A stretch of DNA of 64,000 bases from Agromyces albus (GTDB lineage: Bacteria > Actinomycetota > Actinomycetes > Actinomycetales > Microbacteriaceae), in assembly GCF_004134825.1 (NCBI RefSeq), contig NZ_SDPN01000017.1, forward strand, positions 1-64,000, in the 5' to 3' direction. The notes beneath the pieces are model-generated. The model was not told the origin of the DNA and did not search any database. It was given only the letters and a program-made list of their open reading frames with translations. Positions within the stretch are counted from its first letter, which is position 1; the number at the start of each line of letters is the position of its first letter. Shown one piece after another: positions 1-64,000 of this stretch. Position numbers and translations under genes: made by a program.

Positions 1-1724
1 CGGCCGTTCGCGAGGAGCTCGCCGCGGCAACCGGCGAGGGCGCACGCAGCCCGCAGCCCGCCGAGGGCGACGACGAGGCGGCATCCGCCGAAGAGCCGCG
101 TCAGGGCCGCAACCGCAACCGTGGCCGCCGAGGCGGCGAGCGTGCTGAGCGCACCGAGCGCGGCGAGGACGCACAGAAGACCGAGGGCCGCCAGCCCCGC
201 CAGAACGGCGACCGTGCCGAGCGCGGCGAGCGCCAGAACGGCGACCGTGGCGACCGCCAGAACGCAGGCCAGGCCGAGCAGGGCCGCAAGGTCGACGAGG
301 GTGCCAAGGCCGACGCGGCCCGCCAGGTCGACGTCGACAACGGCAAGCAGCAGAACGACGGCGCACGCGGCCAGCAGGGCCGTGGCCAGCAGGAGCGCGG
401 CCAGCAGGAGCGCGGCCAGCAGGAGCGCGAGCGCGGCCAGCAGGAGCAGCTGCAGGAGGGCGAGGGCGGCCGTCGCAATCGCTACCGCGACCGCAAGCGT
501 CGCGGCCAGGGCGCCGGCGACGAGCTCGAGCCCGAGATCCTCGACGACGACGTGCTGATCCCGATCGCCGGCATCCTCGATGTGCTCGACAACTACGCGT
601 TCGTGCGCACGACCGGCTACCTCCCGGGCCCGAGCGACGTCTACGTCTCGCTCGGCCAGGTGAAGAAGTACAACCTGCGCAAGGGCGACGCGGTCGTCGG
701 CTCCATCAAGCAGCCGCGTGACGGCGAGTCCAACAGCCGCCAGAAGTACAACGCCCTCGTCAAGGTCGACTCCGTGAACGGGCAGACGCCCGAGGAGTCG
801 GCGGCGCGCGTCGACTTCCAGAAGCTCACGCCGCTCTACCCGCAGGAGCGCCTGCGGCTCGAGACCGAGCCCACGAAGCTCACGCAGCGCATCATCGACC
901 TCGTCGCCCCGATCGGCAAGGGCCAGCGCGGCCTCATCGTCGCGCCGCCCAAGGCCGGCAAGACGATCGTGCTGCAGCAGATCGCCAACGCCATCTCGAC
1001 GAACAACCCCGAGGTGCACCTCATGGTCGTGCTCGTCGACGAGCGCCCCGAAGAGGTCACCGACATGCAGCGCACGGTGAAGGGCGAGGTCATCGCCTCG
1101 ACCTTCGACCGTCCCGCCGAAGACCACACGACGGTCGCCGAGCTCGCCATCGAGCGCGCGAAGCGGCTCGTCGAGCTCGGTCACGACGTCGTCGTGCTGC
1201 TCGACTCGATCACCCGGCTCGGGCGCGCGTACAACCTCGCCGCACCGGCATCCGGTCGCATCCTCTCCGGCGGCGTCGACGCCTCGGCGCTCTACCCGCC
1301 GAAGCGGTTCTTCGGCGCGGCGCGCAACATCGAGAACGGCGGATCGCTCACCATCCTCGCCACCGCGCTCGTCGAGACCGGTTCGAAGATGGACGAGGTG
1401 ATCTTCGAGGAGTTCAAGGGCACCGGCAACTCCGAGCTCCGGCTCTCGCGCCAGCTCGCCGACAAGCGAATCTTCCCGGCCGTCGACGTGAACGCCTCGT
1501 CGACGCGTCGTGAGGAGATGCTGCTCTCGCCCGACGAGGTCAAGATCACCTGGAAGCTCCGGCGCGCCCTCGCGGGCCTCGACCCGCAGCCGGCGCTCGA
1601 GGCCGTGCTGGGTCGCCTGAAGGAGACCCAGTCGAACGTCGAGTTCCTGATGCTCATGCAGAAGTCGATGCCCGTCGCGGGCGGCACGGCGGCCTCGCAC
1701 GGGCACGAGATCGACCACCGGTAA
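1..1724 (+). CDS. rho: Transcription termination factor Rho (5' end outside window)
   Basis: Rho is the hexameric RNA-dependent ATPase/helicase that ends transcription on untranslated RNA; cytoplasmic. The frame is open from base 3 with no start codon in the window, so about 573 C-terminal residues are visible. The first ~180 residues are an Arg/Gly/Asn/Gln-rich insert containing GQQER repeats, the disordered extension usual in high-GC actinobacterial Rho. Next come the cold-shock-like RNA-binding domain ([14 protein letters not shown], near base 570), Walker A APPKAGKT (near base 940) and Walker [17 protein letters not shown] (near base 1190). TAA stop at 1722. prfA starts 4 nt later; rpmE, which lies between rho and prfA in Mycobacterium, is missing here. 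Confidence 0.97.
369..449 (+). repeat. 15-bp tandem repeat inside rho (GQQER units)
   Basis: Five near-identical 15-bp units (GGCCAGCAGGAGCGC type) lie at 369-383, 384-398, 399-413, 414-428 and 435-449, with a 6-bp GAGCGC insert before the last. They encode [10 protein letters not shown] units in the disordered RNA-binding insert of Rho. Unit number is likely to vary between strains through slippage. Confidence 0.85.
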
Positions 1725-1728
1725 GGCT

Positions 1729-2805
1729 GTGTTCGAGTCCGTCAGCAACCTCCTCGCCGAGCATGCGCAGCTCCAGGAGGAGCTCGCCGACCCTGCGCTC
1801 CACGCCGACGCAGCGCGCGCGAAGAAGGTCAATCGGCGCTATGCCGAGCTGAGCCGGATCGTCCACGCGCACACGACGTGGCTCGAGGCGCAAGACGACC
1901 TCGCCGCCGCGCGTGAGCTCGCGAAAGACGACACCGCCTTCGCCGAGGAGGTGCCCGCTCTCGAAGAGGCGCTCGCCACGGCACAGGAGCGACTGCGGCG
2001 GCTGCTCATTCCGCGCGACCCCGACGACGGACGCGACGTGATCATGGAGATCAAGGGCGGCGAGGGGGGCGCGGAGAGCGCCCTCTTCGCGGGCGATCTC
2101 CTGCGCATGTACATGCAGTACGCCCAGGCCAAGGGCTGGAAGGTCGAGCTCCTCGACCAGAACGAGTCCGACCTCGGCGGCTACAAAGACGTGCAGGTCG
2201 CGATCAAGTCGAACGCGACCGACCCGTCGCAGGGCGTGTGGGCGCACCTCAAGTACGAGGGCGGCGTGCACCGCGTGCAGCGCGTGCCCGTCACCGAGAC
2301 GCAGGGCCGCATCCACACCTCCACGACGGGCGTGCTCGTCTTCCCCGAGGTCGACGAGCCCGAAGAGGTCGCGATCAGCCAGAACGACCTGAAGATCGAC
2401 GTCTATCGTTCGTCGGGTCCCGGCGGCCAGTCGGTGAACACCACCGACTCCGCGGTGCGCATCACCCACCTCCCGACCGGCATCGTCGTGTCGATGCAGA
2501 ACGAGAAGTCTCAGCTGCAGAACCGCGAGGCGGCGATGCGAGTGCTTCGTGCCCGCATCCTCGCCCGCCAGCAGGAGGAGCTCGCGGCTGCGGCATCCGA
2601 TGCCCGCAAGTCGCAGATCCGCTCGATGGACCGTTCCGAGCGCATCCGCACCTACAACTTCCCCGAGAATCGCGTTGCAGACCACCGCACCGGCTACAAG
2701 GCCTACAACCTCGACGCCGTCATGAACGGCGCGCTCGACCCGATCGTCGAGTCGGCCATCCAGGCCGACGAAGAGGCGCAGCTCGCGAGCATCGGCGACG
2801 AGTGA
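1729..2805 (+). CDS. prfA: Peptide chain release factor 1 (RF1)
   Basis: RF1 recognises UAA/UAG in the ribosomal A site and triggers peptide release. 358 residues, the usual length. The peptidyl-tRNA hydrolysis motif GGQ lies at residues 232-234 ([14 protein letters not shown]), and the stop-codon recognition PxT tripeptide appears as PVT in [17 protein letters not shown] start 4 nt after the rho stop, so it is probably translated from the same transcript. Its stop overlaps the next gene by 4 nt (GTGA). The glutamine methyltransferase prmC that modifies this GGQ is not adjacent, as it is in Mycobacterium, but about 2.1 kb downstream. Confidence 0.97.
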
Positions 2806-3299
2806 CAGAGGGTCTCACGATCCGGCCCGCTACGGCGCTCGACTGGGATGCGATCCACTCGATCTTCGAGCAGGTCGTGCGTGAGGGCGAGACCTACGCG
2901 TACCCGATGTCGCTGACATCTGATGACGCGCGCGACCTCTGGATGGAGCAGCCCCCAGGGCTCACCGTGGTCGCGGAGATCGACGGCAAGATCGTCGGCA
3001 CGGCGAAGATGGGGCCGAACCGACCGGGCCATGGCGACCACATCGGCACCGCGTCCTTCATGGTCGATGCCACGGCACGTGGTGCGGGCGTCGGCCGGCG
3101 GCTGGGCGCCTACGTGATCGACTGGCACCGGCGCCGAGGATTCGAAGGGATCCAATTCAACGCGGTCGTGGCGTCGAATGCGGCGGCGGTGCATCTCTGG
3201 ACGTCGCTCGGCTTCGAGATCGTCGGCACCGTGCCGAACGCCTTCCGTTCCCCGCGCTTCGGCCGAGTCGGCCTGCACGTCATGTTCCTCGCCCTCTGA
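2802..3299 (+). CDS. GNAT family N-acetyltransferase
   Basis: 165-residue GCN5-related acetyltransferase predicted to move an acetyl group from acetyl-CoA to an unknown amine. The fold is recognisable from the N-terminal [20 protein letters not shown] helix, the acceptor-side segment [16 protein letters not shown] and the acetyl-CoA loop region [20 protein letters not shown] (R/QxxGxG/A type) around residues 85-105. The GTG start overlaps the prfA stop by 4 nt, so it is probably co-translated with RF1, though a functional link is not implied. A perfect 16-bp-arm palindrome begins at its stop codon and probably ends the rho-prfA transcript. Confidence 0.85.
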
Positions 3300-3329
3300 G
3301 CGAGCGGATGCCGCGGCATCCGCTCGCTC
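3298..3329. terminator. Perfect 32-bp palindrome between convergent genes
   Basis: GAGCGAGCGGATGCCG (3298-3313) is followed at once by its exact reverse complement (3314-3329). It lies between the GNAT gene (+) and cysE (-), has no T-tract and starts inside the GNAT stop codon. It probably works as a bidirectional terminator. Its core is an inverted pair of the octamer CGGATGCC. Confidence 0.75.
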
Positions 3330-3350
3330 CGGTCCTGCGAGAGCGCGCGC

Positions 3351-3941
3351 CTAGATGTGCCAGTCGTGCACGCCGCGGGCGGCGTCGGCCGTCTCGTGCG
3401 AGAGCGGCTTGACCGTCGCGGGGATGCCGACGATGAGCGAGTGCGAGGGTGCGTCCTTCGTCACGACGGCGTTCGCGCCGATCGCACTCCAGGCTCCGAT
3501 CGTGACGGGGCCGAGCACCTTCGCGCCCGCCCCGACGGTGACGCCGTCTTCGAGCGTCGGATGCCGCTTGGCCCCGCGCCCGGCGCCGCGCCGCGCCTTT
3601 CCGCCAAGGGTGACCCCGTGGTAGAGCATGACGTCGTCGCCGAGCACGGCCGTCTCGCCGATCACGACGCCCATGCCGTGGTCGATGAAGAAGCGCCGGC
3701 CGATGGTCGCGCCCGGGTGGATCTCGACGCCCGTGAGGAAGCGCACCAGTTGCGACAGGATCCGAGCGGGCAGGAAGAGTCTGCTCCCCCAGAGCCGGTG
3801 CGCGACGCGGTGACCCCAGATCGCATGCAACCCCGAGTAGGCGAGGAACACCTCGAGCGATCCGCGTGAGGCGGGATCGTGGGCGCGTGCGGTCGAGATG
3901 TCTTCACGAAGCCTGGCGAGGAGTCCCACCCGCTCAGTCAA
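3351..3941 (-). CDS. cysE: Serine O-acetyltransferase
   Basis: CysE acetylates L-serine to O-acetylserine, the first committed step of cysteine synthesis. 196 residues, the short form common in Gram-positive bacteria. The left-handed beta-helix hexapeptide repeats run from about residue 65, with the conserved segment [18 protein letters not shown], the YHGVTLGG loop and the C-terminal [15 protein letters not shown] start preceded by GAAGG; it overlaps the cysK stop by 8 nt, so the two are translationally coupled. The order is cysK then cysE on the minus strand, and both proteins form the cysteine synthase complex in well-studied bacteria. The C-terminal residue is Ile, the tail that CysE inserts into the CysK active site in those systems. 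Confidence 0.95.
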
Positions 3942-4869
3942 GCAGACCTTCGTACAGCACCGTCGACAGGTACCGCTCGCCGTAGCTCGCCGCGATCACG
4001 ACGATGGTCTTGCCGGCGTTCTCAGGTCGCTGCGCGAGCTGCGCTGCTGCGTAGATCGTCGCGCCCGAGGAGATGCCGCCGAGGATGCCCTCCTCGACGC
4101 CGAGGCGGCGAGCGGTGGCGATGGCCTGGTCGATGTTCACGTCGATGATCTCGTCGTAGATGTCGCGGTCGAGGATCGCCGGCACGAAGTTCGCCCCGAT
4201 GCCCTGGATCTTGTGGGGGCCGGGCGCGCCGCCGTTGAGGATCGGCGACTCGGCGGGCTCGACGCCCACGATCTTCACCTCGGGCTTGCGCTCCTTGAGC
4301 ACCTGGCCGACGCCCGAGATCGTGCCGCCGGTGCCGATGCCCGACACGAAGATGTCGACTTCGCCGTCGGTGTCGTTCCAGACTTCCTCGGCCGTCGTGC
4401 GGCGGTGGATCTCGACGTTCGCCTCGTTCTCGAACTGCTTCGCGAGCACTGCTCCGGGGGTCTCGGCGACGAGCTGCTCGGCGCGGGCGACGGCGCCCTT
4501 CATGCCCTCGCTGCCGGGAGTCAGCACGAGCTCAGCGCCGTAGGCCCGGAGGAGGCCACGGCGCTCCTTGCTCATCGTCTCGGGCATCGCGATGATCACG
4601 CGGTAGCCGCGTGCTGCGCCGACCATCGCGAGCGCGATGCCGGTGTTGCCGCTCGTGCCCTCGACGATCGTGCCGCCGGGTGCGAGCTCGCCCGAGGCCT
4701 CTGCGGCGTCGACGATCGCGACGCCGAGGCGGTCTTTCACGCTCGCCGACGGGTTGTAGAACTCGAGCTTTGCGAGCACCGTGGCGTCTGCGCCGTCGGT
4801 CACTCGGTTGAGACGCACGAGCGGGGTGCGCCCGAATACCTCGGTGATGTTGTCGAAGACCTGTGCCAT
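3934..4869 (-). CDS. cysK: Cysteine synthase A (O-acetylserine sulfhydrylase)
   Basis: PLP enzyme that converts O-acetylserine and sulfide to cysteine. About 311 residues. The PLP lysine is K45 in [11 protein letters not shown]; the substrate loop [13 protein letters not shown] and the PLP-phosphate loop [13 protein letters not shown] are intact. Two ATGs are possible (4875 and 4869). The GAGAGGG ribosome binding site touches the first and is 6 nt from the second, so the second (MAQVFDN) is preferred. A TAGGCT -10-like element lies upstream (4902-4907). It shares the divergent spacer with prmC and overlaps cysE downstream. Confidence 0.96.
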
Positions 4870-4939
4870 GATCATCCCTCTCGTGACGGCGTGTGCCGCG
4901 CTCAGCCTATGGTCGGGGTGCCCTCACCGGCTCGTGCGT

Positions 4940-4945
4940 TACATT
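4940..4945 (+). promoter_or_regulatory. -10 element TACATT, probably leaderless prmC
   Basis: TACATT ends 7 nt before the GTG at 4953, so transcription would begin at or next to the start codon. There is no Shine-Dalgarno sequence and no good -35. Confidence 0.5.
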
Positions 4946-4952
4946 CCATTGC

Positions 4953-5837
4953 GTGGATCAACGGATGCCGGGGCCCGGCGCGCACCCTCTTCGGGCGATT
5001 CGCGACGGCGTCGTCGCCCGGCTGGCCGCCGCGGGCGTGCCCGATCCCGAGGTCGACGCCGAGCTGCTCATCGGCCACGTGCTCGGCCTCTCGCGCGGCG
5101 GAGTGCAGGCGAAGCTCGTCATGGACGGCGAGCTGGGGGAGTCGGATGCCGCGTCGCTCGACGCGCTCGTCGCGCGTCGTGTCCGCCGCGAGCCCCTGCA
5201 GCACCTCACCGGCCGTGCCGCCTTCCGTTCGCTCGAGCTCTTCGTGGGTCCGGGAGTCTTCGTGCCGCGTCCCGAGACCGAGGAGGTCGCCCAGCTCGCG
5301 ATCGATGCCCTGCGGGCGGCGGCCGAGCCCGAGCCGATCGCGGTCGATCTCGGTTCGGGCACGGGTGCGATCGCGCTCGCCCTCGCGACCGAGGTGCCGC
5401 ACGCGCACGTCTGGGCGGTCGAGAACTCGCCAGAGGCGTTCCCGTGGACGCGCCGCAACGTCGAGGCGATCGCCGCGTCGAACCTCGACCTCGTGTTCGG
5501 CGATCTTGCGCTCGCGCTGCCCGAGCTCGACGGGCGCGTCGCCGTGGTCGTGTCGAATCCGCCGTACGTGCCGCTCGCCGAGATACCACGCGACCCCGAG
5601 GTGCGACTCTACGATCCCGAGCACGCGCTCTACGGCGGCGCCGACGGGCTCGACGTCGTGCGGGCGCTCTCGAGGCGCGCGCTGGGGCTGCTCCGGCCTG
5701 GCGGCGTGCTCGTGATCGAGCACGGGGAGCGGCAGTCGGCGGGCATCGCCGCGCTGCTGGCATCCGACGGCTGGCGGGCCATCGCCCATCACCGCGACCT
5801 GACCACTCGCGACCGGGCGACGACCGCGCTGCGCTGA
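4953..5837 (+). CDS. prmC: Release factor glutamine methyltransferase
   Basis: PrmC (HemK) methylates the glutamine of the GGQ motif in RF1/RF2 using S-adenosylmethionine. 294 residues from the chosen GTG. An N-terminal helical release-factor-binding domain is followed by the SAM-binding loop VDLGSGTGAIALALA (about residue 130) and the catalytic NPPY motif (VVSNPPYVPL). The frame is open further upstream, but the GTG at 4953 is preferred because a TACATT element ends 7 nt before it (leaderless start). In Mycobacterium prmC directly follows prfA; here a GNAT gene and cysEK lie between. The stop is 1 bp from the stop of the convergent TetR gene. Confidence 0.94.
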   Translation: MDQRMPGPGAHPLRAIRDGVVARLAAAGVPDPEVDAELLIGHVLGLSRGGVQAKLVMDGELGESDAASLDALVARRVRREPLQHLTGRAAFRSLELFVGPGVFVPRPETEEVAQLAIDALRAAAEPEPIAVDLGSGTGAIALALATEVPHAHVWAVENSPEAFPWTRRNVEAIAASNLDLVFGDLALALPELDGRVAVVVSNPPYVPLAEIPRDPEVRLYDPEHALYGGADGLDVVRALSRRALGLLRPGGVLVIEHGERQSAGIAALLASDGWRAIAHHRDLTTRDRATTALR

Positions 5838-5838
5838 C

Positions 5839-6837
5839 TCACGGTCGGCGGTTGCGCTCGAGCTGCTCCCGCTCTCGTCGTTCGGTCTTCTCCCGTTCGT
5901 GCTTCTCGCGCTCGAGTGCGTGCTTGACGGCCTCGCGTTCGCGCTTCTGCGCCTCGCGCAGAGCCTTCTCCGCCTCGCGGCGAGCCTTCGTCGCCTCGCG
6001 CACGGCCTTGTCGCGGGGGAGGAGCAGCGCCGGCTCGGGCTCGGGGCCCCTCGCCGTCGTGGGCGCGCCCGATTCGAGTCGGCCGACGTGGTATTCGATG
6101 CCGTCGAGGATGCGCTCGAGGCCGAACGAGAAGTCCGCGTCGGCCTCGTCGTCGGCCGCTTCGGCGCCCGCGATGTATCCGCCCGTCGTCATCAACGGGC
6201 TCAGGTAGGGGAATCGCTCTGGGGTCACGAGCTCGATGAGCGCCTCGAGGAAGTTCTCGCCCGTGACGTCACCGGCGTCGCGCGCAGCGGCCGCGGCGGC
6301 GACGAGGTCGCGTTCCTGCGCGCTCGTCGCGCGTGCGTAGCTCGTCACCAGGAGGAGCGCCGACATCTTCTCGCCGTCGCTCAGGGGGAGAGACCGCACC
6401 TCACGCAGGAACCAGTCGACGAACATGAGGTTCTTCGGGGTGATCGGGGCACCTGAGATCGGGATGTCGACGATCCAGGGGTGCGCCCGGTACGCCTCCC
6501 GGATCGCGAGCACCCACGCCGTCACCCCGTCGCGCCACGTGCGCTCGAGCGCGTCGTCGGGCACCGACACGTCGATCGCGCCCTCCTGCATGAGCAGGAT
6601 CAGGTCGTCCTTGCTCGTGACATAGCGGTAGAGCGACATCGTCGTGAAGCCGAGCGACGCGGCGACCCGGCTCATCGACACCGCCGAGAGCCCCTCGGCG
6701 TCGGCGATCTCGATCGCGGCGTCGACGATGCGTTCGATGGAGAGCTCGCGTTTCGGGCCGCGTTGCGGATGCGTCGCAACCCCCCACGCGAGCGCGACAC
6801 CGCGGGGGAGCTCGGGGTCGGGTCGCACTCGGCTCAC
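5839..6837 (-). CDS. TetR family transcriptional regulator of the DrrAB exporter
   Basis: 332-residue repressor-like protein. The N-terminal helix-turn-helix is clear at about residues 30-75 (ERIVDAAIEIADAEGLSAVSMSRVAASLGFTT in part, then MSLYRYVTSKDDL), followed by a TetR_C ligand domain. The last ~80 residues are an unusual Lys/Arg/Glu-rich helical tail (repeats of the REAEKALREAQKRERE kind), probably coiled coil, which most TetR proteins lack. GTG start. It is divergent from the ABC exporter at 6961. The spacer holds a 17-bp palindrome set between a -35 and -10, so it most likely represses the exporter and perhaps itself. The inducer is unknown. Confidence 0.88.
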   Translation of the reverse strand: MSRVRPDPELPRGVALAWGVATHPQRGPKRELSIERIVDAAIEIADAEGLSAVSMSRVAASLGFTTMSLYRYVTSKDDLILLMQEGAIDVSVPDDALERTWRDGVTAWVLAIREAYRAHPWIVDIPISGAPITPKNLMFVDWFLREVRSLPLSDGEKMSALLLVTSYARATSAQERDLVAAAAAARDAGDVTGENFLEALIELVTPERFPYLSPLMTTGGYIAGAEAADDEADADFSFGLERILDGIEYHVGRLESGAPTTARGPEPEPALLLPRDKAVREATKARREAEKALREAQKREREAVKHALEREKHEREKTERREREQLERNRRP

Positions 6838-6862
6838 ATCGGCTCCCGTTCTCGATTTCCTG

Positions 6863-6891
6863 TTGACCCACAGTCTAGAACTGTGTATTAC
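6863..6891 (+). promoter_or_regulatory. Promoter with built-in operator for the ABC exporter
   Basis: TTGACC (-35, 6863-6868) and TATTAC (-10, 6886-6891) are separated by exactly 17 nt. That spacer (6869-6885) is an inverted repeat, CACAGT-CTAGA-ACTGTG. Bound TetR would block RNA polymerase. Further ACAGT half-sites (AACAACAGTG near 6898, AAACAGTTT near 6914) follow in an AT-rich stretch. A GAAAGGA ribosome binding site lies at about 6947 before the ATG at 6961. Confidence 0.75.
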
Positions 6892-6960
6892 TTAAACAAC
6901 AGTGCACCATATAAACAGTTTGCGGCGTACGCAGACGATTCACCTCGAAAGGACCGGGAC

Positions 6961-7893
6961 ATGACTCTCGCCATCGACGCGCGAGGCCTCCGCAAGCGAT
7001 TCGGGCGCACCGACGTGCTTGCGGGCCTCGACCTCGCCGTGCCGGCCGGCACCGTCTTCGCCCTGCTCGGGCCGAACGGCGCGGGCAAGACGACGACCAT
7101 CAACATCCTCACGACCCTCGTCCAGGCCGACGCGGGCACCGCCCACGTGGCCGGCTTCGACGTCGCCGCGGAGCCCGAGGAGGTCAAGCGGCGGATCAGC
7201 CTCACCGGCCAGTCGGCCGCCGTCGACGAGGTGCTCACCGGCACCGAGAATCTCGTGATGATGGGCCGCCTCTCCGGCCTCGGCCGCACAGAGGCGCGCA
7301 CGCGAGCGGCCGAACTGCTCGAGCGCTTCGGGCTCACGGATGCCGCAACCCGCCGCGTCGGCACGTACTCCGGCGGCATGCGCCGCCGACTCGACCTCGC
7401 GCTGAGCCTGATCCTCGCCCTGCCGGTCGTGTTCCTCGACGAGCCGACCACGGGGCTCGACACCCGCAGCCGCCAGGAGCTCTGGAGTGTCATCCGCTCG
7501 CTCGCCGACGCAGGCACGACGGTCTTCCTCACGACCCAGTACCTCGAGGAGGCCGATCGGCTCGCCGACCGGATCGCCGTGCTCGACAACGGCCGCATCG
7601 CCGCCGAGGGCACCGCCGACGAGCTCAAGGCGCGGATCGGCGGCGACGTCGTCGAGCTCCGCGACGCCGGCGGGGAACTCCTCGTCGAGCTGCCCACCGA
7701 CGGCACGGTGCACGGGCTGCGCGCCGCGATCGACGAGCTCGATCGGCGCGCGGCATCCGGCGCACCGGGTGTCAGCGTCACGATCCGTCGCCCGAGCCTC
7801 GACGACGTGTTCCTTGCGATCACGGCCGGCGGATCGCCGGCCACTCCCTCCGCCGACGGGCTCGCCCGCCCCGAACTCATCGAATCGAAGTGA
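6961..7893 (+). CDS. DrrA-type ABC transporter ATP-binding protein
   Basis: ATPase of an ABC-2 exporter of the daunorubicin-resistance (DrrA) type, 310 residues. Walker A GPNGAGKT at residues 37-44, ABC signature YSGGMRRRL near 137, Walker B VVFLDEPTTGLD near 156, and the DrrA-like C-terminal region (RRPSLDDVFLAITAG). It pairs with the permease that overlaps its stop (GTGA). Expected role: energising efflux of a hydrophobic drug or lipid across the membrane; the substrate is unknown. Control by the divergent TetR is indicated by the operator in its promoter. Confidence 0.9.
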   Translation: MTLAIDARGLRKRFGRTDVLAGLDLAVPAGTVFALLGPNGAGKTTTINILTTLVQADAGTAHVAGFDVAAEPEEVKRRISLTGQSAAVDEVLTGTENLVMMGRLSGLGRTEARTRAAELLERFGLTDAATRRVGTYSGGMRRRLDLALSLILALPVVFLDEPTTGLDTRSRQELWSVIRSLADAGTTVFLTTQYLEEADRLADRIAVLDNGRIAAEGTADELKARIGGDVVELRDAGGELLVELPTDGTVHGLRAAIDELDRRAASGAPGVSVTIRRPSLDDVFLAITAGGSPATPSADGLARPELIESK

Positions 7894-8687
7894 CGACCAT
7901 GACGACCCTCGTCCAGACCCGCCCTCGCCTCAGCCCCTTCACCGCCGAGGCGACCTTCATCAACCGCAGCTTCCTCCACTCCGTGCGCGACGTCGAAGCG
8001 CTCCTGATGGCCGTCGTGCTGCCCGTGATGCTCATGCTGATGTTCACCTTCATCTTCGGAAACGCGATCGACCCCTCGGGAGGCTACGTCGACTACGTCG
8101 TGCCCGGCATCATCCTGCTCTGCGCGGGCTTCGGGGCGTCGTCGACGGCGATCTCGGTCTCACGCGACATGACGACGGGCATCATCGACCGCTTCCGCAC
8201 GATGCCGTTGCGGAGCGGGGCCGTGCTCACGGGACACGTCGTCGCGAGCCTCGCGCGCAACCTCTTCGCGACTGGCGTCGTGATCGCGGTCGCGCTGCTC
8301 GTCGGATTCCGCCCGGTGGCGTCGCCACTCGAGTGGCTCGGTGTGTTCGCCATCGTGGGGCTCTACATCCTCGCGATCACGTACCTGTTCGCGGCCATCG
8401 GCCTCGCCGCCTCGACCCCCGACGCGGCGAGCGGCTACGGCTTCATCCTGCTCTTCCTGCCGTACATCTCGAGCGCGTTCGTGCCCGTCGAGACGATGCC
8501 CGGGTGGCTGCAGTGGATCGCCGAGAACCAGCCGATCACCCCGGTCATCGAGACGATCCGCGGGCTCCTCATGCACACCCCGATCGGCGACTCGGCGTGG
8601 CTGGCCGTCGTCTGGTGCCTCGGCATCATCGCCGTGTCGGTCGTGTGGGGGGCGTGGTTGTTCCGGCGCAAGGCCGGGCGCCGCTGA
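7890..8687 (+). CDS. DrrB-type ABC-2 transporter permease
   Basis: Membrane subunit of the exporter, 265 residues, about six hydrophobic segments (for example VEALLMAVVLPVMLMLMFTF, VVPGIILLCAGFGASS and the last near VVWCLGIIAVSVVWGAWLF). It has the ABC-2 region AISVSRDMTTGIIDRFRTMP, the cytoplasmic coupling loop of this family. GTG start overlapping the ATPase stop by 4 nt; a second in-frame ATG lies at 7899. The transcript probably ends at the hairpin at 8705. Confidence 0.9.
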   Translation: MTTMTTLVQTRPRLSPFTAEATFINRSFLHSVRDVEALLMAVVLPVMLMLMFTFIFGNAIDPSGGYVDYVVPGIILLCAGFGASSTAISVSRDMTTGIIDRFRTMPLRSGAVLTGHVVASLARNLFATGVVIAVALLVGFRPVASPLEWLGVFAIVGLYILAITYLFAAIGLAASTPDAASGYGFILLFLPYISSAFVPVETMPGWLQWIAENQPITPVIETIRGLLMHTPIGDSAWLAVVWCLGIIAVSVVWGAWLFRRKAGRR

Positions 8688-8704
8688 CGGCGGGGTGAGA
8701 CCGG

Positions 8705-8738
8705 CGGATGCCGCGGCGCGCATGCGTCGCGGCATCCG
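8705..8738. terminator. Hairpin after the exporter operon
   Basis: Arms CGGATGCCGCG (8705-8715) and CGCGGCATCCG (8728-8738) with a 12-nt loop, followed by TCGCGCTTTCT. The stem is an inverted pair of the octamer CGGATGCC. It lies between the permease and the sua5 promoter. Confidence 0.7.
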
Positions 8739-8778
8739 TCGCGCTTTCTGCTGCCCTCGGCCTCATCGGGCGCTGGTC

Positions 8779-8784
8779 TAGAAT
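8779..8784 (+). promoter_or_regulatory. -10 element TAGAAT of the sua5-wecA unit
   Basis: TAGAAT ends 9 nt before the ATG at 8794 with no Shine-Dalgarno between, suggesting a leaderless or very short leader. No good -35 is seen. Confidence 0.45.
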
Positions 8785-8793
8785 CGAGCGGTC

Positions 8794-9573
8794 ATGACTG
8801 CCACCTACGACTGTTCGGTCGATTCCCAGCTGCTCGCCGGAATGCGACTCGCGCGCGGCGCCATCGGGAGGGGCGAACTCGTCGTGATCCCCACCGACAC
8901 CGTCTACGGCGTCGCCGCCGACGCCTTCAACGCCGAAGCGGTCGCGAGGCTCCTCGATGCGAAGGGCCGCGACCGCACGTCGCCGCCGCCCGTGCTGATC
9001 CCCGGGATCCCCACGCTCGATGCGCTCGCGAGCGAGGTGCCCGGCCCGGTGCGCGACCTCGTAGCCGAGTTCTGGCCCGGCGGTCTCACGGTGATCCTGC
9101 ACGCGCAGCCGTCCCTGCAGTGGGACCTCGGCGAGACGCGCGGCACCGTGGCGCTGCGCATGCCGGCGAACCCGATCGCCCTCGAGCTCCTCTCCGAGAC
9201 GGGGCCGCTCGCCGTCTCGTCCGCCAACCTGTCGGGCATGCCGTCGGCCACGACGGCAGCGGCCGCCGCCGAGATGCTCGGCGACTCGGTCACCGTCTAC
9301 CTCGACGGGGGAGCGGCGGGCGAGGCCTATGCGCCGATCGGCGAGCGGCCGGGCGACACCTCGTCGACCATCATCGACGCGACCGGCCTCGCCGAAGAGG
9401 GCGGAACCCTCCGCATCGTGCGCGCCGGCGTGATCTCACGTGAGCAGATCGCCGCGGTCGTCGGCGAGGAGCTGCTCGCCCCCGCCCCCGGCGGGCCGCG
9501 TGCCGATGACGCGGCATCCGAATCGCCTACCCCTGCCCCCGGCGACGACGGAGCGGATGCCGCCATCTCATGA
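8794..9573 (+). CDS. Threonylcarbamoyl-AMP synthase (Sua5/YrdC/YwlC family)
   Basis: Makes threonylcarbamoyl-AMP from threonine, bicarbonate and ATP for the t6A37 modification of ANN-decoding tRNAs. 259 residues: the YrdC core with VVIPTDTVYGVAADAFN (residues ~30), the Lys/Arg loop AKGRDRTSPPPVLI, and SSANLSG near 145, then a low-complexity Pro/Ala/Asp tail after about residue 225. It lacks the separate Sua5 C-terminal domain. Its place just before wecA and the ATP synthase genes matches Mycobacterium (Rv1301-Rv1302). Overlaps wecA by 4 nt (ATGA). Confidence 0.93.
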   Translation: MTATYDCSVDSQLLAGMRLARGAIGRGELVVIPTDTVYGVAADAFNAEAVARLLDAKGRDRTSPPPVLIPGIPTLDALASEVPGPVRDLVAEFWPGGLTVILHAQPSLQWDLGETRGTVALRMPANPIALELLSETGPLAVSSANLSGMPSATTAAAAAEMLGDSVTVYLDGGAAGEAYAPIGERPGDTSSTIIDATGLAEEGGTLRIVRAGVISREQIAAVVGEELLAPAPGGPRADDAASESPTPAPGDDGADAAIS

Positions 9574-10919
9574 CCCTCTACCTCGCGCTCGCCCTCGTGG
9601 CCGCGCTCGTGACCTTCGGCGGGTCGATCCTCGTCTGGAAGCTCAGCCTCAAATACCGGCTGTACCCGAAGATCCGCGACCGCGACGTGCACACCCGGCC
9701 GACGCCGCGACTCGGCGGCATCGCGATGTTCGTCGGCATCGTGATCGCGATCGCTGCGGCCGCGTTCCTGTCATCGCTCGGCTCGTCCCGCTTCTCGATC
9801 CTCTCGATCGTCTTCCAGAATCCGGGCCAGATGCTCGCGATCCTGGGGGCGGCGCTGCTCATCGTGCTCATCGGCGTCGCCGACGACATCTGGGACCTCG
9901 ACTGGACCACGAAGCTCGCCGGCCAGTTCATCGCCGCGGGCCTCATCGCCTGGCAGGGCGTGACGATCGTGTCGCTCCCGATCGGCGGCATCACGGTGGG
10001 ATCGTCGTGGATGAGCGCGGCGATCACGGTGTTCGCGATCGTGCTCGTCATGAACGCGATCAACTTCATCGACGGGCTCGACGGGCTCGTCGCCGGCGTC
10101 GCGCTCATCGCGAGCGGCACCTTCTTCCTCTACACGTACCTCCTCGTGCAGAAGACATCGCCGCAGAACTACTTCAACATCGCGTCACTGCTCGCGGTCG
10201 TGCTCGTCGGAGCCTGCATCGGGTTCCTGCCGCTCAACTGGCACCCCGCGAAGCTCTTCATGGGCGATGCAGGGGCGCTCCTCATCGGCCTCCTGATGGC
10301 CACCTCGGCGATCGCCGTCACGGGCCAGATCGACCCGTTCTCGATCGGCGGCGGCGAGCTCTTCCCGGCGTTCATCCCGATCATCCTGCCGTTCGCGGTG
10401 CTGCTCATCCCGCTCCTCGACTTCGGGCTCGCGGTGATCCGGCGCCTCAGGGCCGGCAAGTCGCCCTTCGCTGCGGATCGCAAGCACCTGCACCACCGCC
10501 TCCTCGACATGGGCCATTCGCACCTTCACGCCGTGCTCATCTTCTACGCCTGGACGGCGGTCGCGTCGATCGGATGCCTCCTGAGCTTCGTATTCCCGGT
10601 CTACTACGGCATCTCGTCGATCTGGGCGTTCCTCCTCCTCGGCATCGGATTCATCGTCTGCGCCGCCTTCACGCTCGCGCCGCTCGGCCGCCGCAAGCGC
10701 CTCACGGTCGCCGCCGAGGCGGATGGGCCCGAGGGGCCGGCCGCGGCGCTCGACGAGCTCGAGGGGCCGTCGCCGGCGCTCGACGAGCTCGAGGGGCCGC
10801 CGTCGGCGCCCGATGAGCCGGAAGGTCCGGCCACGACGCCCGACGCATCTGTCACGCACATCCGGCCGGCGGCATCCGGCAGTCCCGAACTGGAGCATGA
10901 TGACCGACCCGCGTCCTGA
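9570..10919 (+). CDS. wecA: Undecaprenyl-phosphate GlcNAc-1-phosphate transferase (MraY/WecA family)
   Basis: Integral membrane enzyme that transfers a sugar-1-phosphate (GlcNAc in characterised relatives) to the polyprenyl-phosphate carrier, starting wall-polysaccharide linker synthesis. 449 residues, about 11 membrane segments. Family motifs: TPRLGGIAMF, the Asp cluster IGVADDIWDLDWTTK, the catalytic NAINFIDGLDGL, GDAGALLIG and the His-rich cytoplasmic loop KHLHHRLLDMGHSH. The last ~75 residues are a soluble, acidic Pro/Glu-rich tail built from a 30-bp DNA tandem repeat. Start overlaps the sua5 stop by 4 nt. Confidence 0.93.
   Translation: MTLYLALALVAALVTFGGSILVWKLSLKYRLYPKIRDRDVHTRPTPRLGGIAMFVGIVIAIAAAAFLSSLGSSRFSILSIVFQNPGQMLAILGAALLIVLIGVADDIWDLDWTTKLAGQFIAAGLIAWQGVTIVSLPIGGITVGSSWMSAAITVFAIVLVMNAINFIDGLDGLVAGVALIASGTFFLYTYLLVQKTSPQNYFNIASLLAVVLVGACIGFLPLNWHPAKLFMGDAGALLIGLLMATSAIAVTGQIDPFSIGGGELFPAFIPIILPFAVLLIPLLDFGLAVIRRLRAGKSPFAADRKHLHHRLLDMGHSHLHAVLIFYAWTAVASIGCLLSFVFPVYYGISSIWAFLLLGIGFIVCAAFTLAPLGRRKRLTVAAEADGPEGPAAALDELEGPSPALDELEGPPSAPDEPEGPATTPDASVTHIRPAASGSPELEHDDRPAS
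10731..10850 (+). repeat. Four 30-bp tandem units in the 3' end of wecA
   Basis: Units at 10731-10760, 10761-10790, 10791-10820 and 10821-10850, each opening with GAGGGGCCG or a variant. The first two are nearly identical and the copies degrade toward the 3' end. They encode EGPxxALDELEGP-type acidic units. The exact 30-nt period keeps the frame, so unit gain or loss would only change tail length. Confidence 0.85.
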
Positions 10920-11379
10920 ACCCGCCGACCGCACGCCCACCTCGAACCCGGTGCTCCGCAAGGCGCTCACGTGGGGCGGCGTGCTCGCCGGCGTCATCGC
11001 GATCGTGAGCGCCTCGCTCGGATTCGTCTTCGACGGAACGTCGGGCCTCGTGAGTGGCCTCATCGGCACGCTCATGGCAGTGGTCTTCATGGGCATCACG
11101 GCCGCGAGCATCCTCGTCGCCAACCGGTTCGCCGGCAGCGACGTGTTCGTCGGCGCGTTCTTCGGCATCGTGCTGGGCGGCTGGCTCCTGAAGTTCATCG
11201 CCTTCATCGTGCTCGTCGTGCTGCTGCGCGACGCCGCCTGGCTCAATCCCACGGTGCTCTTCCTGAGCCTCGTCGCGGGGGTCATCGCCTCGCTCGTCGT
11301 CGACGTGCTCGTCGTCGCGAAGTCGCGCATCCCGTACGTGAGCGACGTGCAGCTCCCGAAGCCTCCGGTCGACGACTGA
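10897..11379 (+). CDS. Small membrane protein before atpB (AtpI-like position)
   Basis: 160-residue protein with four hydrophobic segments (GGVLAGVIAIVSASLGFVF; LIGTLMAVVFMGITAASILV; GAFFGIVLGGWLLKFIAFIV; VLFLSLVAGVIASLVVDVLV). It occupies the place of Rv1303/AtpI between wecA and atpB, so a role in assembling the c-ring or Fo is plausible from position, not from a clear sequence match. Two adjacent ATGs (10897, 10900); GGAG at 10892 is closer to ideal for the second. It overlaps the wecA 3' end by 23 nt. Confidence 0.85.
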   Translation: MMTDPRPEPADRTPTSNPVLRKALTWGGVLAGVIAIVSASLGFVFDGTSGLVSGLIGTLMAVVFMGITAASILVANRFAGSDVFVGAFFGIVLGGWLLKFIAFIVLVVLLRDAAWLNPTVLFLSLVAGVIASLVVDVLVVAKSRIPYVSDVQLPKPPVDD

Positions 11380-11563
11380 ATGGGCTGCGGCGATTCGTCC
11401 GCTGCCGGAAGTATTGCTAGAGTATTGACGATCCCCCACGGTTTCCACACGGCTTCGGCATGTGCGGAATTCCGTTCCGATGTTCGTCGTCGCGAGAGCC
11501 GAGCTCCACGCCCCGAAACAGGAGATAGCGCTGCTAGCTAACGCTCTGGACCTGCTGGTTCCG
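11380..11563 (+). promoter_or_regulatory. Spacer before atpB, likely promoter of the ATP synthase operon
   Basis: A 184-bp spacer. A TAGAGT -10-like element (11418-11423) sits in an AT-richer stretch (GTATTGCTAGAGTATTGACG); the -35 is not convincing. An AGGAGA Shine-Dalgarno-like sequence at about 11520 stands 6 nt before an in-frame CTG (11531), so the leader may also hold an unusual atpB start. No other gene is seen. Confidence 0.4.
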
Positions 11564-12623
<1,060 letters not shown>

Positions 12624-12651
12624 TCCGCCCGCCCCAACTGAGGAGGCCAAC

Positions 12652-13221
12652 GTGCTTCATGCAGTACTGAGCGCTGCAACCGAGGGTGGCGAAGCGAGCC
12701 CGAGCCCGGTCATCCCCGAGTGGTACGACATCATCTGGTCGTCCGTCTGCTTCGTCATCATCCTCGTCTTCTTCTGGAAGTACGTGCTTCCGCGCGTCCA
12801 GAAGCTGCTCGATGAGCGCGGCGAGGCGATCGAGGGCAACATCGCGAAGGCCGACGAGGCGCAGCGCAAGGCCGAGGCGGCGCTCGAGCAGTACACCGCC
12901 CAGCTCGCCGACGCGCGCACCGAGGCCGGCCGCATCCGCGAATCCGCGCGTGACGACAGCAAGACGATCGTCGCCGAGGCGCGCGAGCAGGCTCTCAGCG
13001 AAGCCGCACGCATCGCCTCGAGTGCACAGGCGCAGATCGAGGCCGAGCGCCAGGCGGCGCTCGTATCGCTTCGCTCCGATGTCGGCACCCTCGCGATCGA
13101 CCTCGCGTCGGGCGTCATCGGTGAGAGTCTCACCGACGACGCGAAGGCGCAGAGCGTCGTCGACCGCTTCCTCGCCGAACTCGAGGCGTCCGAGCAGGCC
13201 GCCGCCGGAGGGAAGAGCTAG
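12652..13221 (+). CDS. atpF: ATP synthase Fo subunit b
   Basis: Peripheral stalk subunit, 189 residues: one N-terminal membrane helix (SVCFVIILVFFWKYVLPRV, residues ~27-47) and a long charged helix (KADEAQRKAEAALEQYTAQL and onward) that dimerises along F1. GTG start after GAGGAGG. It is separate from the delta gene here, unlike the b-delta fusion of Mycobacterium. Confidence 0.95.
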   Translation: MLHAVLSAATEGGEASPSPVIPEWYDIIWSSVCFVIILVFFWKYVLPRVQKLLDERGEAIEGNIAKADEAQRKAEAALEQYTAQLADARTEAGRIRESARDDSKTIVAEAREQALSEAARIASSAQAQIEAERQAALVSLRSDVGTLAIDLASGVIGESLTDDAKAQSVVDRFLAELEASEQAAAGGKS

Positions 13222-13224
13222 CCC

Positions 13225-14019
13225 ATGGGTAGCGCTACCAGAGGTGCCCTGGCCGATTCGCGAGCCGCGCTCGCCGAACTCGGCCGGGCCGACCTGTCGG
13301 TCGCCGAAGACCTGCTCTCCGCGGGTCGGGTCATCGGCTCGTCGTCGCAGTTGCGCTCGGCGCTCACCGACATCGAAGCGGATGCCGCACAGCGGCGTGC
13401 GCTCGTCGAGGCGGTCTTCGGTTCTCGCCTCTCCGCCGGCGCCGTCTCGCTCCTGCTGAGTGCCGCGGCTCGCCCGTGGTCGTCAGGAGACGACTTCCTG
13501 GCCGGCATCGAAGAGATCGGCATCCGCGTCGCGGCGGATTCCGCTTCCGACGACGTCGACCTCGCGGCTGAGCTCTTCACGTTCGAACGCGCGGTCACCT
13601 CCGACGACGAGCTCGAACTCGCGCTCGGCAGCAAGCTGAGCCCGCGCGACGAGAAGACGAAGATCGTCGACCGGCTGCTCGCCGGCAAGGCGACCCCGCA
13701 GACCGTCGTGATCGTGCGCCACCTCGTGCAGCAGCCCCGCGGCCGGCGCATCGGCGAACTGCTGCGGCACGCGGCATCCATCGTCGCCGACCAGCGCGGA
13801 TTCGACATCGCGACCGTCACGACCGCCGTACCGCTCACGCCCGCGCAGCTCTCGCGACTCGAGCAGGGCCTCACAGCCCGCGCCGGCCGTCGGGTGCGGT
13901 TCGACACCATCGTCGACCCGGCCGTCCTCGGCGGGGTTCGCGTGCAGATCGGCGACGACGTCATCGACGGCAGTGTCGCCGCACGCCTCAGCTCGCTGAG
14001 GCAGAAGCTTGCCGGCTGA
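13225..14019 (+). CDS. atpH: ATP synthase F1 subunit delta
   Basis: Delta (OSCP) links the peripheral stalk to the top of F1. 264 residues, longer than the ~177 of E. coli because of the actinobacterial N-terminal and middle extension. The conserved C-terminal part includes GFDIATVTTAVPLTPAQLSRLEQ and the closing DDVIDGSVAARLSSLRQKL. ATG 3 nt after atpF. A 74-nt gap before atpA carries the AAAGGGAAAG ribosome binding site. Confidence 0.94.
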   Translation: MGSATRGALADSRAALAELGRADLSVAEDLLSAGRVIGSSSQLRSALTDIEADAAQRRALVEAVFGSRLSAGAVSLLLSAAARPWSSGDDFLAGIEEIGIRVAADSASDDVDLAAELFTFERAVTSDDELELALGSKLSPRDEKTKIVDRLLAGKATPQTVVIVRHLVQQPRGRRIGELLRHAASIVADQRGFDIATVTTAVPLTPAQLSRLEQGLTARAGRRVRFDTIVDPAVLGGVRVQIGDDVIDGSVAARLSSLRQKLAG

Positions 14020-14093
14020 CGCCGGAGAAACGACCGGCGTCCGCGCCGTGACAGACCAGTAGCTGTACAACCGGTACAGAAAAGGGAAAGACA

Positions 14094-15731
14094 ATGGCAG
14101 AACTCACCATCAGCCCCGACGAGATCCGTTCGGCTCTCTCGGAGTTCGTCTCGTCGTACGAGCCGGGCCAGGCGCAGAAGACCGAGGTCGGACACGTCAC
14201 CGACGCCGGTGACGGCATCGCGCACGTCGAGGGCCTGCCCTCGGTCATGGCGAATGAGCTCGTGCGATTCGCCGACGGCACGCTCGGCCTCGCGCTGAAC
14301 CTCGACGAAGACGAGATCGGCGTCGTCGTGCTCGGCGAGTTCACCGGCATCGAAGAGGGCATGGAGGTGACCCGCACGGGCGAGGTCCTCTCGGTTCCCG
14401 TCGGTGAGGGCTACCTCGGCCGCGTCGTCGACCCGCTCGGCAACCCGATCGACGGCCTCGGCGACATCGCGACCGACGGCCGCCGTGCGCTCGAGCTCCA
14501 GGCTCCGGGCGTCATGCAGCGCAAGTCGGTGCACGAGCCGTTGCAGACCGGCATCAAGGCGATCGACGCGATGATCCCCGTCGGCCGCGGCCAGCGCCAG
14601 CTCATCATCGGCGACCGCCAGACCGGCAAGACGGCCATCGCGATCGACACGATCATCAACCAGAAGGCCAACTGGCAGTCCGGCGACCCGTCGAAGCAGG
14701 TTCGCTGCATCTACGTCGCGATCGGTCAGAAGGGCTCGACGATCGCGGGCGTGAAGGGCGCGCTCGAAGACGCCGGCGCCATGGAGTACACGACGATCGT
14801 CGCGGCCCCCGCTTCCGACCCCGCCGGCTTCAAGTACCTCGCGCCCTACACGGGCTCGGCCATCGGCCAGCACTGGATGTACGACTCCAAGCACGTGCTC
14901 ATCATCTTCGACGACCTGTCGAAGCAGGCCGAGGCCTACCGTGCGGTGTCGCTCCTCCTGCGTCGCCCGCCGGGACGCGAAGCCTACCCGGGCGACGTCT
15001 TCTACCTGCACTCGCGTCTGCTCGAGCGTTGCGCGAAGCTCTCCGACGAGCTCGGCGCCGGCTCGATGACCGGCCTGCCGATCATCGAGACCAAGGCGAA
15101 CGACGTCTCGGCGTACATCCCGACCAACGTGATCTCGATCACCGACGGCCAGATCTTCCTCCAGTCCGACCTCTTCAACTCGAACCAGCGTCCTGCGGTC
15201 GACGTCGGCATCTCGGTGTCGCGAGTCGGCGGCGACGCGCAGGTCAAGTCGATCAAGAAGGTCTCGGGCACGCTGAAGCTCGAGCTCGCGCAGTACCGCT
15301 CGCTCGAGGCGTTCGCGATGTTCGCGAGCGACCTCGACGCCGCGAGCCGTCGCCAGCTCGCCCGCGGAGCGCGCCTCACCGAGCTGCTCAAGCAGCCGCA
15401 GTACTCGCCGTACCCCGTCGAGGAGCAGGTCGTCTCGATCTGGGCCGGCACGAACGGCAAGCTCGACGAGGTGCCGGTCGAAGACATCCTCCGCTTCGAG
15501 CGCGAGCTGCTCGACTACCTCGGCCGCAACACCGAGGTGCTCTCGACGCTGCGCGACACCAACGTGCTGAGCGACGAGACCGCCGCGACCCTCGAGGCGG
15601 AGATCGACAAGTTCAAGCTCGAGTTCCAGACGGGTGAGGGCAAGCCCCTCGCCTCCGTCGGGTCGGAGCAGTTCGAAGCGATCGCTGAAGAAGAGGTCGT
15701 CCAGGAGAAGATCGTGAAGGGCCGCCGCTAG
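14094..15731 (+). CDS. atpA: ATP synthase F1 subunit alpha
   Basis: Non-catalytic nucleotide-binding subunit of F1, 545 residues. Walker [10 protein letters not shown] near residue 173, the alpha-specific motif [15 protein letters not shown], and the arginine-finger region [16 protein letters not shown]. The C-terminal extension ([18 protein letters not shown] and onward) is typical of actinobacterial alpha subunits and in mycobacteria limits ATP hydrolysis. Confidence 0.97.
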
Positions 15732-15823
15732 TCGGATGCCTCGTTCCCTGGGGTTCTCGGGAACGAACCCCTCGGGGTCGACTCGAGAACCTCAGGTACC
15801 GGAACACAGGACACAGGAGAAAC

Positions 15824-18212
<2,389 letters not shown>

Positions 18213-18214
18213 AC

Positions 18215-18475
18215 ATGGCCGCCCTCAACGTGAGTGTCGTCTCGGCTGACCAGGAAGTCTGGTCGGGCGAGGCGACCATGGTGGTGGCACGTACCGTCGA
18301 AGGTGAGATCGGCATTCTGCCGGGTCACGAGCCGATGCTCGCGATCCTCGCCGGCGGCGAGGTGCGGGTCACCCTGCCCGGAGGCGAGAAGATCACCGCG
18401 AACGCCGAAGACGGCTTCCTCTCGGTGCATTCGAATGCCGTGCAAGTGGTCGCATCGCGCGCCGAGCTCGCCTGA
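18215..18475 (+). CDS. atpC: ATP synthase F1 subunit epsilon, short form
   Basis: Epsilon binds gamma and couples it to the c-ring. Only 86 residues: the N-terminal beta-sandwich (LNVSVVSADQEVWSGEA, EIGILPGHEPMLAIL, EDGFLSVHSNAVQVVASRAE) is complete, but the ~45-residue C-terminal helical hairpin of the E. coli (139-residue) and mycobacterial (121-residue) proteins is absent. That domain is the autoinhibitory element in several bacteria, so hydrolysis control must differ here. ATG 2 nt after the atpD stop. Confidence 0.93.
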   Translation: MAALNVSVVSADQEVWSGEATMVVARTVEGEIGILPGHEPMLAILAGGEVRVTLPGGEKITANAEDGFLSVHSNAVQVVASRAELA

Positions 18476-18485
18476 GAGGTGACGG

Positions 18486-19058
18486 ATGCCGGGGGAGCAG
18501 CCGATCGACCGCCAGTTCGGTGACCTGAGCGTCACCCAACTCATCGTCATGGCCGGGTTGCCGGGCGCCGGGAAGTCGACGATCGCTGAGATCGTCGGAG
18601 CCCGCCTCGGCGCCACGGTCGTCTCCGTCGACCCGATCGAGTCGGCCATCCTGCGAGCTGGCATCGACGCCGACCAGCCGACCGGGCTCGCTGCCTACCT
18701 CGTGGCCGAGGAGATCGCCGAGAAGGAGCTCGACTCGGGCCGCACGGTCATCGTCGACGCGGTCAACGCCGCCGAGGCGGCACGCCTGCAGTGGCGCGAC
18801 CTGGCCGAACGTGCCGAAGTGCGGTTGCGCGTCATCGAAGTGGTGTGCTCCGACGAGTCGCTGCATCGCGCGCGACTCGAGAAGCGGGAACGTGGTCTGC
18901 CGCACCTCGAAGAGACCACTTGGCGAGCCGTCGAGCAGAGCCTCGAGGGCTACGCGGCATGGACCGGACCGTCATCGGCCCTGCCGCGCGTCACGATCGA
19001 CAGCATCGAATCGCTCGGATCGAACGTCGACGCCGCACTCGCCTTCATCGGGTCGTAG
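18486..19058 (+). CDS. P-loop kinase-like ATP-binding protein
   Basis: 190-residue AAA_33/zeta-toxin-like nucleotide kinase fold. Walker A GLPGAGKST at residues 24-32, then SVDPIES as the substrate-side Asp loop, IVDAVNAAEAARLQWRDLAE and the lid-like LHRARLEKRERGLPHLEET. The substrate is unknown. ATG at 18486 with GAGAGG upstream, 10 nt after atpC, so it is probably transcribed with the end of the atp operon. The stop shares one base with the yaaA start. Confidence 0.8.
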   Translation: MPGEQPIDRQFGDLSVTQLIVMAGLPGAGKSTIAEIVGARLGATVVSVDPIESAILRAGIDADQPTGLAAYLVAEEIAEKELDSGRTVIVDAVNAAEAARLQWRDLAERAEVRLRVIEVVCSDESLHRARLEKRERGLPHLEETTWRAVEQSLEGYAAWTGPSSALPRVTIDSIESLGSNVDAALAFIGS

Positions 19059-19816
19059 TGCTCCTGATCCTCCCTCCGTCGGAGTCCAAACGCGACGGTG
19101 GCACCGTTCGGCCGCTCGACCTGGCGGCGCTGTCGTTCGCTGAGCTTGCGCCCGCGCGCGCTCACGTTGTCGACGCCGCAGTCGCTCTCGCGTCCGACGC
19201 CGAGGCGACGATGCGTGCTCTCAAGCTCGGGCCACGCCAGGCGGCGGAGGTCGATCGGAATCGAGCGCTGTGGTCGGCGCCGACGATGCCGGCGATCGAC
19301 CGCTACACCGGGGTGCTCTTCGACGCGCTCGACGCTGCCAGCCTCGACGCTCGGGCGCGCAGGTTCGCCGCGTCGCACCTCGCGGTGCATTCGGCGATGT
19401 TCGGCCTCGTGGGTGCCCTCGACCGGATTCCGGCGTATCGTCTCTCGCACGATTCCCGACTGCCCGGCATCCGGTTGAAGCACGTGTGGAGCGAGCGCCT
19501 CGGCGAGGTGCTGGCCGCGAGGCCGGGACTCATCGTCGACCTTCGCTCCGAGGGATACACCGAGCTCGGGCCCGCGCCGGTGCGCTCCGGCAGCGTGTAC
19601 GTGCGCGTCGTCTCGGTCGATGACGGAGGGCGACGCCGTGCCCTCAACCATTTCAACAAGCACGCCAAGGGCCGCTTCACGAGGGCCTATCTCGAGCACC
19701 GTCCTCGGCTGCGCTCGGTCGACGGACTGCTCGAATGGGCCCGTCGCGCGGGGTTCCGGCTCGAACTCGGGTCGGACCGGCTCGGGGCGCCGCTCGAGCT
19801 CGAGCTCGTCGCCTGA
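19058..19816 (+). CDS. yaaA: YaaA family peroxide-stress protein (DUF328)
   Basis: 252 residues. Family hallmarks: LLILPPSESKRDGG at the start, YTGVLFDALDAASL, IVDLRSEGYTELG and NHFNKHAKGRFTRAYLE. E. coli YaaA lowers free iron during hydrogen peroxide stress and binds DNA; the biochemical role is not settled. GTG start overlaps the previous TAG by one base (TAGTG). Convergent with tag across a 43-bp gap. Confidence 0.9.
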   Translation: MLLILPPSESKRDGGTVRPLDLAALSFAELAPARAHVVDAAVALASDAEATMRALKLGPRQAAEVDRNRALWSAPTMPAIDRYTGVLFDALDAASLDARARRFAASHLAVHSAMFGLVGALDRIPAYRLSHDSRLPGIRLKHVWSERLGEVLAARPGLIVDLRSEGYTELGPAPVRSGSVYVRVVSVDDGGRRRALNHFNKHAKGRFTRAYLEHRPRLRSVDGLLEWARRAGFRLELGSDRLGAPLELELVA

Positions 19817-19859
19817 CCAGCGCTGTCGCGGGCGGCGAGCCTTACCGACCGGACTTGGC

Positions 19860-20465
19860 TCACCGCGCGACGACGAGCGGCACCGACGCGCGGAAGCAGC
19901 CGCCGAGATGGTCGTCGACGATTCCGGTGGCCTGCATGAGCGCATACATCGTGGTGGGGCCGACGAACCGATAGCCGCGCTTGCGGAGCTCTTTGCTGAG
20001 CGCCGCGGACTCGGGTGTGATTGCCGGCACCTCGGCGAACGTCGTGGGCGGCGTGGCACGCGGGGGAGGCGCGAAGCTCCAGAGCAACTCGTCGAGCGGC
20101 TGGTCGAGGGCGATGGTGGCTCGCGCATTCTGGATCGTGGCTTCGATCTTTCCGCGGTGGCGGATGATGCGGGCGTCGCCGAGGAGCCGTTCGACATCGG
20201 ATTCGTCCATCGCGGCGATGCGTTCGACATCGAAGTCGTGGAACACCTCGCGGAAGGCCGGGCGCCGGCGAAGGATCGTGATCCAGGAGAGACCGGCCTG
20301 GAAGCCCTCGAGGCACACCTTCTCGAAGAGCCGCACGTCGTCGTGCTGCGGTGTGCCCCACTCCTCGTCGTGATACCTGCGGTACTCGGAGTCGAACGCA
20401 CCCCAGCCGCATCGGGTGAGGCCGTCGTCGCCGAGCACGAGCTCAGGGCGTGGAATGACGCTCAC
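19860..20465 (-). CDS. tag: DNA-3-methyladenine glycosylase I
   Basis: Removes 3-methyladenine from alkylated DNA. 201 residues. The zinc site is complete: C19 and H32 at the N-terminus and H186 and C190 at the C-terminus, with the same 13- and 4-residue spacings as C4/H17/H175/C179 of E. coli Tag. The motifs CGW, YHDEEWGTPQHDD and EGFQAGLSWITIL are intact. It overlaps the upstream ogt by 4 nt, forming a two-gene alkylation-repair operon. Confidence 0.96.
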   Translation of the reverse strand: MSVIPRPELVLGDDGLTRCGWGAFDSEYRRYHDEEWGTPQHDDVRLFEKVCLEGFQAGLSWITILRRRPAFREVFHDFDVERIAAMDESDVERLLGDARIIRHRGKIEATIQNARATIALDQPLDELLWSFAPPPRATPPTTFAEVPAITPESAALSKELRKRGYRFVGPTTMYALMQATGIVDDHLGGCFRASVPLVVAR

Positions 20466-20953
20466 GCCGCGAAGCCGATGCGCTCATGCCCGAGCAGCCA
20501 GAGCTTGGTGGGGACGCCGTTGCCGCCCGAGTAGCCGGTGATGCGGCCGTCGGAGGCGAGCACGCGGTGGCAGCCGACGATGATCGGCACGGGATTCGCG
20601 CCGACCGCGCCGCCGATGGCGCGCGCGGCGCCGGGCTTGCCGACCGCGGCCGCGAGCGCGCCGTAGGAGATCGCTTCGCCCCAGCCGAGCCGCTCGAGCT
20701 CGGCCCAGACGGCCTCTTGGAACGGTGTGCCGCTGAGGCGGACCGGGATGTCGAAGTCGGTGCGTTGGCCGGCGAAGTATTCCTGCAGCTGGGAACGGGC
20801 GGACTCGAGCACGGCGTTGGAGCGTTCGGGTTCGTCGTCGTGGGGGAGCACGCCGGCGCGTTCGATCGTGAGCCCGATCACGGTGTCGGCGTCGGCGACG
20901 AGCTCGATGCGGCCGATCGGGCTGTCGAGGCGGATGAGGAACACGTTGTTCAT
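20462..20953 (-). CDS. ogt: Methylated-DNA-[protein]-cysteine S-methyltransferase
   Basis: Suicide repair protein that moves a methyl group from O6-methylguanine to its own cysteine. 163 residues. The acceptor is C128, but the usual PCHRV motif reads GCHRV (G127), an unusual change next to the nucleophile. The rest is standard: FQEAVWAELERLGWGEAISYGAL, the arginine-finger region ARAIGGAVGANPVP and the ITGYSGG loop. A TACGCT element lies 6 nt upstream of the ATG (leaderless). The stop overlaps tag by 4 nt. Confidence 0.93.
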   Translation of the reverse strand: MNNVFLIRLDSPIGRIELVADADTVIGLTIERAGVLPHDDEPERSNAVLESARSQLQEYFAGQRTDFDIPVRLSGTPFQEAVWAELERLGWGEAISYGALAAAVGKPGAARAIGGAVGANPVPIIVGCHRVLASDGRITGYSGGNGVPTKLWLLGHERIGFAA

Positions 20954-20959
20954 GATTCG

Positions 20960-20965
20960 AGCGTA
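20960..20965 (-). promoter_or_regulatory. -10 element TACGCT, leaderless ogt-tag
   Basis: On the minus strand TACGCT ends 6 nt before the ogt ATG (20953), with no Shine-Dalgarno between. Confidence 0.55.
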
Positions 20966-21003
20966 GCTGCGGCATCCGACACCGGCTCGCGGAAATCAGA
21001 CAT

Positions 21004-21089
21004 CGCGAGAGCCGCCGTGAAGGCCCGGTTGGGGAGGACGAGTCGAGTGCCCGGCCAGGGTTCCGCGACGGGAACGCGCGGCTCTCGCG
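21004..21089. promoter_or_regulatory. Pair of 12-bp inverted repeats between ogt and the aldo/keto reductase
   Basis: CGCGAGAGCCGC (21004-21015) and its exact reverse complement GCGGCTCTCGCG (21078-21089) flank 62 bp of the divergent spacer. The second copy lies just upstream of the reductase -10 (21093). TTCC-GCGACG-GGAA (21061-21074) is a further small inverted repeat. The arrangement suggests two regulator sites or a looped operator; no regulator gene is adjacent. Confidence 0.5.
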
Positions 21090-21092
21090 GCC

Positions 21093-21098
21093 TAGTGT
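21093..21098 (+). promoter_or_regulatory. -10 element TAGTGT, leaderless aldo/keto reductase
   Basis: TAGTGT is followed by GGAGGG and then ATG (21105). The purine run touches the start, too close for a normal Shine-Dalgarno, so a leaderless start is likely. Confidence 0.5.
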
Positions 21099-21104
21099 GG
21101 AGGG

Positions 21105-22073
21105 ATGACCGACCTCGCCTACCGTTCCCTCGGCCGTTCCGGCCTCCGCGTCTCGGCCGTGGGGCTCGGCGGCAACAACTTCGGTCGCATAGGCACGGCG
21201 ACCGAATCGCAGCGCGGCACCGATGCCGTCGTGCACGCGGCGCTCGGCGCGGGCGTGAACTTCATCGACACCGCGGATGTCTACGGCAAGGAGTACGGGC
21301 TCAGCGAGACGCTCCTCGGCAATGCCCTGCGCGGGCGCCGCGACGAGGTCGTGATCGCGACGAAGTTCGGGCACTCCTCGATCGGGTCGCCGCTGCCCTC
21401 ATGGGGCGCGCGTGGGTCACGGCGGTACGTGCGCCTCGCGATCGAGGGCTCGCTGCGCCGACTCGGCACGGACTGGATCGACCTCTACCAATTGCACACT
21501 CCCGACCCGCTGACGCCGATCGACGAGACGCTCGCAGCGCTCGACGACCTCGTGCGCGACGGCAAGGTGCGCCACATCGGCCACTCGAACCTCGCCGCTT
21601 GGCAGCTGGCCGAGGCCGAGTTCGTGGCGCGCGAGCTCGGCGCCACGCGTTTCGTCTCGGCGCAGAACGAGTACAACCTCCTCTCCCGAGGCGCGGAGGC
21701 CGAGATCCTGCCGGCCTCCGAACGGTTCGGCGTCGGGTTCCTCCCGTACTTCCCGCTGCAGAACGGATTGCTCACCGGCAAGTTCCGCCGAGACGACCGG
21801 CCCGCCGACACGCGCATCATGCGCCAGCGGCCGCACCTCGTCGAGCGGGCGCCGTGGGACGTGCTCGACCGCTACCGCGCCTTCGCCGACGAGCGAGGGA
21901 TCAGCATGCTCGAGGCGACCTTCGGCTGGCTGCTCGCCCAGCCCGCGCTCTCGAGCGTGATCGCCGGCGCGACCTCACCGGAACAGGTGCGGCAGAACGC
22001 GGCGGCCGGCGGGGCATGGCAGCCGAGCGAGCACGACGTCACCGAGGTCTCGGAGCTCTTCGCGGTTCGCTGA
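21105..22073 (+). CDS. Aldo/keto reductase
   Basis: 322-residue NADPH-dependent carbonyl reductase of the AKR superfamily (TIM barrel, cytoplasmic). Catalytic Asp and Tyr lie in FIDTADVYGKEYG, Lys in VIATKFGH and the His region in DLYQLHTPDP. The C-terminal cofactor part includes SSVIAGATSPEQVRQNAAA. The substrate cannot be told from sequence. Divergent from ogt-tag across a spacer with inverted repeats. Confidence 0.93.
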   Translation: MTDLAYRSLGRSGLRVSAVGLGGNNFGRIGTATESQRGTDAVVHAALGAGVNFIDTADVYGKEYGLSETLLGNALRGRRDEVVIATKFGHSSIGSPLPSWGARGSRRYVRLAIEGSLRRLGTDWIDLYQLHTPDPLTPIDETLAALDDLVRDGKVRHIGHSNLAAWQLAEAEFVARELGATRFVSAQNEYNLLSRGAEAEILPASERFGVGFLPYFPLQNGLLTGKFRRDDRPADTRIMRQRPHLVERAPWDVLDRYRAFADERGISMLEATFGWLLAQPALSSVIAGATSPEQVRQNAAAGGAWQPSEHDVTEVSELFAVR

Positions 22074-22164
22074 CTCTTCCTCGACAAGCCGGCCGCCGCG
22101 GCATCCGTCACCGTCTGAACGGAACGTCGGCACCGAGCGGATGCCGCACCGCCACGCTGTGGCC

Positions 22165-23370
22165 ATGACGACGATCATCCGCGCCGAGGCGGCGCACGAC
22201 TTCCTGGCCCTCGTTCCCACGCTCGCGGGCTTCCGCCCTGAGCGCTCGATCGTCTGCGTGGCCTTCCACGGCAATCGGACGGTCGGCGTGCTTCGCCATG
22301 ACCTGCCGAGGCGGGCCCGCGACCGTTCGGCCCTCGTGTCCGCGATCGTCGGCACGCTCTGCAGAATGCCGCGCGTCGATGCGGTCGTCCCGATCGTCTA
22401 CACCGAGGCGACGTTCGAGCGTTCTCGCGGCGTTCCAGAACGCGCGCTCCTCGGTCTCCTCGTGAAGCGGGCCGAGGAGGCCGGATTCCTCGTGCGGGAT
22501 GCGCTGTGCCGAGCGGCCGACGCGTGGGCGTCGATCCTCGATCCGAATGCTCCCGCGGCGGGGCATCCGCTCGCGCTCATCGACGAGAGTCCGGTCACCC
22601 GACTGGCGCCGCACGAGGTCGAGGTGCTGGCTTCCCCCGGAGCGGCCGGTGACCTGCCGGAAGCCGACCCCGAGATGGCGGCGGCGATCGCGGCGGCGAT
22701 CTCGGCGTTCGAGGCGGACGAGCGCGCCGAGGCGGCGATCGCACGGCTCGGGCGCAACGCCGATCCCGTCGAACTCGTCGAGTCGCTCGTCGCGCGCGCC
22801 GGGGTGAAGCACCCGGCGCTCCGACTCGCGTGGTTCCTCCACCTGGCGTCGCGGCCACCCCTGCGCGACGTCATGATGCTGCAGTTCGCGTTCGGCGTCG
22901 TGGTGGGTGAGGCGGCATACGACGACGCGATGTCGAGCGTCGAGCGTGCCGATCGGAGCGGTGAGACCATGGACGAGCTCGTTCGACGCGAGATAGCCGA
23001 GGGCGAGACCGACGAGGTCGCCGAGTTGCTGATACGGCTCATGCTCGGGCAATCGACGCTCCGCCCCGATCGTCGCCGGGTCGAGCGGGCACTCGCGCTG
23101 CTCCGTTCCCTGATCGCGAATGCGCCGCCGGAGCTGCGCACGGGCCCGTTGTGCATCGCCGCGTGGCTCGCCTGGTCGCTCGGTCGCGGATCGGCGGCGG
23201 GCGCGTTCATCGACCTCGCGCTCGAGGCGGAGCCCGAGCACTCGATGGCGAGCCTGCTCCATTCCTTCATCGGCAGCGGTGCGCTGCCCGAGTGGGCCTT
23301 CAGCGCCCCCGATCGCTCGGATGGCAAGGCGGACCGCCGTGGCGGATCTGCACGCCGGCAGGCTCAGTGA
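22165..23370 (+). CDS. DUF4192 domain-containing protein
   Basis: About 401 residues; an actinobacterial family of unknown function. The signature N-terminus is present: AHDFLALVPTLAGFRPERSIVCVAFHGNRTVG, in two parts, then a helical, acidic C-terminal half with LCIAAWLAWSLGRGSAAG and LDLALEAEPEHSMA-like TPR-type segments. Soluble, no signal peptide. Two starts are possible: ATG 22141, inside a CGGATGCCGC motif, and ATG 22165 (MTTIIRAEAAHD), which matches how the family usually begins. The 3' end overlaps the convergent oxidase gene by 7 bp. Confidence 0.85.
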   Translation: MTTIIRAEAAHDFLALVPTLAGFRPERSIVCVAFHGNRTVGVLRHDLPRRARDRSALVSAIVGTLCRMPRVDAVVPIVYTEATFERSRGVPERALLGLLVKRAEEAGFLVRDALCRAADAWASILDPNAPAAGHPLALIDESPVTRLAPHEVEVLASPGAAGDLPEADPEMAAAIAAAISAFEADERAEAAIARLGRNADPVELVESLVARAGVKHPALRLAWFLHLASRPPLRDVMMLQFAFGVVVGEAAYDDAMSSVERADRSGETMDELVRREIAEGETDEVAELLIRLMLGQSTLRPDRRRVERALALLRSLIANAPPELRTGPLCIAAWLAWSLGRGSAAGAFIDLALEAEPEHSMASLLHSFIGSGALPEWAFSAPDRSDGKADRRGGSARRQAQ

Positions 23371-24812
23371 CCCGTGAGCGGCGCGAGCATCCGTGCCGTA
23401 AGCGACGGCCGGCCGGTGTAGCGCTCCTCGGCGTCCGCGAGCCGCATGCCGAGGATCCCGAGGTTGGCACCGACGAAACGCAACGGCTCGGGCTCCCAGA
23501 GCGGAGAGCGGTGGTTCGCCCATGGCAGGCGGGTGAGCTCCGTGTCGCGCCCGAGCACGAGGTCGGCGAGCGTGCGGCCGGCCAGGTTCGTGGTGGAGAG
23601 CCCGTCGCCGACGTACCCGCCCGCGAGGCCGACGCCGGTCTTCGGGTTGTAGCTCGCGGTCGGGTGCCAGTCGCGGGCGACGCCGAGCGGTCCTCCCCAG
23701 CGATGGGTGACACGAGCGTCACCCATCGCCGGGAAGAACTCCCGGAGTGTCTCGTGCAAGTGACCGAACACCTCCTCGACCCGCTCGAACGCTGGATCGA
23801 CCGCGCTGCCCCAGTGGTAGCGGGCGCCGCGGCCCCCGAACGCGAACCGGTTGTCGGCGGTGCGCTGCCCGTAGACGAGGAGGTGCCGGTAGTCGCTGAA
23901 CGTCTGGCCGTGTTCGAGACCGATCTCGTCCCACGTCGCCTCGGGAAGTGGCTCGGTCGCGATCATGAGCGAATAGAGGGGGAGGATGCGCCGCCGCACA
24001 CGTGGCAATCGGGCGCCATAACCTTCCGTGGCCACGATGACGTGCCGCGCCGAGACCGTGCCCTCACTGCCGCCGTGGAGCGCGCGGAAGCGCACTCGCC
24101 CTGCGGACCAGTCGATGACCTCGGTGCGCTCGAAGACCGCCACACCGAGCGACTCCACGACCCGGGCGAGCCCGCGCACGAGCTTGCCCGGATGCACTCG
24201 CGCACACGAGGGGTCGAACATCGCCGACGTGCCGTGATCGCCGGATCCCGGCACGCCGAAGCGCGACCCGATCGTGCGCTCGTCCCAGTACTCGAGCCGG
24301 TCGACGCCGAAGCGCCTGCCCTCGTCGACCTCCGCCCGAGCGAGTACGCGCTGGGCGTCACTGCGCGCGAACACGAGCGTGCCGCCCTGCGCGAAGTCGC
24401 ACTCGATCCCCTCGAGCTCGGTCACGCGGCCGACCTCGCCGACCGTGTCGATCATCGCCCGGCGCATGGCGATCGCGGCGTCGTAGCCGTGCTCGCGTTC
24501 GAGCGAGGAAGCCGATCGCGGGAAGAGCGCCGAGCACCACCCACCGTTGCGGCCGGATGCCCCGAATCCGGCGATGTCGCGCTCGAGCACGGCGATCCGC
24601 AGGTCGGGGTCGGCCTTCGCGAGCGAATACGCGGTCCAGAGCGCCGTGAGACCGCCGCCGATGAGGCAGACGTCGAATCGCGCGCTTGCCGTGAGCGGCG
24701 CGCGCGGACGCAGGTCGTCGATGCCCGAGGCGGCGAGATCGTCGAGCCAGAAGCTCACCTGACGGTAGGCGTCGGGTGAGGCATCCGACACCGCACCGCC
24801 CGGCCGGTGCAT
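23364..24812 (-). CDS. FAD-dependent amine oxidoreductase (DAO family, PuuB-like)
   Basis: 482 residues. N-terminal FAD-binding Rossmann motif GGGLTALWTAYSLAK (from residue 52) and AVLERDIAGFGASGRNGG, the flavin-contacting pattern of gamma-glutamylputrescine oxidase/glycine oxidase-like DAO proteins, with the C-terminal GYVGDGLSTTNLAGRTLADL. It probably oxidises an amine, most plausibly putrescine or a derivative given its operon partner and the nearby potDABC and gabT; this is inference. The ATG shares one base with the aminotransferase stop (TGATG), so the genes are coupled. Confidence 0.88.
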   Translation of the reverse strand: MHRPGGAVSDASPDAYRQVSFWLDDLAASGIDDLRPRAPLTASARFDVCLIGGGLTALWTAYSLAKADPDLRIAVLERDIAGFGASGRNGGWCSALFPRSASSLEREHGYDAAIAMRRAMIDTVGEVGRVTELEGIECDFAQGGTLVFARSDAQRVLARAEVDEGRRFGVDRLEYWDERTIGSRFGVPGSGDHGTSAMFDPSCARVHPGKLVRGLARVVESLGVAVFERTEVIDWSAGRVRFRALHGGSEGTVSARHVIVATEGYGARLPRVRRRILPLYSLMIATEPLPEATWDEIGLEHGQTFSDYRHLLVYGQRTADNRFAFGGRGARYHWGSAVDPAFERVEEVFGHLHETLREFFPAMGDARVTHRWGGPLGVARDWHPTASYNPKTGVGLAGGYVGDGLSTTNLAGRTLADLVLGRDTELTRLPWANHRSPLWEPEPLRFVGANLGILGMRLADAEERYTGRPSLTARMLAPLTGH

Positions 24813-26230
24813 CAGAGCCGGTTCGAGGCTTCGGTGAGCACGTTGCGGAGGATCTGCTCGATCTCCTGGAATTCGGGCACGCCGATCGTGAGCGGAGGCG
24901 CGAGCTGGATGACGGGGTCGCCGCGATCGTCGGCGCGGCAGTACAGGCCGGCGTCGAAGAGCGCCTTCGACAGGAACCCGCGCAGCAGGCGCTCGGACTC
25001 GTCGTCGTCGAAGGTCTCGCGGGTGGCGGTGTCCTTCACGAGCTCGATGCCGAAGAAGTAGCCGTCGCCGCGAACGTCGCCGACGATGGGCAGGTCGAGC
25101 AGCTTCTCGAGCTCGGCGCGGAAGAGCGGCGAGTTCTCGCGCACTCGTTCGTTGAGGCCCTCCTCCTCGAAGATGTCGAGGTTCTCGAGTGCGACCGCGG
25201 CCGAGACCGGATGGCCGCCGAACGTGTACCCGTGGTAGAACGACGTCGTGCCCTTCGAGAACGGCTCGTAGAGCTTCTCGGAGACGATCGTCGCGCCGAT
25301 GGGGGAGTAGCCCGACGTCATCGCCTTCGCGCACGTGATCATGTCGGGAACATAGCCGTAGGCGTCGCACGCGAACATGTGTCCGATACGGCCGAAGGCG
25401 CAGATGACCTCGTCGGAGACGAGCAGCACGTCGTACTGGTCGCAGATCTCGCGAACACGTGTGAAGTAGCCGGGCGGCGGCGGGAAGCATCCGCCCGAGT
25501 TCTGCACCGGCTCGAGGAAGACCGCGGCCACCGTCTCGGGTCCTTCGAAGAGGATCATCTCCTCGATGCGGTTCGCGGCCCAGAGCCCGAACGCCTCGAG
25601 GTCGTCGGTGGGCGCTCCGACCTCGGCCGCGCGATAGAAGTTGGTGTTCGGCACCCGGAACCCGCCCGGCGTGATCGGCTCGAACATCTCCTTCATTGCG
25701 GGGATGCCCGTGATCGCGAGCGCACCCTGCGGCGTGCCGTGATAGGCGACCGAGCGCGAGATGACCTTGTGCTTGGTCGGACGACCCTTCAGCTTCCAGT
25801 AGTGCTTCGCGAGCTTGAAGGCCGTCTCGACGGCCTCGCCTCCGCCGGTGGAGAAGAACACCCGGTTGAGGTCGCCTGGCGCATAGCCGGCGAGTCGGTC
25901 GGCGAGCTCGATGGCAGCGGGATGCGCGTACGACCAGATCGGGAAGAACGCGAGCTGCTCCGCTTGCTTCGCGGCGACCTCGGCGAGGCGAGCGCGGCCG
26001 TGGCCGGCGTTGACGACGAAGAGGCCGGACAGGCCGTCGAAGTACTTGCGCCCCTCGATGTCGAAGATGTGGTGGCCCTCGCCGCGGGTGATGATCGGCA
26101 CGCCCGACGTCTCCATGGTCGATTGCCGCGCGAAGTGCATCCAGAGGTGGTCTTTCGCCTTCTGCTGCAGCGCGGCGTTGTCGTAGCCCGTGTCGGTGCG
26201 CGCGGCGGTGTCAGCGACCGTGTCGGTCAT
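24812..26230 (-). CDS. Class III aminotransferase (putrescine/omega-amino acid type)
   Basis: 472-residue PLP enzyme of fold type I. The PLP lysine lies in MITCAKAMTSGYSPIG, preceded by LLVSDEVICAFGRIG; the phosphate loop is FFSTGGGEAVETAFKLA and the C-terminal arginine region is present. It resembles the SpuC/putrescine-pyruvate and beta-alanine-pyruvate aminotransferases. With the oxidase downstream and the Lrp regulator upstream (12-nt gap) it forms a minus-strand operon, probably for polyamine or diamine breakdown. The amino donor is not proven. Confidence 0.9.
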   Translation of the reverse strand: MTDTVADTAARTDTGYDNAALQQKAKDHLWMHFARQSTMETSGVPIITRGEGHHIFDIEGRKYFDGLSGLFVVNAGHGRARLAEVAAKQAEQLAFFPIWSYAHPAAIELADRLAGYAPGDLNRVFFSTGGGEAVETAFKLAKHYWKLKGRPTKHKVISRSVAYHGTPQGALAITGIPAMKEMFEPITPGGFRVPNTNFYRAAEVGAPTDDLEAFGLWAANRIEEMILFEGPETVAAVFLEPVQNSGGCFPPPPGYFTRVREICDQYDVLLVSDEVICAFGRIGHMFACDAYGYVPDMITCAKAMTSGYSPIGATIVSEKLYEPFSKGTTSFYHGYTFGGHPVSAAVALENLDIFEEEGLNERVRENSPLFRAELEKLLDLPIVGDVRGDGYFFGIELVKDTATRETFDDDESERLLRGFLSKALFDAGLYCRADDRGDPVIQLAPPLTIGVPEFQEIEQILRNVLTEASNRL

Positions 26231-26242
26231 GGTGTTCCCTTC

Positions 26243-26725
26243 TCAGCGAGTGCCCCAGTTGTAGAACTGCTTCTGGAGCTTCAAGTACACGAACGTCTCG
26301 GTCGTCTGCACGCCCTCGAGGATGCGGATGCGCGAATTGAGCAGCGAGATGAGCTCCTCGTCGTTCTCGCACACGACCTCGGCGAGCAGGTCGAAGCTGC
26401 CCGCGGTGAGCACGACGTAGTCGATCTCGGGGATCTCGGCGAGCTGCTCGGCGACCACCCGGGTGTCGCCCGCGACGCGGATGCCGATCATGGCCTGCCT
26501 GGTGAACCCGAGTTGCATCGGGTCGGTCACGGCGACGATCTGCATCACGCCCGATTCGGTGAGCCGCTGCACGCGCTGGCGCACGGCGGCCTCCGACAGG
26601 CCGACCGCCTTGCCGATGTCGGCATACGAGCGCCGACCGTCGGCCTGGAGCTGCTCGATGATCGCCTTCGACACCTCGTCGAGCTGCACCGGGCGATGCG
26701 CTGTAGGGCGAGCCGGGTTCGTCAT
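26243..26725 (-). CDS. Lrp/AsnC family transcriptional regulator
   Basis: 160 residues: N-terminal winged helix-turn-helix (DEVSKAIIEQLQADGRRSYADIGKAVGLSEAAVRQRVQRL, in parts) and C-terminal RAM/AsnC ligand domain (YVVLTAGSFDLLAEVVCEND, LEGVQTTETFVYLKL). These proteins sense small metabolites and act as octamers. The ATG at 26725 has a CACAAT element 6 nt upstream. First gene of the operon with the aminotransferase and amine oxidase, which it probably controls. Confidence 0.92.
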   Translation of the reverse strand: MTNPARPTAHRPVQLDEVSKAIIEQLQADGRRSYADIGKAVGLSEAAVRQRVQRLTESGVMQIVAVTDPMQLGFTRQAMIGIRVAGDTRVVAEQLAEIPEIDYVVLTAGSFDLLAEVVCENDEELISLLNSRIRILEGVQTTETFVYLKLQKQFYNWGTR

Positions 26726-26731
26726 GGGTCG

Positions 26732-26737
26732 ATTGTG
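26732..26737 (-). promoter_or_regulatory. -10 element CACAAT, leaderless lrp
   Basis: On the minus strand CACAAT is followed by CGACCC and the ATG at 26725. Six-nucleotide spacing and no Shine-Dalgarno suggest a leaderless transcript. Confidence 0.45.
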
Positions 26738-26863
26738 ACAGTGACGGATGCCGCAGGCAAGCGATTCCGTCGATTTCGAACGCTTGAGCAACTGATTCCA
26801 TGGTCTCGCCGTGAAGCAGCTGCGCCCCTCATGACGCGATCGGAAGGTGCCAGACTGGACGAC

Positions 26864-28039
26864 ATGGTCGCCGGCACGTTCTCCAGTTCCGCGACGACCG
26901 GCGCGCCCGCGTGGGACGTGATCGTGGGCGACCGCTTCATCGCGGCACTCGCCGCGCCCGCGCCCGATGCGACGCTCTCAGCGCTCGCGGAGCGGGCGAG
27001 CGACCCGTCGCCGAGCATCGAAGCGCTCGTGGGGCTCATCCCGATCGGTCGCGAGCCTGCCGTCGAGTCGTTCGCGCTCGTCTGGTGGGACGACGACGAC
27101 GTGACGACGGTCACCGCGGTCGTGCGCGGTGAAGCGGTCGTCGACCTCGACTCGCCGGGCGGAAGCCGGCGCTTCGACTCACGAGGAATCCGGCCCTGGC
27201 ACCTCGCCGACTTCCGTGACGTCGTGGCGTTGCGGCTCACCGGCTCGGACACGCCGCTCGGGCCGCTCGGCGAGGCGCCGCACGACGTCGAGCACGCGCG
27301 AGCGAGCCTCCGCGCCTCCGCCGTCGAGTGGTCGTCGGTGCCGAGGAGGAGACCTGCCACGGATGTCGCGAGCGCTGTCGTGCCGCCCGCCGTGAAACCC
27401 GACGCCTTCGATGAGTTCGCCGCCGACACGGTGCTGCGCCCTCGCCCGTCCACGATCGACGCCGACACCGCGCTCACGCCGAGACCGGCCGCGAAGCCCG
27501 AGCCGACACCCACCCCGACGGTGCCGATCGATGTTCAGCTCGACGGTCTCCGACCCGCCGTGCCGAGGGCGCCCACGGCGCACCCGGTGCCGTCACGCCA
27601 GCCGGCGGATGCCGCGCCATCCGCGCCATCCGGGCCATCCGCTCCGTCCGCTCCGCTGAAGGAAACGGATCCAGTGCCGACCGGCCCGCGATTTCGCATC
27701 GCGGGTGAGCTGCCGCGCACCATCACGGGACCGGTGCTCATCGGGCGGCGCCCCCTTCCGCCACCGGTCGGCAGAGCCGGCGCAGCTCCCGAGCTCGTGG
27801 CGGTCGACTCGCCCACCGCAACCGTCTCCGGAACCCACCTCGAACTGCGGCTCGAAGGGGAGCGCCTCGTGGCGACCGACCTTCGCTCGACGAACGGCAC
27901 GATCGTCCGAACGGCGCGAGGATCGCGTCGGATGCGGGCCGGCGAGTCCATCGTCGTGACACCCGGCACCACCCTCGACCTCGGAGACGATACGATCGTC
28001 GAGATCCTCCCCGCCCACGGAGCTCCGTTCCCCCAGTGA
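26864..28039 (+). CDS. FHA domain protein, first gene of the kinase/EccC-like cluster
   Basis: 391 residues. The N-terminal ~170 residues form an unrecognised globular domain (AWDVIVGDRFIAALAAPAPD, FALVWWDDDDVTTVTAVVRG). A Pro/Ala-rich linker with many Thr follows (residues ~180-290; TVLRPRPST, TALTPRP are possible kinase targets), then a C-terminal FHA domain (IGRRPLPPP, SGTHLEL, RSTNGTIV) that should bind phosphothreonine. No membrane segment. ATG 26864 is preferred over 26831 because CAGACT lies 7 nt upstream. Next to a PP2C phosphatase and a kinase, so it is probably a phospho-reader. Confidence 0.85.
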   Translation: MVAGTFSSSATTGAPAWDVIVGDRFIAALAAPAPDATLSALAERASDPSPSIEALVGLIPIGREPAVESFALVWWDDDDVTTVTAVVRGEAVVDLDSPGGSRRFDSRGIRPWHLADFRDVVALRLTGSDTPLGPLGEAPHDVEHARASLRASAVEWSSVPRRRPATDVASAVVPPAVKPDAFDEFAADTVLRPRPSTIDADTALTPRPAAKPEPTPTPTVPIDVQLDGLRPAVPRAPTAHPVPSRQPADAAPSAPSGPSAPSAPLKETDPVPTGPRFRIAGELPRTITGPVLIGRRPLPPPVGRAGAAPELVAVDSPTATVSGTHLELRLEGERLVATDLRSTNGTIVRTARGSRRMRAGESIVVTPGTTLDLGDDTIVEILPAHGAPFPQ

Positions 28040-28064
28040 ACCGAACAGACAGCAGGCCGCACCG

Positions 28065-28865
28065 GTGACGCAGATAGGCAATGGCAACGCCCGCCATCGG
28101 GTCACCCTGCCAGACGGCACCGAGATCACCCTCGCGTGGGCGGCGATGACCGACACCGGCCTTCGTCGTGAGGTCAACGAAGACAGCTACATCGCCCAGG
28201 CTCCGATCTTCGCCGTCGCCGATGGAATGGGCGGCCACGCCGCCGGCGACTTCGCGAGTGCGGCCGTCGTCACGAGACTCGCCGAGCACGGCGGCAAGAT
28301 CCTGATCGGAACTCCAGAGGTCGACGCAGCGCTGCGTCTCGCCGTGCAGGACATGGGCCGCGGCGCAGGCGTCACCGACGAGGGCAGCGGCACGACGGTC
28401 ACGGGAGCGGCGCTGGGGGCGATCGCCGACGAGCCCGCCTGGATCGTCTTCAACATCGGCGACTCGCGTGTGTACCGGCTTGTGAGCGGAACGCTCGAGC
28501 AGTTGACGGTCGACCACTCCATCGTGCAAGAGCTCGTCGACGCCGGCCAGATCACGCGCGAAGAGGCCGACACGCACCCGCACTCGAACGTCATCACGCG
28601 CGCCGTCGGCTTCCACGAGGCGCCGATTCCCGACTACCGCGCGATCGCGGTCGAAGAGGGGATGCGGCTCCTCATCTGCTCCGACGGGCTCACGAAGGAG
28701 CTCACCTCCTATGGCATCCGGCACTTCCTCGTCGCCAACGCGAAAGCGGAGAAGGCAGGTCGGCAGTTGCTCGATGCAGCACTCGGCAACGGCGGACGCG
28801 ACAACGTGACCGTCATCGTCGTCGACGTGCTGCGAGTCGTTCGCCCGGAGGCCGCGCAGAGCTGA
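28065..28865 (+). CDS. PP2C family protein serine/threonine phosphatase
   Basis: 266 residues, cytoplasmic, metal-dependent. All PP2C motifs are seen: REVNEDSY, VADGMGGHAAG, GSGTTVTGA, FNIGDSRVYRL, LLICSDGLT and GGRDNVTVIV, so the metal-binding Asp residues are intact. It probably reverses the adjacent kinase's action on the FHA proteins and other cluster members. No C-terminal membrane helix, unlike PstP of Mycobacterium. GTG start 25 nt after the FHA gene. Confidence 0.94.
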   Translation: MTQIGNGNARHRVTLPDGTEITLAWAAMTDTGLRREVNEDSYIAQAPIFAVADGMGGHAAGDFASAAVVTRLAEHGGKILIGTPEVDAALRLAVQDMGRGAGVTDEGSGTTVTGAALGAIADEPAWIVFNIGDSRVYRLVSGTLEQLTVDHSIVQELVDAGQITREEADTHPHSNVITRAVGFHEAPIPDYRAIAVEEGMRLLICSDGLTKELTSYGIRHFLVANAKAEKAGRQLLDAALGNGGRDNVTVIVVDVLRVVRPEAAQS

Positions 28866-28908
28866 CGCGACCGCCTCGGGAGTTTCGCGACGCCGAGTGT
28901 CGCGCATC

Positions 28909-28914
28909 TACAAT
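28909..28914 (+). promoter_or_regulatory. -10 element TACAAT before the kinase
   Basis: TACAAT lies 65 nt upstream of the TTG start, in the 114-bp gap after the phosphatase gene; no good -35 is visible. A GGGAGG ribosome binding site stands just before the TTG at 28980. Confidence 0.45.
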
Positions 28915-28979
28915 GAGGGACACCCGGCGCCGCCGGCTCCGGTCGACGTGGATCGGCCCGAAGACCACTGGGAGGACTG

Positions 28980-30395
28980 TTGTCGAGGCGACTGCCGTCC
29001 ACTCCGCCGAGCCTGCCCGGCTTCGCATTCATCCGCGTGCTCGGCTCCGGCGGCTTCGCCGACGTGTTCCTGTATGAGCAGAACATGCCGAGGCGCCTCG
29101 TGGCCGTCAAGGTGCTCCTCGCGGAGGTCGTGAACGACGGGCTCCGCCAGATGTTCCAGGCCGAGGCCAATCTCATGGCCCAGCTGAGCTCGCACCCGTC
29201 GATCCTCACCGTGTACCAGGCGAGCGTCGCCGCCGACGGGCGCCCCTACCTCGTGATGGAGTACTGCTCGGCGACGCTCGGCCAGCGCTACCGCGCGGTG
29301 CAGCTGCCGATCGCCGAAGTGCTCTCGATCGGCGTGCGCATCGCGAGCGCGGTCGAGACGGCACATCGGCAGGGGGTGCTGCATCGCGACATCAAGCCCT
29401 CCAACATCCTGACGACGGCATACGGGCATCCGGTGCTGTCCGACTTCGGCATCGCCGCGACCCTCGGCGAGGCCGAGTCGGTCGAGGCGATCGGCCTCTC
29501 CATCCCGTGGTCGGCACCCGAGGTGCTGCACGATGAGGTCTCCGGCTCCGTCGCGAGCGAGGTCTGGTCGCTCGGTGCCACGGTGTACTCGTTGCTCTCG
29601 GGGCGGAGTCCCTTCGAGGTCCCTGGCGGCGACAATGGGTCGAGCGCGCTGATGGCACGCATCGACGAGGCGAAGCCATCCCCGACCGGCCGAGTGGACG
29701 TGCCGAAGACGCTCGAGGCAGTGCTCGCCCGCTCGATGTCGCGACGTCCAGCGATGCGGCAGGCGAGCGCACTCGAGTTCATCCGCGATCTCCAAGCGGT
29801 GGAGGAGGAACTCGGCCTTCGCCAGACTCCGCTCGAGGTCGCAATGGACGACTGGGCGCTCGCAACCGCCGTCGACCTCGACGACCGTACGAGGATCACG
29901 GGTGGGAACGCCGCCGGAGCCGTGGAATCCCGCCGCAAACGCCGACGCGCTGCCCGGGTCTCGGGCACGGTGCACGGCCTCGAGTCCCGCTCTCCCGAAT
30001 CCAGTTCCGGTCGAAGCCGTCGCACGACGCCCCCCAGCACGAGGCGCCTCGCCTGGGGCGTCTCGATCGTCGCGGCGTTGCTCGTCGCGATCGTGAGTGC
30101 CGGCGTGCTCGCCATCGTGCAGGGCACGCGATCGATCCCCGTCGTCAGCGACGTGCAGGCGGTCGTCGAGGATGCCGCGGTCGTCTTCTCATGGGACGAC
30201 CCGGGGATCGAGCGAGGTGACGCGTACATCGTCACGGTCGACGGCGAGGCCTCGCCGATGCAACGGGAACCCCGCTTCCCCGTCGAGATCGACGGCCGGA
30301 ATCGGGTCTGCGCGAGCGTCACGGTCACTCGCGACGGCAAATCCGGTCAGCCGAGCGCCGAACGCTGCATCGATCTCGACGGGGCGGCGGGTTGA
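28980..30395 (+). CDS. Membrane serine/threonine protein kinase with extracellular domain
   Basis: 471 residues. Complete kinase domain: glycine loop LGSGGFADVF (21-30), ATP lysine K44, catalytic HRDIKPSN (H135, D137, K139) and DFG at D155. A basic linker (~residues 310-350, Ser/Arg-rich, RKRRRAARVS) leads to one membrane helix at about 358-382, then an ~85-residue outer domain with FN3-like strands (VVFSWDDPGIERGDAYIVTV) and two Cys, not the PASTA repeats of PknB. TTG start after GGGAGG. Its stop shares bases with the giant protein's ATG (TGATG), so the two are made together. Confidence 0.93.
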   Translation: MSRRLPSTPPSLPGFAFIRVLGSGGFADVFLYEQNMPRRLVAVKVLLAEVVNDGLRQMFQAEANLMAQLSSHPSILTVYQASVAADGRPYLVMEYCSATLGQRYRAVQLPIAEVLSIGVRIASAVETAHRQGVLHRDIKPSNILTTAYGHPVLSDFGIAATLGEAESVEAIGLSIPWSAPEVLHDEVSGSVASEVWSLGATVYSLLSGRSPFEVPGGDNGSSALMARIDEAKPSPTGRVDVPKTLEAVLARSMSRRPAMRQASALEFIRDLQAVEEELGLRQTPLEVAMDDWALATAVDLDDRTRITGGNAAGAVESRRKRRRAARVSGTVHGLESRSPESSSGRSRRTTPPSTRRLAWGVSIVAALLVAIVSAGVLAIVQGTRSIPVVSDVQAVVEDAAVVFSWDDPGIERGDAYIVTVDGEASPMQREPRFPVEIDGRNRVCASVTVTRDGKSGQPSAERCIDLDGAAG

Positions 30396-33300
30396 TGCGC
30401 CTGCCCCGTCTCAGCCCCCACCGGTCCGCACTCGCGACGGCCGGTGCCGTGACGGCGATCGTCGCGCTCGTCGCCGGAGTGGCGGTGGCATCCGGGGGAT
30501 ACGCTGCGCAGCGCGTCGACCTGGGTGACGCGTCGGTCTGGGTCGCGAGCGAGGACCTGCAGTCGGTCGGCCGGGCGAACACCGCGGTGCTCGAGCTCAA
30601 TTCGATCGTCGACGCGGGCGGTTCGGATCTCGAGGTCGTGCAGGCGGGCTCGACGGTCCTCGTGCTCGACCACGAGCGGGTGAGCGTCGGCATCGTCGAC
30701 CCCACGACCTCGACGATGATCGACACCGTCGCGGTGCCGCCCGGCGAGACGTCGCTCGCCTTGGCCGGCTCACGCGTCGTGATCGCTGCCGCCGGCGACG
30801 TCTGGTCGGTGCCCGTGTCCGAGCTCGCCGAGTTCGACAGCGACGCCGAGCCCGTGCTCACCTTCGGCGCCGGATCCGTCACCTCGGTCGACGAGGCGGG
30901 AACGCTCTTCGCATACACGCCGTCGACGGGCGTCGTCGCCCGCGTCGACGCAGCCGAGGCCGAGACGGTGGCCACGCGCTGGCAACTGGAGCCGCTGTCC
31001 GGAAGCCCCGAGGTGCAGATCACCTCCGTCGGAGGACGATGGGCGGTACTCGATGTCGGCGGGCGCACGCTGCACCTCGAAGGCCGCTCCCCGGTCGATC
31101 TGTCCGGGATGCTCTCACCCAACGAGGGCCCCAAGCTGCAAACGCCGTCGCTCACGGGCGACGACGTGGCGATCGCGTCCCGCCGCGGCCTCATCGCCGT
31201 GGGGCTCGACGGCTCGGAGCCGCGCGAGCTCGTCGGCGGACGCTCGGGCACGCCGGCCGCGCCTTTCGTCCACGAGGGATGCCTGCACGCGGCCTGGGCG
31301 GTCGGCTCGGCATGGCGATCGTGCGCTACGGGCAACGAGCGGCTCATCGAGCTCGACGCCCGTGCCGGCGCCGAGCTCTCCTACCTCGCCAACGGGGGCG
31401 CGCTCGTGCTGAACGACCGGGACTCCGGCATGACGTGGGCCGCGTCGGCCGACTACGGCCTCATCGACAACTGGGACGTGCTGCTCGCTGCGGAACGCGA
31501 CGAGGAGACTGTCGAGCAGAACGACCCCGACAAGAAGCCCACGATCGAGAAGAGCCAGGTTTCTCCCGTGGCGGAGGCCGACGAGTTCGGAGCACGACCG
31601 GGCCGATCGACCGTCCTGCCCGTGCTCCTGAACGACTACGACGCGAACGGCGACGTGCTCGTCGTCGACTCGATCGACGGCGAGCTGCCGCCGGGCGCCC
31701 GGCTCGATCTCATCGCGAACAACCAGCAGCTGCAGCTCACGCTCGACGACGCGGCATCCGGCGCCCTCGCCTTCGGCTACACCGTCGGCGACGGCCGGGG
31801 CGGCGCCGCGCACGCCACCGTGCAGGTCGCCGTGCGCGAGCCCGATGAGAACGCACCGCCCGAGCAGAAGCGCCAGTCGCGCGCCTCGGTCGAGTCGCAG
31901 GGGCGGGTGACCACGCCGGTGCTCGGCGACTGGGTCGACCCAGACGGTGATCCGTTCTTCCTGCGTCGCGTAGATGCGGAGGCGCCCGACGCGATCTCGT
32001 CGACGGCCGACGGCATCGTCGTGTTCGACGAGAAGGGCGCTCCCGCTGCGAAGCGCACGGTCTCGCTCGTCGTGTCCGACGGCCGTCAGGACACCGGCGG
32101 CACTCTCGAGATCTCGGTGCGGGCACCAGGCGACGTCGAGCTCGTCGCCGACCCCTTCGTGGCGCTCGCGACCGCCGGGCAGGAGATTCGCGTCGAACCG
32201 CTGCGTTACGTTCGCGGCGGCTCGGGCCAGGTGCGGCTGAGCGCGGTGCCCGCGAAGCCCGATGTGCAGCTCACGCCCGACTTCGACGGGGGCACCTTCC
32301 GCTTCACGAGCGCCGTGGAGGGTACCCACTATCTCGAGTACACGGTGACCGACGGCTCCCAGACGGCGACCGGTCTCGTGCGCGTCGAGGTCTCAGCGCC
32401 GCCCGAGCGCGACACGACGCCGATCACCGTGCCGCACACCGCATACCTCCGCGCGAACCAGCCCGTCGACGTCGACGTGATCGCGACCGACATCGACCCG
32501 ACGGGCGGTGTGCTCATCGTGACGGGCCTCACCGACACCGCCGAAGACGAGGGCGTGCGAGTCGAGGTCATCGATCACCGCATCCTCCGCGTCACACTCT
32601 CGCGACCCCTCGATACCGGATCGACCACGTTCGGCTACCGAGTCAGCAACGGGCTCGCCGACGCCGAGGGCGAGGTGACGCTCGTCGGGGTCCCGGAACC
32701 CGACCGAACCCAACCGCCCGTCGCCGCCGCCGACACGATCTCGTCGCGCACCGGCGATGTCATCGACATCGCCGTGCTCGACAACGATGAGCATCCCGAC
32801 GCGCTCCCCCTCACGCTGGCCGCCGATCTCGACCAGAAGCCCGCCGCCGGCCTGCTGTTCGTCGACGGCGACCACCTCCGATACTTCGCGCCCGAGGAGC
32901 CGGGCGAGTTCGAGGCCGTCTACCGGGTGTTCGCGCCAGACGGGCAATACGCCACCGCGAGCGTGGCGATCTCGGTGCGGGCCGCCGACCCCGAGACGAA
33001 CACCCCGCCCGTGCCGGCGACGGTCACCGCACGGGTGCTCGCCGGCGATACGGTGCGCATCCCCATCCCGCTCGGCGGTGCCGACCCCGACGGCGACTCG
33101 GTGCAGCTGCTCGGCCAGGAGTCGAATCCCGATCTCGGCACGGTGATCGACAGGGGCGGCGACTGGCTCGAGTACCAGGCGGGCGAGTACTCGGCTGGAA
33201 CCGACACGTTCCAGTACGCCGTCGTCGATGCACTCGGCGCTCGCGCCACCGGCACCGTGCGCGTCGGTATCGCGGCGAGGCTCGATGGTGCCCGTGCCCC

Positions 33301-36271
33301 GATCGCCGTCGAGGACAAGGTCACCGTGCGCCCCGGGCGGACCATCTCCGTGCGAGTGCTCGAGAACGACTCGGATCCCGACGGCGGAGCGCTCACCCTC
33401 CGCTCGGTCGAGCCCATCACCGGGGGAGCCACTGCTGTCGTCGACGGCGACCACATCGAGGTCACCGTGCCCGACGGCGAGCGGCTGCACGGATTCATCT
33501 ACACCGTCGAGAACGAGCATCTCGGCGCGGCGTCGAGCTACCTCACCGTCGAGGCTCGGCCCGACGCCCCGCTTGCACGACCCGAGGCGTCCGACACCGT
33601 GCTGACCCTCAGCGACATCCTCGACAAGGAGCGGATCGACGTCCCGGTGCTCCGCAACGTCTTCCTTGCCGATGCCGCCGCCGCCGACCTCATTGTGGGC
33701 CTCGTCGACGGCTATGCGCGCGGTGTCGAGGTGCGCCGAGACGGCAGCATCCGCGTCGAGATCCAGGATCGCCGGCGCATCATCCCCTTCTCGGTCAGTC
33801 ACCCCGAAGACCCCGGCATCACGGCGTACGCCTTCATCTGGGTGCCCGGCCGAGACGACGCCCTGCCGCAGTTGCGCCGCGATGCGCCTCGAGTGCAGGT
33901 CGTGAGCGGCGAAGAGGTGCGGATCGAGCTCGAGGAGTTCGTGATCGCGGCATCCGGGCGTCCGGTTCGGCTGACGGATGCCGCGAGCGTTCGCGCCTCG
34001 CATGACGACGGCACCGAGCTCGTGATCGACCACGACTCGCTCCGCTACCAGAGCGAGAACGGCTACTTCGGCCCGGCATCGCTCTCGTTCACCGTGACCG
34101 ACGGCGAGTCCGCCGCGGACCCCACGGGCCGCACCGGCACGATCGTGATCCCGATCAAGGTCCTGCCGACCGAGAACCAGCCTCCGGTGTTCACCGGCGG
34201 AGTCATCGACTTCGAGCCGGGCCAGTCGAAGACGATCGAGCTCGTGAAGCTCACGAACTACCCCTATCCCGACGAGGTCGATCAGCTCGAGTTCGAGGTG
34301 CTTCCGCCGTTCGCCGAGGGCTTCGACGTCTCATTGGCGGGCGACGAGCTCACGATCGAGGCCTCGGAATCGACGGAGAAGGGAACGAGCGCGTCGGTGG
34401 CGGTCGGCGTCACCGATCCGGCAGGCGCCGGGCGGGCCGGGCGGATCGACCTGCGTGTCGTGCCGTCGACCCGGCCGCTCGCACAACCGGCGGACGACAG
34501 CGCGATCGCAGCTCGTGGACAGACGACGTCGATCGACGTACTCGCGAACGATCGCGCCACGAACCCGTTCCCGCAGACCCCGCTGCGAGTGGTCGGCGTG
34601 CGCGGCCTCGACGACGGGAGCCTCCCCGCGGGGGTCTCGATCGAACCCAGCTCCGACAGCTCCACCCTCGCGGTGTCGGTCGACCCGTCGGCCGCGCCCG
34701 TGAACACGACCCTGCAGTACCAGGTCGCCGACGCCACCGACGACCCCAGCCGGTACGCGTGGGGAACGGTCACGATCTCGGTGCAGGACCGGCCCGATCC
34801 CGTCACGGGCCCGCAGGTGACCGGATTCGGCGATGGCACCCTCGACGTGACGTTCGGCGCCGGCGGGTTCAACAACTCACCGATCAGCGGATACGAGATC
34901 GCGCTGCTCCTCCCGGGCGGGCGCGACGTCGTGCAGACGTCGACGTGCGCGGCCACGACCTGCACGATCGCGACGCCCGGCAACGGCGAGGCGAACGCCG
35001 TCATCGTGCAGATCCAGGCACGCAACGGCATCGGACTCTCCGACCCCGTCGAAGCACCCGGCCCGATCTGGTCGGACGTCGTGCCGCCGCCGCCAACCGA
35101 CCTCCGCGCATTGCCGCTCGACGGCCGACTCCGCATCGAGTGGACGCCCGTGTCGACTGGGGCGGGCAGCAGCGTCGGCTCTTACGTCGTGACCGTCGCC
35201 GGCGTCTCGACCGAGGTGTCGGCGGCGAGCGCCTGCACGGCGACCGTCTGCGGCATGGAGTCGCAGTCGCTTGAGAACGGCAGCCAGGTGCCGTTCACCG
35301 TGAGTGCGCGGAACCAGGCCTATCCCGCGCTCACCGCATGGAACGAGGCAGGCGGTTCGGGCACGCCGTTCGGTGCGCCCGTCGCGGGAGCCGTCGCGGT
35401 GACCGGAGACGCGTTCGCCGGCACCGTGACGGTCTCGTGGTCGTCCTTCTCGGGCAACGGCGACGCGATCGGCGGGTACTTCGTGCAACGACTCGTCGAG
35501 GGCGAGTCGAGTGTGCCGACGGGGCCGCAGGCGTGCGGGGTGACGAGCCCGGCTCCGGGAACGGTCATCGCGCCCGTGACCGGCGGGACCGTGGCAGAGG
35601 TCGTCCAGGTCGGGCCCGAGGCCACGAGCCTGCAGTTCGCCGGAACGGCCACCGAGGCGGCCAAGTACTCGTTCCTCGTGTGGGGCTACAATCGCGCCGG
35701 ATGCGTCAACACCGAGGTCGCGAGCACCGTCGTGCGCCCCGCGCCGGGCAGCGCGGGGCCGGTGCGGAGCTCGATGGCCTGGATGAACGTCGAGACCTGG
35801 GACCGCTACATCGAGAAGGTCGAGGGGAACGCCTGGCGATACGAGATCGTCGCGGTGGACTCCAACGGCGCCCACATCGCGGGAACGGTGAGGGACTTCA
35901 ACGGAACCGGATGGCTCCGCTCGCTCCTCAACCGCCCGTTCGGCGAGGTCGCGCGATTCCAGGTGCGGGCCTGCACCCTGTGGGGAAGTTGCGGGCCGTG
36001 GTCGCAGACCCAGCCGGCCGACGCCCTGCCCTCGCTCACGTTCGCCCTGCCCAGTCGCACGTGGAACGGCACGACGGCGACGTGGTCGTGGACCGCCGCA
36101 CCCGAGAACGCCGGCCTGCCCGCGACCTTCAGTTGCGGCGTCGATGGCGACCGCAACGGACACCCGGCGCAGACCGAGACGACCTGCCAGATCCCCGACG
36201 CGAAAGCAACGGATCGCGTCTGGTTGGATGTTGAAGTCGCCGGCGTGACGGCCCGCTACCAGAACTTCTAG
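30395..36271 (+). CDS. Giant membrane-anchored Ig-like/FN3 surface protein
   Basis: 1958 residues. An N-terminal membrane helix (~12-35, uncleaved or a signal peptide) is followed by a beta-propeller-like region (~40-370; strands such as SLALAGSRVVIAAAGDVWSV). After an acidic/basic linker come about ten bacterial Ig/cadherin-like modules (~400-1465) with recurrent VLxNDxDxxG motifs (VLLNDYDANGDVLVVD, VLDNDEHPDAL, VLENDSDPDGG, VLANDRATN), then FN3 domains (~1468 to the end) with paired cysteines (CAATTC, CTATVC, CTLWGSC), implying an oxidising exterior. No LPxTG. It lies between a kinase and a MoxR ATPase, probably as the structural part of an envelope complex. Function unknown. Confidence 0.88.
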   Translation: MRLPRLSPHRSALATAGAVTAIVALVAGVAVASGGYAAQRVDLGDASVWVASEDLQSVGRANTAVLELNSIVDAGGSDLEVVQAGSTVLVLDHERVSVGIVDPTTSTMIDTVAVPPGETSLALAGSRVVIAAAGDVWSVPVSELAEFDSDAEPVLTFGAGSVTSVDEAGTLFAYTPSTGVVARVDAAEAETVATRWQLEPLSGSPEVQITSVGGRWAVLDVGGRTLHLEGRSPVDLSGMLSPNEGPKLQTPSLTGDDVAIASRRGLIAVGLDGSEPRELVGGRSGTPAAPFVHEGCLHAAWAVGSAWRSCATGNERLIELDARAGAELSYLANGGALVLNDRDSGMTWAASADYGLIDNWDVLLAAERDEETVEQNDPDKKPTIEKSQVSPVAEADEFGARPGRSTVLPVLLNDYDANGDVLVVDSIDGELPPGARLDLIANNQQLQLTLDDAASGALAFGYTVGDGRGGAAHATVQVAVREPDENAPPEQKRQSRASVESQGRVTTPVLGDWVDPDGDPFFLRRVDAEAPDAISSTADGIVVFDEKGAPAAKRTVSLVVSDGRQDTGGTLEISVRAPGDVELVADPFVALATAGQEIRVEPLRYVRGGSGQVRLSAVPAKPDVQLTPDFDGGTFRFTSAVEGTHYLEYTVTDGSQTATGLVRVEVSAPPERDTTPITVPHTAYLRANQPVDVDVIATDIDPTGGVLIVTGLTDTAEDEGVRVEVIDHRILRVTLSRPLDTGSTTFGYRVSNGLADAEGEVTLVGVPEPDRTQPPVAAADTISSRTGDVIDIAVLDNDEHPDALPLTLAADLDQKPAAGLLFVDGDHLRYFAPEEPGEFEAVYRVFAPDGQYATASVAISVRAADPETNTPPVPATVTARVLAGDTVRIPIPLGGADPDGDSVQLLGQESNPDLGTVIDRGGDWLEYQAGEYSAGTDTFQYAVVDALGARATGTVRVGIAARLDGARAPIAVEDKVTVRPGRTISVRVLENDSDPDGGALTLRSVEPITGGATAVVDGDHIEVTVPDGERLHGFIYTVENEHLGAASSYLTVEARPDAPLARPEASDTVLTLSDILDKERIDVPVLRNVFLADAAAADLIVGLVDGYARGVEVRRDGSIRVEIQDRRRIIPFSVSHPEDPGITAYAFIWVPGRDDALPQLRRDAPRVQVVSGEEVRIELEEFVIAASGRPVRLTDAASVRASHDDGTELVIDHDSLRYQSENGYFGPASLSFTVTDGESAADPTGRTGTIVIPIKVLPTENQPPVFTGGVIDFEPGQSKTIELVKLTNYPYPDEVDQLEFEVLPPFAEGFDVSLAGDELTIEASESTEKGTSASVAVGVTDPAGAGRAGRIDLRVVPSTRPLAQPADDSAIAARGQTTSIDVLANDRATNPFPQTPLRVVGVRGLDDGSLPAGVSIEPSSDSSTLAVSVDPSAAPVNTTLQYQVADATDDPSRYAWGTVTISVQDRPDPVTGPQVTGFGDGTLDVTFGAGGFNNSPISGYEIALLLPGGRDVVQTSTCAATTCTIATPGNGEANAVIVQIQARNGIGLSDPVEAPGPIWSDVVPPPPTDLRALPLDGRLRIEWTPVSTGAGSSVGSYVVTVAGVSTEVSAASACTATVCGMESQSLENGSQVPFTVSARNQAYPALTAWNEAGGSGTPFGAPVAGAVAVTGDAFAGTVTVSWSSFSGNGDAIGGYFVQRLVEGESSVPTGPQACGVTSPAPGTVIAPVTGGTVAEVVQVGPEATSLQFAGTATEAAKYSFLVWGYNRAGCVNTEVASTVVRPAPGSAGPVRSSMAWMNVETWDRYIEKVEGNAWRYEIVAVDSNGAHIAGTVRDFNGTGWLRSLLNRPFGEVARFQVRACTLWGSCGPWSQTQPADALPSLTFALPSRTWNGTTATWSWTAAPENAGLPATFSCGVDGDRNGHPAQTETTCQIPDAKATDRVWLDVEVAGVTARYQNF

Positions 36272-36285
36272 TCGAAGGAGCCACG

Positions 36286-37257
36286 ATGACCATGACCCCC
36301 GAGGAGGCCACGCGGTTCTCCGCGAACCTCGACCGACTCGTCGGCGCGGTCGAGGAGGTGCTGCTCGGCAAGAATCGGGTCGTGCGACTGGCGTTCACCG
36401 CGCTCCTCAGCGAAGGGCACCTGCTGCTCGACGACGTTCCGGGCACGGGCAAGACCTCCCTCGCGCGTGCCATGGCGCAATCGGTGGCGGGCACGAGCAA
36501 CCGCGTGCAGTTCACGCCCGACCTGCTTCCGGGCGACATCACGGGAGTCACCGTCTACGACCAGCGCTCAGGGCTGTTCGAGTTCCATCCCGGGCCGGTC
36601 TTCGCGAACATCGTGCTCGCCGACGAGATCAACCGGGCGAGCCCCAAGACGCAATCGGCGCTCCTCGAGGTCATGGAGGAGGGACAGATCACCGTCGACG
36701 GGGTGACTCACGCCGTGGGACATCCGTTCATGGTCATCGCCACCCAGAACCCCGTCGAGCAGGCCGGCACCTACCGCCTGCCCGAGGCGCAGCTCGACCG
36801 GTTCCTCATGCGCACCTCGATCGGCTACCCCGACCACGCGTCGACCATTCGCATCCTCGAGGGCGCCGACCAGCGCGCCCACGGTCATCGCATCGAGCCG
36901 CAGCTCCGCGCCGACGAGGTCGTCGAGCTCGCCGCGCTCGCGCGCACGGTGTACGTCGACCCGACCATCCACGACTACGTCTCACGGCTCGTCGACGCCA
37001 CACGCACCGCGCGCGAGGTGCGGCTGGGCGTGAGCGTGCGCGGAGCCCTCGCGCTCATCCGCGCTGCGAAGACCCACGCCGCCGGGCGCGGCCGGCACTA
37101 CGTCGTGCCCGACGACGTGAAGGCGCTCGCCGATCCCGTGCTCGCGCACCGGCTGATCCTCGATCCCGAGGCGGAGTTCGACGGCGCCACCGCGTCGAAC
37201 ATCATCGCCCAGGTGCTCATCGAGACCCCGCCGCCATCCTCCAGGCAGGCCGTGTGA
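36286..37257 (+). CDS. MoxR family AAA+ ATPase
   Basis: 323 residues. Walker A VPGTGKTS at 51-58, Walker B VLADEINRASPKTQSALLEVMEE and the sensor region VIATQNPVEQAGTYRLPEAQLDRF are all intact. MoxR proteins act as chaperones that remodel or insert metal into partner proteins, usually encoded with a DUF58 protein, as here (GTGA overlap). AAGGAG ribosome binding site before the ATG. In this cluster it may mature the giant surface protein or the DUF58/transglutaminase pair. Confidence 0.95.
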   Translation: MTMTPEEATRFSANLDRLVGAVEEVLLGKNRVVRLAFTALLSEGHLLLDDVPGTGKTSLARAMAQSVAGTSNRVQFTPDLLPGDITGVTVYDQRSGLFEFHPGPVFANIVLADEINRASPKTQSALLEVMEEGQITVDGVTHAVGHPFMVIATQNPVEQAGTYRLPEAQLDRFLMRTSIGYPDHASTIRILEGADQRAHGHRIEPQLRADEVVELAALARTVYVDPTIHDYVSRLVDATRTAREVRLGVSVRGALALIRAAKTHAAGRGRHYVVPDDVKALADPVLAHRLILDPEAEFDGATASNIIAQVLIETPPPSSRQAV

Positions 37258-38576
37258 CCCTCGTCCAGACTCGCTCGACGATTCCCGAGGAGGCCAAGAA
37301 GACCGGCCTGCTCGCCGTCGTCATCGGGCGTGCCGTGGGAATCGGGGCCGCTGCCGGCGCCGTCGTCGCCGAATGGGCAGGCACCGTACGCGGCGTCGTC
37401 ACGTCGATCGGCTGGGCCGTGATCGTCGCGGCGATCGCGGCCCTCGTGGCGGGCTACGCGTGGGGATGGCTCGAGGTCATCGTGCTCGGGTGGGGGTTCG
37501 GGGTGCTCGTGGCCGCGGCATCCGTGTGGCTCATCGGTCGCGGCGCCTCGACGATCGAACTCGTGCTCCCGATGCCGCGCGTCGTCGTGGGCGAGGCGGC
37601 CGAGGCGCGGCTCATCGCGGCCAACCCCGGTCGCCGGCGATTCGGCGGCGTGCAGCTCGAGGTGCCCGTCGGCGGACGCGTCGTCGAGCGCGTGCTGCCC
37701 GGGCTGCCTCGCGGCGGCGCCTTCGACGAGCAGTTCCCGATTCCGACCGAGCGACGTGGGGTCGTGCCCGTCGGGCCCGCGCGCACGGTTCGCGCCGACC
37801 CGATCGGCCTCATGCGCCGCGAGATCGTGTGGTCGCAGGTCGTCGACCTGCACGTGCATCCGCGCACCGTGCCGATCACCGCGCTCAGCACGGGATTCAT
37901 CCGCGACCTCGAAGGGGCGCCGACCCGCGATCTCACCGCGAGCGACATCGCCTTCCACGCCCTGCGCGAATACGTCCCGGGCGACGATCGGCGGCACATC
38001 CACTGGCGCAGCTCCGCGAAGACCGGCACCTTCATGGTGCGCCAGTTCGAGGAGACCAGGCGCAGCCGGCTCATGATCGTGCTCGACCTCGACGCGGCCG
38101 CCTACACGGATGCCGCGGAGTTCGAGCTCGCCGTCAGCGCGGCGGCGTCCGTGGGCGCTCGAGCCATCCGCGACGCCCGCACCGTGTCGTTCGTCGTGTC
38201 GGGGCCGGCCGGGGGCAACGGCGCCGCTCGCGGCTCGACGCGGGAGCTGCCGACCGTCTCCCGCGATCGGCTGCTCGACGCCCTCTGCGTCGTGGAGACC
38301 GAGGAGCGGGCAGCGATGCTCCCCGACGTCGCACACGCCGCCGCCGAGGCGCTCACGGGAATCTCCCTCGCCTTCCTCGTCACCGGCACGGCGCGGGGAA
38401 TCGCCCCGCTGCGGTCCGCGGCGACCCGGTTTCCCGTCGGGGTCGAGGCCGTCGCGGTGCAGTGCGCACCCGAGGGGGAGCCGTCGGTGCGCTCCATCGC
38501 GGGACTCACGGTGTTTCGGATCGGGTATCTCGAGGACTTGCGCGCGATGCTCGCGAGATCGGCGTCCGTGGCATGA
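37254..38576 (+). CDS. DUF58 domain-containing membrane protein
   Basis: 440 residues with two or more N-terminal membrane segments (VVTSIGWAVIVAAIAALVAGY, LEVIVLGWGFGVLVAAASVW), then the DUF58 signature REYVPGDDRRHIHWRSSAKT and FMVRQFEETRRSRLMIVLDLD, where a vWA-like domain begins. DUF58 proteins are partners of MoxR ATPases. Overlaps MoxR by 4 nt (GTGA) and the next gene by 4 nt (ATGA), indicating tight co-translation. Confidence 0.93.
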   Translation: MTLVQTRSTIPEEAKKTGLLAVVIGRAVGIGAAAGAVVAEWAGTVRGVVTSIGWAVIVAAIAALVAGYAWGWLEVIVLGWGFGVLVAAASVWLIGRGASTIELVLPMPRVVVGEAAEARLIAANPGRRRFGGVQLEVPVGGRVVERVLPGLPRGGAFDEQFPIPTERRGVVPVGPARTVRADPIGLMRREIVWSQVVDLHVHPRTVPITALSTGFIRDLEGAPTRDLTASDIAFHALREYVPGDDRRHIHWRSSAKTGTFMVRQFEETRRSRLMIVLDLDAAAYTDAAEFELAVSAAASVGARAIRDARTVSFVVSGPAGGNGAARGSTRELPTVSRDRLLDALCVVETEERAAMLPDVAHAAAEALTGISLAFLVTGTARGIAPLRSAATRFPVGVEAVAVQCAPEGEPSVRSIAGLTVFRIGYLEDLRAMLARSASVA

Positions 38577-40879
38577 CGCAGACCCGCTCGCAAGCAGGTG
38601 CCGACCGGTTCTGGGCGACCGCGGTCAGCACACTGCTCATCGCCGCGATGCTCGCCGCGGCCCTGATTCCGTGGTGGCCGATCTACGAGAGCACCGCGTT
38701 CATCGTCGCGGGTGCCGTCGCGATCGTCGCAGGTGCCGGCATCGGCGTCGCCGGCGCACGCCGACGCTGGCCCGCGTGGATGGTCGTCGTCGCCGTGTTC
38801 GCCGCGTACCTCGTGCTCGGCGTGCCAGCCGCGGTGCCCGGGCGGGCACTGGCCGGGATCGTGCCGACTCCTGTCGGGGTCGCCGACCTGCTCGCCGCGG
38901 CTGCGCTGTCGTGGAAGCAGCTCGTCACGATCGCGGTGCCGGTCGGCTCGTACCAGGCGCTGCTCGTGCCTCCCTTCCTCTCGGCGCTCGTCGCGGCGAC
39001 CACTGCGGTGACGATTGCGCTGCGGAGCCGTCGGCCCGCAGCAGCGGTGGTGCCTCCTGCCCTCCTCCTCGTCGGCGGCATCACGTTCGGCGTCGTCCAC
39101 ACCGCCTTCGCGGTCGAGGCGGGCCTCGCCTTCCTCGTCGCCGCAGTGGCCTGGCTCGTGCGGGTCGCGATCTCGAAGCGACGGGCGATCACGAGCGGTC
39201 GACCCGTCGAGACCGCGCTCGCCGATGCGCGCCGCGTATTCGGTGCGTCGGCGCTCGTGGCGATCGCGCTCGTCGGCGCCACCGCGGCATCCCTGGCCCT
39301 GCCCGTGCCGCAGCGCAACGTGCTGCGCGCGGAGCTGCAGCCCCCGTTCGAGCCTCGCGAGCACGAGAGCCCGCTCGCAGGGTTCCGGGCGGCGTTCGAC
39401 CCCGACTCGAGTGAGCGGGCCATGCTCGGCGTTCGCGGCCTGCCGGAAGGCGCCGGCATCCGGATCGCGACGCTCGACACGTACGACGGCATCATCTACT
39501 CGGTCGGGGGCATCGACGGCACGGCGCTCTCGGGCCGGTTCACGCGCTTGCCGTACCGGCTCGACCAATCGGGTGCGGTCGACGTGCGCATCGAGGTCTC
39601 GGTGCTCGGATACGCCGACGTGTGGGTGCCCGGCGTCGGTCGCCTCGAGCGCATCGCGTTCGGAGGTCCGCGTGCGGAGCAGCTCGCCGAGGGATTCGTC
39701 TACAACGACGTGACGGGCACGGGCGCCGTGCAGGAGGGGCTCGACTCGGGCGACTCCTACACCGCGTTCTCGGTGACCCCGGCCGATCCGGGGTCTCTCG
39801 TGGGGTTGCGCCCGGGAACGAGCGTGCTTCCGCCATCGCCCGACCTGCCGGCCGAGCTCGCGCAACTGCTCGACGAATGGGCGCCGGCAACCGGTGACCC
39901 CGGCCGACGACTCGCCCAGCTCATCAAGGGCTTCCACGACGAGGGGTATGTCAGTCACGGCCTGGTCGAGGAGCGACGGAGTCGATCGGGGCATTCGCTC
40001 GACCGGCTCGCCGAACTCGCCACCGAGAGCCCGATGGTCGGCGACGGCGAGCAGTACGCCGTCGCAGCGGCCCTGATGGCGCGGCGGATCGGCTTCCCGG
40101 CGCGGGTCGTCGTGGGCTACCTGCCTGGTGCAGAGCCGTCCGAGACGGATGCCACGCCTCCGGCGGAATCCGACGTCACGGTGTTCGAGAGCGCCGACCT
40201 GCAGGCGTGGATCGAGGTGCAGACGGCCGAAGGCGACTGGCTTTCGATCGATCCGAACCCCGACGTGCGCGAGATCCCTGAGCGTCATCCCGACCAGCCG
40301 ACGGTCGTGTCGAGGCCGCAATCGGCGTTGCCGCCGCCCGCGGAGCGCACACCGGTCGACGATCTCGACCCAGATCCCGACCTCTCGCCCGACGATCAGG
40401 ACGACGACGCCGCCGCCTGGTTGCAGGTGCTGCTGGGCGTGCTCGGGGTGACCGGCATCGTGGTCGTCGTGCTCGCGCTCATCGCGAGCCCGTTCATCGC
40501 GATCATCGCGGCGAAGCTCAGACGGCGCCGGCTGCGCCGCGGTGCAGCGACGGTGGTCGAGCGGATCGAGGGAGGGTGGCAGGAGTTCGCCGACTCCGCA
40601 TCCGACTTCGGCTACCCGATCCGCCCGAACGCGACCCGTGCGGAGCAAGCCGCGACGGTGGGCGGACTCGCGCCGCTCGTGCTCGCATCCGTGGTGGACC
40701 GCGCAGTGTTCGCTCCCGACGGACCGTCCGACGACGACGACCGGCGGGTCTGGGAGTCGGTCGACGAGCTCCAGGAGCGCCTCGGGGCCCCGCGCACTCG
40801 CCGCGAGCGCTGGAGGGCCGCGGTCTCGCTCACCTCCCTCGGCGGGTACGCTGTCACCCGGAGAGGAGCGCGGTCGTGA
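38573..40879 (+). CDS. TgpA-like transglutaminase-fold membrane protein, catalytic residues lost
   Basis: 768 residues. An N-terminal DUF3488/TgpA membrane block (about six helices, residues ~12-240), an extracytoplasmic region, a transglutaminase core (~470-570), one further membrane helix (VLLGVLGVTGIVVVVLALIA, ~620) and a cytoplasmic DUF4129-like tail. The core reads GDGEQYA where active enzymes have GxCEHxA, so Gly492 replaces the nucleophilic Cys. Gln544 (DLQAWIEV) replaces the His; Asp560 (SIDPNPD) remains. The 16-residue His-Asp spacing matches TgpA. It is therefore probably a non-catalytic fold that binds peptide or protein. Start overlaps DUF58 by 4 nt. Confidence 0.9.
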   Translation: MTQTRSQAGADRFWATAVSTLLIAAMLAAALIPWWPIYESTAFIVAGAVAIVAGAGIGVAGARRRWPAWMVVVAVFAAYLVLGVPAAVPGRALAGIVPTPVGVADLLAAAALSWKQLVTIAVPVGSYQALLVPPFLSALVAATTAVTIALRSRRPAAAVVPPALLLVGGITFGVVHTAFAVEAGLAFLVAAVAWLVRVAISKRRAITSGRPVETALADARRVFGASALVAIALVGATAASLALPVPQRNVLRAELQPPFEPREHESPLAGFRAAFDPDSSERAMLGVRGLPEGAGIRIATLDTYDGIIYSVGGIDGTALSGRFTRLPYRLDQSGAVDVRIEVSVLGYADVWVPGVGRLERIAFGGPRAEQLAEGFVYNDVTGTGAVQEGLDSGDSYTAFSVTPADPGSLVGLRPGTSVLPPSPDLPAELAQLLDEWAPATGDPGRRLAQLIKGFHDEGYVSHGLVEERRSRSGHSLDRLAELATESPMVGDGEQYAVAAALMARRIGFPARVVVGYLPGAEPSETDATPPAESDVTVFESADLQAWIEVQTAEGDWLSIDPNPDVREIPERHPDQPTVVSRPQSALPPPAERTPVDDLDPDPDLSPDDQDDDAAAWLQVLLGVLGVTGIVVVVLALIASPFIAIIAAKLRRRRLRRGAATVVERIEGGWQEFADSASDFGYPIRPNATRAEQAATVGGLAPLVLASVVDRAVFAPDGPSDDDDRRVWESVDELQERLGAPRTRRERWRAAVSLTSLGGYAVTRRGARS

Positions 40880-41454
40880 CCTGTCGGATCTGCGGGGCCG
40901 AACTTCCCCCAGGGGCGATGTTCTGCGGCGAGTGCGGCAGCTCGACGAGCGCGACACCCGAGTCGAGGCGAAAGCCCGACCCGCGCCCGGGCGACACGAC
41001 GGCGATCGAGCGACCGGCACGCCGCAACAGCGGAGTGATCAGCATCCCGCTCGAGGGCTTCCGTGCAGCAACGGCGATCCCGTCGTTCGTGGAGGCGCCC
41101 GTCTCGGCCCCCGTGGCGCCGCCGGCGGCCACGCGGTTCGTCTTGCGGTTCAGCACCGGTGAGACCCGCACGGTGTTCGGCACCGGGCTCATCGGGCGGC
41201 GCCCGCTGCCGCAACCGGGCGAGGTGTTCGACCACCTCGTGCAGATCACCGACCCCGGCCTCTCGGTCTCCAAGACCCACCTCGAATTCGGCGAGCACGA
41301 CGGCGTGCTCTGGATCGCCGATCGCTTCTCGGGCAACGGCACGATCGTGCGACGCCCAGATGACGGGGCGCTGCGCTGCGAGCCCGGGCGTCGTTATCTC
41401 GTGCCGCGCGGGAGCCGCGTCGAGCTCGCCGAGCACTTCTTCGTGGTCGACTGA
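40876..41454 (+). CDS. Zinc-ribbon and FHA domain protein
   Basis: 192 residues. A four-cysteine zinc ribbon opens the protein (C3, C6, C17, C20: CRIC...CGEC), then a Pro/Arg-rich linker with Thr/Ser, and a C-terminal FHA domain (IGRRPLPQPG, SVSKTHLEF, FSGNGTIV). The FHA core resembles that of the cluster's first protein (shared IGRRPLP and THLE). It precedes the EccC-like ATPase by 160 bp. FHA domains are fused to the ATPase in EssC of Firmicutes, so this may be its detached regulatory part. GTG start overlaps the previous stop (GTGA). Confidence 0.9.
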   Translation: MTCRICGAELPPGAMFCGECGSSTSATPESRRKPDPRPGDTTAIERPARRNSGVISIPLEGFRAATAIPSFVEAPVSAPVAPPAATRFVLRFSTGETRTVFGTGLIGRRPLPQPGEVFDHLVQITDPGLSVSKTHLEFGEHDGVLWIADRFSGNGTIVRRPDDGALRCEPGRRYLVPRGSRVELAEHFFVVD

Positions 41455-41614
41455 TCGGGTCGCCGCGGCGCCGGGGCGCCGGGGCGTGTCCGGCTGGCGC
41501 GCTGTGCCCGGCCACGTGCATCGACTCGTCCTCGACAGGCGGGCGGGCGCGTGGATGACGGGCGTCTGCGCGGGCGTCCCGTCCGCGCGGCGCCGGTGGT
41601 GCTCGGATGGCTGA
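41455..41614. other. GC-rich spacer in the cluster
   Basis: 160 bp, very GC-rich, with short GGCGCCGGGGCGCCGGGGCG repeats near its start. No supported gene, promoter or terminator is seen. An in-frame TGA directly precedes the GTG at 41615, so the ATPase does not extend into it. Confidence 0.5.
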
Positions 41615-44605
41615 GTGGACCGTCTCGACCTCGCCTCGCCGCATCCGATCGACCTTCCGCTCGCGCTCCCGCCCGTGCCGCCAGAGGCGACTCGAGCCGG
41701 GTTCCCGCTCCTCGCCACGCTCGCGCCCGTCGTCGGGGCACTCGGGCTGTGGGCCGTCACCGGATCGATGTTCGCACTCGTCTTCGCCGCCCTCGGCCCG
41801 GTCGTCGCGATCGCCTCGCTCTTCGACTCCCGTCGACAGGCACGGCGACAGCGGCGGCGAGCCGAGTTGGAGCGCACCCGTCGTCTCGACGCGCTCCATG
41901 CTGCGATCGACGAGCGGCACGAGTACGAGCGCCACGCGGCGTGGCGGCGGTCGCCGCCCCCGCGACACCTCGTCGACGGAGACGCGGCGCCGAGCTGGAA
42001 CGACGGCAGGCCCGGGCCGGTGGTGCTGGGGCGGGGGAGCGCCTCGAGCACGCTGCGCATCGACGGGTCGCCGGCAGACGACGTCGATCGTGCCGTCCTC
42101 GAGCACGCGGCACTCCTCGCCGATGCGCCCGTGACGGCCGACCCCGAGGCGGGCATCGGGTTCGTCGGCACACTGCACCTGGCCAGCGCAGCGGCCCGGG
42201 CGGCGCTCCTCCAGGTCGCCCATCACGGTGTGCCCGGCGCGCTCGCGATCGAGGTGCCCGCCGGCGAGCACTGGGCCTGGGCGCGGCGACTCCCGCACCA
42301 CGGCGGCGGGAGCCAGTGGCGGGTCCGGGTCGTCGACGCGGCGTCGCCGCATGCGCGACACGTCACGGCCGAGCGCGTCGGCGTGGGCGCATCCGTTCCC
42401 GTGTCGATCATCGCCGTGGGTGCCGATGCCGCGAGCCTGCCTCCCGGCATCGAGACGGTCGTCGCGATCGAGGGGCCGGGACTCGCGATCGTGCGCCGGC
42501 GCACGGGCGCAGCCGCCGATCGCTCGATCGTGCCCGGCCTCATCGGCAGCTCCGAGGCGCTCGCGTGGGCCGGCGATCTCGCGACAGCGGCGAAGCGGGC
42601 GGGGGTCGGCGGTGCGCACGGGCTGCCGAGGCGCGTGCCGCTCGACAGCCTCGAGCCACCGGTAGCCCCGGCCGGCAACCGTGCCACGCTCGCCGTCGCG
42701 GTCGGCGTCACGTCCTTCGGAACGCTCGAGCTCGACCTCGTGCGCGGCGGACCCCACGCGCTCGTCGCCGGGACGACGGGGAGCGGCAAGAGCGAGTTCC
42801 TGCTCGCATGGCTCACGGCGTTGGCGCGAGCCCACCGGCCCGACCGCGTGTCGTTCCTCCTCGTCGACTTCAAGGGCGGCGCCGCATTCGAACCGATTCG
42901 CAGCCTTCCGCACGTCGCGGGCATCGTCACCGATCTCGATGAAGCCGAAGCCGAACGCGCCGTGCTGAGCCTCCGCGCCGAGCTCCGGCACCGCGAGTCG
43001 GTACTCGCCGCGGTAGGTGCACGCGACATCGCCGACCTCGCTCCCGAGGTGTCCCTCGCGCGCCTCGTGATCGTGGTCGACGAGTTCCAGGCGATGATCG
43101 AGCGGTTCCCCGGCCTCGGCGCGGTGATCGGCGACATCGCCGCTCGCGGCCGCTCGCTCGGCGTGCACCTCGTGCTCGCCTCCCAGCGACCGAACGGCGT
43201 GGTCCGTGAGCAGGTGACGGCGAACTGTGCGATCCGCGTCTCACTTCGCGTCATGCAGCGTTCCGACAGCGTCGCGGTCGTCGGCACCGACGCGGCCGCT
43301 TCGATCCCGCCCGATGCTCCGGGCCGCGGCGTGATCGATCCGGGCGACGGATGCCCCGTGCCGTTCCATTCTGCCGTCGCCGAACCCGCGCTGCTCGCGG
43401 CCACTCGCGCCATGACCGCAACCATGCCGCGCGCTCGACGACCGTGGCTCGATCCGCTGCCGCACCGCATCGCACCGGATGAGCTCGATCGGCTCGTGAC
43501 GCTCTCGCAGCCCGTACCTGCGTCGACGCAGGATCAGATGCTCGGCAGGCCGCACGGCGAGCCGCACGGTGGCTCGTCGGGCTGTGTCGCGCTCGGCCTC
43601 GTCGACGAACCCGAGCTCCAGCGACGCGCCATCGCGAGCTGGACGCCCGATGACGACGGCCACCTCCTCGTGCTCGGCGCGCCGGGAAGCGGGCGCAGCA
43701 CGGCGCTGTCGCTCGTGGCACGGGCGATCACCGAGCGGCACGGCCCGGCGGCGGTGGTGAGACTCGAGGGTCCGCGCAGCGCCGTGTGGGACACGATCCA
43801 AGCGGTGCTCGTCGCCGTGCGACGCGGCGGTGAGCCTCCCCGGCTCCTCGTCATCGACGATCTCGACTCCCGATTCCGCGGGTGGCCCGACGAGTACCGG
43901 CAGGCGGCATCGGAAGCCGTCGCCGCGGTGCTCCGCGAGGGCCGTTCGCGAGGACTTGCGGTCGTCGCGAGCGCTGCGCAGCCGCATTCGCTCGGTCCCG
44001 GTGTGCGTGAGAGCTTCGGCGAAGTGGTTCGGCTCCGGTACCCGAGCCGTTCCGACCTCGTGCAGGCCGGAGGAGCCGGGGAGCTCTGGCGCGCCGGCGA
44101 CCCGCCCGGCGCGGGCCAATGGCGTGGCCGGCGCGTGCAACTCGTCGACGACGTCGGGCTGCCTCCGGCCGTGCCGCAGCCCGTTCCTCCGCTGACGATC
44201 GACCCGGCCCGCGTGCATGCCGTTGTGACGCCGACACCTCGGGCCGCTGCCGAGGTGCTCGCCGCACACGCGAGCACGGTGATCGTGCTGGCTCCGGGTG
44301 GCGAAGCGGCGATCCACGCCGCACTCGCGGCCGCGCCTCACGGCGGGCGACCCGTGTTCATCGGCGACGCCGACGCGTGGGCGATGAACTGGAGCCTCGC
44401 GTCGGCGATCCGCGAGGAGGCCGTCATCGTCGCACAGGGCGGTTCCGCCGAGTACCGCGCGCTCGTGCGTGACCGCACCCTGCCGCCGCTGCTCGACGAT
44501 GGCGCACCGCAGTGCTGGGTCGTCGGCGCGGCGAGCGCGGCGGGCCCGGCGGGCGCGGCAGGCCCTGCGGTCAGGGCGACGTGGCCTGTTGCGCTCGGCA
44601 ACTGA
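41615..44605 (+). CDS. EccC/EssC-like FtsK/SpoIIIE family ATPase
   Basis: 996 residues. Two N-terminal membrane helices (~30-70) with a basic coiled segment (RRQARRQRRRAELERTRRL) as in EccC. The first FtsK/SpoIIIE domain has Walker A GTTGSGKS (386-393), Walker B LVIVVDEFQAMIERFPGL and the EccC-type AIRVSLRVMQRSDSVAVVGT...PGRGVI stretch. The second has GAPGSGRS (688-695) with Arg694 in place of the Walker Lys but Walker B LLVIDDLDSR, so it is probably weakly or not active. The ~130-residue C-terminus is a possible third, degenerate domain. No WXG100, EccB, EccD, EccE or mycosin gene is nearby. It may export or assemble the giant protein; this is inference. Confidence 0.88.
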   Translation: MDRLDLASPHPIDLPLALPPVPPEATRAGFPLLATLAPVVGALGLWAVTGSMFALVFAALGPVVAIASLFDSRRQARRQRRRAELERTRRLDALHAAIDERHEYERHAAWRRSPPPRHLVDGDAAPSWNDGRPGPVVLGRGSASSTLRIDGSPADDVDRAVLEHAALLADAPVTADPEAGIGFVGTLHLASAAARAALLQVAHHGVPGALAIEVPAGEHWAWARRLPHHGGGSQWRVRVVDAASPHARHVTAERVGVGASVPVSIIAVGADAASLPPGIETVVAIEGPGLAIVRRRTGAAADRSIVPGLIGSSEALAWAGDLATAAKRAGVGGAHGLPRRVPLDSLEPPVAPAGNRATLAVAVGVTSFGTLELDLVRGGPHALVAGTTGSGKSEFLLAWLTALARAHRPDRVSFLLVDFKGGAAFEPIRSLPHVAGIVTDLDEAEAERAVLSLRAELRHRESVLAAVGARDIADLAPEVSLARLVIVVDEFQAMIERFPGLGAVIGDIAARGRSLGVHLVLASQRPNGVVREQVTANCAIRVSLRVMQRSDSVAVVGTDAAASIPPDAPGRGVIDPGDGCPVPFHSAVAEPALLAATRAMTATMPRARRPWLDPLPHRIAPDELDRLVTLSQPVPASTQDQMLGRPHGEPHGGSSGCVALGLVDEPELQRRAIASWTPDDDGHLLVLGAPGSGRSTALSLVARAITERHGPAAVVRLEGPRSAVWDTIQAVLVAVRRGGEPPRLLVIDDLDSRFRGWPDEYRQAASEAVAAVLREGRSRGLAVVASAAQPHSLGPGVRESFGEVVRLRYPSRSDLVQAGGAGELWRAGDPPGAGQWRGRRVQLVDDVGLPPAVPQPVPPLTIDPARVHAVVTPTPRAAAEVLAAHASTVIVLAPGGEAAIHAALAAAPHGGRPVFIGDADAWAMNWSLASAIREEAVIVAQGGSAEYRALVRDRTLPPLLDDGAPQCWVVGAASAAGPAGAAGPAVRATWPVALGN

Positions 44606-44669
44606 AACCGACGCTCAAACCCTACTTCGAGCACTGATTCCGTGCCGGATGTTCGAAATTCTTAACGAT

Positions 44670-44684
44670 TCGGACATGATCCGA
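44670..44684. promoter_or_regulatory. Inverted repeat upstream of potD
   Basis: TCGGA-CATGA-TCCGA in the AT-richer 148-bp spacer before potD. A TATCTT -10-like element (44710-44715) lies downstream, so a regulator bound here would sit near -45. The regulator is unknown; the Lrp protein at 26243 is a candidate. Confidence 0.4.
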
Positions 44685-44753
44685 TGTAACTGGTCGTGCA
44701 GTGTGGCAGTATCTTCCCACCATGCATGAGCTTGCGACCCGATAGGAGTCTCC

Positions 44754-45968
44754 GTGACCACACGGCCCTTTCCCCAAGACCCGATGATCCGCGCCATCAT
44801 CACCCAGGCGCGCCAGGCGCAACTGAATCGTCGCACGCTCCTCACCGGCGCTGGTGCCGGTGCGTCGGCGCTCGCGCTCGCAGCGTGCTCGACGAGCGGC
44901 CCACAGGCCAAGCCCACGCCCGCGGCCGACGAATCGGCCTCCGACAAGTCCCTCAACTGGGCGAACTGGGCCGCATACATCGACGAAGATGACGACGGCA
45001 ACTACCCCACGCTCGAGGCCTTCCAGGAGGAGACCGGCATCGCGGTCAACTACGAGGTCGCCGTCGATGACAACAACACCTACTACGGCAAGGTCAAAGA
45101 CCAGCTCGCGCTCGGCCAGGACATCGGCGCCGACCTGGTCTGCCTCACCGACTGGATGATCGCCCGGTGGATCCGGTTCGGCTACGCCCAGGAGCTCGAC
45201 CACGGCAACATCCCGAACGTCGCGAACCTCACGCCTTCGCTTCGCGACGTCGACTTCGATCCGGGCCGCACGATGTCGCTCCCGTGGCAGGGCGGCTTCG
45301 CCGGCATCTGCTGGAACAAGGAGGCCGTGCCCGGCGGTCTCGCCTCGGTGTCCGACCTGTGGCACGCCGACCTCAAGGGGCGCGTCGGCGTGCTCTCCGA
45401 GATGCGCGACACCATGGGGCTCCTCATGCTCGAGAACGGCGTCGACATCTCGGGCTCGTGGGGCGACGATGAGTACTCCGAGGCGATCGAACTCCTGCGC
45501 CAGCAGGTCGCCGACGGCCAGGTCCGCAACATCAAGGGCAACTCCTACCTGGAAGACCTGAAGAGCGAAGACACCCTCGCGGCGATCTGCTGGTCGGGTG
45601 ACATCACCGTCATCAACGCCGAGGCGGGCGACAAGTGGGAATTCGCCATCCCCACCGCGGGCGGCACGCTCTGGAACGACAACTTCCTCGTGCCGATCGG
45701 CTCGCCGCGCAAGGCCAACGCCGAGGCGCTGATCAACTACTACTACGAGCCCGAGGTCGCCGCCGAGGTCGCCGCGTGGGTGAACTTCATCACGCCGGTC
45801 GTCGGCGCCCAGGAGGCCGCAGCCGCGATCGATCCCGAACTGGCCGAGAACCAGCTCATCTTCCCGAACGAGGAGACGCTCTCGAACGCCTACGTGTTCC
45901 GCGCGCTCGACGGCGCAGAGGAGCAGAAGTACCAGGCCGAGTTCCAGAGCATCCTGCTGGGTTCGTGA
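44754..45968 (+). CDS. potD: Spermidine/putrescine ABC transporter substrate-binding lipoprotein
   Basis: 404 residues. Captures polyamines outside the membrane and delivers them to PotBC. The N-terminus carries twin arginines (R26-R27 in NRRTLL), a hydrophobic stretch and the lipobox ALAAC with lipidated C45, so it is a Tat-type or Sec lipoprotein. The PotD fold is recognisable from LNWANWAAYIDED, DLVCLTDWMIARWIRFGYAQELD, SLPWQGGFAGICWNKEA and VPIGSPRKANAEALINYYY. GTG start after GATAGGAG. First gene of potDABC. Confidence 0.9.
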   Translation: MTTRPFPQDPMIRAIITQARQAQLNRRTLLTGAGAGASALALAACSTSGPQAKPTPAADESASDKSLNWANWAAYIDEDDDGNYPTLEAFQEETGIAVNYEVAVDDNNTYYGKVKDQLALGQDIGADLVCLTDWMIARWIRFGYAQELDHGNIPNVANLTPSLRDVDFDPGRTMSLPWQGGFAGICWNKEAVPGGLASVSDLWHADLKGRVGVLSEMRDTMGLLMLENGVDISGSWGDDEYSEAIELLRQQVADGQVRNIKGNSYLEDLKSEDTLAAICWSGDITVINAEAGDKWEFAIPTAGGTLWNDNFLVPIGSPRKANAEALINYYYEPEVAAEVAAWVNFITPVVGAQEAAAAIDPELAENQLIFPNEETLSNAYVFRALDGAEEQKYQAEFQSILLGS

Positions 45969-47170
45969 GCATGCCGGCAGGAGCGTTCGCCGAACGGGGC
46001 GCCGACCTCGAGCTCGTGGGCATCCAGAAGCGGTTCCCGGGCTTCACGGCGATCGACGAGCTCGACCTCACGATCCCCGCCGGATCGTTCTTCGCGTTGC
46101 TCGGACCATCCGGCTGCGGCAAGACGACGACGCTCCGGCTCGTCGCCGGCCTCGAGGAGCCCACCCGAGGCCGGATCCTCATCGGCGGTGTCGACGTCAC
46201 CGACACGAAGGCGCACGAGCGACCCGTCAACACCGTGTTCCAGAGCTATGCGCTCTTCCCGCACATGTCGATCATCGAGAACGTCTCGTTCGGGCTCAAG
46301 CGGCGACGCATCGCGGATGCCGCCGGGCGGGCCCACGAGGCACTCCGGCTCGTCGAACTCGACCACCTCGCGCAGCGCCGGCCCCAGCAACTGTCGGGCG
46401 GCCAGCAGCAGCGCGTCGCGCTCGCTCGCGCGATCGTGAACCGCCCGGCTCTCCTGCTCCTCGACGAGCCGCTCGGCGCGCTCGACCTGAAGCTGCGCCG
46501 CCAGATGCAGCTCGAGCTGAAGACGATTCAAGAAGAGGTGGGCCTCACCTTCCTGCACGTGACCCACGACCAGGAGGAGGCCATGACCATGGCCGACACC
46601 GTCGCGGTCATGAACAAGGGCGCGATCGAGCAGATGGGCCCGCCGGCAGAGCTCTACGAGTCGCCGCGCACGGTGTTCGTGGCGAACTTCCTCGGCCAGT
46701 CCAACCTGTTCTCCGGCGACGTCGTCGACTCCACGGGCACGGCGATCACGGTCGATGCGGCCGGAGCACGCCTCGTGGTGCCGACCGCGCGTGCGAGGCG
46801 TCACCAGGGCAGCGTCACGATCGGCGTCCGACCCGAGAAGGTCGCCCTGCATCGTGAGGCGCCTGTCGAGTCCGCCGAGCGCAACGTGCTCGGCCCCGGT
46901 CATGTGATCGACGTCTCGTTCTCCGGGGTGAGCACGCAATACCTCGTGACCGTCCCGGGCGTCGGCACGCTCACGGTGTTCGCCCAGAACATCGGCTCGG
47001 GTCCCGTCGCGGCCGAGGGCGCCGAGGTGTGGGTGAGCTGGGATGTCGCGCACGGATTCGGCCTCGACGACGACGCCGACTCGGCGCCGCGATTCGCTGC
47101 CGACGACGACACCGAGTCGATCGCCGTGCACCGTCGTGAGGCGCTCGTCGCGGAGCTCGAGGAGCACTGA
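45965..47170 (+). CDS. potA: Polyamine ABC transporter ATP-binding protein
   Basis: 401 residues from the GTG that overlaps the potD stop (GTGA); an ATG 6 nt later is also possible. Walker A GPSGCGKTT, Q-loop VFQSYALFPHM, signature LSGGQQQR, Walker B LLLLDEPLGALD and the switch His in HVTHDQEEAM are intact. A C-terminal TOBE domain (VTIGVRPEKV) follows, as in PotA. It energises polyamine uptake with PotB and PotC. Confidence 0.93.
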   Translation: MSMPAGAFAERGADLELVGIQKRFPGFTAIDELDLTIPAGSFFALLGPSGCGKTTTLRLVAGLEEPTRGRILIGGVDVTDTKAHERPVNTVFQSYALFPHMSIIENVSFGLKRRRIADAAGRAHEALRLVELDHLAQRRPQQLSGGQQQRVALARAIVNRPALLLLDEPLGALDLKLRRQMQLELKTIQEEVGLTFLHVTHDQEEAMTMADTVAVMNKGAIEQMGPPAELYESPRTVFVANFLGQSNLFSGDVVDSTGTAITVDAAGARLVVPTARARRHQGSVTIGVRPEKVALHREAPVESAERNVLGPGHVIDVSFSGVSTQYLVTVPGVGTLTVFAQNIGSGPVAAEGAEVWVSWDVAHGFGLDDDADSAPRFAADDDTESIAVHRREALVAELEEH

Positions 47171-47172
47171 CC

Positions 47173-48084
47173 ATGGCCTTCGCAGCATTCGCGACCGCGG
47201 AGGCACAGACGCAGGCCCCGAAGCGGAAGAGCCGCATCGCGCTCTTCCTGCTCCTGCCCGGCATCGCCTACCTCGTGCTCTTCTTCCTCGCCCCGCTCAT
47301 CTCGCTGCTGCTGACCTCGCTGCAGGCGCCGCGAGAGTTCGGCGACATCGGCCAGTTCGACTACGCGTTCAACTGGCAGAACTACACGGCCGTCGTCGAG
47401 AGCTACCTGCCGCACATCCTGCGTTCCTTCGGGTACGCCCTCGCGGCCACGCTGCTCGCGCTCGTCATCAGCTATCCGCTCGCGTACTTCATCGGCGTGA
47501 AGGCGAGACGCTGGCCGATGCTCCAGGGGCTCATGCTCGTGCTCGTGATCGCCCCGTTCTTCATCAGCTTCCTGCTGCGCACCCTTGCGTGGAAGCAGCT
47601 CCTGTCGGATGAGTCGTTCGTGATCACCTCGCTGAAGGCACTGTCGCTCATGGCGCCCGACGCGCACTTCACGGGCACCCCGTTCGCCGTCATCTTCGGC
47701 CTGACCTACAACTTCATCCCCTTCATGACGCTCCCGCTGTACACGACGCTCGAGCGGCTCGACACGCGCTACCTCGAGGCCGGCAGCGACCTCTACGCGA
47801 GTCCGTTCACGGTCTTCCGCAAGGTGACGATCCCGTTGTCGATGCCCGGCATCGTCGCCGGCACCCTGCTCACCTTCATCCCTGCCGCCGGCGACTACAT
47901 CAATGCGAGCCGCGACTTCCTCGGCGGCACCGAGACGCAGATGATGGGCAATGTGATCGAGGCGAACTTCCTCGTGCTGCTGAACTATCCGGCGGCCGCG
48001 GCGCTCTCGATCATCCTCATGGCGGTGATCCTCGTGCTCGTCGGGGTGTACGTGAAGCGATCCGGAACGGAGGAGCTCCTGTGA
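47173..48084 (+). CDS. potB: Polyamine ABC transporter permease
   Basis: 303 residues, about six membrane helices (IALFLLLPGIAYLVLFFLAP first). The PotA-contacting EAA-type loop is EAGSDLYASPFTVFRKVTIPLS in two parts (YLEAGSDLYASPF, RKVTIPLSMPGIV). ATG 2 nt after potA. Confidence 0.92.
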   Translation: MAFAAFATAEAQTQAPKRKSRIALFLLLPGIAYLVLFFLAPLISLLLTSLQAPREFGDIGQFDYAFNWQNYTAVVESYLPHILRSFGYALAATLLALVISYPLAYFIGVKARRWPMLQGLMLVLVIAPFFISFLLRTLAWKQLLSDESFVITSLKALSLMAPDAHFTGTPFAVIFGLTYNFIPFMTLPLYTTLERLDTRYLEAGSDLYASPFTVFRKVTIPLSMPGIVAGTLLTFIPAAGDYINASRDFLGGTETQMMGNVIEANFLVLLNYPAAAALSIILMAVILVLVGVYVKRSGTEELL

Positions 48085-48974
48085 GCGGCGAAGTCCAGGC
48101 GGCGGCGGTCCTCGGTGATCTGGCCGGGAGCGAGGCCCGCGACCCCGGGAGCCGCCCCCCGCGCCGGCGGCGCATCGGACTCGGCGACTGGCTGCTTCCG
48201 GCCTACACGATCATCGCGTTCGTGTTCCTGCTGATCCCGATCGTGTACACGTTCGTGTTCTCGTTCAACGACTCGCTCAAGTCCAACATCTCCTGGCGAG
48301 GGTTCACCTTCGACAAGTGGCTGAACGTCTGCAACGTCGAGGGCGGCGCGGTCTGCCAGGCGTTCGGCAACAGCATCGTGATCGGCATCGCCGCGACGGT
48401 CATCGCGACCACGCTCGGCACGATGATCGCCCTCGCGCTCGTCCGCTATCGCTTCCGCGCGCGGTCGGCGATCAGCCTGCTGCTGTTCCTCCCGATGGCG
48501 ACGCCCGAGGTCGTGCTGGGCGCCGGGCTCGCCGCGCAGTTCCTCGCCGTCGGCGTGCCGAAGGACATGACGACGATCATCCTGGCGCACACGATGTTCT
48601 GCATCAGCTTCGTCGTGGTCACGGTCAAGGCGCGCATCTCGAGTCTCGACCCGGCGCTCGAGGAAGCGGGTCGCGACCTCTACGGCTCGCCGGCGCAGGT
48701 GTTCTGGCGGGTCACGTTCCCGCTCCTCACCCCCGGCATCCTCGCCGCGGCGCTGCTCTCGTTCGCGTTGAGCTTCGACGACTTCATCATCACGAACTTC
48801 AACTCCGGATCGGTGTCGACGTTCCCGAAGTACGTGTACATCTCGGCGTCGCGGGGCATCCCCGCCGAGGCCAACGTCATCGCGTCGGCGGTGTTCCTGT
48901 TCGCCCTCGCGCTCGTGGTCGTGGCGCAGGTCTCGCGCACGGCTCGCGCGAAACGGCTCGCACAGCTCGGTTGA
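48081..48974 (+). CDS. potC: Polyamine ABC transporter permease
   Basis: 297 residues, six membrane helices. EAA loop: EEAGRDLYGSPAQVFWRVT, then FPLLTPGILAAALLSF. The SFDDFIITNF segment is typical of PotC. GTG start overlaps the potB stop (GTGA). The transcript probably ends at the hairpin at 48980. Confidence 0.93.
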   Translation: MSGEVQAAAVLGDLAGSEARDPGSRPPRRRRIGLGDWLLPAYTIIAFVFLLIPIVYTFVFSFNDSLKSNISWRGFTFDKWLNVCNVEGGAVCQAFGNSIVIGIAATVIATTLGTMIALALVRYRFRARSAISLLLFLPMATPEVVLGAGLAAQFLAVGVPKDMTTIILAHTMFCISFVVVTVKARISSLDPALEEAGRDLYGSPAQVFWRVTFPLLTPGILAAALLSFALSFDDFIITNFNSGSVSTFPKYVYISASRGIPAEANVIASAVFLFALALVVVAQVSRTARAKRLAQLG

Positions 48975-48979
48975 CCCGA

Positions 48980-49015
48980 CGGATGCCGCCGCGCCCAAGT
49001 GGGCGGCGGCATCCG
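48980..49015. terminator. Hairpin between potC and the asparaginase gene
   Basis: Arms CGGATGCCGCC-GC-GCCC and GGGC-GGCGGCATCCG with an AAGT loop and a 2-nt bulge, in the 51-bp gap between convergent genes. It is again an inverted pair of the CGGATGCC octamer. Confidence 0.75.
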
Positions 49016-49025
49016 CGAGTCGGTG

Positions 49026-50015
49026 TCAGAAGTTGGCCCGGATCTGTCCGACCCGGCGCTCGCCACCCATGACCCACAGGTCGAGCTCGGTCTGCACCGC
49101 GTCGACCGCGTCATGCTCGACCGCGCCGGCGTCGGCGAGGAGACGGAGCGCGATGATCGTCGAAGCCCGTGACGAGCCGTCGAGCACCTTGAGCGCCGTG
49201 GTCGTGCCGTTCGGCGCCGTCATGACCATGATGCCTTCGGCCCCGACCTTCGCGAACACGCCGAGACGTTCCATCGCGATGGTGTCGGGCTGACCGGGGC
49301 CGCCGACCGCCCACGGATTGGCCCGAGCCGCCTCGGTGAGCGCGGCCGCCTCGCGGTAGAGCGCGAACGGGGATGCCGTCGCGGCGGTGGTGATCTTCTG
49401 GATGCCGCGTGCCAGCGCGTTCAGGCTGATGGCGTGCACTGGTGCGCCGCAACCGTCGACCGCGGTGGCGGCGGGCCGCTCGCCCGTGAACCGTTCGATA
49501 ACGTCGAGGACGCGCTTCTGGAGCGGATGCCCGGAGTCGAGGTAGCCCTCGAGCGGCCACTCGTTCGCGACGCACGCGAGGAGCATGGCGGCGTGCTTGC
49601 CCGAGCAGTTCATGTAGACGCGCTCGCGTGCGCCGCCCGAACGCACGAGCTGGTCGCGAGCGGCCTGGTCGGACGGCGCCGCCGGCGGGCAGCCGAGCGC
49701 CGAGACGGGCAGCGATGCGCGGTCGAGGAGCCCGCGCACGAGGGCGACATGTGCCGCCGTTCCCGAGTGGCTCGCCGTCGAGATGGCCGCGTCTTCACCC
49801 CGGAGGTTGACGCCGGAGGTCATCACGGCCACGGCCTGGAACGGCTTCAGGCAGGAACGTGGGAAGATCGGCGACTGCACGTCGCCGAGCGCGCGCACGA
49901 CCTCGCCGTCGGGGGAGAGCACGACGGCCGAGCCGGCATGACGGGACTCGATGAAACCACCTCGTTCGACTACGGCGAGTTCGACGGCGTCAGTGATGCT
50001 GAACGTGCCTGTCAC
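49026..50015 (-). CDS. Asparaginase II family amidohydrolase
   Basis: 329 residues of the Rhizobium etli ReAV-like asparaginase family (PF06089), unrelated to AnsA/AnsB. The likely catalytic set is present: S54-x-x-K57 (RSCLK), C137 and K140 (NCSGK) and C189 (DGCG), with positions close to Ser48/Lys51/Cys135/Lys138/Cys189 of ReAV. It would hydrolyse asparagine to aspartate and ammonia, cytoplasmic. GTG start 4 nt after the gabT stop, so it is the second gene of a minus-strand operon with gabT. Confidence 0.9.
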   Translation of the reverse strand: MTGTFSITDAVELAVVERGGFIESRHAGSAVVLSPDGEVVRALGDVQSPIFPRSCLKPFQAVAVMTSGVNLRGEDAAISTASHSGTAAHVALVRGLLDRASLPVSALGCPPAAPSDQAARDQLVRSGGARERVYMNCSGKHAAMLLACVANEWPLEGYLDSGHPLQKRVLDVIERFTGERPAATAVDGCGAPVHAISLNALARGIQKITTAATASPFALYREAAALTEAARANPWAVGGPGQPDTIAMERLGVFAKVGAEGIMVMTAPNGTTTALKVLDGSSRASTIIALRLLADAGAVEHDAVDAVQTELDLWVMGGERRVGQIRANF

Positions 50016-50019
50016 CGCG

Positions 50020-51396
50020 CTACCCGAGCGAGGCGAGGGCGTCGTCGAGCACGCTGAGCCCGTCTTCGATCAGGGCATCGCTCACGGCGAGGCTCGGCAG
50101 GAAGCGCAGCACATTGCCCCACGTGCCCGCGTTCAGGAACAGCACGCCGTGCTGCGCCGCATAGGCGACGAGGGCGGTGACGGCTTCGGGGTTCGGCGTC
50201 TTCGTGGTCGCGGCGGTGCCGGGCTGCACGAGCTCGATGGCGACCATCGCGCCCTTGCCACGGATGTCGCCGATGATGTCGTAGCGCTGCTGCAGTCGCT
50301 CGAGTCCGGCCTTCAAGCGGGCTTCGATGCGCGTCGCGGCCTCGAGGAGGTGGTTCTCCTGGATCGCCTCGAACACGGCGATCGCCGCGGCGCATGCGAC
50401 GGGGTTGCCGCCGAAGGTGCCGCCGAGCCCGCCGGGCTGGGAGGCGTCCATGATCTCGGCGCGGCCGGTGACCGCCGCGAGCGGGAGGCCGCCGGCGATG
50501 CCCTTCGCGGAGAGCACGAGGTCGGGCTCCCAGCCGAAGTGCTCGCTCGCGTAGTAGTGACCGGTGCGGGCCATGCCGCTCTGGATCTCATCGGCGATCA
50601 TCACGACGCCGTGCTCGGTGCACCACCGCTGCAGGATCGGAAGGTAGCCCTCGGCCGGCACCATGAAGCCGCCCTCGCCCTGGATCGGCTCGACCACGAG
50701 GCAGGCGAGGTCGGCCGCGCCGACGACCTTCTCGAGGTAGGCGATCGTGTGCGCCGCGGCATCCGCACCGCTCAATCCGTCGCGATAGGGATAGGAACTC
50801 GGAGCGTGATACACGTCGCCGGCGAGCGGGCCGTACCCGGTCGCATACGGGTGCGCCTTGTAGTTCATCGCCATCGTGAGGTTCGTGCGACCGTGGTACG
50901 CGTGGTCGAGCACGGCGACGGCTCGCCGTCCGGTGAACTTGCGGGCGATCTTCACGCCGTTCTCGACCGCCTCGGCGCCGGAGTTGACGAGCACCGACTT
51001 CTTCTCCCACGTGCCGGGCGTGTGCTCGGCGAGGAGTTCGGCGACGCGCACGTACTCCTCGTAGGGGGTGATCGTGAAGAGGGTGTGGATCACGTCTTGG
51101 AGCTGGCTCGCCGCCGCCGCCACGACACGTTGCTCGGTGTGTCCGACGGTCGTCACGCCGATGCCGGCGCCGAAGTCGACGAACCGGTTGCCGTCGACAT
51201 CGACGAGGATCGAGCCGTTCGCGCGCTCGATGTAGACGGGCAGGGCAGAGGAGACGCCGGCCGAGACGACCTTCGCGCGCCTCGCGTGCAGCTGCTCGGA
51301 CTTGGGACCGGGAATCGCGGTCACGACCTTGCGCTCCTGCGGCACGGAATTCACCGGCGCGGGCTCGGTCTGCGCGGAAATCTGGGTGTCAGTCAT
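50020..51396 (-). CDS. gabT: 4-aminobutyrate aminotransferase
   Basis: 458-residue class III PLP enzyme that moves the amino group of GABA (the end product of putrescine degradation) to 2-oxoglutarate, giving succinate semialdehyde. PLP lysine in VLSAKGIAGGLPLAAV, preceded by MIADEIQSGMARTG; phosphate loop NSGAEAVENGVKIAR and GGTFGGNPVACAAA near the end. GGGAG ribosome binding site and a TAGGGT element upstream of the ATG. Its nearness to potDABC suggests polyamine use. No succinate-semialdehyde or aminobutyraldehyde dehydrogenase is in the window. Confidence 0.94.
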   Translation of the reverse strand: MTDTQISAQTEPAPVNSVPQERKVVTAIPGPKSEQLHARRAKVVSAGVSSALPVYIERANGSILVDVDGNRFVDFGAGIGVTTVGHTEQRVVAAAASQLQDVIHTLFTITPYEEYVRVAELLAEHTPGTWEKKSVLVNSGAEAVENGVKIARKFTGRRAVAVLDHAYHGRTNLTMAMNYKAHPYATGYGPLAGDVYHAPSSYPYRDGLSGADAAAHTIAYLEKVVGAADLACLVVEPIQGEGGFMVPAEGYLPILQRWCTEHGVVMIADEIQSGMARTGHYYASEHFGWEPDLVLSAKGIAGGLPLAAVTGRAEIMDASQPGGLGGTFGGNPVACAAAIAVFEAIQENHLLEAATRIEARLKAGLERLQQRYDIIGDIRGKGAMVAIELVQPGTAATTKTPNPEAVTALVAYAAQHGVLFLNAGTWGNVLRFLPSLAVSDALIEDGLSVLDDALASLG

Positions 51397-51491
51397 GGTT
51401 CTCCCACCCTATCGCTGCCGCTCGTGCTGCGCCGCGGCCGTCCAAGGGGGCAGAATCGGATGCAGCTCACTCGCCATCGATCGGAGGCCAC

Positions 51492-51977
51492 ATGCTCGGC
51501 GAACACCACTACTCGATCGAGGTCGAATGGCAGGGCGATCGCGGCGAGGGAACCTCGGGATACCGCGCCTATGGCCGCCAGCACCTCGTACGGGCGGCTG
51601 GAAAGTCCCACGACATCGACGGATCGAGCGACCGGGTGTTCCACGGCGACCGGGAGCGCTGGAATCCCGAGGAACTGCTGATCGCGGCGCTCAGCCAGTG
51701 CCACATGCTCTCGTACCTCCACGTCGCGACCCAGCACGGCGTGATCGTGCACGGGTACACGGATGCCGCGAGCGGCACGATGGTCGAAGACGGGCTCGGT
51801 GGCGGGATGTTCACCGAGGTGACCCTGCACCCGCGCGTCATCGTGGCCGACGAATCGATGGTCGAGACGGCCCAGCGGATTCACGCCGAGGCCGCCGAGA
51901 AGTGCTTCATCGCGGCTTCCGTGGCGTTCCCGGTGCACCACGAGCCAGTTGCGGTCGTCACGCCGGTGATCGCCTGA
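51492..51977 (+). CDS. OsmC family peroxiredoxin-like protein
   Basis: 161 residues. OsmC/Ohr proteins reduce organic hydroperoxides with a pair of cysteines: one in AALSQCHMLSYL and one in AAEKCFIAASV, with the Arg/Glu partner region NPEELLIAAL intact. Cytoplasmic. CGGAGG ribosome binding site before the ATG. Divergent from gabT across 95 bp, convergent with the lipoprotein gene. Confidence 0.92.
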   Translation: MLGEHHYSIEVEWQGDRGEGTSGYRAYGRQHLVRAAGKSHDIDGSSDRVFHGDRERWNPEELLIAALSQCHMLSYLHVATQHGVIVHGYTDAASGTMVEDGLGGGMFTEVTLHPRVIVADESMVETAQRIHAEAAEKCFIAASVAFPVHHEPVAVVTPVIA

Positions 51978-51986
51978 GCAGGCGAG

Positions 51987-52925
51987 TCAGCGGCGCTCGA
52001 CTGCAGGCCTGCTGTCGACCGCCGGCAGCGTGGGCACCGGCCCAGGACACGCGTGGCCGCCCACGAGCCTCGTGCAGGGCGGGAAGAACGCCGGGAAGCG
52101 CTCGGACTCGGGATCGCCGAACCACCGATGCCAGATGCGCCAGAAGTTGAGGTTGCCGAACGCCGAGCACGCGTCGCCGGCTCGCGGGTCGTCGATCGTC
52201 GCGTCGTTGGGCTGATACGGCGTGTAGTTGTAGAGGTTCGCGGTGGCCTGGTTGCGGATGGTCACCGATGATGCGCCGCACCCGGCATCGGGATGGAACT
52301 GCACGTCGACCGTGCCGACGTGGAACTTGCGGTCGGGCTCCTCCGTGTACTGCCGGAACTGCCACGCCGCGTTGTACACCTGGTTGAAGAAGCCGAAGTA
52401 CTTCGCATCGCAATCGGCGGTGTCGGGGCAGCCGTACCCCGTGGCCCGCAGATATCCCGAGGCTGTCGGCCGGGTGAGCAGCGACTGCTCCTTCTGCAGC
52501 AGCACGAGCAGCATGCGCGGGCTCACGCCGCACGCTTCGGCGACCTTCGAGATGATGCGGCTCGCGCGCTCACGGATGCCGCCGCGGTACTCGGTGCAGT
52601 GCCCGGGTCCGGCGGGCGGCTTCGTCTCCGTGCTCTGCGAGAAGTCGGCGAGGCATTTCACCCCGGGCTCCGGCCGGCATGAGACCCCCTCGAGGAACGA
52701 CTGGATCTCGCGTTCACTCAGCGCGCCGCTGTCGTAGAACGCGTCGTCGCTCACGATGTACCCGGGGTCGAACCGCGATGCCGGCGGCACCGGCAGGTCG
52801 ACCACGCTTGCGCTCGGCGACGAGGTCGCGACCCGTGGTGCCTCTGCCGGCGAGGTGCACGCAGCCAGCGCGACCACCACGAGCGATGCGGCGGCGACGC
52901 GGGCTGCGGCCTTCGCGATGCTCAT
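51987..52925 (-). CDS. Secreted lipoprotein with lysozyme-like domain
   Basis: 312 residues. Signal peptide with lipobox VALAAC (C23), a Ser/Pro linker, then a Cys-rich domain found in many actinobacterial wall proteins: SPRMLLVLLQKEQSLLT followed by ATGYGCPDTADC, KYFGFFNQVYNAAWQFRQY and NLYNYTPYQPN. E146 in QKEQ is placed like the catalytic Glu of lytic transglycosylases, so peptidoglycan cleavage is plausible but unproven. Seven or more Cys suggest disulfides. The start is the ATG giving MSIAKAAARV. Confidence 0.8.
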   Translation of the reverse strand: MSIAKAAARVAAASLVVVALAACTSPAEAPRVATSSPSASVVDLPVPPASRFDPGYIVSDDAFYDSGALSEREIQSFLEGVSCRPEPGVKCLADFSQSTETKPPAGPGHCTEYRGGIRERASRIISKVAEACGVSPRMLLVLLQKEQSLLTRPTASGYLRATGYGCPDTADCDAKYFGFFNQVYNAAWQFRQYTEEPDRKFHVGTVDVQFHPDAGCGASSVTIRNQATANLYNYTPYQPNDATIDDPRAGDACSAFGNLNFWRIWHRWFGDPESERFPAFFPPCTRLVGGHACPGPVPTLPAVDSRPAVERR

Positions 52926-52971
52926 CGAAGCGACGATACCCGCCCACTTCGAGTCGAGGCTGGGAATCACG

Positions 52972-53736
52972 TCAGATGCGCTCGCGCGGCACCACGCGAT
53001 CGGCGATCTTCGCGAACGTCCCCTGCGGCGGCGTCTCGTTGTAGCGTCCGGCGAGCTCCTGCCCGCTGAGGGCGTGGATCGCGGCCATGACCTCGTCGGT
53101 GGCGGCGCGGCGGGCACGACCGGAGGTCGCGGTGCCGTGCCGGCTCAGGTCGAGCGGTTCACCGAAGCGCACTGTGACGGGACGCACTCGCGGAAGCTTG
53201 GACCCGACGGGCTGGATCTCCTCGGTGCCCACGAGGCCGACAGGCACGACGATCGCGCCGGTCGTGAGCGCGAGCCAGGCCACGCCCGTGCGACCCCTGT
53301 AGAGACGGCCGTCGAGCGAGCGAGTGCCTTCCGGGTAGATGGCGAACGCGTTGCCGGCGTCGAGGATGCGCCGCCCCTGGTCGAGCGCCTCCTGTGCCTG
53401 GGCGCCGGCGCCGCGCTCGACGCTCACGGCGCCGATGGCCCCGAAGAAGGTGCGCGAGATCGCTCCCTTCACCCCGGTGCCGGTGAAGTAGTGCGACTTC
53501 GCGAGGAACTGCACCGGCCGGGGCGATGCCAGCGGGATCACGATGCTGTCGACGAACGAGAGGTGGTTGCTCGCGAGGATGACGGGCCCGTGCATCGGCA
53601 CGTGCTCGGCCCCGGTGATCGTGGGCCGGTAGACGGTGCGGACGACGGGCCGGAGCACTCCGCGAACGACGCGATAGAGCGGTCCCTGCTGGACCGCGGG
53701 CGCGGCGGGGACGGCCTCGGCTTCGATCTCAGTCAC
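52972..53736 (-). CDS. 1-acyl-sn-glycerol-3-phosphate acyltransferase family protein
   Basis: 254 residues, PlsC family; adds the second acyl chain to lysophosphatidic acid, or acylates a related lipid, at the membrane. Motif I HLSFVD (NHLSFVDS, H-x4-D), motif III YPEGTRS and motif IV VPVGLVG are present. GTG start with TAGGGT 6 nt upstream (leaderless). Confidence 0.9.
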   Translation of the reverse strand: MTEIEAEAVPAAPAVQQGPLYRVVRGVLRPVVRTVYRPTITGAEHVPMHGPVILASNHLSFVDSIVIPLASPRPVQFLAKSHYFTGTGVKGAISRTFFGAIGAVSVERGAGAQAQEALDQGRRILDAGNAFAIYPEGTRSLDGRLYRGRTGVAWLALTTGAIVVPVGLVGTEEIQPVGSKLPRVRPVTVRFGEPLDLSRHGTATSGRARRAATDEVMAAIHALSGQELAGRYNETPPQGTFAKIADRVVPRERI

Positions 53737-53742
53737 CTTCCG

Positions 53743-53748
53743 ACCCTA
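53743..53748 (-). promoter_or_regulatory. -10 element TAGGGT, leaderless plsC-like gene
   Basis: On the minus strand TAGGGT is followed by CGGAAG and GTG (53736). Confidence 0.45.
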
Positions 53749-53872
53749 GGGGCGAAGGGATGCGCCGAACGGAATATGCCGTTCGCCGCGCGCTCGTAGG
53801 GTGGTAGGCCCCAGTGCTGCTCACATGAGCACTTCTGCGCCGCGAATGCGCGAGTGCGCGAGGATAGGGACC

Positions 53873-54511
53873 ATGGATGCCACGGTCGACGGCGAGCTCC
53901 TCGAGCTCGAGGGCTCCGGTGCGCACGTACTCGTGCTCGCCGGGGGCCGCCGCACGCCGGGCGCCGATGGAGTGCTTCGCGGTCTCCTCGCGAGATCGGC
54001 GGGTGTTCCCGCCGACGACGTCGAACTCGTGCACGCGTGCGTGGAGTGCGGGGCGCGGCATGGCCGCCCGCACGTGGCGTATCCGGCGACGCCGTCGGGC
54101 GCGCAGTGGTTCGCCGATGTCGCGATCGCGGGCGACGCGGTCGTCGCAGCGGCGGCGACCAGGCATCCGCTCGGCGTCGGCATCGAGACGGCGGCGCTCG
54201 ACGCCGGTGCCGTCATCGACGAGGCGGCATTCCACGCGAACGAGCGCGAGGCGCTCGATGAGCTCGATCCCGCGCGCCGGCCGCTCGTGCGGGCCGCGCT
54301 GTGGGCCCGCAAGACCGCACTGCTCCGCGCGGTCGGCCACACCGAGTTCATCGAGCCGTCGCGGCTCGAGCTCTCGATCCCCGGCGCCGACGGCGGCGTC
54401 GGCCGCATCGTGCGCAGCGTGCCCGAGTTCGGCGAGGGATGGCGCGAGGTGCGGTTCCACGATGTGCCGGTGCCCGGCAACCGCGCGGCATCCGTCGCGA
54501 CCCTCGGCTGA
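53873..54511 (+). CDS. Degenerate 4'-phosphopantetheinyl transferase-like protein
   Basis: 212 residues with the Sfp-type outline: [16 protein letters not shown] (Sfp CGxxGKP region), [11 protein letters not shown] where Sfp has GTDIE, and [13 protein letters not shown] where Sfp has W-x-x-KES/A. The Mg2+ ligand Asp is Gly103 and the Glu after Lys147 is Thr148; only E105 remains. It may therefore be inactive or use another chemistry. The start is the ATG giving MDATVDGE; a longer frame exists upstream. Divergent from plsC; dxr follows 34 nt downstream with its own leaderless start. Confidence 0.7.
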
Positions 54512-54533
54512 CACGCTTCTTCGGCCACCGGCC

Positions 54534-54539
54534 TACAGT
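54534..54539 (+). promoter_or_regulatory. -10 element TACAGT, leaderless dxr
   Basis: TACAGT is followed by six bases (GGAGGC) and GTG (54546). The purine run is too close to the start for a Shine-Dalgarno role. Confidence 0.5.
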
Positions 54540-54545
54540 GGAGGC

Positions 54546-55637
54546 GTGCGCAGCGTCATCATCCTCGGCTCGTCAGGCTCGATCGGCACCCAGGCTCTCG
54601 AGGTCATCAGGGCGAACCCGCGCCGATTCGACGTCGTCGGACTCGCGGTCGGCTCGAACCGGGCCTTGCTCGAGGCGCAAGCCGCGGAGTTCCACGTCGA
54701 GCACACCGCGGTCGGCGTCGACGAAGCCGTGCAGCTCGTGCGCGACGTGCACGCCGACGTGGTGCTGAACGGCATCACGGGGTCGGTGGGGCTCGCGCCC
54801 ACGATCGCGGCCCTCGAGCGGGGTGCCACGCTGGCGCTCGCGAATAAGGAGTCGCTCATCGTCGGCGGCGACCTCGTGACCCGACTCGCGCAGCCGGGGC
54901 AGATCGTGCCCGTCGACTCCGAGCACTCCGCGATCGCGCAGGCACTGCGGTCCGGAACCGACGACGAGGTGCGCCGGCTCGTGCTCACGGCCTCCGGCGG
55001 CCCATTCCGCGGCCGCACCCGCGCCGAGCTCTCCGACGTGACGCCTGCCGAGGCGCTCGCCCATCCGACGTGGGACATGGGCCTCGTCGTCACGACGAAC
55101 TCGGCGACGCTCGTGAACAAGGGACTCGAGGTGATCGAGGCGCACTTGCTCTTCGACGTCGAGTACGACCGCATCGACGTCGTGGTGCACCCGCAGTCGA
55201 TCGTGCACTCGATGGTCGAGTTCGTCGACGGGTCGACGATCGCGCAGGCGTCGCCGCCTGACATGCGCCTGCCCATCTCGCTCGGGCTCGACTGGCCGCA
55301 CCGCGTCGCGGCCGCCGGCAAGCCGCTCGACTGGACGACCGCGACGAGCTGGACGTTCGAGCCGCTCGACGTCGACGCCTTCCCGGCCGTGGCGCTCGCC
55401 AAGCAGGTCGGCCGCGCCGGCGGCGAGTACCCCGCGGTGTTCAACGCGGCGAACGAGGAGGCGGTCACGGCGTTCCACGCCGGTCGCATCGGGTTCCTCG
55501 ACATCGTCGACACGGTGCGTGCGGTCGTCGAGTCGCACGAGGCATCCGGATCGGAGCTCTCGGTCGCCTCACTCGCCGACGCCGAGCTGCACGCCCGCCG
55601 GGTCGCGAACGAGCGGATCGGCCGCGTCACGCGCTGA
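54546..55637 (+). CDS. dxr: 1-deoxy-D-xylulose 5-phosphate reductoisomerase
   Basis: Converts DXP to 2-C-methyl-D-erythritol 4-phosphate with NADPH, the second step of the MEP isoprenoid pathway. 363 residues. NADPH loop [13 protein letters not shown] at the N-terminus, the metal-binding [12 protein letters not shown], the flexible loop HPTWDMG and the C-terminal [11 protein letters not shown] are intact. GTG start preceded by a TACAGT element at 6 nt. The order dxr then site-2 protease matches other actinobacteria, where ispG usually follows; here ispG is not present. Confidence 0.96.
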
Positions 55638-55691
55638 GCGCGGCATCCGTCGTTCACAGCCGGCGGACAGCGCACGCGGAGGCTCCGGCAC

Positions 55692-55697
55692 TACGCT
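55692..55697 (+). promoter_or_regulatory. -10 element TACGCT, leaderless site-2 protease gene
   Basis: TACGCT ends 6 nt before the GTG at 55704; no Shine-Dalgarno. Confidence 0.45.
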
Positions 55698-55703
55698 GGC
55701 TGG

Positions 55704-57029
55704 GTGGATTCCGTACTCGCGTTCGTGATCGGCGTCGTCATCATCGTGATCGGCCTCGCCGTGTCGATCGGCCTGCACGAGATCGGGCACCTCGTACCCG
55801 CGAAGCTCTTCGGCGTGAAGGTGACGCAGTACATGATCGGCTTCGGGCCGACGCTCTGGTCCAAGCGCAAGGGCGAGACCGAGTACGGCGTGAAGGCCAT
55901 CCCGCTCGGCGGCTACATCGCGATGATCGGCATGTTCCCGCCCGCGAAGGGCGAGCGCGCGGGCTCCGGCAGCACGGGGTTCTTCCGCGCCCTCGTGCAG
56001 GACGCCCGTGACTCGAGCGCCGAGTCGATCACGGCGGGCGACGAGCACCGCGCCTTCTACCTGCTTCCCGTGTGGAAGCGCATCATCGTCATGCTCGGCG
56101 GCCCGTTCATGAACCTCGTGCTCGCCGTGCTGCTCTTCGCGGTGCTGCTCATGGGGTTCGGCGTCGCCCAGGCCTCGACCACCGTCGGATCCGTGTCGGC
56201 GTGCGCACTGCCCGCCACGAGCGAGCGGCAGACCTGCGAGCCCGGCGACCCGGCGGCTCCCGGTGCCGCCGCCGGCATCGAACCGGGCGACCGCATCGTC
56301 TCGGTCGACGGCACGCCCATCGACAGTTGGGTGCAGTCGACGGCGATCATCCGCGACCACCCCGACGAGCCCATCGAGCTCGTCGTCGAACGCGACGGCT
56401 CCGAGGTCGCCCTCACCGTCACACCGATGCTGAGCGAGCGTTACGCCACCGATGAGCGGGGCCGTGTCGTGACGGATGCCGCGGGCGATCCGGTCACCGT
56501 GCAAGCGGGCTTCGTCGGCATCGGGGCGGCGACCGAGACCGTGCAGCAGCCGGTGACCGCCGTGCTCCCGGCCGTCGGCGAGAACGTGGCCGGCGTCGCC
56601 GGCATCATCCTGAACCTGCCGCAACGCATGGTCGACGTCGCGAATGCGGCGTTCGGGCCCGAGGAGCGCGACCCGAACGGGCCGATGAGCGTCGTCGGCG
56701 TCGGCCGGGTCGCCGGCGAGATCGCGAGCCTCGACGAGATTCCGCTCGCGTCGAAGGCCGCCGGCCTCGTGGGCATCCTCGGCTCGCTCAACATCGCGCT
56801 CTTCGTCTTCAACCTCATCCCGCTGCTCCCGCTCGACGGCGGGCACGTCGCCGGCGCCCTGTGGGAGGGCATCCGTCGTTCGTTCGCCAAGCTCTTCCGC
56901 CGACCCGATCCCGGGCCCGTCGACATGGCCAAGCTCATGCCGCTCACGCTCGCGGTCGTCGTGATCCTCGGCGGCATGAGCGCGCTCCTCATCTACGCCG
57001 ACATCGTGAAGCCGGTCGTGCTGTTCTGA
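55704..57029 (+). CDS. M50 family site-2 protease (RseP/Rip1 type)
   Basis: 441-residue intramembrane zinc metalloprotease that releases membrane-held anti-sigma factors or other substrates. Zinc motif HEIGH at residues 25-29 in the first membrane helix; the third zinc ligand region LPLDGGHVAGAL near residue 385; a PDZ domain between (AAGIEPGDRIVSVDGTPI). Four membrane helices. GTG start with TACGCT 6 nt upstream. Confidence 0.94.
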   Translation: MDSVLAFVIGVVIIVIGLAVSIGLHEIGHLVPAKLFGVKVTQYMIGFGPTLWSKRKGETEYGVKAIPLGGYIAMIGMFPPAKGERAGSGSTGFFRALVQDARDSSAESITAGDEHRAFYLLPVWKRIIVMLGGPFMNLVLAVLLFAVLLMGFGVAQASTTVGSVSACALPATSERQTCEPGDPAAPGAAAGIEPGDRIVSVDGTPIDSWVQSTAIIRDHPDEPIELVVERDGSEVALTVTPMLSERYATDERGRVVTDAAGDPVTVQAGFVGIGAATETVQQPVTAVLPAVGENVAGVAGIILNLPQRMVDVANAAFGPEERDPNGPMSVVGVGRVAGEIASLDEIPLASKAAGLVGILGSLNIALFVFNLIPLLPLDGGHVAGALWEGIRRSFAKLFRRPDPGPVDMAKLMPLTLAVVVILGGMSALLIYADIVKPVVLF

Positions 57030-57054
57030 CGTGCTGTTGATGCTCCTGATGCGT

Positions 57055-57070
57055 TACTCCCGAGGGAGTA
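57055..57070. promoter_or_regulatory. Palindrome TACTCCC-GA-GGGAGTA before the sensor kinase gene
   Basis: Perfect 7-bp arms with a 2-bp spacer ending 4 nt before the kinase ATG. A sister palindrome, TGCTCCC-GG-GGGAGCA, lies at 58946 before the SHOCT gene. Most likely the binding site of the response regulator, giving autoregulation; because it overlaps the ribosome binding site it could also act as an RNA hairpin. Confidence 0.6.
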
Positions 57071-57074
57071 GGGG

Positions 57075-58271
57075 ATGAGCATCCGGCGGGCCGATCCGCG
57101 CAAGCGGGCACCGGGCTACGATCGAGGAATGCCCGTGCCCCAGTGGGACGGACGCCCCGAGCGATTCCGGCCGCCGCCCGGCTTCGTGCTGTTCGCGCCC
57201 GTCATCGTCAGCCTCCTCGTGCAGGTGCCGGCGGCCATCGTCATCGCGGCCTGGACCCACGCGGGCTGGCTCGCGGGAGCACTGCACGTCGTGCTCGCTG
57301 CACTCGGCCCGATCGCGCTCCTCGCGTCGGTCCGCTTCCCGGGGCCGACCGTCGCCGTCGTCGCGGCCGCGGCGCTCGCCGACCTGTTGATCGGGCCCGA
57401 CCTCGGTCCGCCCTACGTGGCGCTCGTGTTCGCGATCGTCCTCGCCGTCGCCCGCGGTGCCATCGTCTGGGCAGCAGTGTCGGTCGTGATCGCGTGGGCG
57501 GCCGCGCTCTCGCTCGGCGCAGTGCTCGGTGAGACGTGGCATCCGTTCCGCATCGCCCTGGTGACGCTCGCGCTCGCCGCGAGCTTCGGCATCGGCTCGT
57601 TCGTCCGCACGCGCCGCGCGCGATTCGCCGAGTTCCGCGCCGAGGCGCAGCGCCGCCGGAAGGCCGCCGAGCAACGTGAGCGCGTGCGGATCGCCCGCGA
57701 GCTCCACGACGTCATCGGGCATGCGCTGTCGCAGATCAACGTGCAGGCGAGCGTGGGCCTGCATCTCATGGACCGCGATCCAGAGCAGGCGCGCACCGCG
57801 CTCGGCAGCATCAAGGAGACCTCGAAGACCGCCCTCGACGAGGTGCGCAGCGTGCTCGGCGTCATCCGCGACGGGGAGGCCCCGCTCGCCCCGCAAGCGG
57901 AGCTCGCCGAACTGCCTCGACTCATCGCGGGCGTGCGCTCGCCCGGGCTCGAGCCCCAGCTCGTCGACCGCCTCGAGTCGGCGCCGCGACGAGCGGTGCA
58001 GTTCGCCGCCTACCGGATCGCGCAGGAGGCGCTCACGAACGTCGTGCGGCACGCCGGTGCCGCCCGGGTGATCGTGACCCTCGACCGGGCGGGCGACGAT
58101 CTCGTGCTCACGGTCGACGACGACGGCGCGGGCTTCGACGACCACGAGGGCAGCGGTATCCTCGGCATGCGCGAGCGCGCCGCGCTCCTCGGCGGCTTCG
58201 TCGAGATCGGCGCGTCGCCGATCGGCGGCACGAGGGTCACCGCGCGCCTGCCCTGGGGAGGCGTCGCATGA
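57075..58271 (+). CDS. Sensor histidine kinase (NarX/DesK family)
   Basis: 398 residues. Four to six N-terminal membrane helices (PVIVSLLVQVPAAIVIAAW onward, to ~residue 180), then the HisKA_3 dimerisation helix with H211 in ELHDVIGHALSQ and a C-terminal ATPase domain (VDDDGAGFDDHEGSGILGMRER). No large extracellular domain, so it probably senses the membrane or a partner protein. ATG after GAGGGAGTAGGGG; an ATG at 57129 is an alternative. Overlaps the regulator by 4 nt (ATGA). Confidence 0.93.
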   Translation: MSIRRADPRKRAPGYDRGMPVPQWDGRPERFRPPPGFVLFAPVIVSLLVQVPAAIVIAAWTHAGWLAGALHVVLAALGPIALLASVRFPGPTVAVVAAAALADLLIGPDLGPPYVALVFAIVLAVARGAIVWAAVSVVIAWAAALSLGAVLGETWHPFRIALVTLALAASFGIGSFVRTRRARFAEFRAEAQRRRKAAEQRERVRIARELHDVIGHALSQINVQASVGLHLMDRDPEQARTALGSIKETSKTALDEVRSVLGVIRDGEAPLAPQAELAELPRLIAGVRSPGLEPQLVDRLESAPRRAVQFAAYRIAQEALTNVVRHAGAARVIVTLDRAGDDLVLTVDDDGAGFDDHEGSGILGMRERAALLGGFVEIGASPIGGTRVTARLPWGGVA

Positions 58272-58930
58272 TCCGCGTCGCGCTCGCCGACGACCAGCAC
58301 CTCGTGCGGGCGGGATTCCGTGCGCTGCTCGAGGCCGAAGACGACGTCATCGTCGTCGGCGAGGCATCCGGCGGTGAAGAGCTGCTCGCCCTCGTTCGCC
58401 GCGAGCCCGTCGACGTCGTGCTCATGGACATCCGGATGCCGGGCGGCGACGGCCTCTGGGCGACGGAGCAGATCGCGGCCGACCCGGCGCTCGCCGGCGT
58501 GCACGTCGTGATCGTCACGACCTTCGAGCTCGACGAGTACGTCGCCCGCGCGGTGCGTGCCGGCGCGGCGGGGTTCCTCGTGAAGGACACCGAGCCGGTC
58601 GACCTCATCCGCGCCGTTCGCGTCGTCGCGGCCGGCGATGCCCTGCTCTCGCCGGGCGTGACGAAGCGCCTGCTCGAGCGGATGGCGGTGGGCTTGCGCG
58701 ACGCACCCGACGAGCAGCGCCTCTCCGCCCTCACCGACCGGGAGCGCGAGGTGCTCCGGCTCGTCGGCCTCGGACTCACGAACGACGAGATCGCGACGCG
58801 CCTCGTGCTGAGCCCGCTCACCGCGAAGACGCACGTCTCGCGCATCATGGCCAAGCTGCACGCGCGCGATCGCGTGCACCTCGTCGTCGTCGCCTACGAG
58901 TCGGGCCTCGTGGCACCCGGCTGGCAGTAG
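58268..58930 (+). CDS. Response regulator, NarL/LuxR type
   Basis: 220 residues. Receiver domain with phosphoacceptor D54 (VLMDIRMPGG), acidic pair D8-D9 and switch/Lys region TTFELDEYV...FLVKD, then a LuxR-type helix-turn-helix (LTDREREVLRLVGLGLTNDE, TAKTHVSRIMAKL). Partner of the kinase it overlaps. Its likely targets are the palindromes at 57055 and 58946. Confidence 0.95.
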   Translation: MIRVALADDQHLVRAGFRALLEAEDDVIVVGEASGGEELLALVRREPVDVVLMDIRMPGGDGLWATEQIAADPALAGVHVVIVTTFELDEYVARAVRAGAAGFLVKDTEPVDLIRAVRVVAAGDALLSPGVTKRLLERMAVGLRDAPDEQRLSALTDREREVLRLVGLGLTNDEIATRLVLSPLTAKTHVSRIMAKLHARDRVHLVVVAYESGLVAPGWQ

Positions 58931-58945
58931 CCGCAGTCGGGATCA

Positions 58946-58961
58946 TGCTCCCGGGGGAGCA
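58946..58961. promoter_or_regulatory. Palindrome TGCTCCC-GG-GGGAGCA before the SHOCT gene
   Basis: Perfect 7-bp arms with a 2-bp spacer, the same layout and core (CTCCC-N2-GGGAG) as the site at 57055. A second, looser inverted repeat, CCACC-GGTGG (58974-58983), follows. It lies 115 bp upstream of the SHOCT start. Confidence 0.6.
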
Positions 58962-59060
58962 GGGCAAGTGACTCCACCGGTGGGATTCGCGGATGCCGCG
59001 ACCCGGCGAGACTCTCATCGACGGCCCGATCCGGGGTCGCATCGATCAAGGGAATCTCAC

Positions 59061-59366
59061 ATGCTCGCCACCCTCGCGACCACCGCGGTGGTCACCCACG
59101 CCGGCCCCTGGGCGGCCGGCTTCGGATGGGCCTTCCTCCTCATCCCGATCTTCTGGATCCTCGTCATCGGCCTCATCATCTTCCTCGTGAGCCGCAGGCG
59201 CCACGCCTGGATGATGCACGGCGGCCCCGAGGGCTATGGGCCCCCGTGGATGCGGGGCGCAAGCGCCGAGTCCACGCTCTCCGAGCGGTTCGCCAAGGGC
59301 GACATCGACGAGACCGAGTACCGAGCCCGGCTCGAGGTGCTGCGGTCGAACCGGCCGAACGCCTGA
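59061..59366 (+). CDS. Small membrane protein with SHOCT domain
   Basis: 101 residues: one membrane helix (WAFLLIPIFWILVIGLIIFLV, ~25-45), a His/Met/Pro/Gly-rich loop (HAWMMHGGPEGYGPPWM) and a C-terminal SHOCT motif (LSERFAKGDIDETEYRARLEVL). SHOCT proteins are often accessories of membrane stress systems. AAGGGA ribosome binding site before the ATG. Probably a target of the upstream two-component system, judged by the shared palindrome. Confidence 0.87.
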   Translation: MLATLATTAVVTHAGPWAAGFGWAFLLIPIFWILVIGLIIFLVSRRRHAWMMHGGPEGYGPPWMRGASAESTLSERFAKGDIDETEYRARLEVLRSNRPNA

Positions 59367-59381
59367 CCGTGAGGTGGGAGG

Positions 59382-59403
59382 GGCGGATGCTGCGGCATCC
59401 GCC
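59382..59403. terminator. Hairpin after the SHOCT gene
   Basis: GGCGGATGC-TGCG-GCATCCGCC, 9-bp stem and 4-nt loop. It lies between convergent SHOCT and ltrA genes and contains the octamer GGCATCCG. Confidence 0.65.
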
Positions 59404-59410
59404 ACTTCCA

Positions 59411-59440
59411 CGTTCACGGCTGCAGCGGCATCCGTGAACG
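59411..59440. terminator. Second hairpin before the ltrA stop
   Basis: CGTTCACGG and CCGTGAACG arms (9 bp) around a 12-nt loop, 8 bp beyond the first hairpin; probably the terminator for ltrA coming from the other strand. Confidence 0.6.
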
Positions 59441-59448
59441 CGATCAGC

Positions 59449-60732
59449 TCACGCCAGTGCGCGCTCGAGCGCCGCGGCCTGGTGCCGATGGCCGACCGTC
59501 TCGTAGCCGACCACGACGACGAACGGCGAGACGGCCGTGAGCAGGATGCCGACTCCGAAACTCGCTCCAGCAGACACCGCGGCAACCGCGAGCACGAGGG
59601 CCAGCATGCTTCCCACGAAGAGCCAGATGTGGAATGGGTCGAACTGCTGCAGCAGCAGCGAATAGACCGTGAACAGCGCGACCATGAACAACCCCACGGG
59701 AATCACGACGGTGAGGAGCGCCTGCACGATGCCGATGTGGGCGACCCCTTCGATCACGAACGCGGCGACGTGCAATCCGGCGCCGGTGCCCGCCAGCGCG
59801 ACGAAGATGAAGTAGTGCCCGTAGCCCCACACGAAGCCGCGTTCGCGGAAGCGCGCGAGCACCTTCCCCGACGGCATCGTGAAGTACACCCACCACAGGC
59901 CGAACGCGAGCGCCGTACCGCCGAACGCGACGAGCACGGTCTCGACCGACCAGCCCTGCTTCTCGATCACGGCCGAGAGCGCGAGGATCGTACCCAGCAC
60001 GATCTCACCGAGCGTGATGATGACGAGGAGGCCGTAGCGCTCGGCGATGTGGTGGGCGTGCCACGGCGTGCCGCCCTCGCGTCCGTGCTCGGCGACGTAG
60101 GGGCCGACGAGCTCGAGGAGGACCAGCAGCAGCATGAACGCCATGGTGGTGGGGAGCGGCAGGTCGACGAAGATGAGCACCACCCAGCCGACCTGCGCGA
60201 CCGATACGAACGCGACGTACGTGAGTGCGGTCCGCCGACGCGCCGGGTCGTGCGCCGCGGCCCGCAGCCACAGGGCGAGGGTCGCGACGCGCATCACGAC
60301 GTAGCCGGCGACCACGATGGCGTTGTCGACGTGCTGCCCCTCATCGAGCGAGGTGAACAGCTGCGGCAGGCCGAGTGCCAGCACGAGCACGCCGAGCATC
60401 TCCACCATGGTGGCGATGCGGAAGAAGATGTCGTCGTTGTCGTAGGCGGAGGCGAGCCAGGAGTAGTTGATCCAGGCCCACCAGATCGCGAAGACGGCGA
60501 ACGCGAACCCGCCGATCGCCGGACCCCAGTGACCGAGCTCGAGCAAGTGCGCCGTCTGCGCGCCGGCCTGGCTGAAGGCGACGACGAAGGTCAGGTCGAA
60601 CAGCAACTCGAGGGGCGTGGCCGCGCGGTGCGCCTCGTCGGGGTCGCGTCCCGTCATCCTGCGCAAGCGGTGATCGAGCGGAGTGCGAGCGGATGCTGCG
60701 GATTGCACGTCGCTCGTCGGCCGCTCACTCAT
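59449..60732 (-). CDS. ltrA: Low temperature requirement protein A
   Basis: 427-residue multi-pass membrane protein with about 10-11 helices. LtrA hallmarks: ATPLELLFDLTFVVAFSQA near the start, IWWAWINYSWLASAYDNDD, the conserved AERYGLLVIITLGEIVLG and MPSGKVLARFRER. The family is needed for growth of Listeria in the cold, but its biochemical role is unknown. The ATG is the one giving MSERPTSDV; the frame upstream is not real coding. It follows the thiolase gene on the same strand after 101 bp. Confidence 0.92.
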   Translation of the reverse strand: MSERPTSDVQSAASARTPLDHRLRRMTGRDPDEAHRAATPLELLFDLTFVVAFSQAGAQTAHLLELGHWGPAIGGFAFAVFAIWWAWINYSWLASAYDNDDIFFRIATMVEMLGVLVLALGLPQLFTSLDEGQHVDNAIVVAGYVVMRVATLALWLRAAAHDPARRRTALTYVAFVSVAQVGWVVLIFVDLPLPTTMAFMLLLVLLELVGPYVAEHGREGGTPWHAHHIAERYGLLVIITLGEIVLGTILALSAVIEKQGWSVETVLVAFGGTALAFGLWWVYFTMPSGKVLARFRERGFVWGYGHYFIFVALAGTGAGLHVAAFVIEGVAHIGIVQALLTVVIPVGLFMVALFTVYSLLLQQFDPFHIWLFVGSMLALVLAVAAVSAGASFGVGILLTAVSPFVVVVGYETVGHRHQAAALERALA

Positions 60733-60833
60733 CGTGCGTTCCCTCCGTGGCGCGCGTTCGGCACCGGTGGCATCATGCTGCCACAGGCGCCGCGCGACTG
60801 CACCGCGAGCAGGTTGTCGCGGACGACCAGCGG

Positions 60834-62018
<1,185 letters not shown>

Positions 62019-62143
62019 GCCGGGTGACTCCTTCGTCGATGATGAGTGGATTTCTCCAGTCTATGTTCCGGATCGGGGTGCGAGGGCGGTGATCAGGGTG
62101 TGCGAAACCGCAGATGCGTGCTGCAATTCTCACCATTTGCGAT

Positions 62144-62153
62144 GCGAATTCGC
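62144..62153. promoter_or_regulatory. GCGAATTCGC palindrome in the thiolase/SDR divergent spacer
   Basis: Perfect 10-bp palindrome within the 209-bp spacer (62019-62227), with a second TGCGAA half-site near 62101. A CATACT -10-like element follows at about 62159 for the + strand, and TAGACT at about 62055-62060 for the - strand. Likely operator for a ketone-body regulator; no regulator gene is adjacent in the window. Confidence 0.35.
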
Positions 62154-62227
62154 GCAGTCATACTCGGACTGCCGGCACCCTCCGGTTGATTCGCGCGGGG
62201 GCAGGCCATGACTCGACGAGGAGGAAC

Positions 62228-62974
62228 ATGACCAAGCTCACCGGACGACGGGCCGTCGTCACGGGCGGTGCGAGCGGCATCGGACTCGCGTGCGCCGAGG
62301 CCCTTGCAGCAGCCGGCGCCGAGGTGACGATCGCCGACATCGAGGGGGCGGCCGCCGAGGCCGCTGCGGAGCGCATCGGCGGCACGGCATGGCGAGTCGA
62401 CCTCGGCGACACGGGCGCACTCGCCGACCTCGTGCTCGACACCGATATCCTCGTCAACAACGCCGGCGTGCAGCACGTGCGGCCCATCGTAGAGTTCGAG
62501 CCGGCGCAGTTCGCGCTCATGCTGCGCATCATGCTCGAGTCGCCATTCCTGCTCATCCGGGCGGCCCTGCCCGGCATGTCCGAACGCGGGTTCGGCCGGA
62601 TCATCAACGTGTCGAGCGTGCACGGCTTGCGCGCGTCGCCCTACAAGTCGGCGTATGTGGCCGCCAAGCACGGTCTCGAGGGGCTCTCGAAGGTCGCCGC
62701 GCTCGAGGGCGGCGAGCACGGCATCACGTCGAACTGCATCAACCCGGGGTATGTGCGCACGCCGCTCGTCGAGCGCCAGATCGCCGACCAGGCACGCGCA
62801 CACGGCATCCCCGAGGAGGAGGTGCTGCCGAGGATCATGCTCACCGAGTCGGCGATCCCACGGCTCGTGGAGCCGCATGAGGTCGCGAGCCTCGCGCTCT
62901 GGCTCGCCGGCGACGACGCGCGCATGGTGACCGGGGCGAGCTACACGATGGACGGCGGATGGAGCGCGAGATGA
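62228..62974 (+). CDS. 3-hydroxybutyrate dehydrogenase-like SDR
   Basis: 248-residue short-chain dehydrogenase. NAD loop GGASGIG (13-19), NNAG in ILVNNAGVQHV, catalytic S130, Y143 and K147 (SAYVAAKHG). It has the long substrate helix with a Gln-His motif (VQHV, EHGITSN) seen in D-3-hydroxybutyrate dehydrogenases, and ends in YTMDGGWSAR. With the CoA-transferase and thiolase this suggests oxidation of 3-hydroxybutyrate, perhaps from polyhydroxybutyrate. GAGGAAC ribosome binding site before the ATG. Confidence 0.9.
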   Translation: MTKLTGRRAVVTGGASGIGLACAEALAAAGAEVTIADIEGAAAEAAAERIGGTAWRVDLGDTGALADLVLDTDILVNNAGVQHVRPIVEFEPAQFALMLRIMLESPFLLIRAALPGMSERGFGRIINVSSVHGLRASPYKSAYVAAKHGLEGLSKVAALEGGEHGITSNCINPGYVRTPLVERQIADQARAHGIPEEEVLPRIMLTESAIPRLVEPHEVASLALWLAGDDARMVTGASYTMDGGWSAR

Positions 62975-63047
62975 GCCGCAGCCCGAGTAGCGTGATGCCT
63001 GTGCTCCGCTCCCGCCTCGCGGCCCCGGAATCACAGAAAGGTGCATC

Positions 63048-63818
63048 GTGACACTCGACAAAGTCGTCGGGTCCGCTCGAGAAGCGGTCGCCGACATCCC
63101 TTCGGGCGCGAGCCTCGCCGTCGGCGGCTTCGGCCTCTGCGGCATCCCGATGGTGCTCATCCAGGCCATTCTCGACGCGGGCGTCGACGGCCTCTCGATC
63201 GTCTCGAACAATTGCGGCGTCGATGACTGGGGCCTCGGCGTGCTGCTCGCCGAGCGGCGCATCGCGAAGATGACCTCGTCGTACGTGGGTGAGAACAAGG
63301 AGTTCGAGCGGCAGTACCTCTCGGGCGAGCTCGAACTCGAGCTCACCCCTCAGGGCACGCTCGCCGAGAAGCTCCGCGCCGGAGGCAGCGGCATCGCGGC
63401 GTTCTTCACGCAGACCGGCGTCGGCACGCAGGTCGCCGAGGGCGGGTTGCCGCAGCGGTACAACGGCGACGGTTCGATCGCCGTGGCGAGCGCTGCAAAG
63501 CCCGTGCAGTCGTTCGAGTTCGCGGGTGCCGCTCGTGAGTTCGTGCTCGAGGAGGCGATCACCACCGACTTCGCCCTCGTGCACGCGCTGCGGGGCGATC
63601 GCTACGGCAACCTCGTCTTCGACAAGTCGGCGCGCAACTTCTCGCCGCTCGCGGCGATGGCGGGGCGGGTCTGCATCGCGCAGGTCGAGGAGATCGTCGA
63701 CGTGGGCGAGCTCGACCCCGACGCGGTGCACCTGCCCGGCATCTACGTCGACCGCATCATCGTGGTCGGCACCGACATCGAGAAGCGCATCGAGCGCCGC
63801 ACGGTCAGGGAGGACTGA
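63048..63818 (+). CDS. scoA: 3-oxoacid CoA-transferase subunit A
   Basis: 256 residues. Transfers CoA from succinyl-CoA (or a related donor) to acetoacetate. The family signatures [21 protein letters not shown] and [16 protein letters not shown] are present. GTG start after GAAAGG. Stop 1 nt before subunit B. It activates acetoacetate for cleavage by the thiolase. Confidence 0.94.
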
Positions 63819-63819
63819 G

Positions 63820-64000
63820 ATGGCACTCACGCGATTCGAGATGGCTGCGAGAGCGGCTCGCGAGCTGCCCGACGGCTCCTACGTCAACCTCGGCATCGGG
63901 TTGCCGACGCTCGTGCCGAACTACGTGCCAGAGGGCATCACGATCCTACTGCAGTCCGAGAACGGCATCCTCGGCGTCGGGCCGTACCCGACCGAGGCCG
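63820..64000 (+). CDS. scoB: 3-oxoacid CoA-transferase subunit B (3' end outside window)
   Basis: Only the first ~60 residues are visible. The catalytic Glu that carries CoA lies in [16 protein letters not shown], after the [15 protein letters not shown] segment typical of subunit B. ATG 1 nt after the subunit A stop, with GGGAGG upstream. The gene runs out of the window. Confidence 0.93.

Follow-up and report, generated by a model that had tools for sequence, protein, structure and literature searches.

Paired palindromes in Agromyces albus as predicted operators of a very small two-component regulon that includes a SHOCT-like membrane protein

Two perfect palindromes, one ahead of a histidine kinase gene and the other ahead of a gene for a small membrane protein, raise the question of whether they are control sites of the two-component system that lies between them in Agromyces albus. 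They belong to the window analysed here, the whole stretch of 64,000 nucleotides at positions 1 to 64,000 of contig NZ_SDPN01000017.1. An earlier note had described palindrome 1 as TACTCCC-GA-GGGAGTA (57055..57070) and palindrome 2 as TGCTCCC-GG-GGGAGCA (58946..58961), both listed without strand and each with perfect 7-bp arms and a 2-bp spacer; these sequences and coordinates were confirmed, and the common core CTCCCN2GGGAG occurs at these two places only, as the note had also said of the window.

The genes concerned all lie on the + strand. The kinase gene (57129..58271) follows a gene for an M50 site-2 protease (55704-57029), and its product has Pfam matches to HisKA_3 (E-value 1.1e-20) and HATPase_c (2.3e-10), as expected for the kinase of a NarL/FixJ-type two-component system. 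It is followed by a response regulator gene (58268..58930), the product of which matches Response_reg (3.5e-25) and GerE (1.1e-16) and is a receiver joined to a LuxR-type DNA-binding domain (NarL/LuxR type); among regulators of solved structure, VraR, NarL, DevR and DesR are closest to it in sequence. The third gene (59061..59366) encodes a 101-aa membrane protein with a C-terminal SHOCT match (PF09851) at residues 69-94 (E-value 5.1e-5), the score of which, 23.3 bits, is below the curated Pfam cut-off of 27, and we therefore term the protein SHOCT-like; its homologues have an identical layout. Besides SHOCT it has a weak, sub-threshold Pfam match to FA_desaturase.

Taken by itself, the window gives only moderate evidence, and the pair is no more than mildly unusual there, because perfect palindromes of the same 7-2-7 form are common (24, versus a mean of 16.5 in 40 shuffles, the sequence being 70 % G+C) and 7 of 40 shuffles of the window contain some pair no more than 2.5 kb apart whose arms agree at 6 or more of 7 positions. 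The core CTCCCN2GGGAG is present twice, versus 0.17 copies expected, and at least two copies were found in 1 of 100 dinucleotide shuffles. One of the 24 palindromes, GACCACC-GC-GGTGGTC, unrelated in sequence, is located within the start of the SHOCT gene (59078-59093). In the 4.29-Mb assembly the core occurs five times, versus 15 times for a reversed control pattern; the raw frequency is thus not enriched, and it is location, not number, that carries the signal. In the genome-wide search, which the earlier note had asked for, only the window pair shows the promoter layout described below. The three copies outside the window are found in long open frames (two copies, L003 and L004) and ahead of a gene that reads like a glutaredoxin/NrdH (L005). 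This last palindrome, GCTCCC-GA-GGGAGC (L094; G000:C57, near 61284), ends some 20 nt short of the ATG, is without the outer T/A and the promoter layout and is probably unrelated. A wider core, TRCTCCN4GGAGYA, has six exact matches in the genome, and the suggestion of a small regulon is supported by their positions: only the window pair lies outside long open frames, and the other four have no NAnnnT at +61 to +63 on either strand. Further members of the regulon in this genome were rejected, the remaining exact cores being in coding frames or without the promoter layout, and the regulon here appears to consist of just these two promoters.

That the sites are more than chance follows from their conservation across relatives. 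The Agromyces sample comprised 60 genomes including that of A. albus, of which 47 have the regulator at 75 % identity or more and 13 do not; the resulting 47 loci (our own and 46 fetched) were scored at the 14 arm positions with a threshold of 12, and like all relatives considered here they are related and hence not independent observations. Of the 47 loci, 44 reach this threshold with the kinase-side palindrome; 45 have the SHOCT gene in the fetched stretch, and 43 of these reach it with the SHOCT-side palindrome. The arms are nearly invariant, and the 2-bp spacer drifts. The kinase-side site is missing in orthologues L074 and L078 and scores 11/14 in L055; L079 and L080 score 12/14 and have no box at +62 (see below). 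The exact pattern TNCTCCCN2GGGAGNA is present in 41 of the 47 genomes with the regulator (G014 and G024 have it at a paralogous system alone) versus one of the 13 without it, and in that single genome the copy is at a different two-component system. Over all 60 genomes, 52 of 63 exact places belong, by hand count, to one of the two promoters (kinase or SHOCT) described here, the reversed control giving 47 in total. No close orthologue of the SHOCT gene was found in the 13 genomes without the regulator, three of which have weak matches of 39-42 % identity.

Seven extra palindromes in the Agromyces sample (G009:C36, G035:C1:686749, G051:C185, G003:C1, G032:C1, G047:C4 and G035:C1:3438475) were dropped as probably due to chance. 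In five of them NAnnnT is absent from +61 to +63 of both strands; the other two (L090 and L092) have the hexamer, but neither the second element described below nor a start codon behind the box. In the paralogous two-component system (L087, L088 and L089, in G014, G024 and G029) the kinase gene is itself preceded by a related palindrome, TCCTCCC-N2-GGGAGGA, and a count by eye places TAGCAT at +39, with a GTG behind it. The palindrome centre would there be at about -43.5, and this system would follow the same logic with another palindrome position.

The distances between the sites and the promoters downstream are strikingly constant. Offsets are counted from the first palindrome base, and the putative -10 hexamer of the kinase promoter, TACGAT (57117..57122, + strand), starts 62 bp past it; TAnnnT starts at exactly +62 in 42 of 44 Agromyces kinase promoters, and ATG or GTG is found at +74 in 42 of 44 loci (ATG 57129 in the window). 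A TAnnnT box directly before a start codon is a mark of leaderless mRNAs, which are common in actinobacteria. PMC3160421 and PMC3898074 are among the papers on the subject. The position of the box directly before the conserved +74 start is the leaderless signature of the kinase mRNA, which probably begins at ATG 57129 instead of 57075, and with such a start palindrome 1 would be centred near -66.5. ATG 57075 was rejected as the conserved kinase start, since only 29 of 44 loci have a start codon (ATG or GTG) there, and L036, a close relative, has lost it. On that codon had rested the idea of an overlap between the first site and the ribosome-binding site, with possible regulation of translation, and this idea does not survive the comparison. 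At the SHOCT promoter a -10-like hexamer, GAGACT (59008..59013, + strand), likewise lies 62 bp past the palindrome start; it is weaker than a standard -10, and this GAnnnT box is missing in some loci, NAnnnT being at +62 in 39 of 43 Agromyces SHOCT promoters, at +63 in two and absent in two. The predicted palindrome centre is thus at about -66.5 in both promoters. The distance from the upstream stop codon, by comparison, varies from 2 to 125 nt for site 1 and from 11 to 509 nt for site 2, and since it floats while the distance to the -10 is fixed, the sites are anchored to the promoters downstream.

Conservation in both Agromyces promoters extends further to positions +22 to +44, which define a second element at 57077..57099 of the kinase promoter and, by column conservation and profile match, at 58968..58990 ahead of the SHOCT gene (consensus GTGnCTCCnccgGGCGGATTCGC; both + strand). 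When the palindrome profile was slid along the promoters, the best match besides the palindrome itself was at +24 in each, with mean scores of -10.1 and -3.5 versus about -36.5 (SD about 6.6) over the offsets. The element resembles a degenerate 7-2-7 copy shifted by 24 bp, and would be a weak, low-affinity site for the regulator with its centre near -42.5, adjacent to the -35 region. The likeness of the two promoters in this stretch may reflect shared descent, and the stretch is far less conserved in distant loci.

Similar sites at similar spacing are found well beyond Agromyces, in Microbacterium, Leifsonia, Arthrobacter, Kitasatospora, Streptomyces and Actinomadura. A contig scan gave 80 named loci, of which 76 reach far enough for the kinase side to be examined; L115 and L133, where the kinase gene runs off the contig, are left out. 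The kinase-side core matches at 12/12 positions in 41 of these 76 and at 11/12 or better in 55, with 0 of 760 shuffles at either level; 21 fall below 11/12, and after removal of the eight Agromyces loci the figures are 35 and 47 of 68. On the SHOCT side 19 of 55 loci have all 12 positions and 38 at least 11 (0 of 550 shuffles), the shuffles for both cores being such that doublets are kept and phylogeny is not. In a separate count 54 of the 76 loci have a kinase-side site that scores 11 or more, and in 48 of these 54 a TAnnnT between +60 and +64 is followed by a start codon, versus 0.8 % of random positions. Exact cores were also counted in six whole distant genomes, where the reversed control occurs 2-18 times per genome: Streptomyces diacarni has one in 7.7 Mb, located at the kinase gene; Kitasatospora phosalacinea three in 8.7 Mb, two of them at this system; Streptomyces acidipaludis seven, with one at the kinase gene and one at the SHOCT gene; Streptomyces fildesensis six, one at the kinase gene; and two Arthrobacter genomes two each, one at the kinase gene.

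A scan of the family found exact TRCTCCCN2GGGAGYA in 94 of 299 genomes, and as the reversed control was frequent there too, only 30 fetched loci (four from Agromyces, our own included) were checked. A kinase, regulator or SHOCT homologue lies within 3 kb in 28 of the 30, some of the kinase matches being only 31-37 % identical, and the fetched 3 kb of L196 and L206 contain none of the three. In three loci from one related genus (L193, L194 and L195) the palindrome precedes a leaderless kinase gene and a SHOCT-like homologue lies on its other side within the same 3 kb, so that a control region shared by the two genes is possible. No published description of the site was among the matches listed in literature searches on the site letters or on SHOCT with two-component systems, with subscription journals partly covered.

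The SHOCT gene is not always adjacent to the regulator gene, and where it has moved the site has moved with it. In three Agromyces genomes (G025, G035 and G041) it is displaced with both the palindrome and the second element retained; the hexamer at +62 is GAGCAT in G025 and AAGGCT in G041, and in G035 it is not of the form NAnnnT. In Leifsonia sp. C5G2 (L121) the SHOCT gene is upstream on the opposite strand with a 12/12 site of its own. The SHOCT gene of S. acidipaludis is about 9 kb from the kinase site (L235/L237), with TACTCCCGCCGGAGCA 113 nt before its ATG and CAGGCT at +62. It is followed by a frame that by eye reads like an ABC-transporter ATPase, a hint of an export or envelope role there. 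Among 18 distant genomes without a recognized linked SHOCT gene, 10 have a SHOCT homologue (E-value 0.001 or better). The SHOCT-side core scores 11/12 at four Actinomadura loci, with GAGCAT at +63, and 11/12 in Actinoallomurus; the further best matches score 10 (L238, L239 and L241) and 9 (L240), and second-best or weaker SHOCT-like matches (L247-L251), a post-hoc negative control, score only 8-9.

The reading that we strongly favour is that both palindromes are operators of the neighbouring NarL-family regulator, the phosphorylated form of which would activate its own operon and the SHOCT gene from the 7-2-7 site, probably with the help of a second dimer. The autoregulation and SHOCT-gene control that the earlier note had predicted are strongly supported by the comparison: the sites are conserved, their promoter spacing is fixed, they occur together with the regulator, and the site moves when the gene does. 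The membrane-embedded kinase would sense a signal, for which the state of the envelope or membrane is the best guess, and phosphorylate the regulator. A regulator dimer would then bind the palindrome, a predicted high-affinity operator with its centre some 66 bp ahead of the transcript start, and a second dimer would probably occupy the degenerate copy 24 bp downstream at about -42.5, beside the -35 region. The two dimers would recruit RNA polymerase both at the leaderless kinase-regulator operon, giving positive feedback, and at the SHOCT-like gene.

This order of events, palindrome first, then the weaker site and activation of both promoters, is proposed by analogy with better-known systems. 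Inverted heptamers of 7-2-7 form, as judged by sequence form, stand at the target promoters in the window and in relatives, as in the E. coli NarL operators of ogt and yeaR, and binding here by a dimer is suggested by that likeness. According to the accessible part of PMC7419079, 7-2-7 sites are bound by a dimer of E. coli NarL, which activates at ogt from -44.5 and -77.5 and can act from a lone site at -67.5. An engineered perfect NarL site, TACCCCTAAAGGGGTA, reported in the available portion of PMC4549865, is very close in form to TACTCCCGAGGGAGTA of this system. The heptamer here, unlike that of NarL, is TRCTCCC, the target genes are others, the kinase mRNA is probably leaderless, the site-to-site spacing is 24 rather than 33 bp, and nitrate sensing is not implied. 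A second comparison is with DevR/DosR of mycobacteria, likewise an actinobacterial NarL-family regulator, which acts cooperatively on its own operon (the Rv3134c-devRS promoter) and which to our knowledge has no SHOCT partner. The promoters that DevR controls have a primary and a secondary site (PMC7018068, available text), as predicted here. Its motif is another, its regulon far larger and its signal redox/hypoxia. The envelope-sensing systems LiaRS, VraSR and DesKR are similar in that VraR and DesR are among the nearest solved regulators and in the form of the kinase, which as read from its sequence has membrane helices and no obvious outer sensor domain. Unlike those systems, the partner here is a SHOCT-like protein and not LiaF or a desaturase, and a Pfam scan of the two neighbours of the gene pair, the M50 peptidase upstream and the SHOCT-like protein downstream, found no LiaF-type protein. 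SHOCT-like domains have been linked by gene context to envelope and membrane-stress systems (PMC11237479, in the part available).

The regulator could instead bind these sites as a repressor, so that its own operon and the SHOCT gene would both be under negative feedback. Sequence cannot separate the two modes and NarL-type regulators are capable of both, NarL repressing frdA and activating narG (PMC4549865, available portion); we nevertheless consider repression unlikely, since neither of the predicted sites, at -66.5 and about -42.5, covers the -10 or the start, and NarL activates from comparable positions (PMC7419079, accessible part). Marginally less probable again is that the sites serve another regulator, either a NarL-type paralogue or an unrelated factor that controls this operon. 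The genome (G000) has 28 matches to this regulator type that could in principle bind the same sequence, and the palindrome of the paralogous system indicates that related systems use similar sites, but the exact site accompanies the regulator across Agromyces in the proportions given above, with the caution that loss of the locus also removes its sites, and in S. diacarni the site at this kinase gene is the only exact core of the genome. The palindromes might lastly be RNA hairpins, as terminators of the upstream genes or as translational structures, each being shortly behind a stop codon (57029 to 57055 and 58930 to 58946) and the first having seemed to overlap a ribosome-binding site, but this we reject as very improbable: no T run like that of an intrinsic terminator follows either palindrome (by eye), the full stem could not close over a loop of only 2 nt, the spacing is tied to the downstream promoter and not to the upstream stop, the arms keep their letters with little covariation (both-sided versus one-sided changes 3 versus 34 at site 1 and 0 versus 19 at site 2), the site accompanies the SHOCT gene on relocation, and with a kinase start that is probably leaderless palindrome 1 would be outside the kinase transcript.

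With both palindromes taken as operators of the neighbouring regulator, the presence of similar sites at equal spacing in distant soil bacteria points to an old and very small self-regulating circuit. A more tentative proposal, which we put forward as a speculation with the odds against it, is that kinase, regulator and SHOCT-like protein form a complete, closed three-gene circuit that goes back to an early ancestor of the actinomycetes and has a regulon of no more than two promoters, identical in architecture. In this circuit the SHOCT protein would be produced solely while the switch is on, and would serve the kinase at the membrane as its dedicated partner in feedback. The analysis provides a predicted operator, a promoter geometry and a target list, all of them testable, for a two-component system that ranges from Agromyces to Streptomyces and Actinomadura, and it connects membrane proteins of the SHOCT-like type with one sensing system. 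The fixed spacing between palindrome and -10, together with the probably leaderless kinase mRNA, offers a handle for finding such regulons in other actinobacteria.
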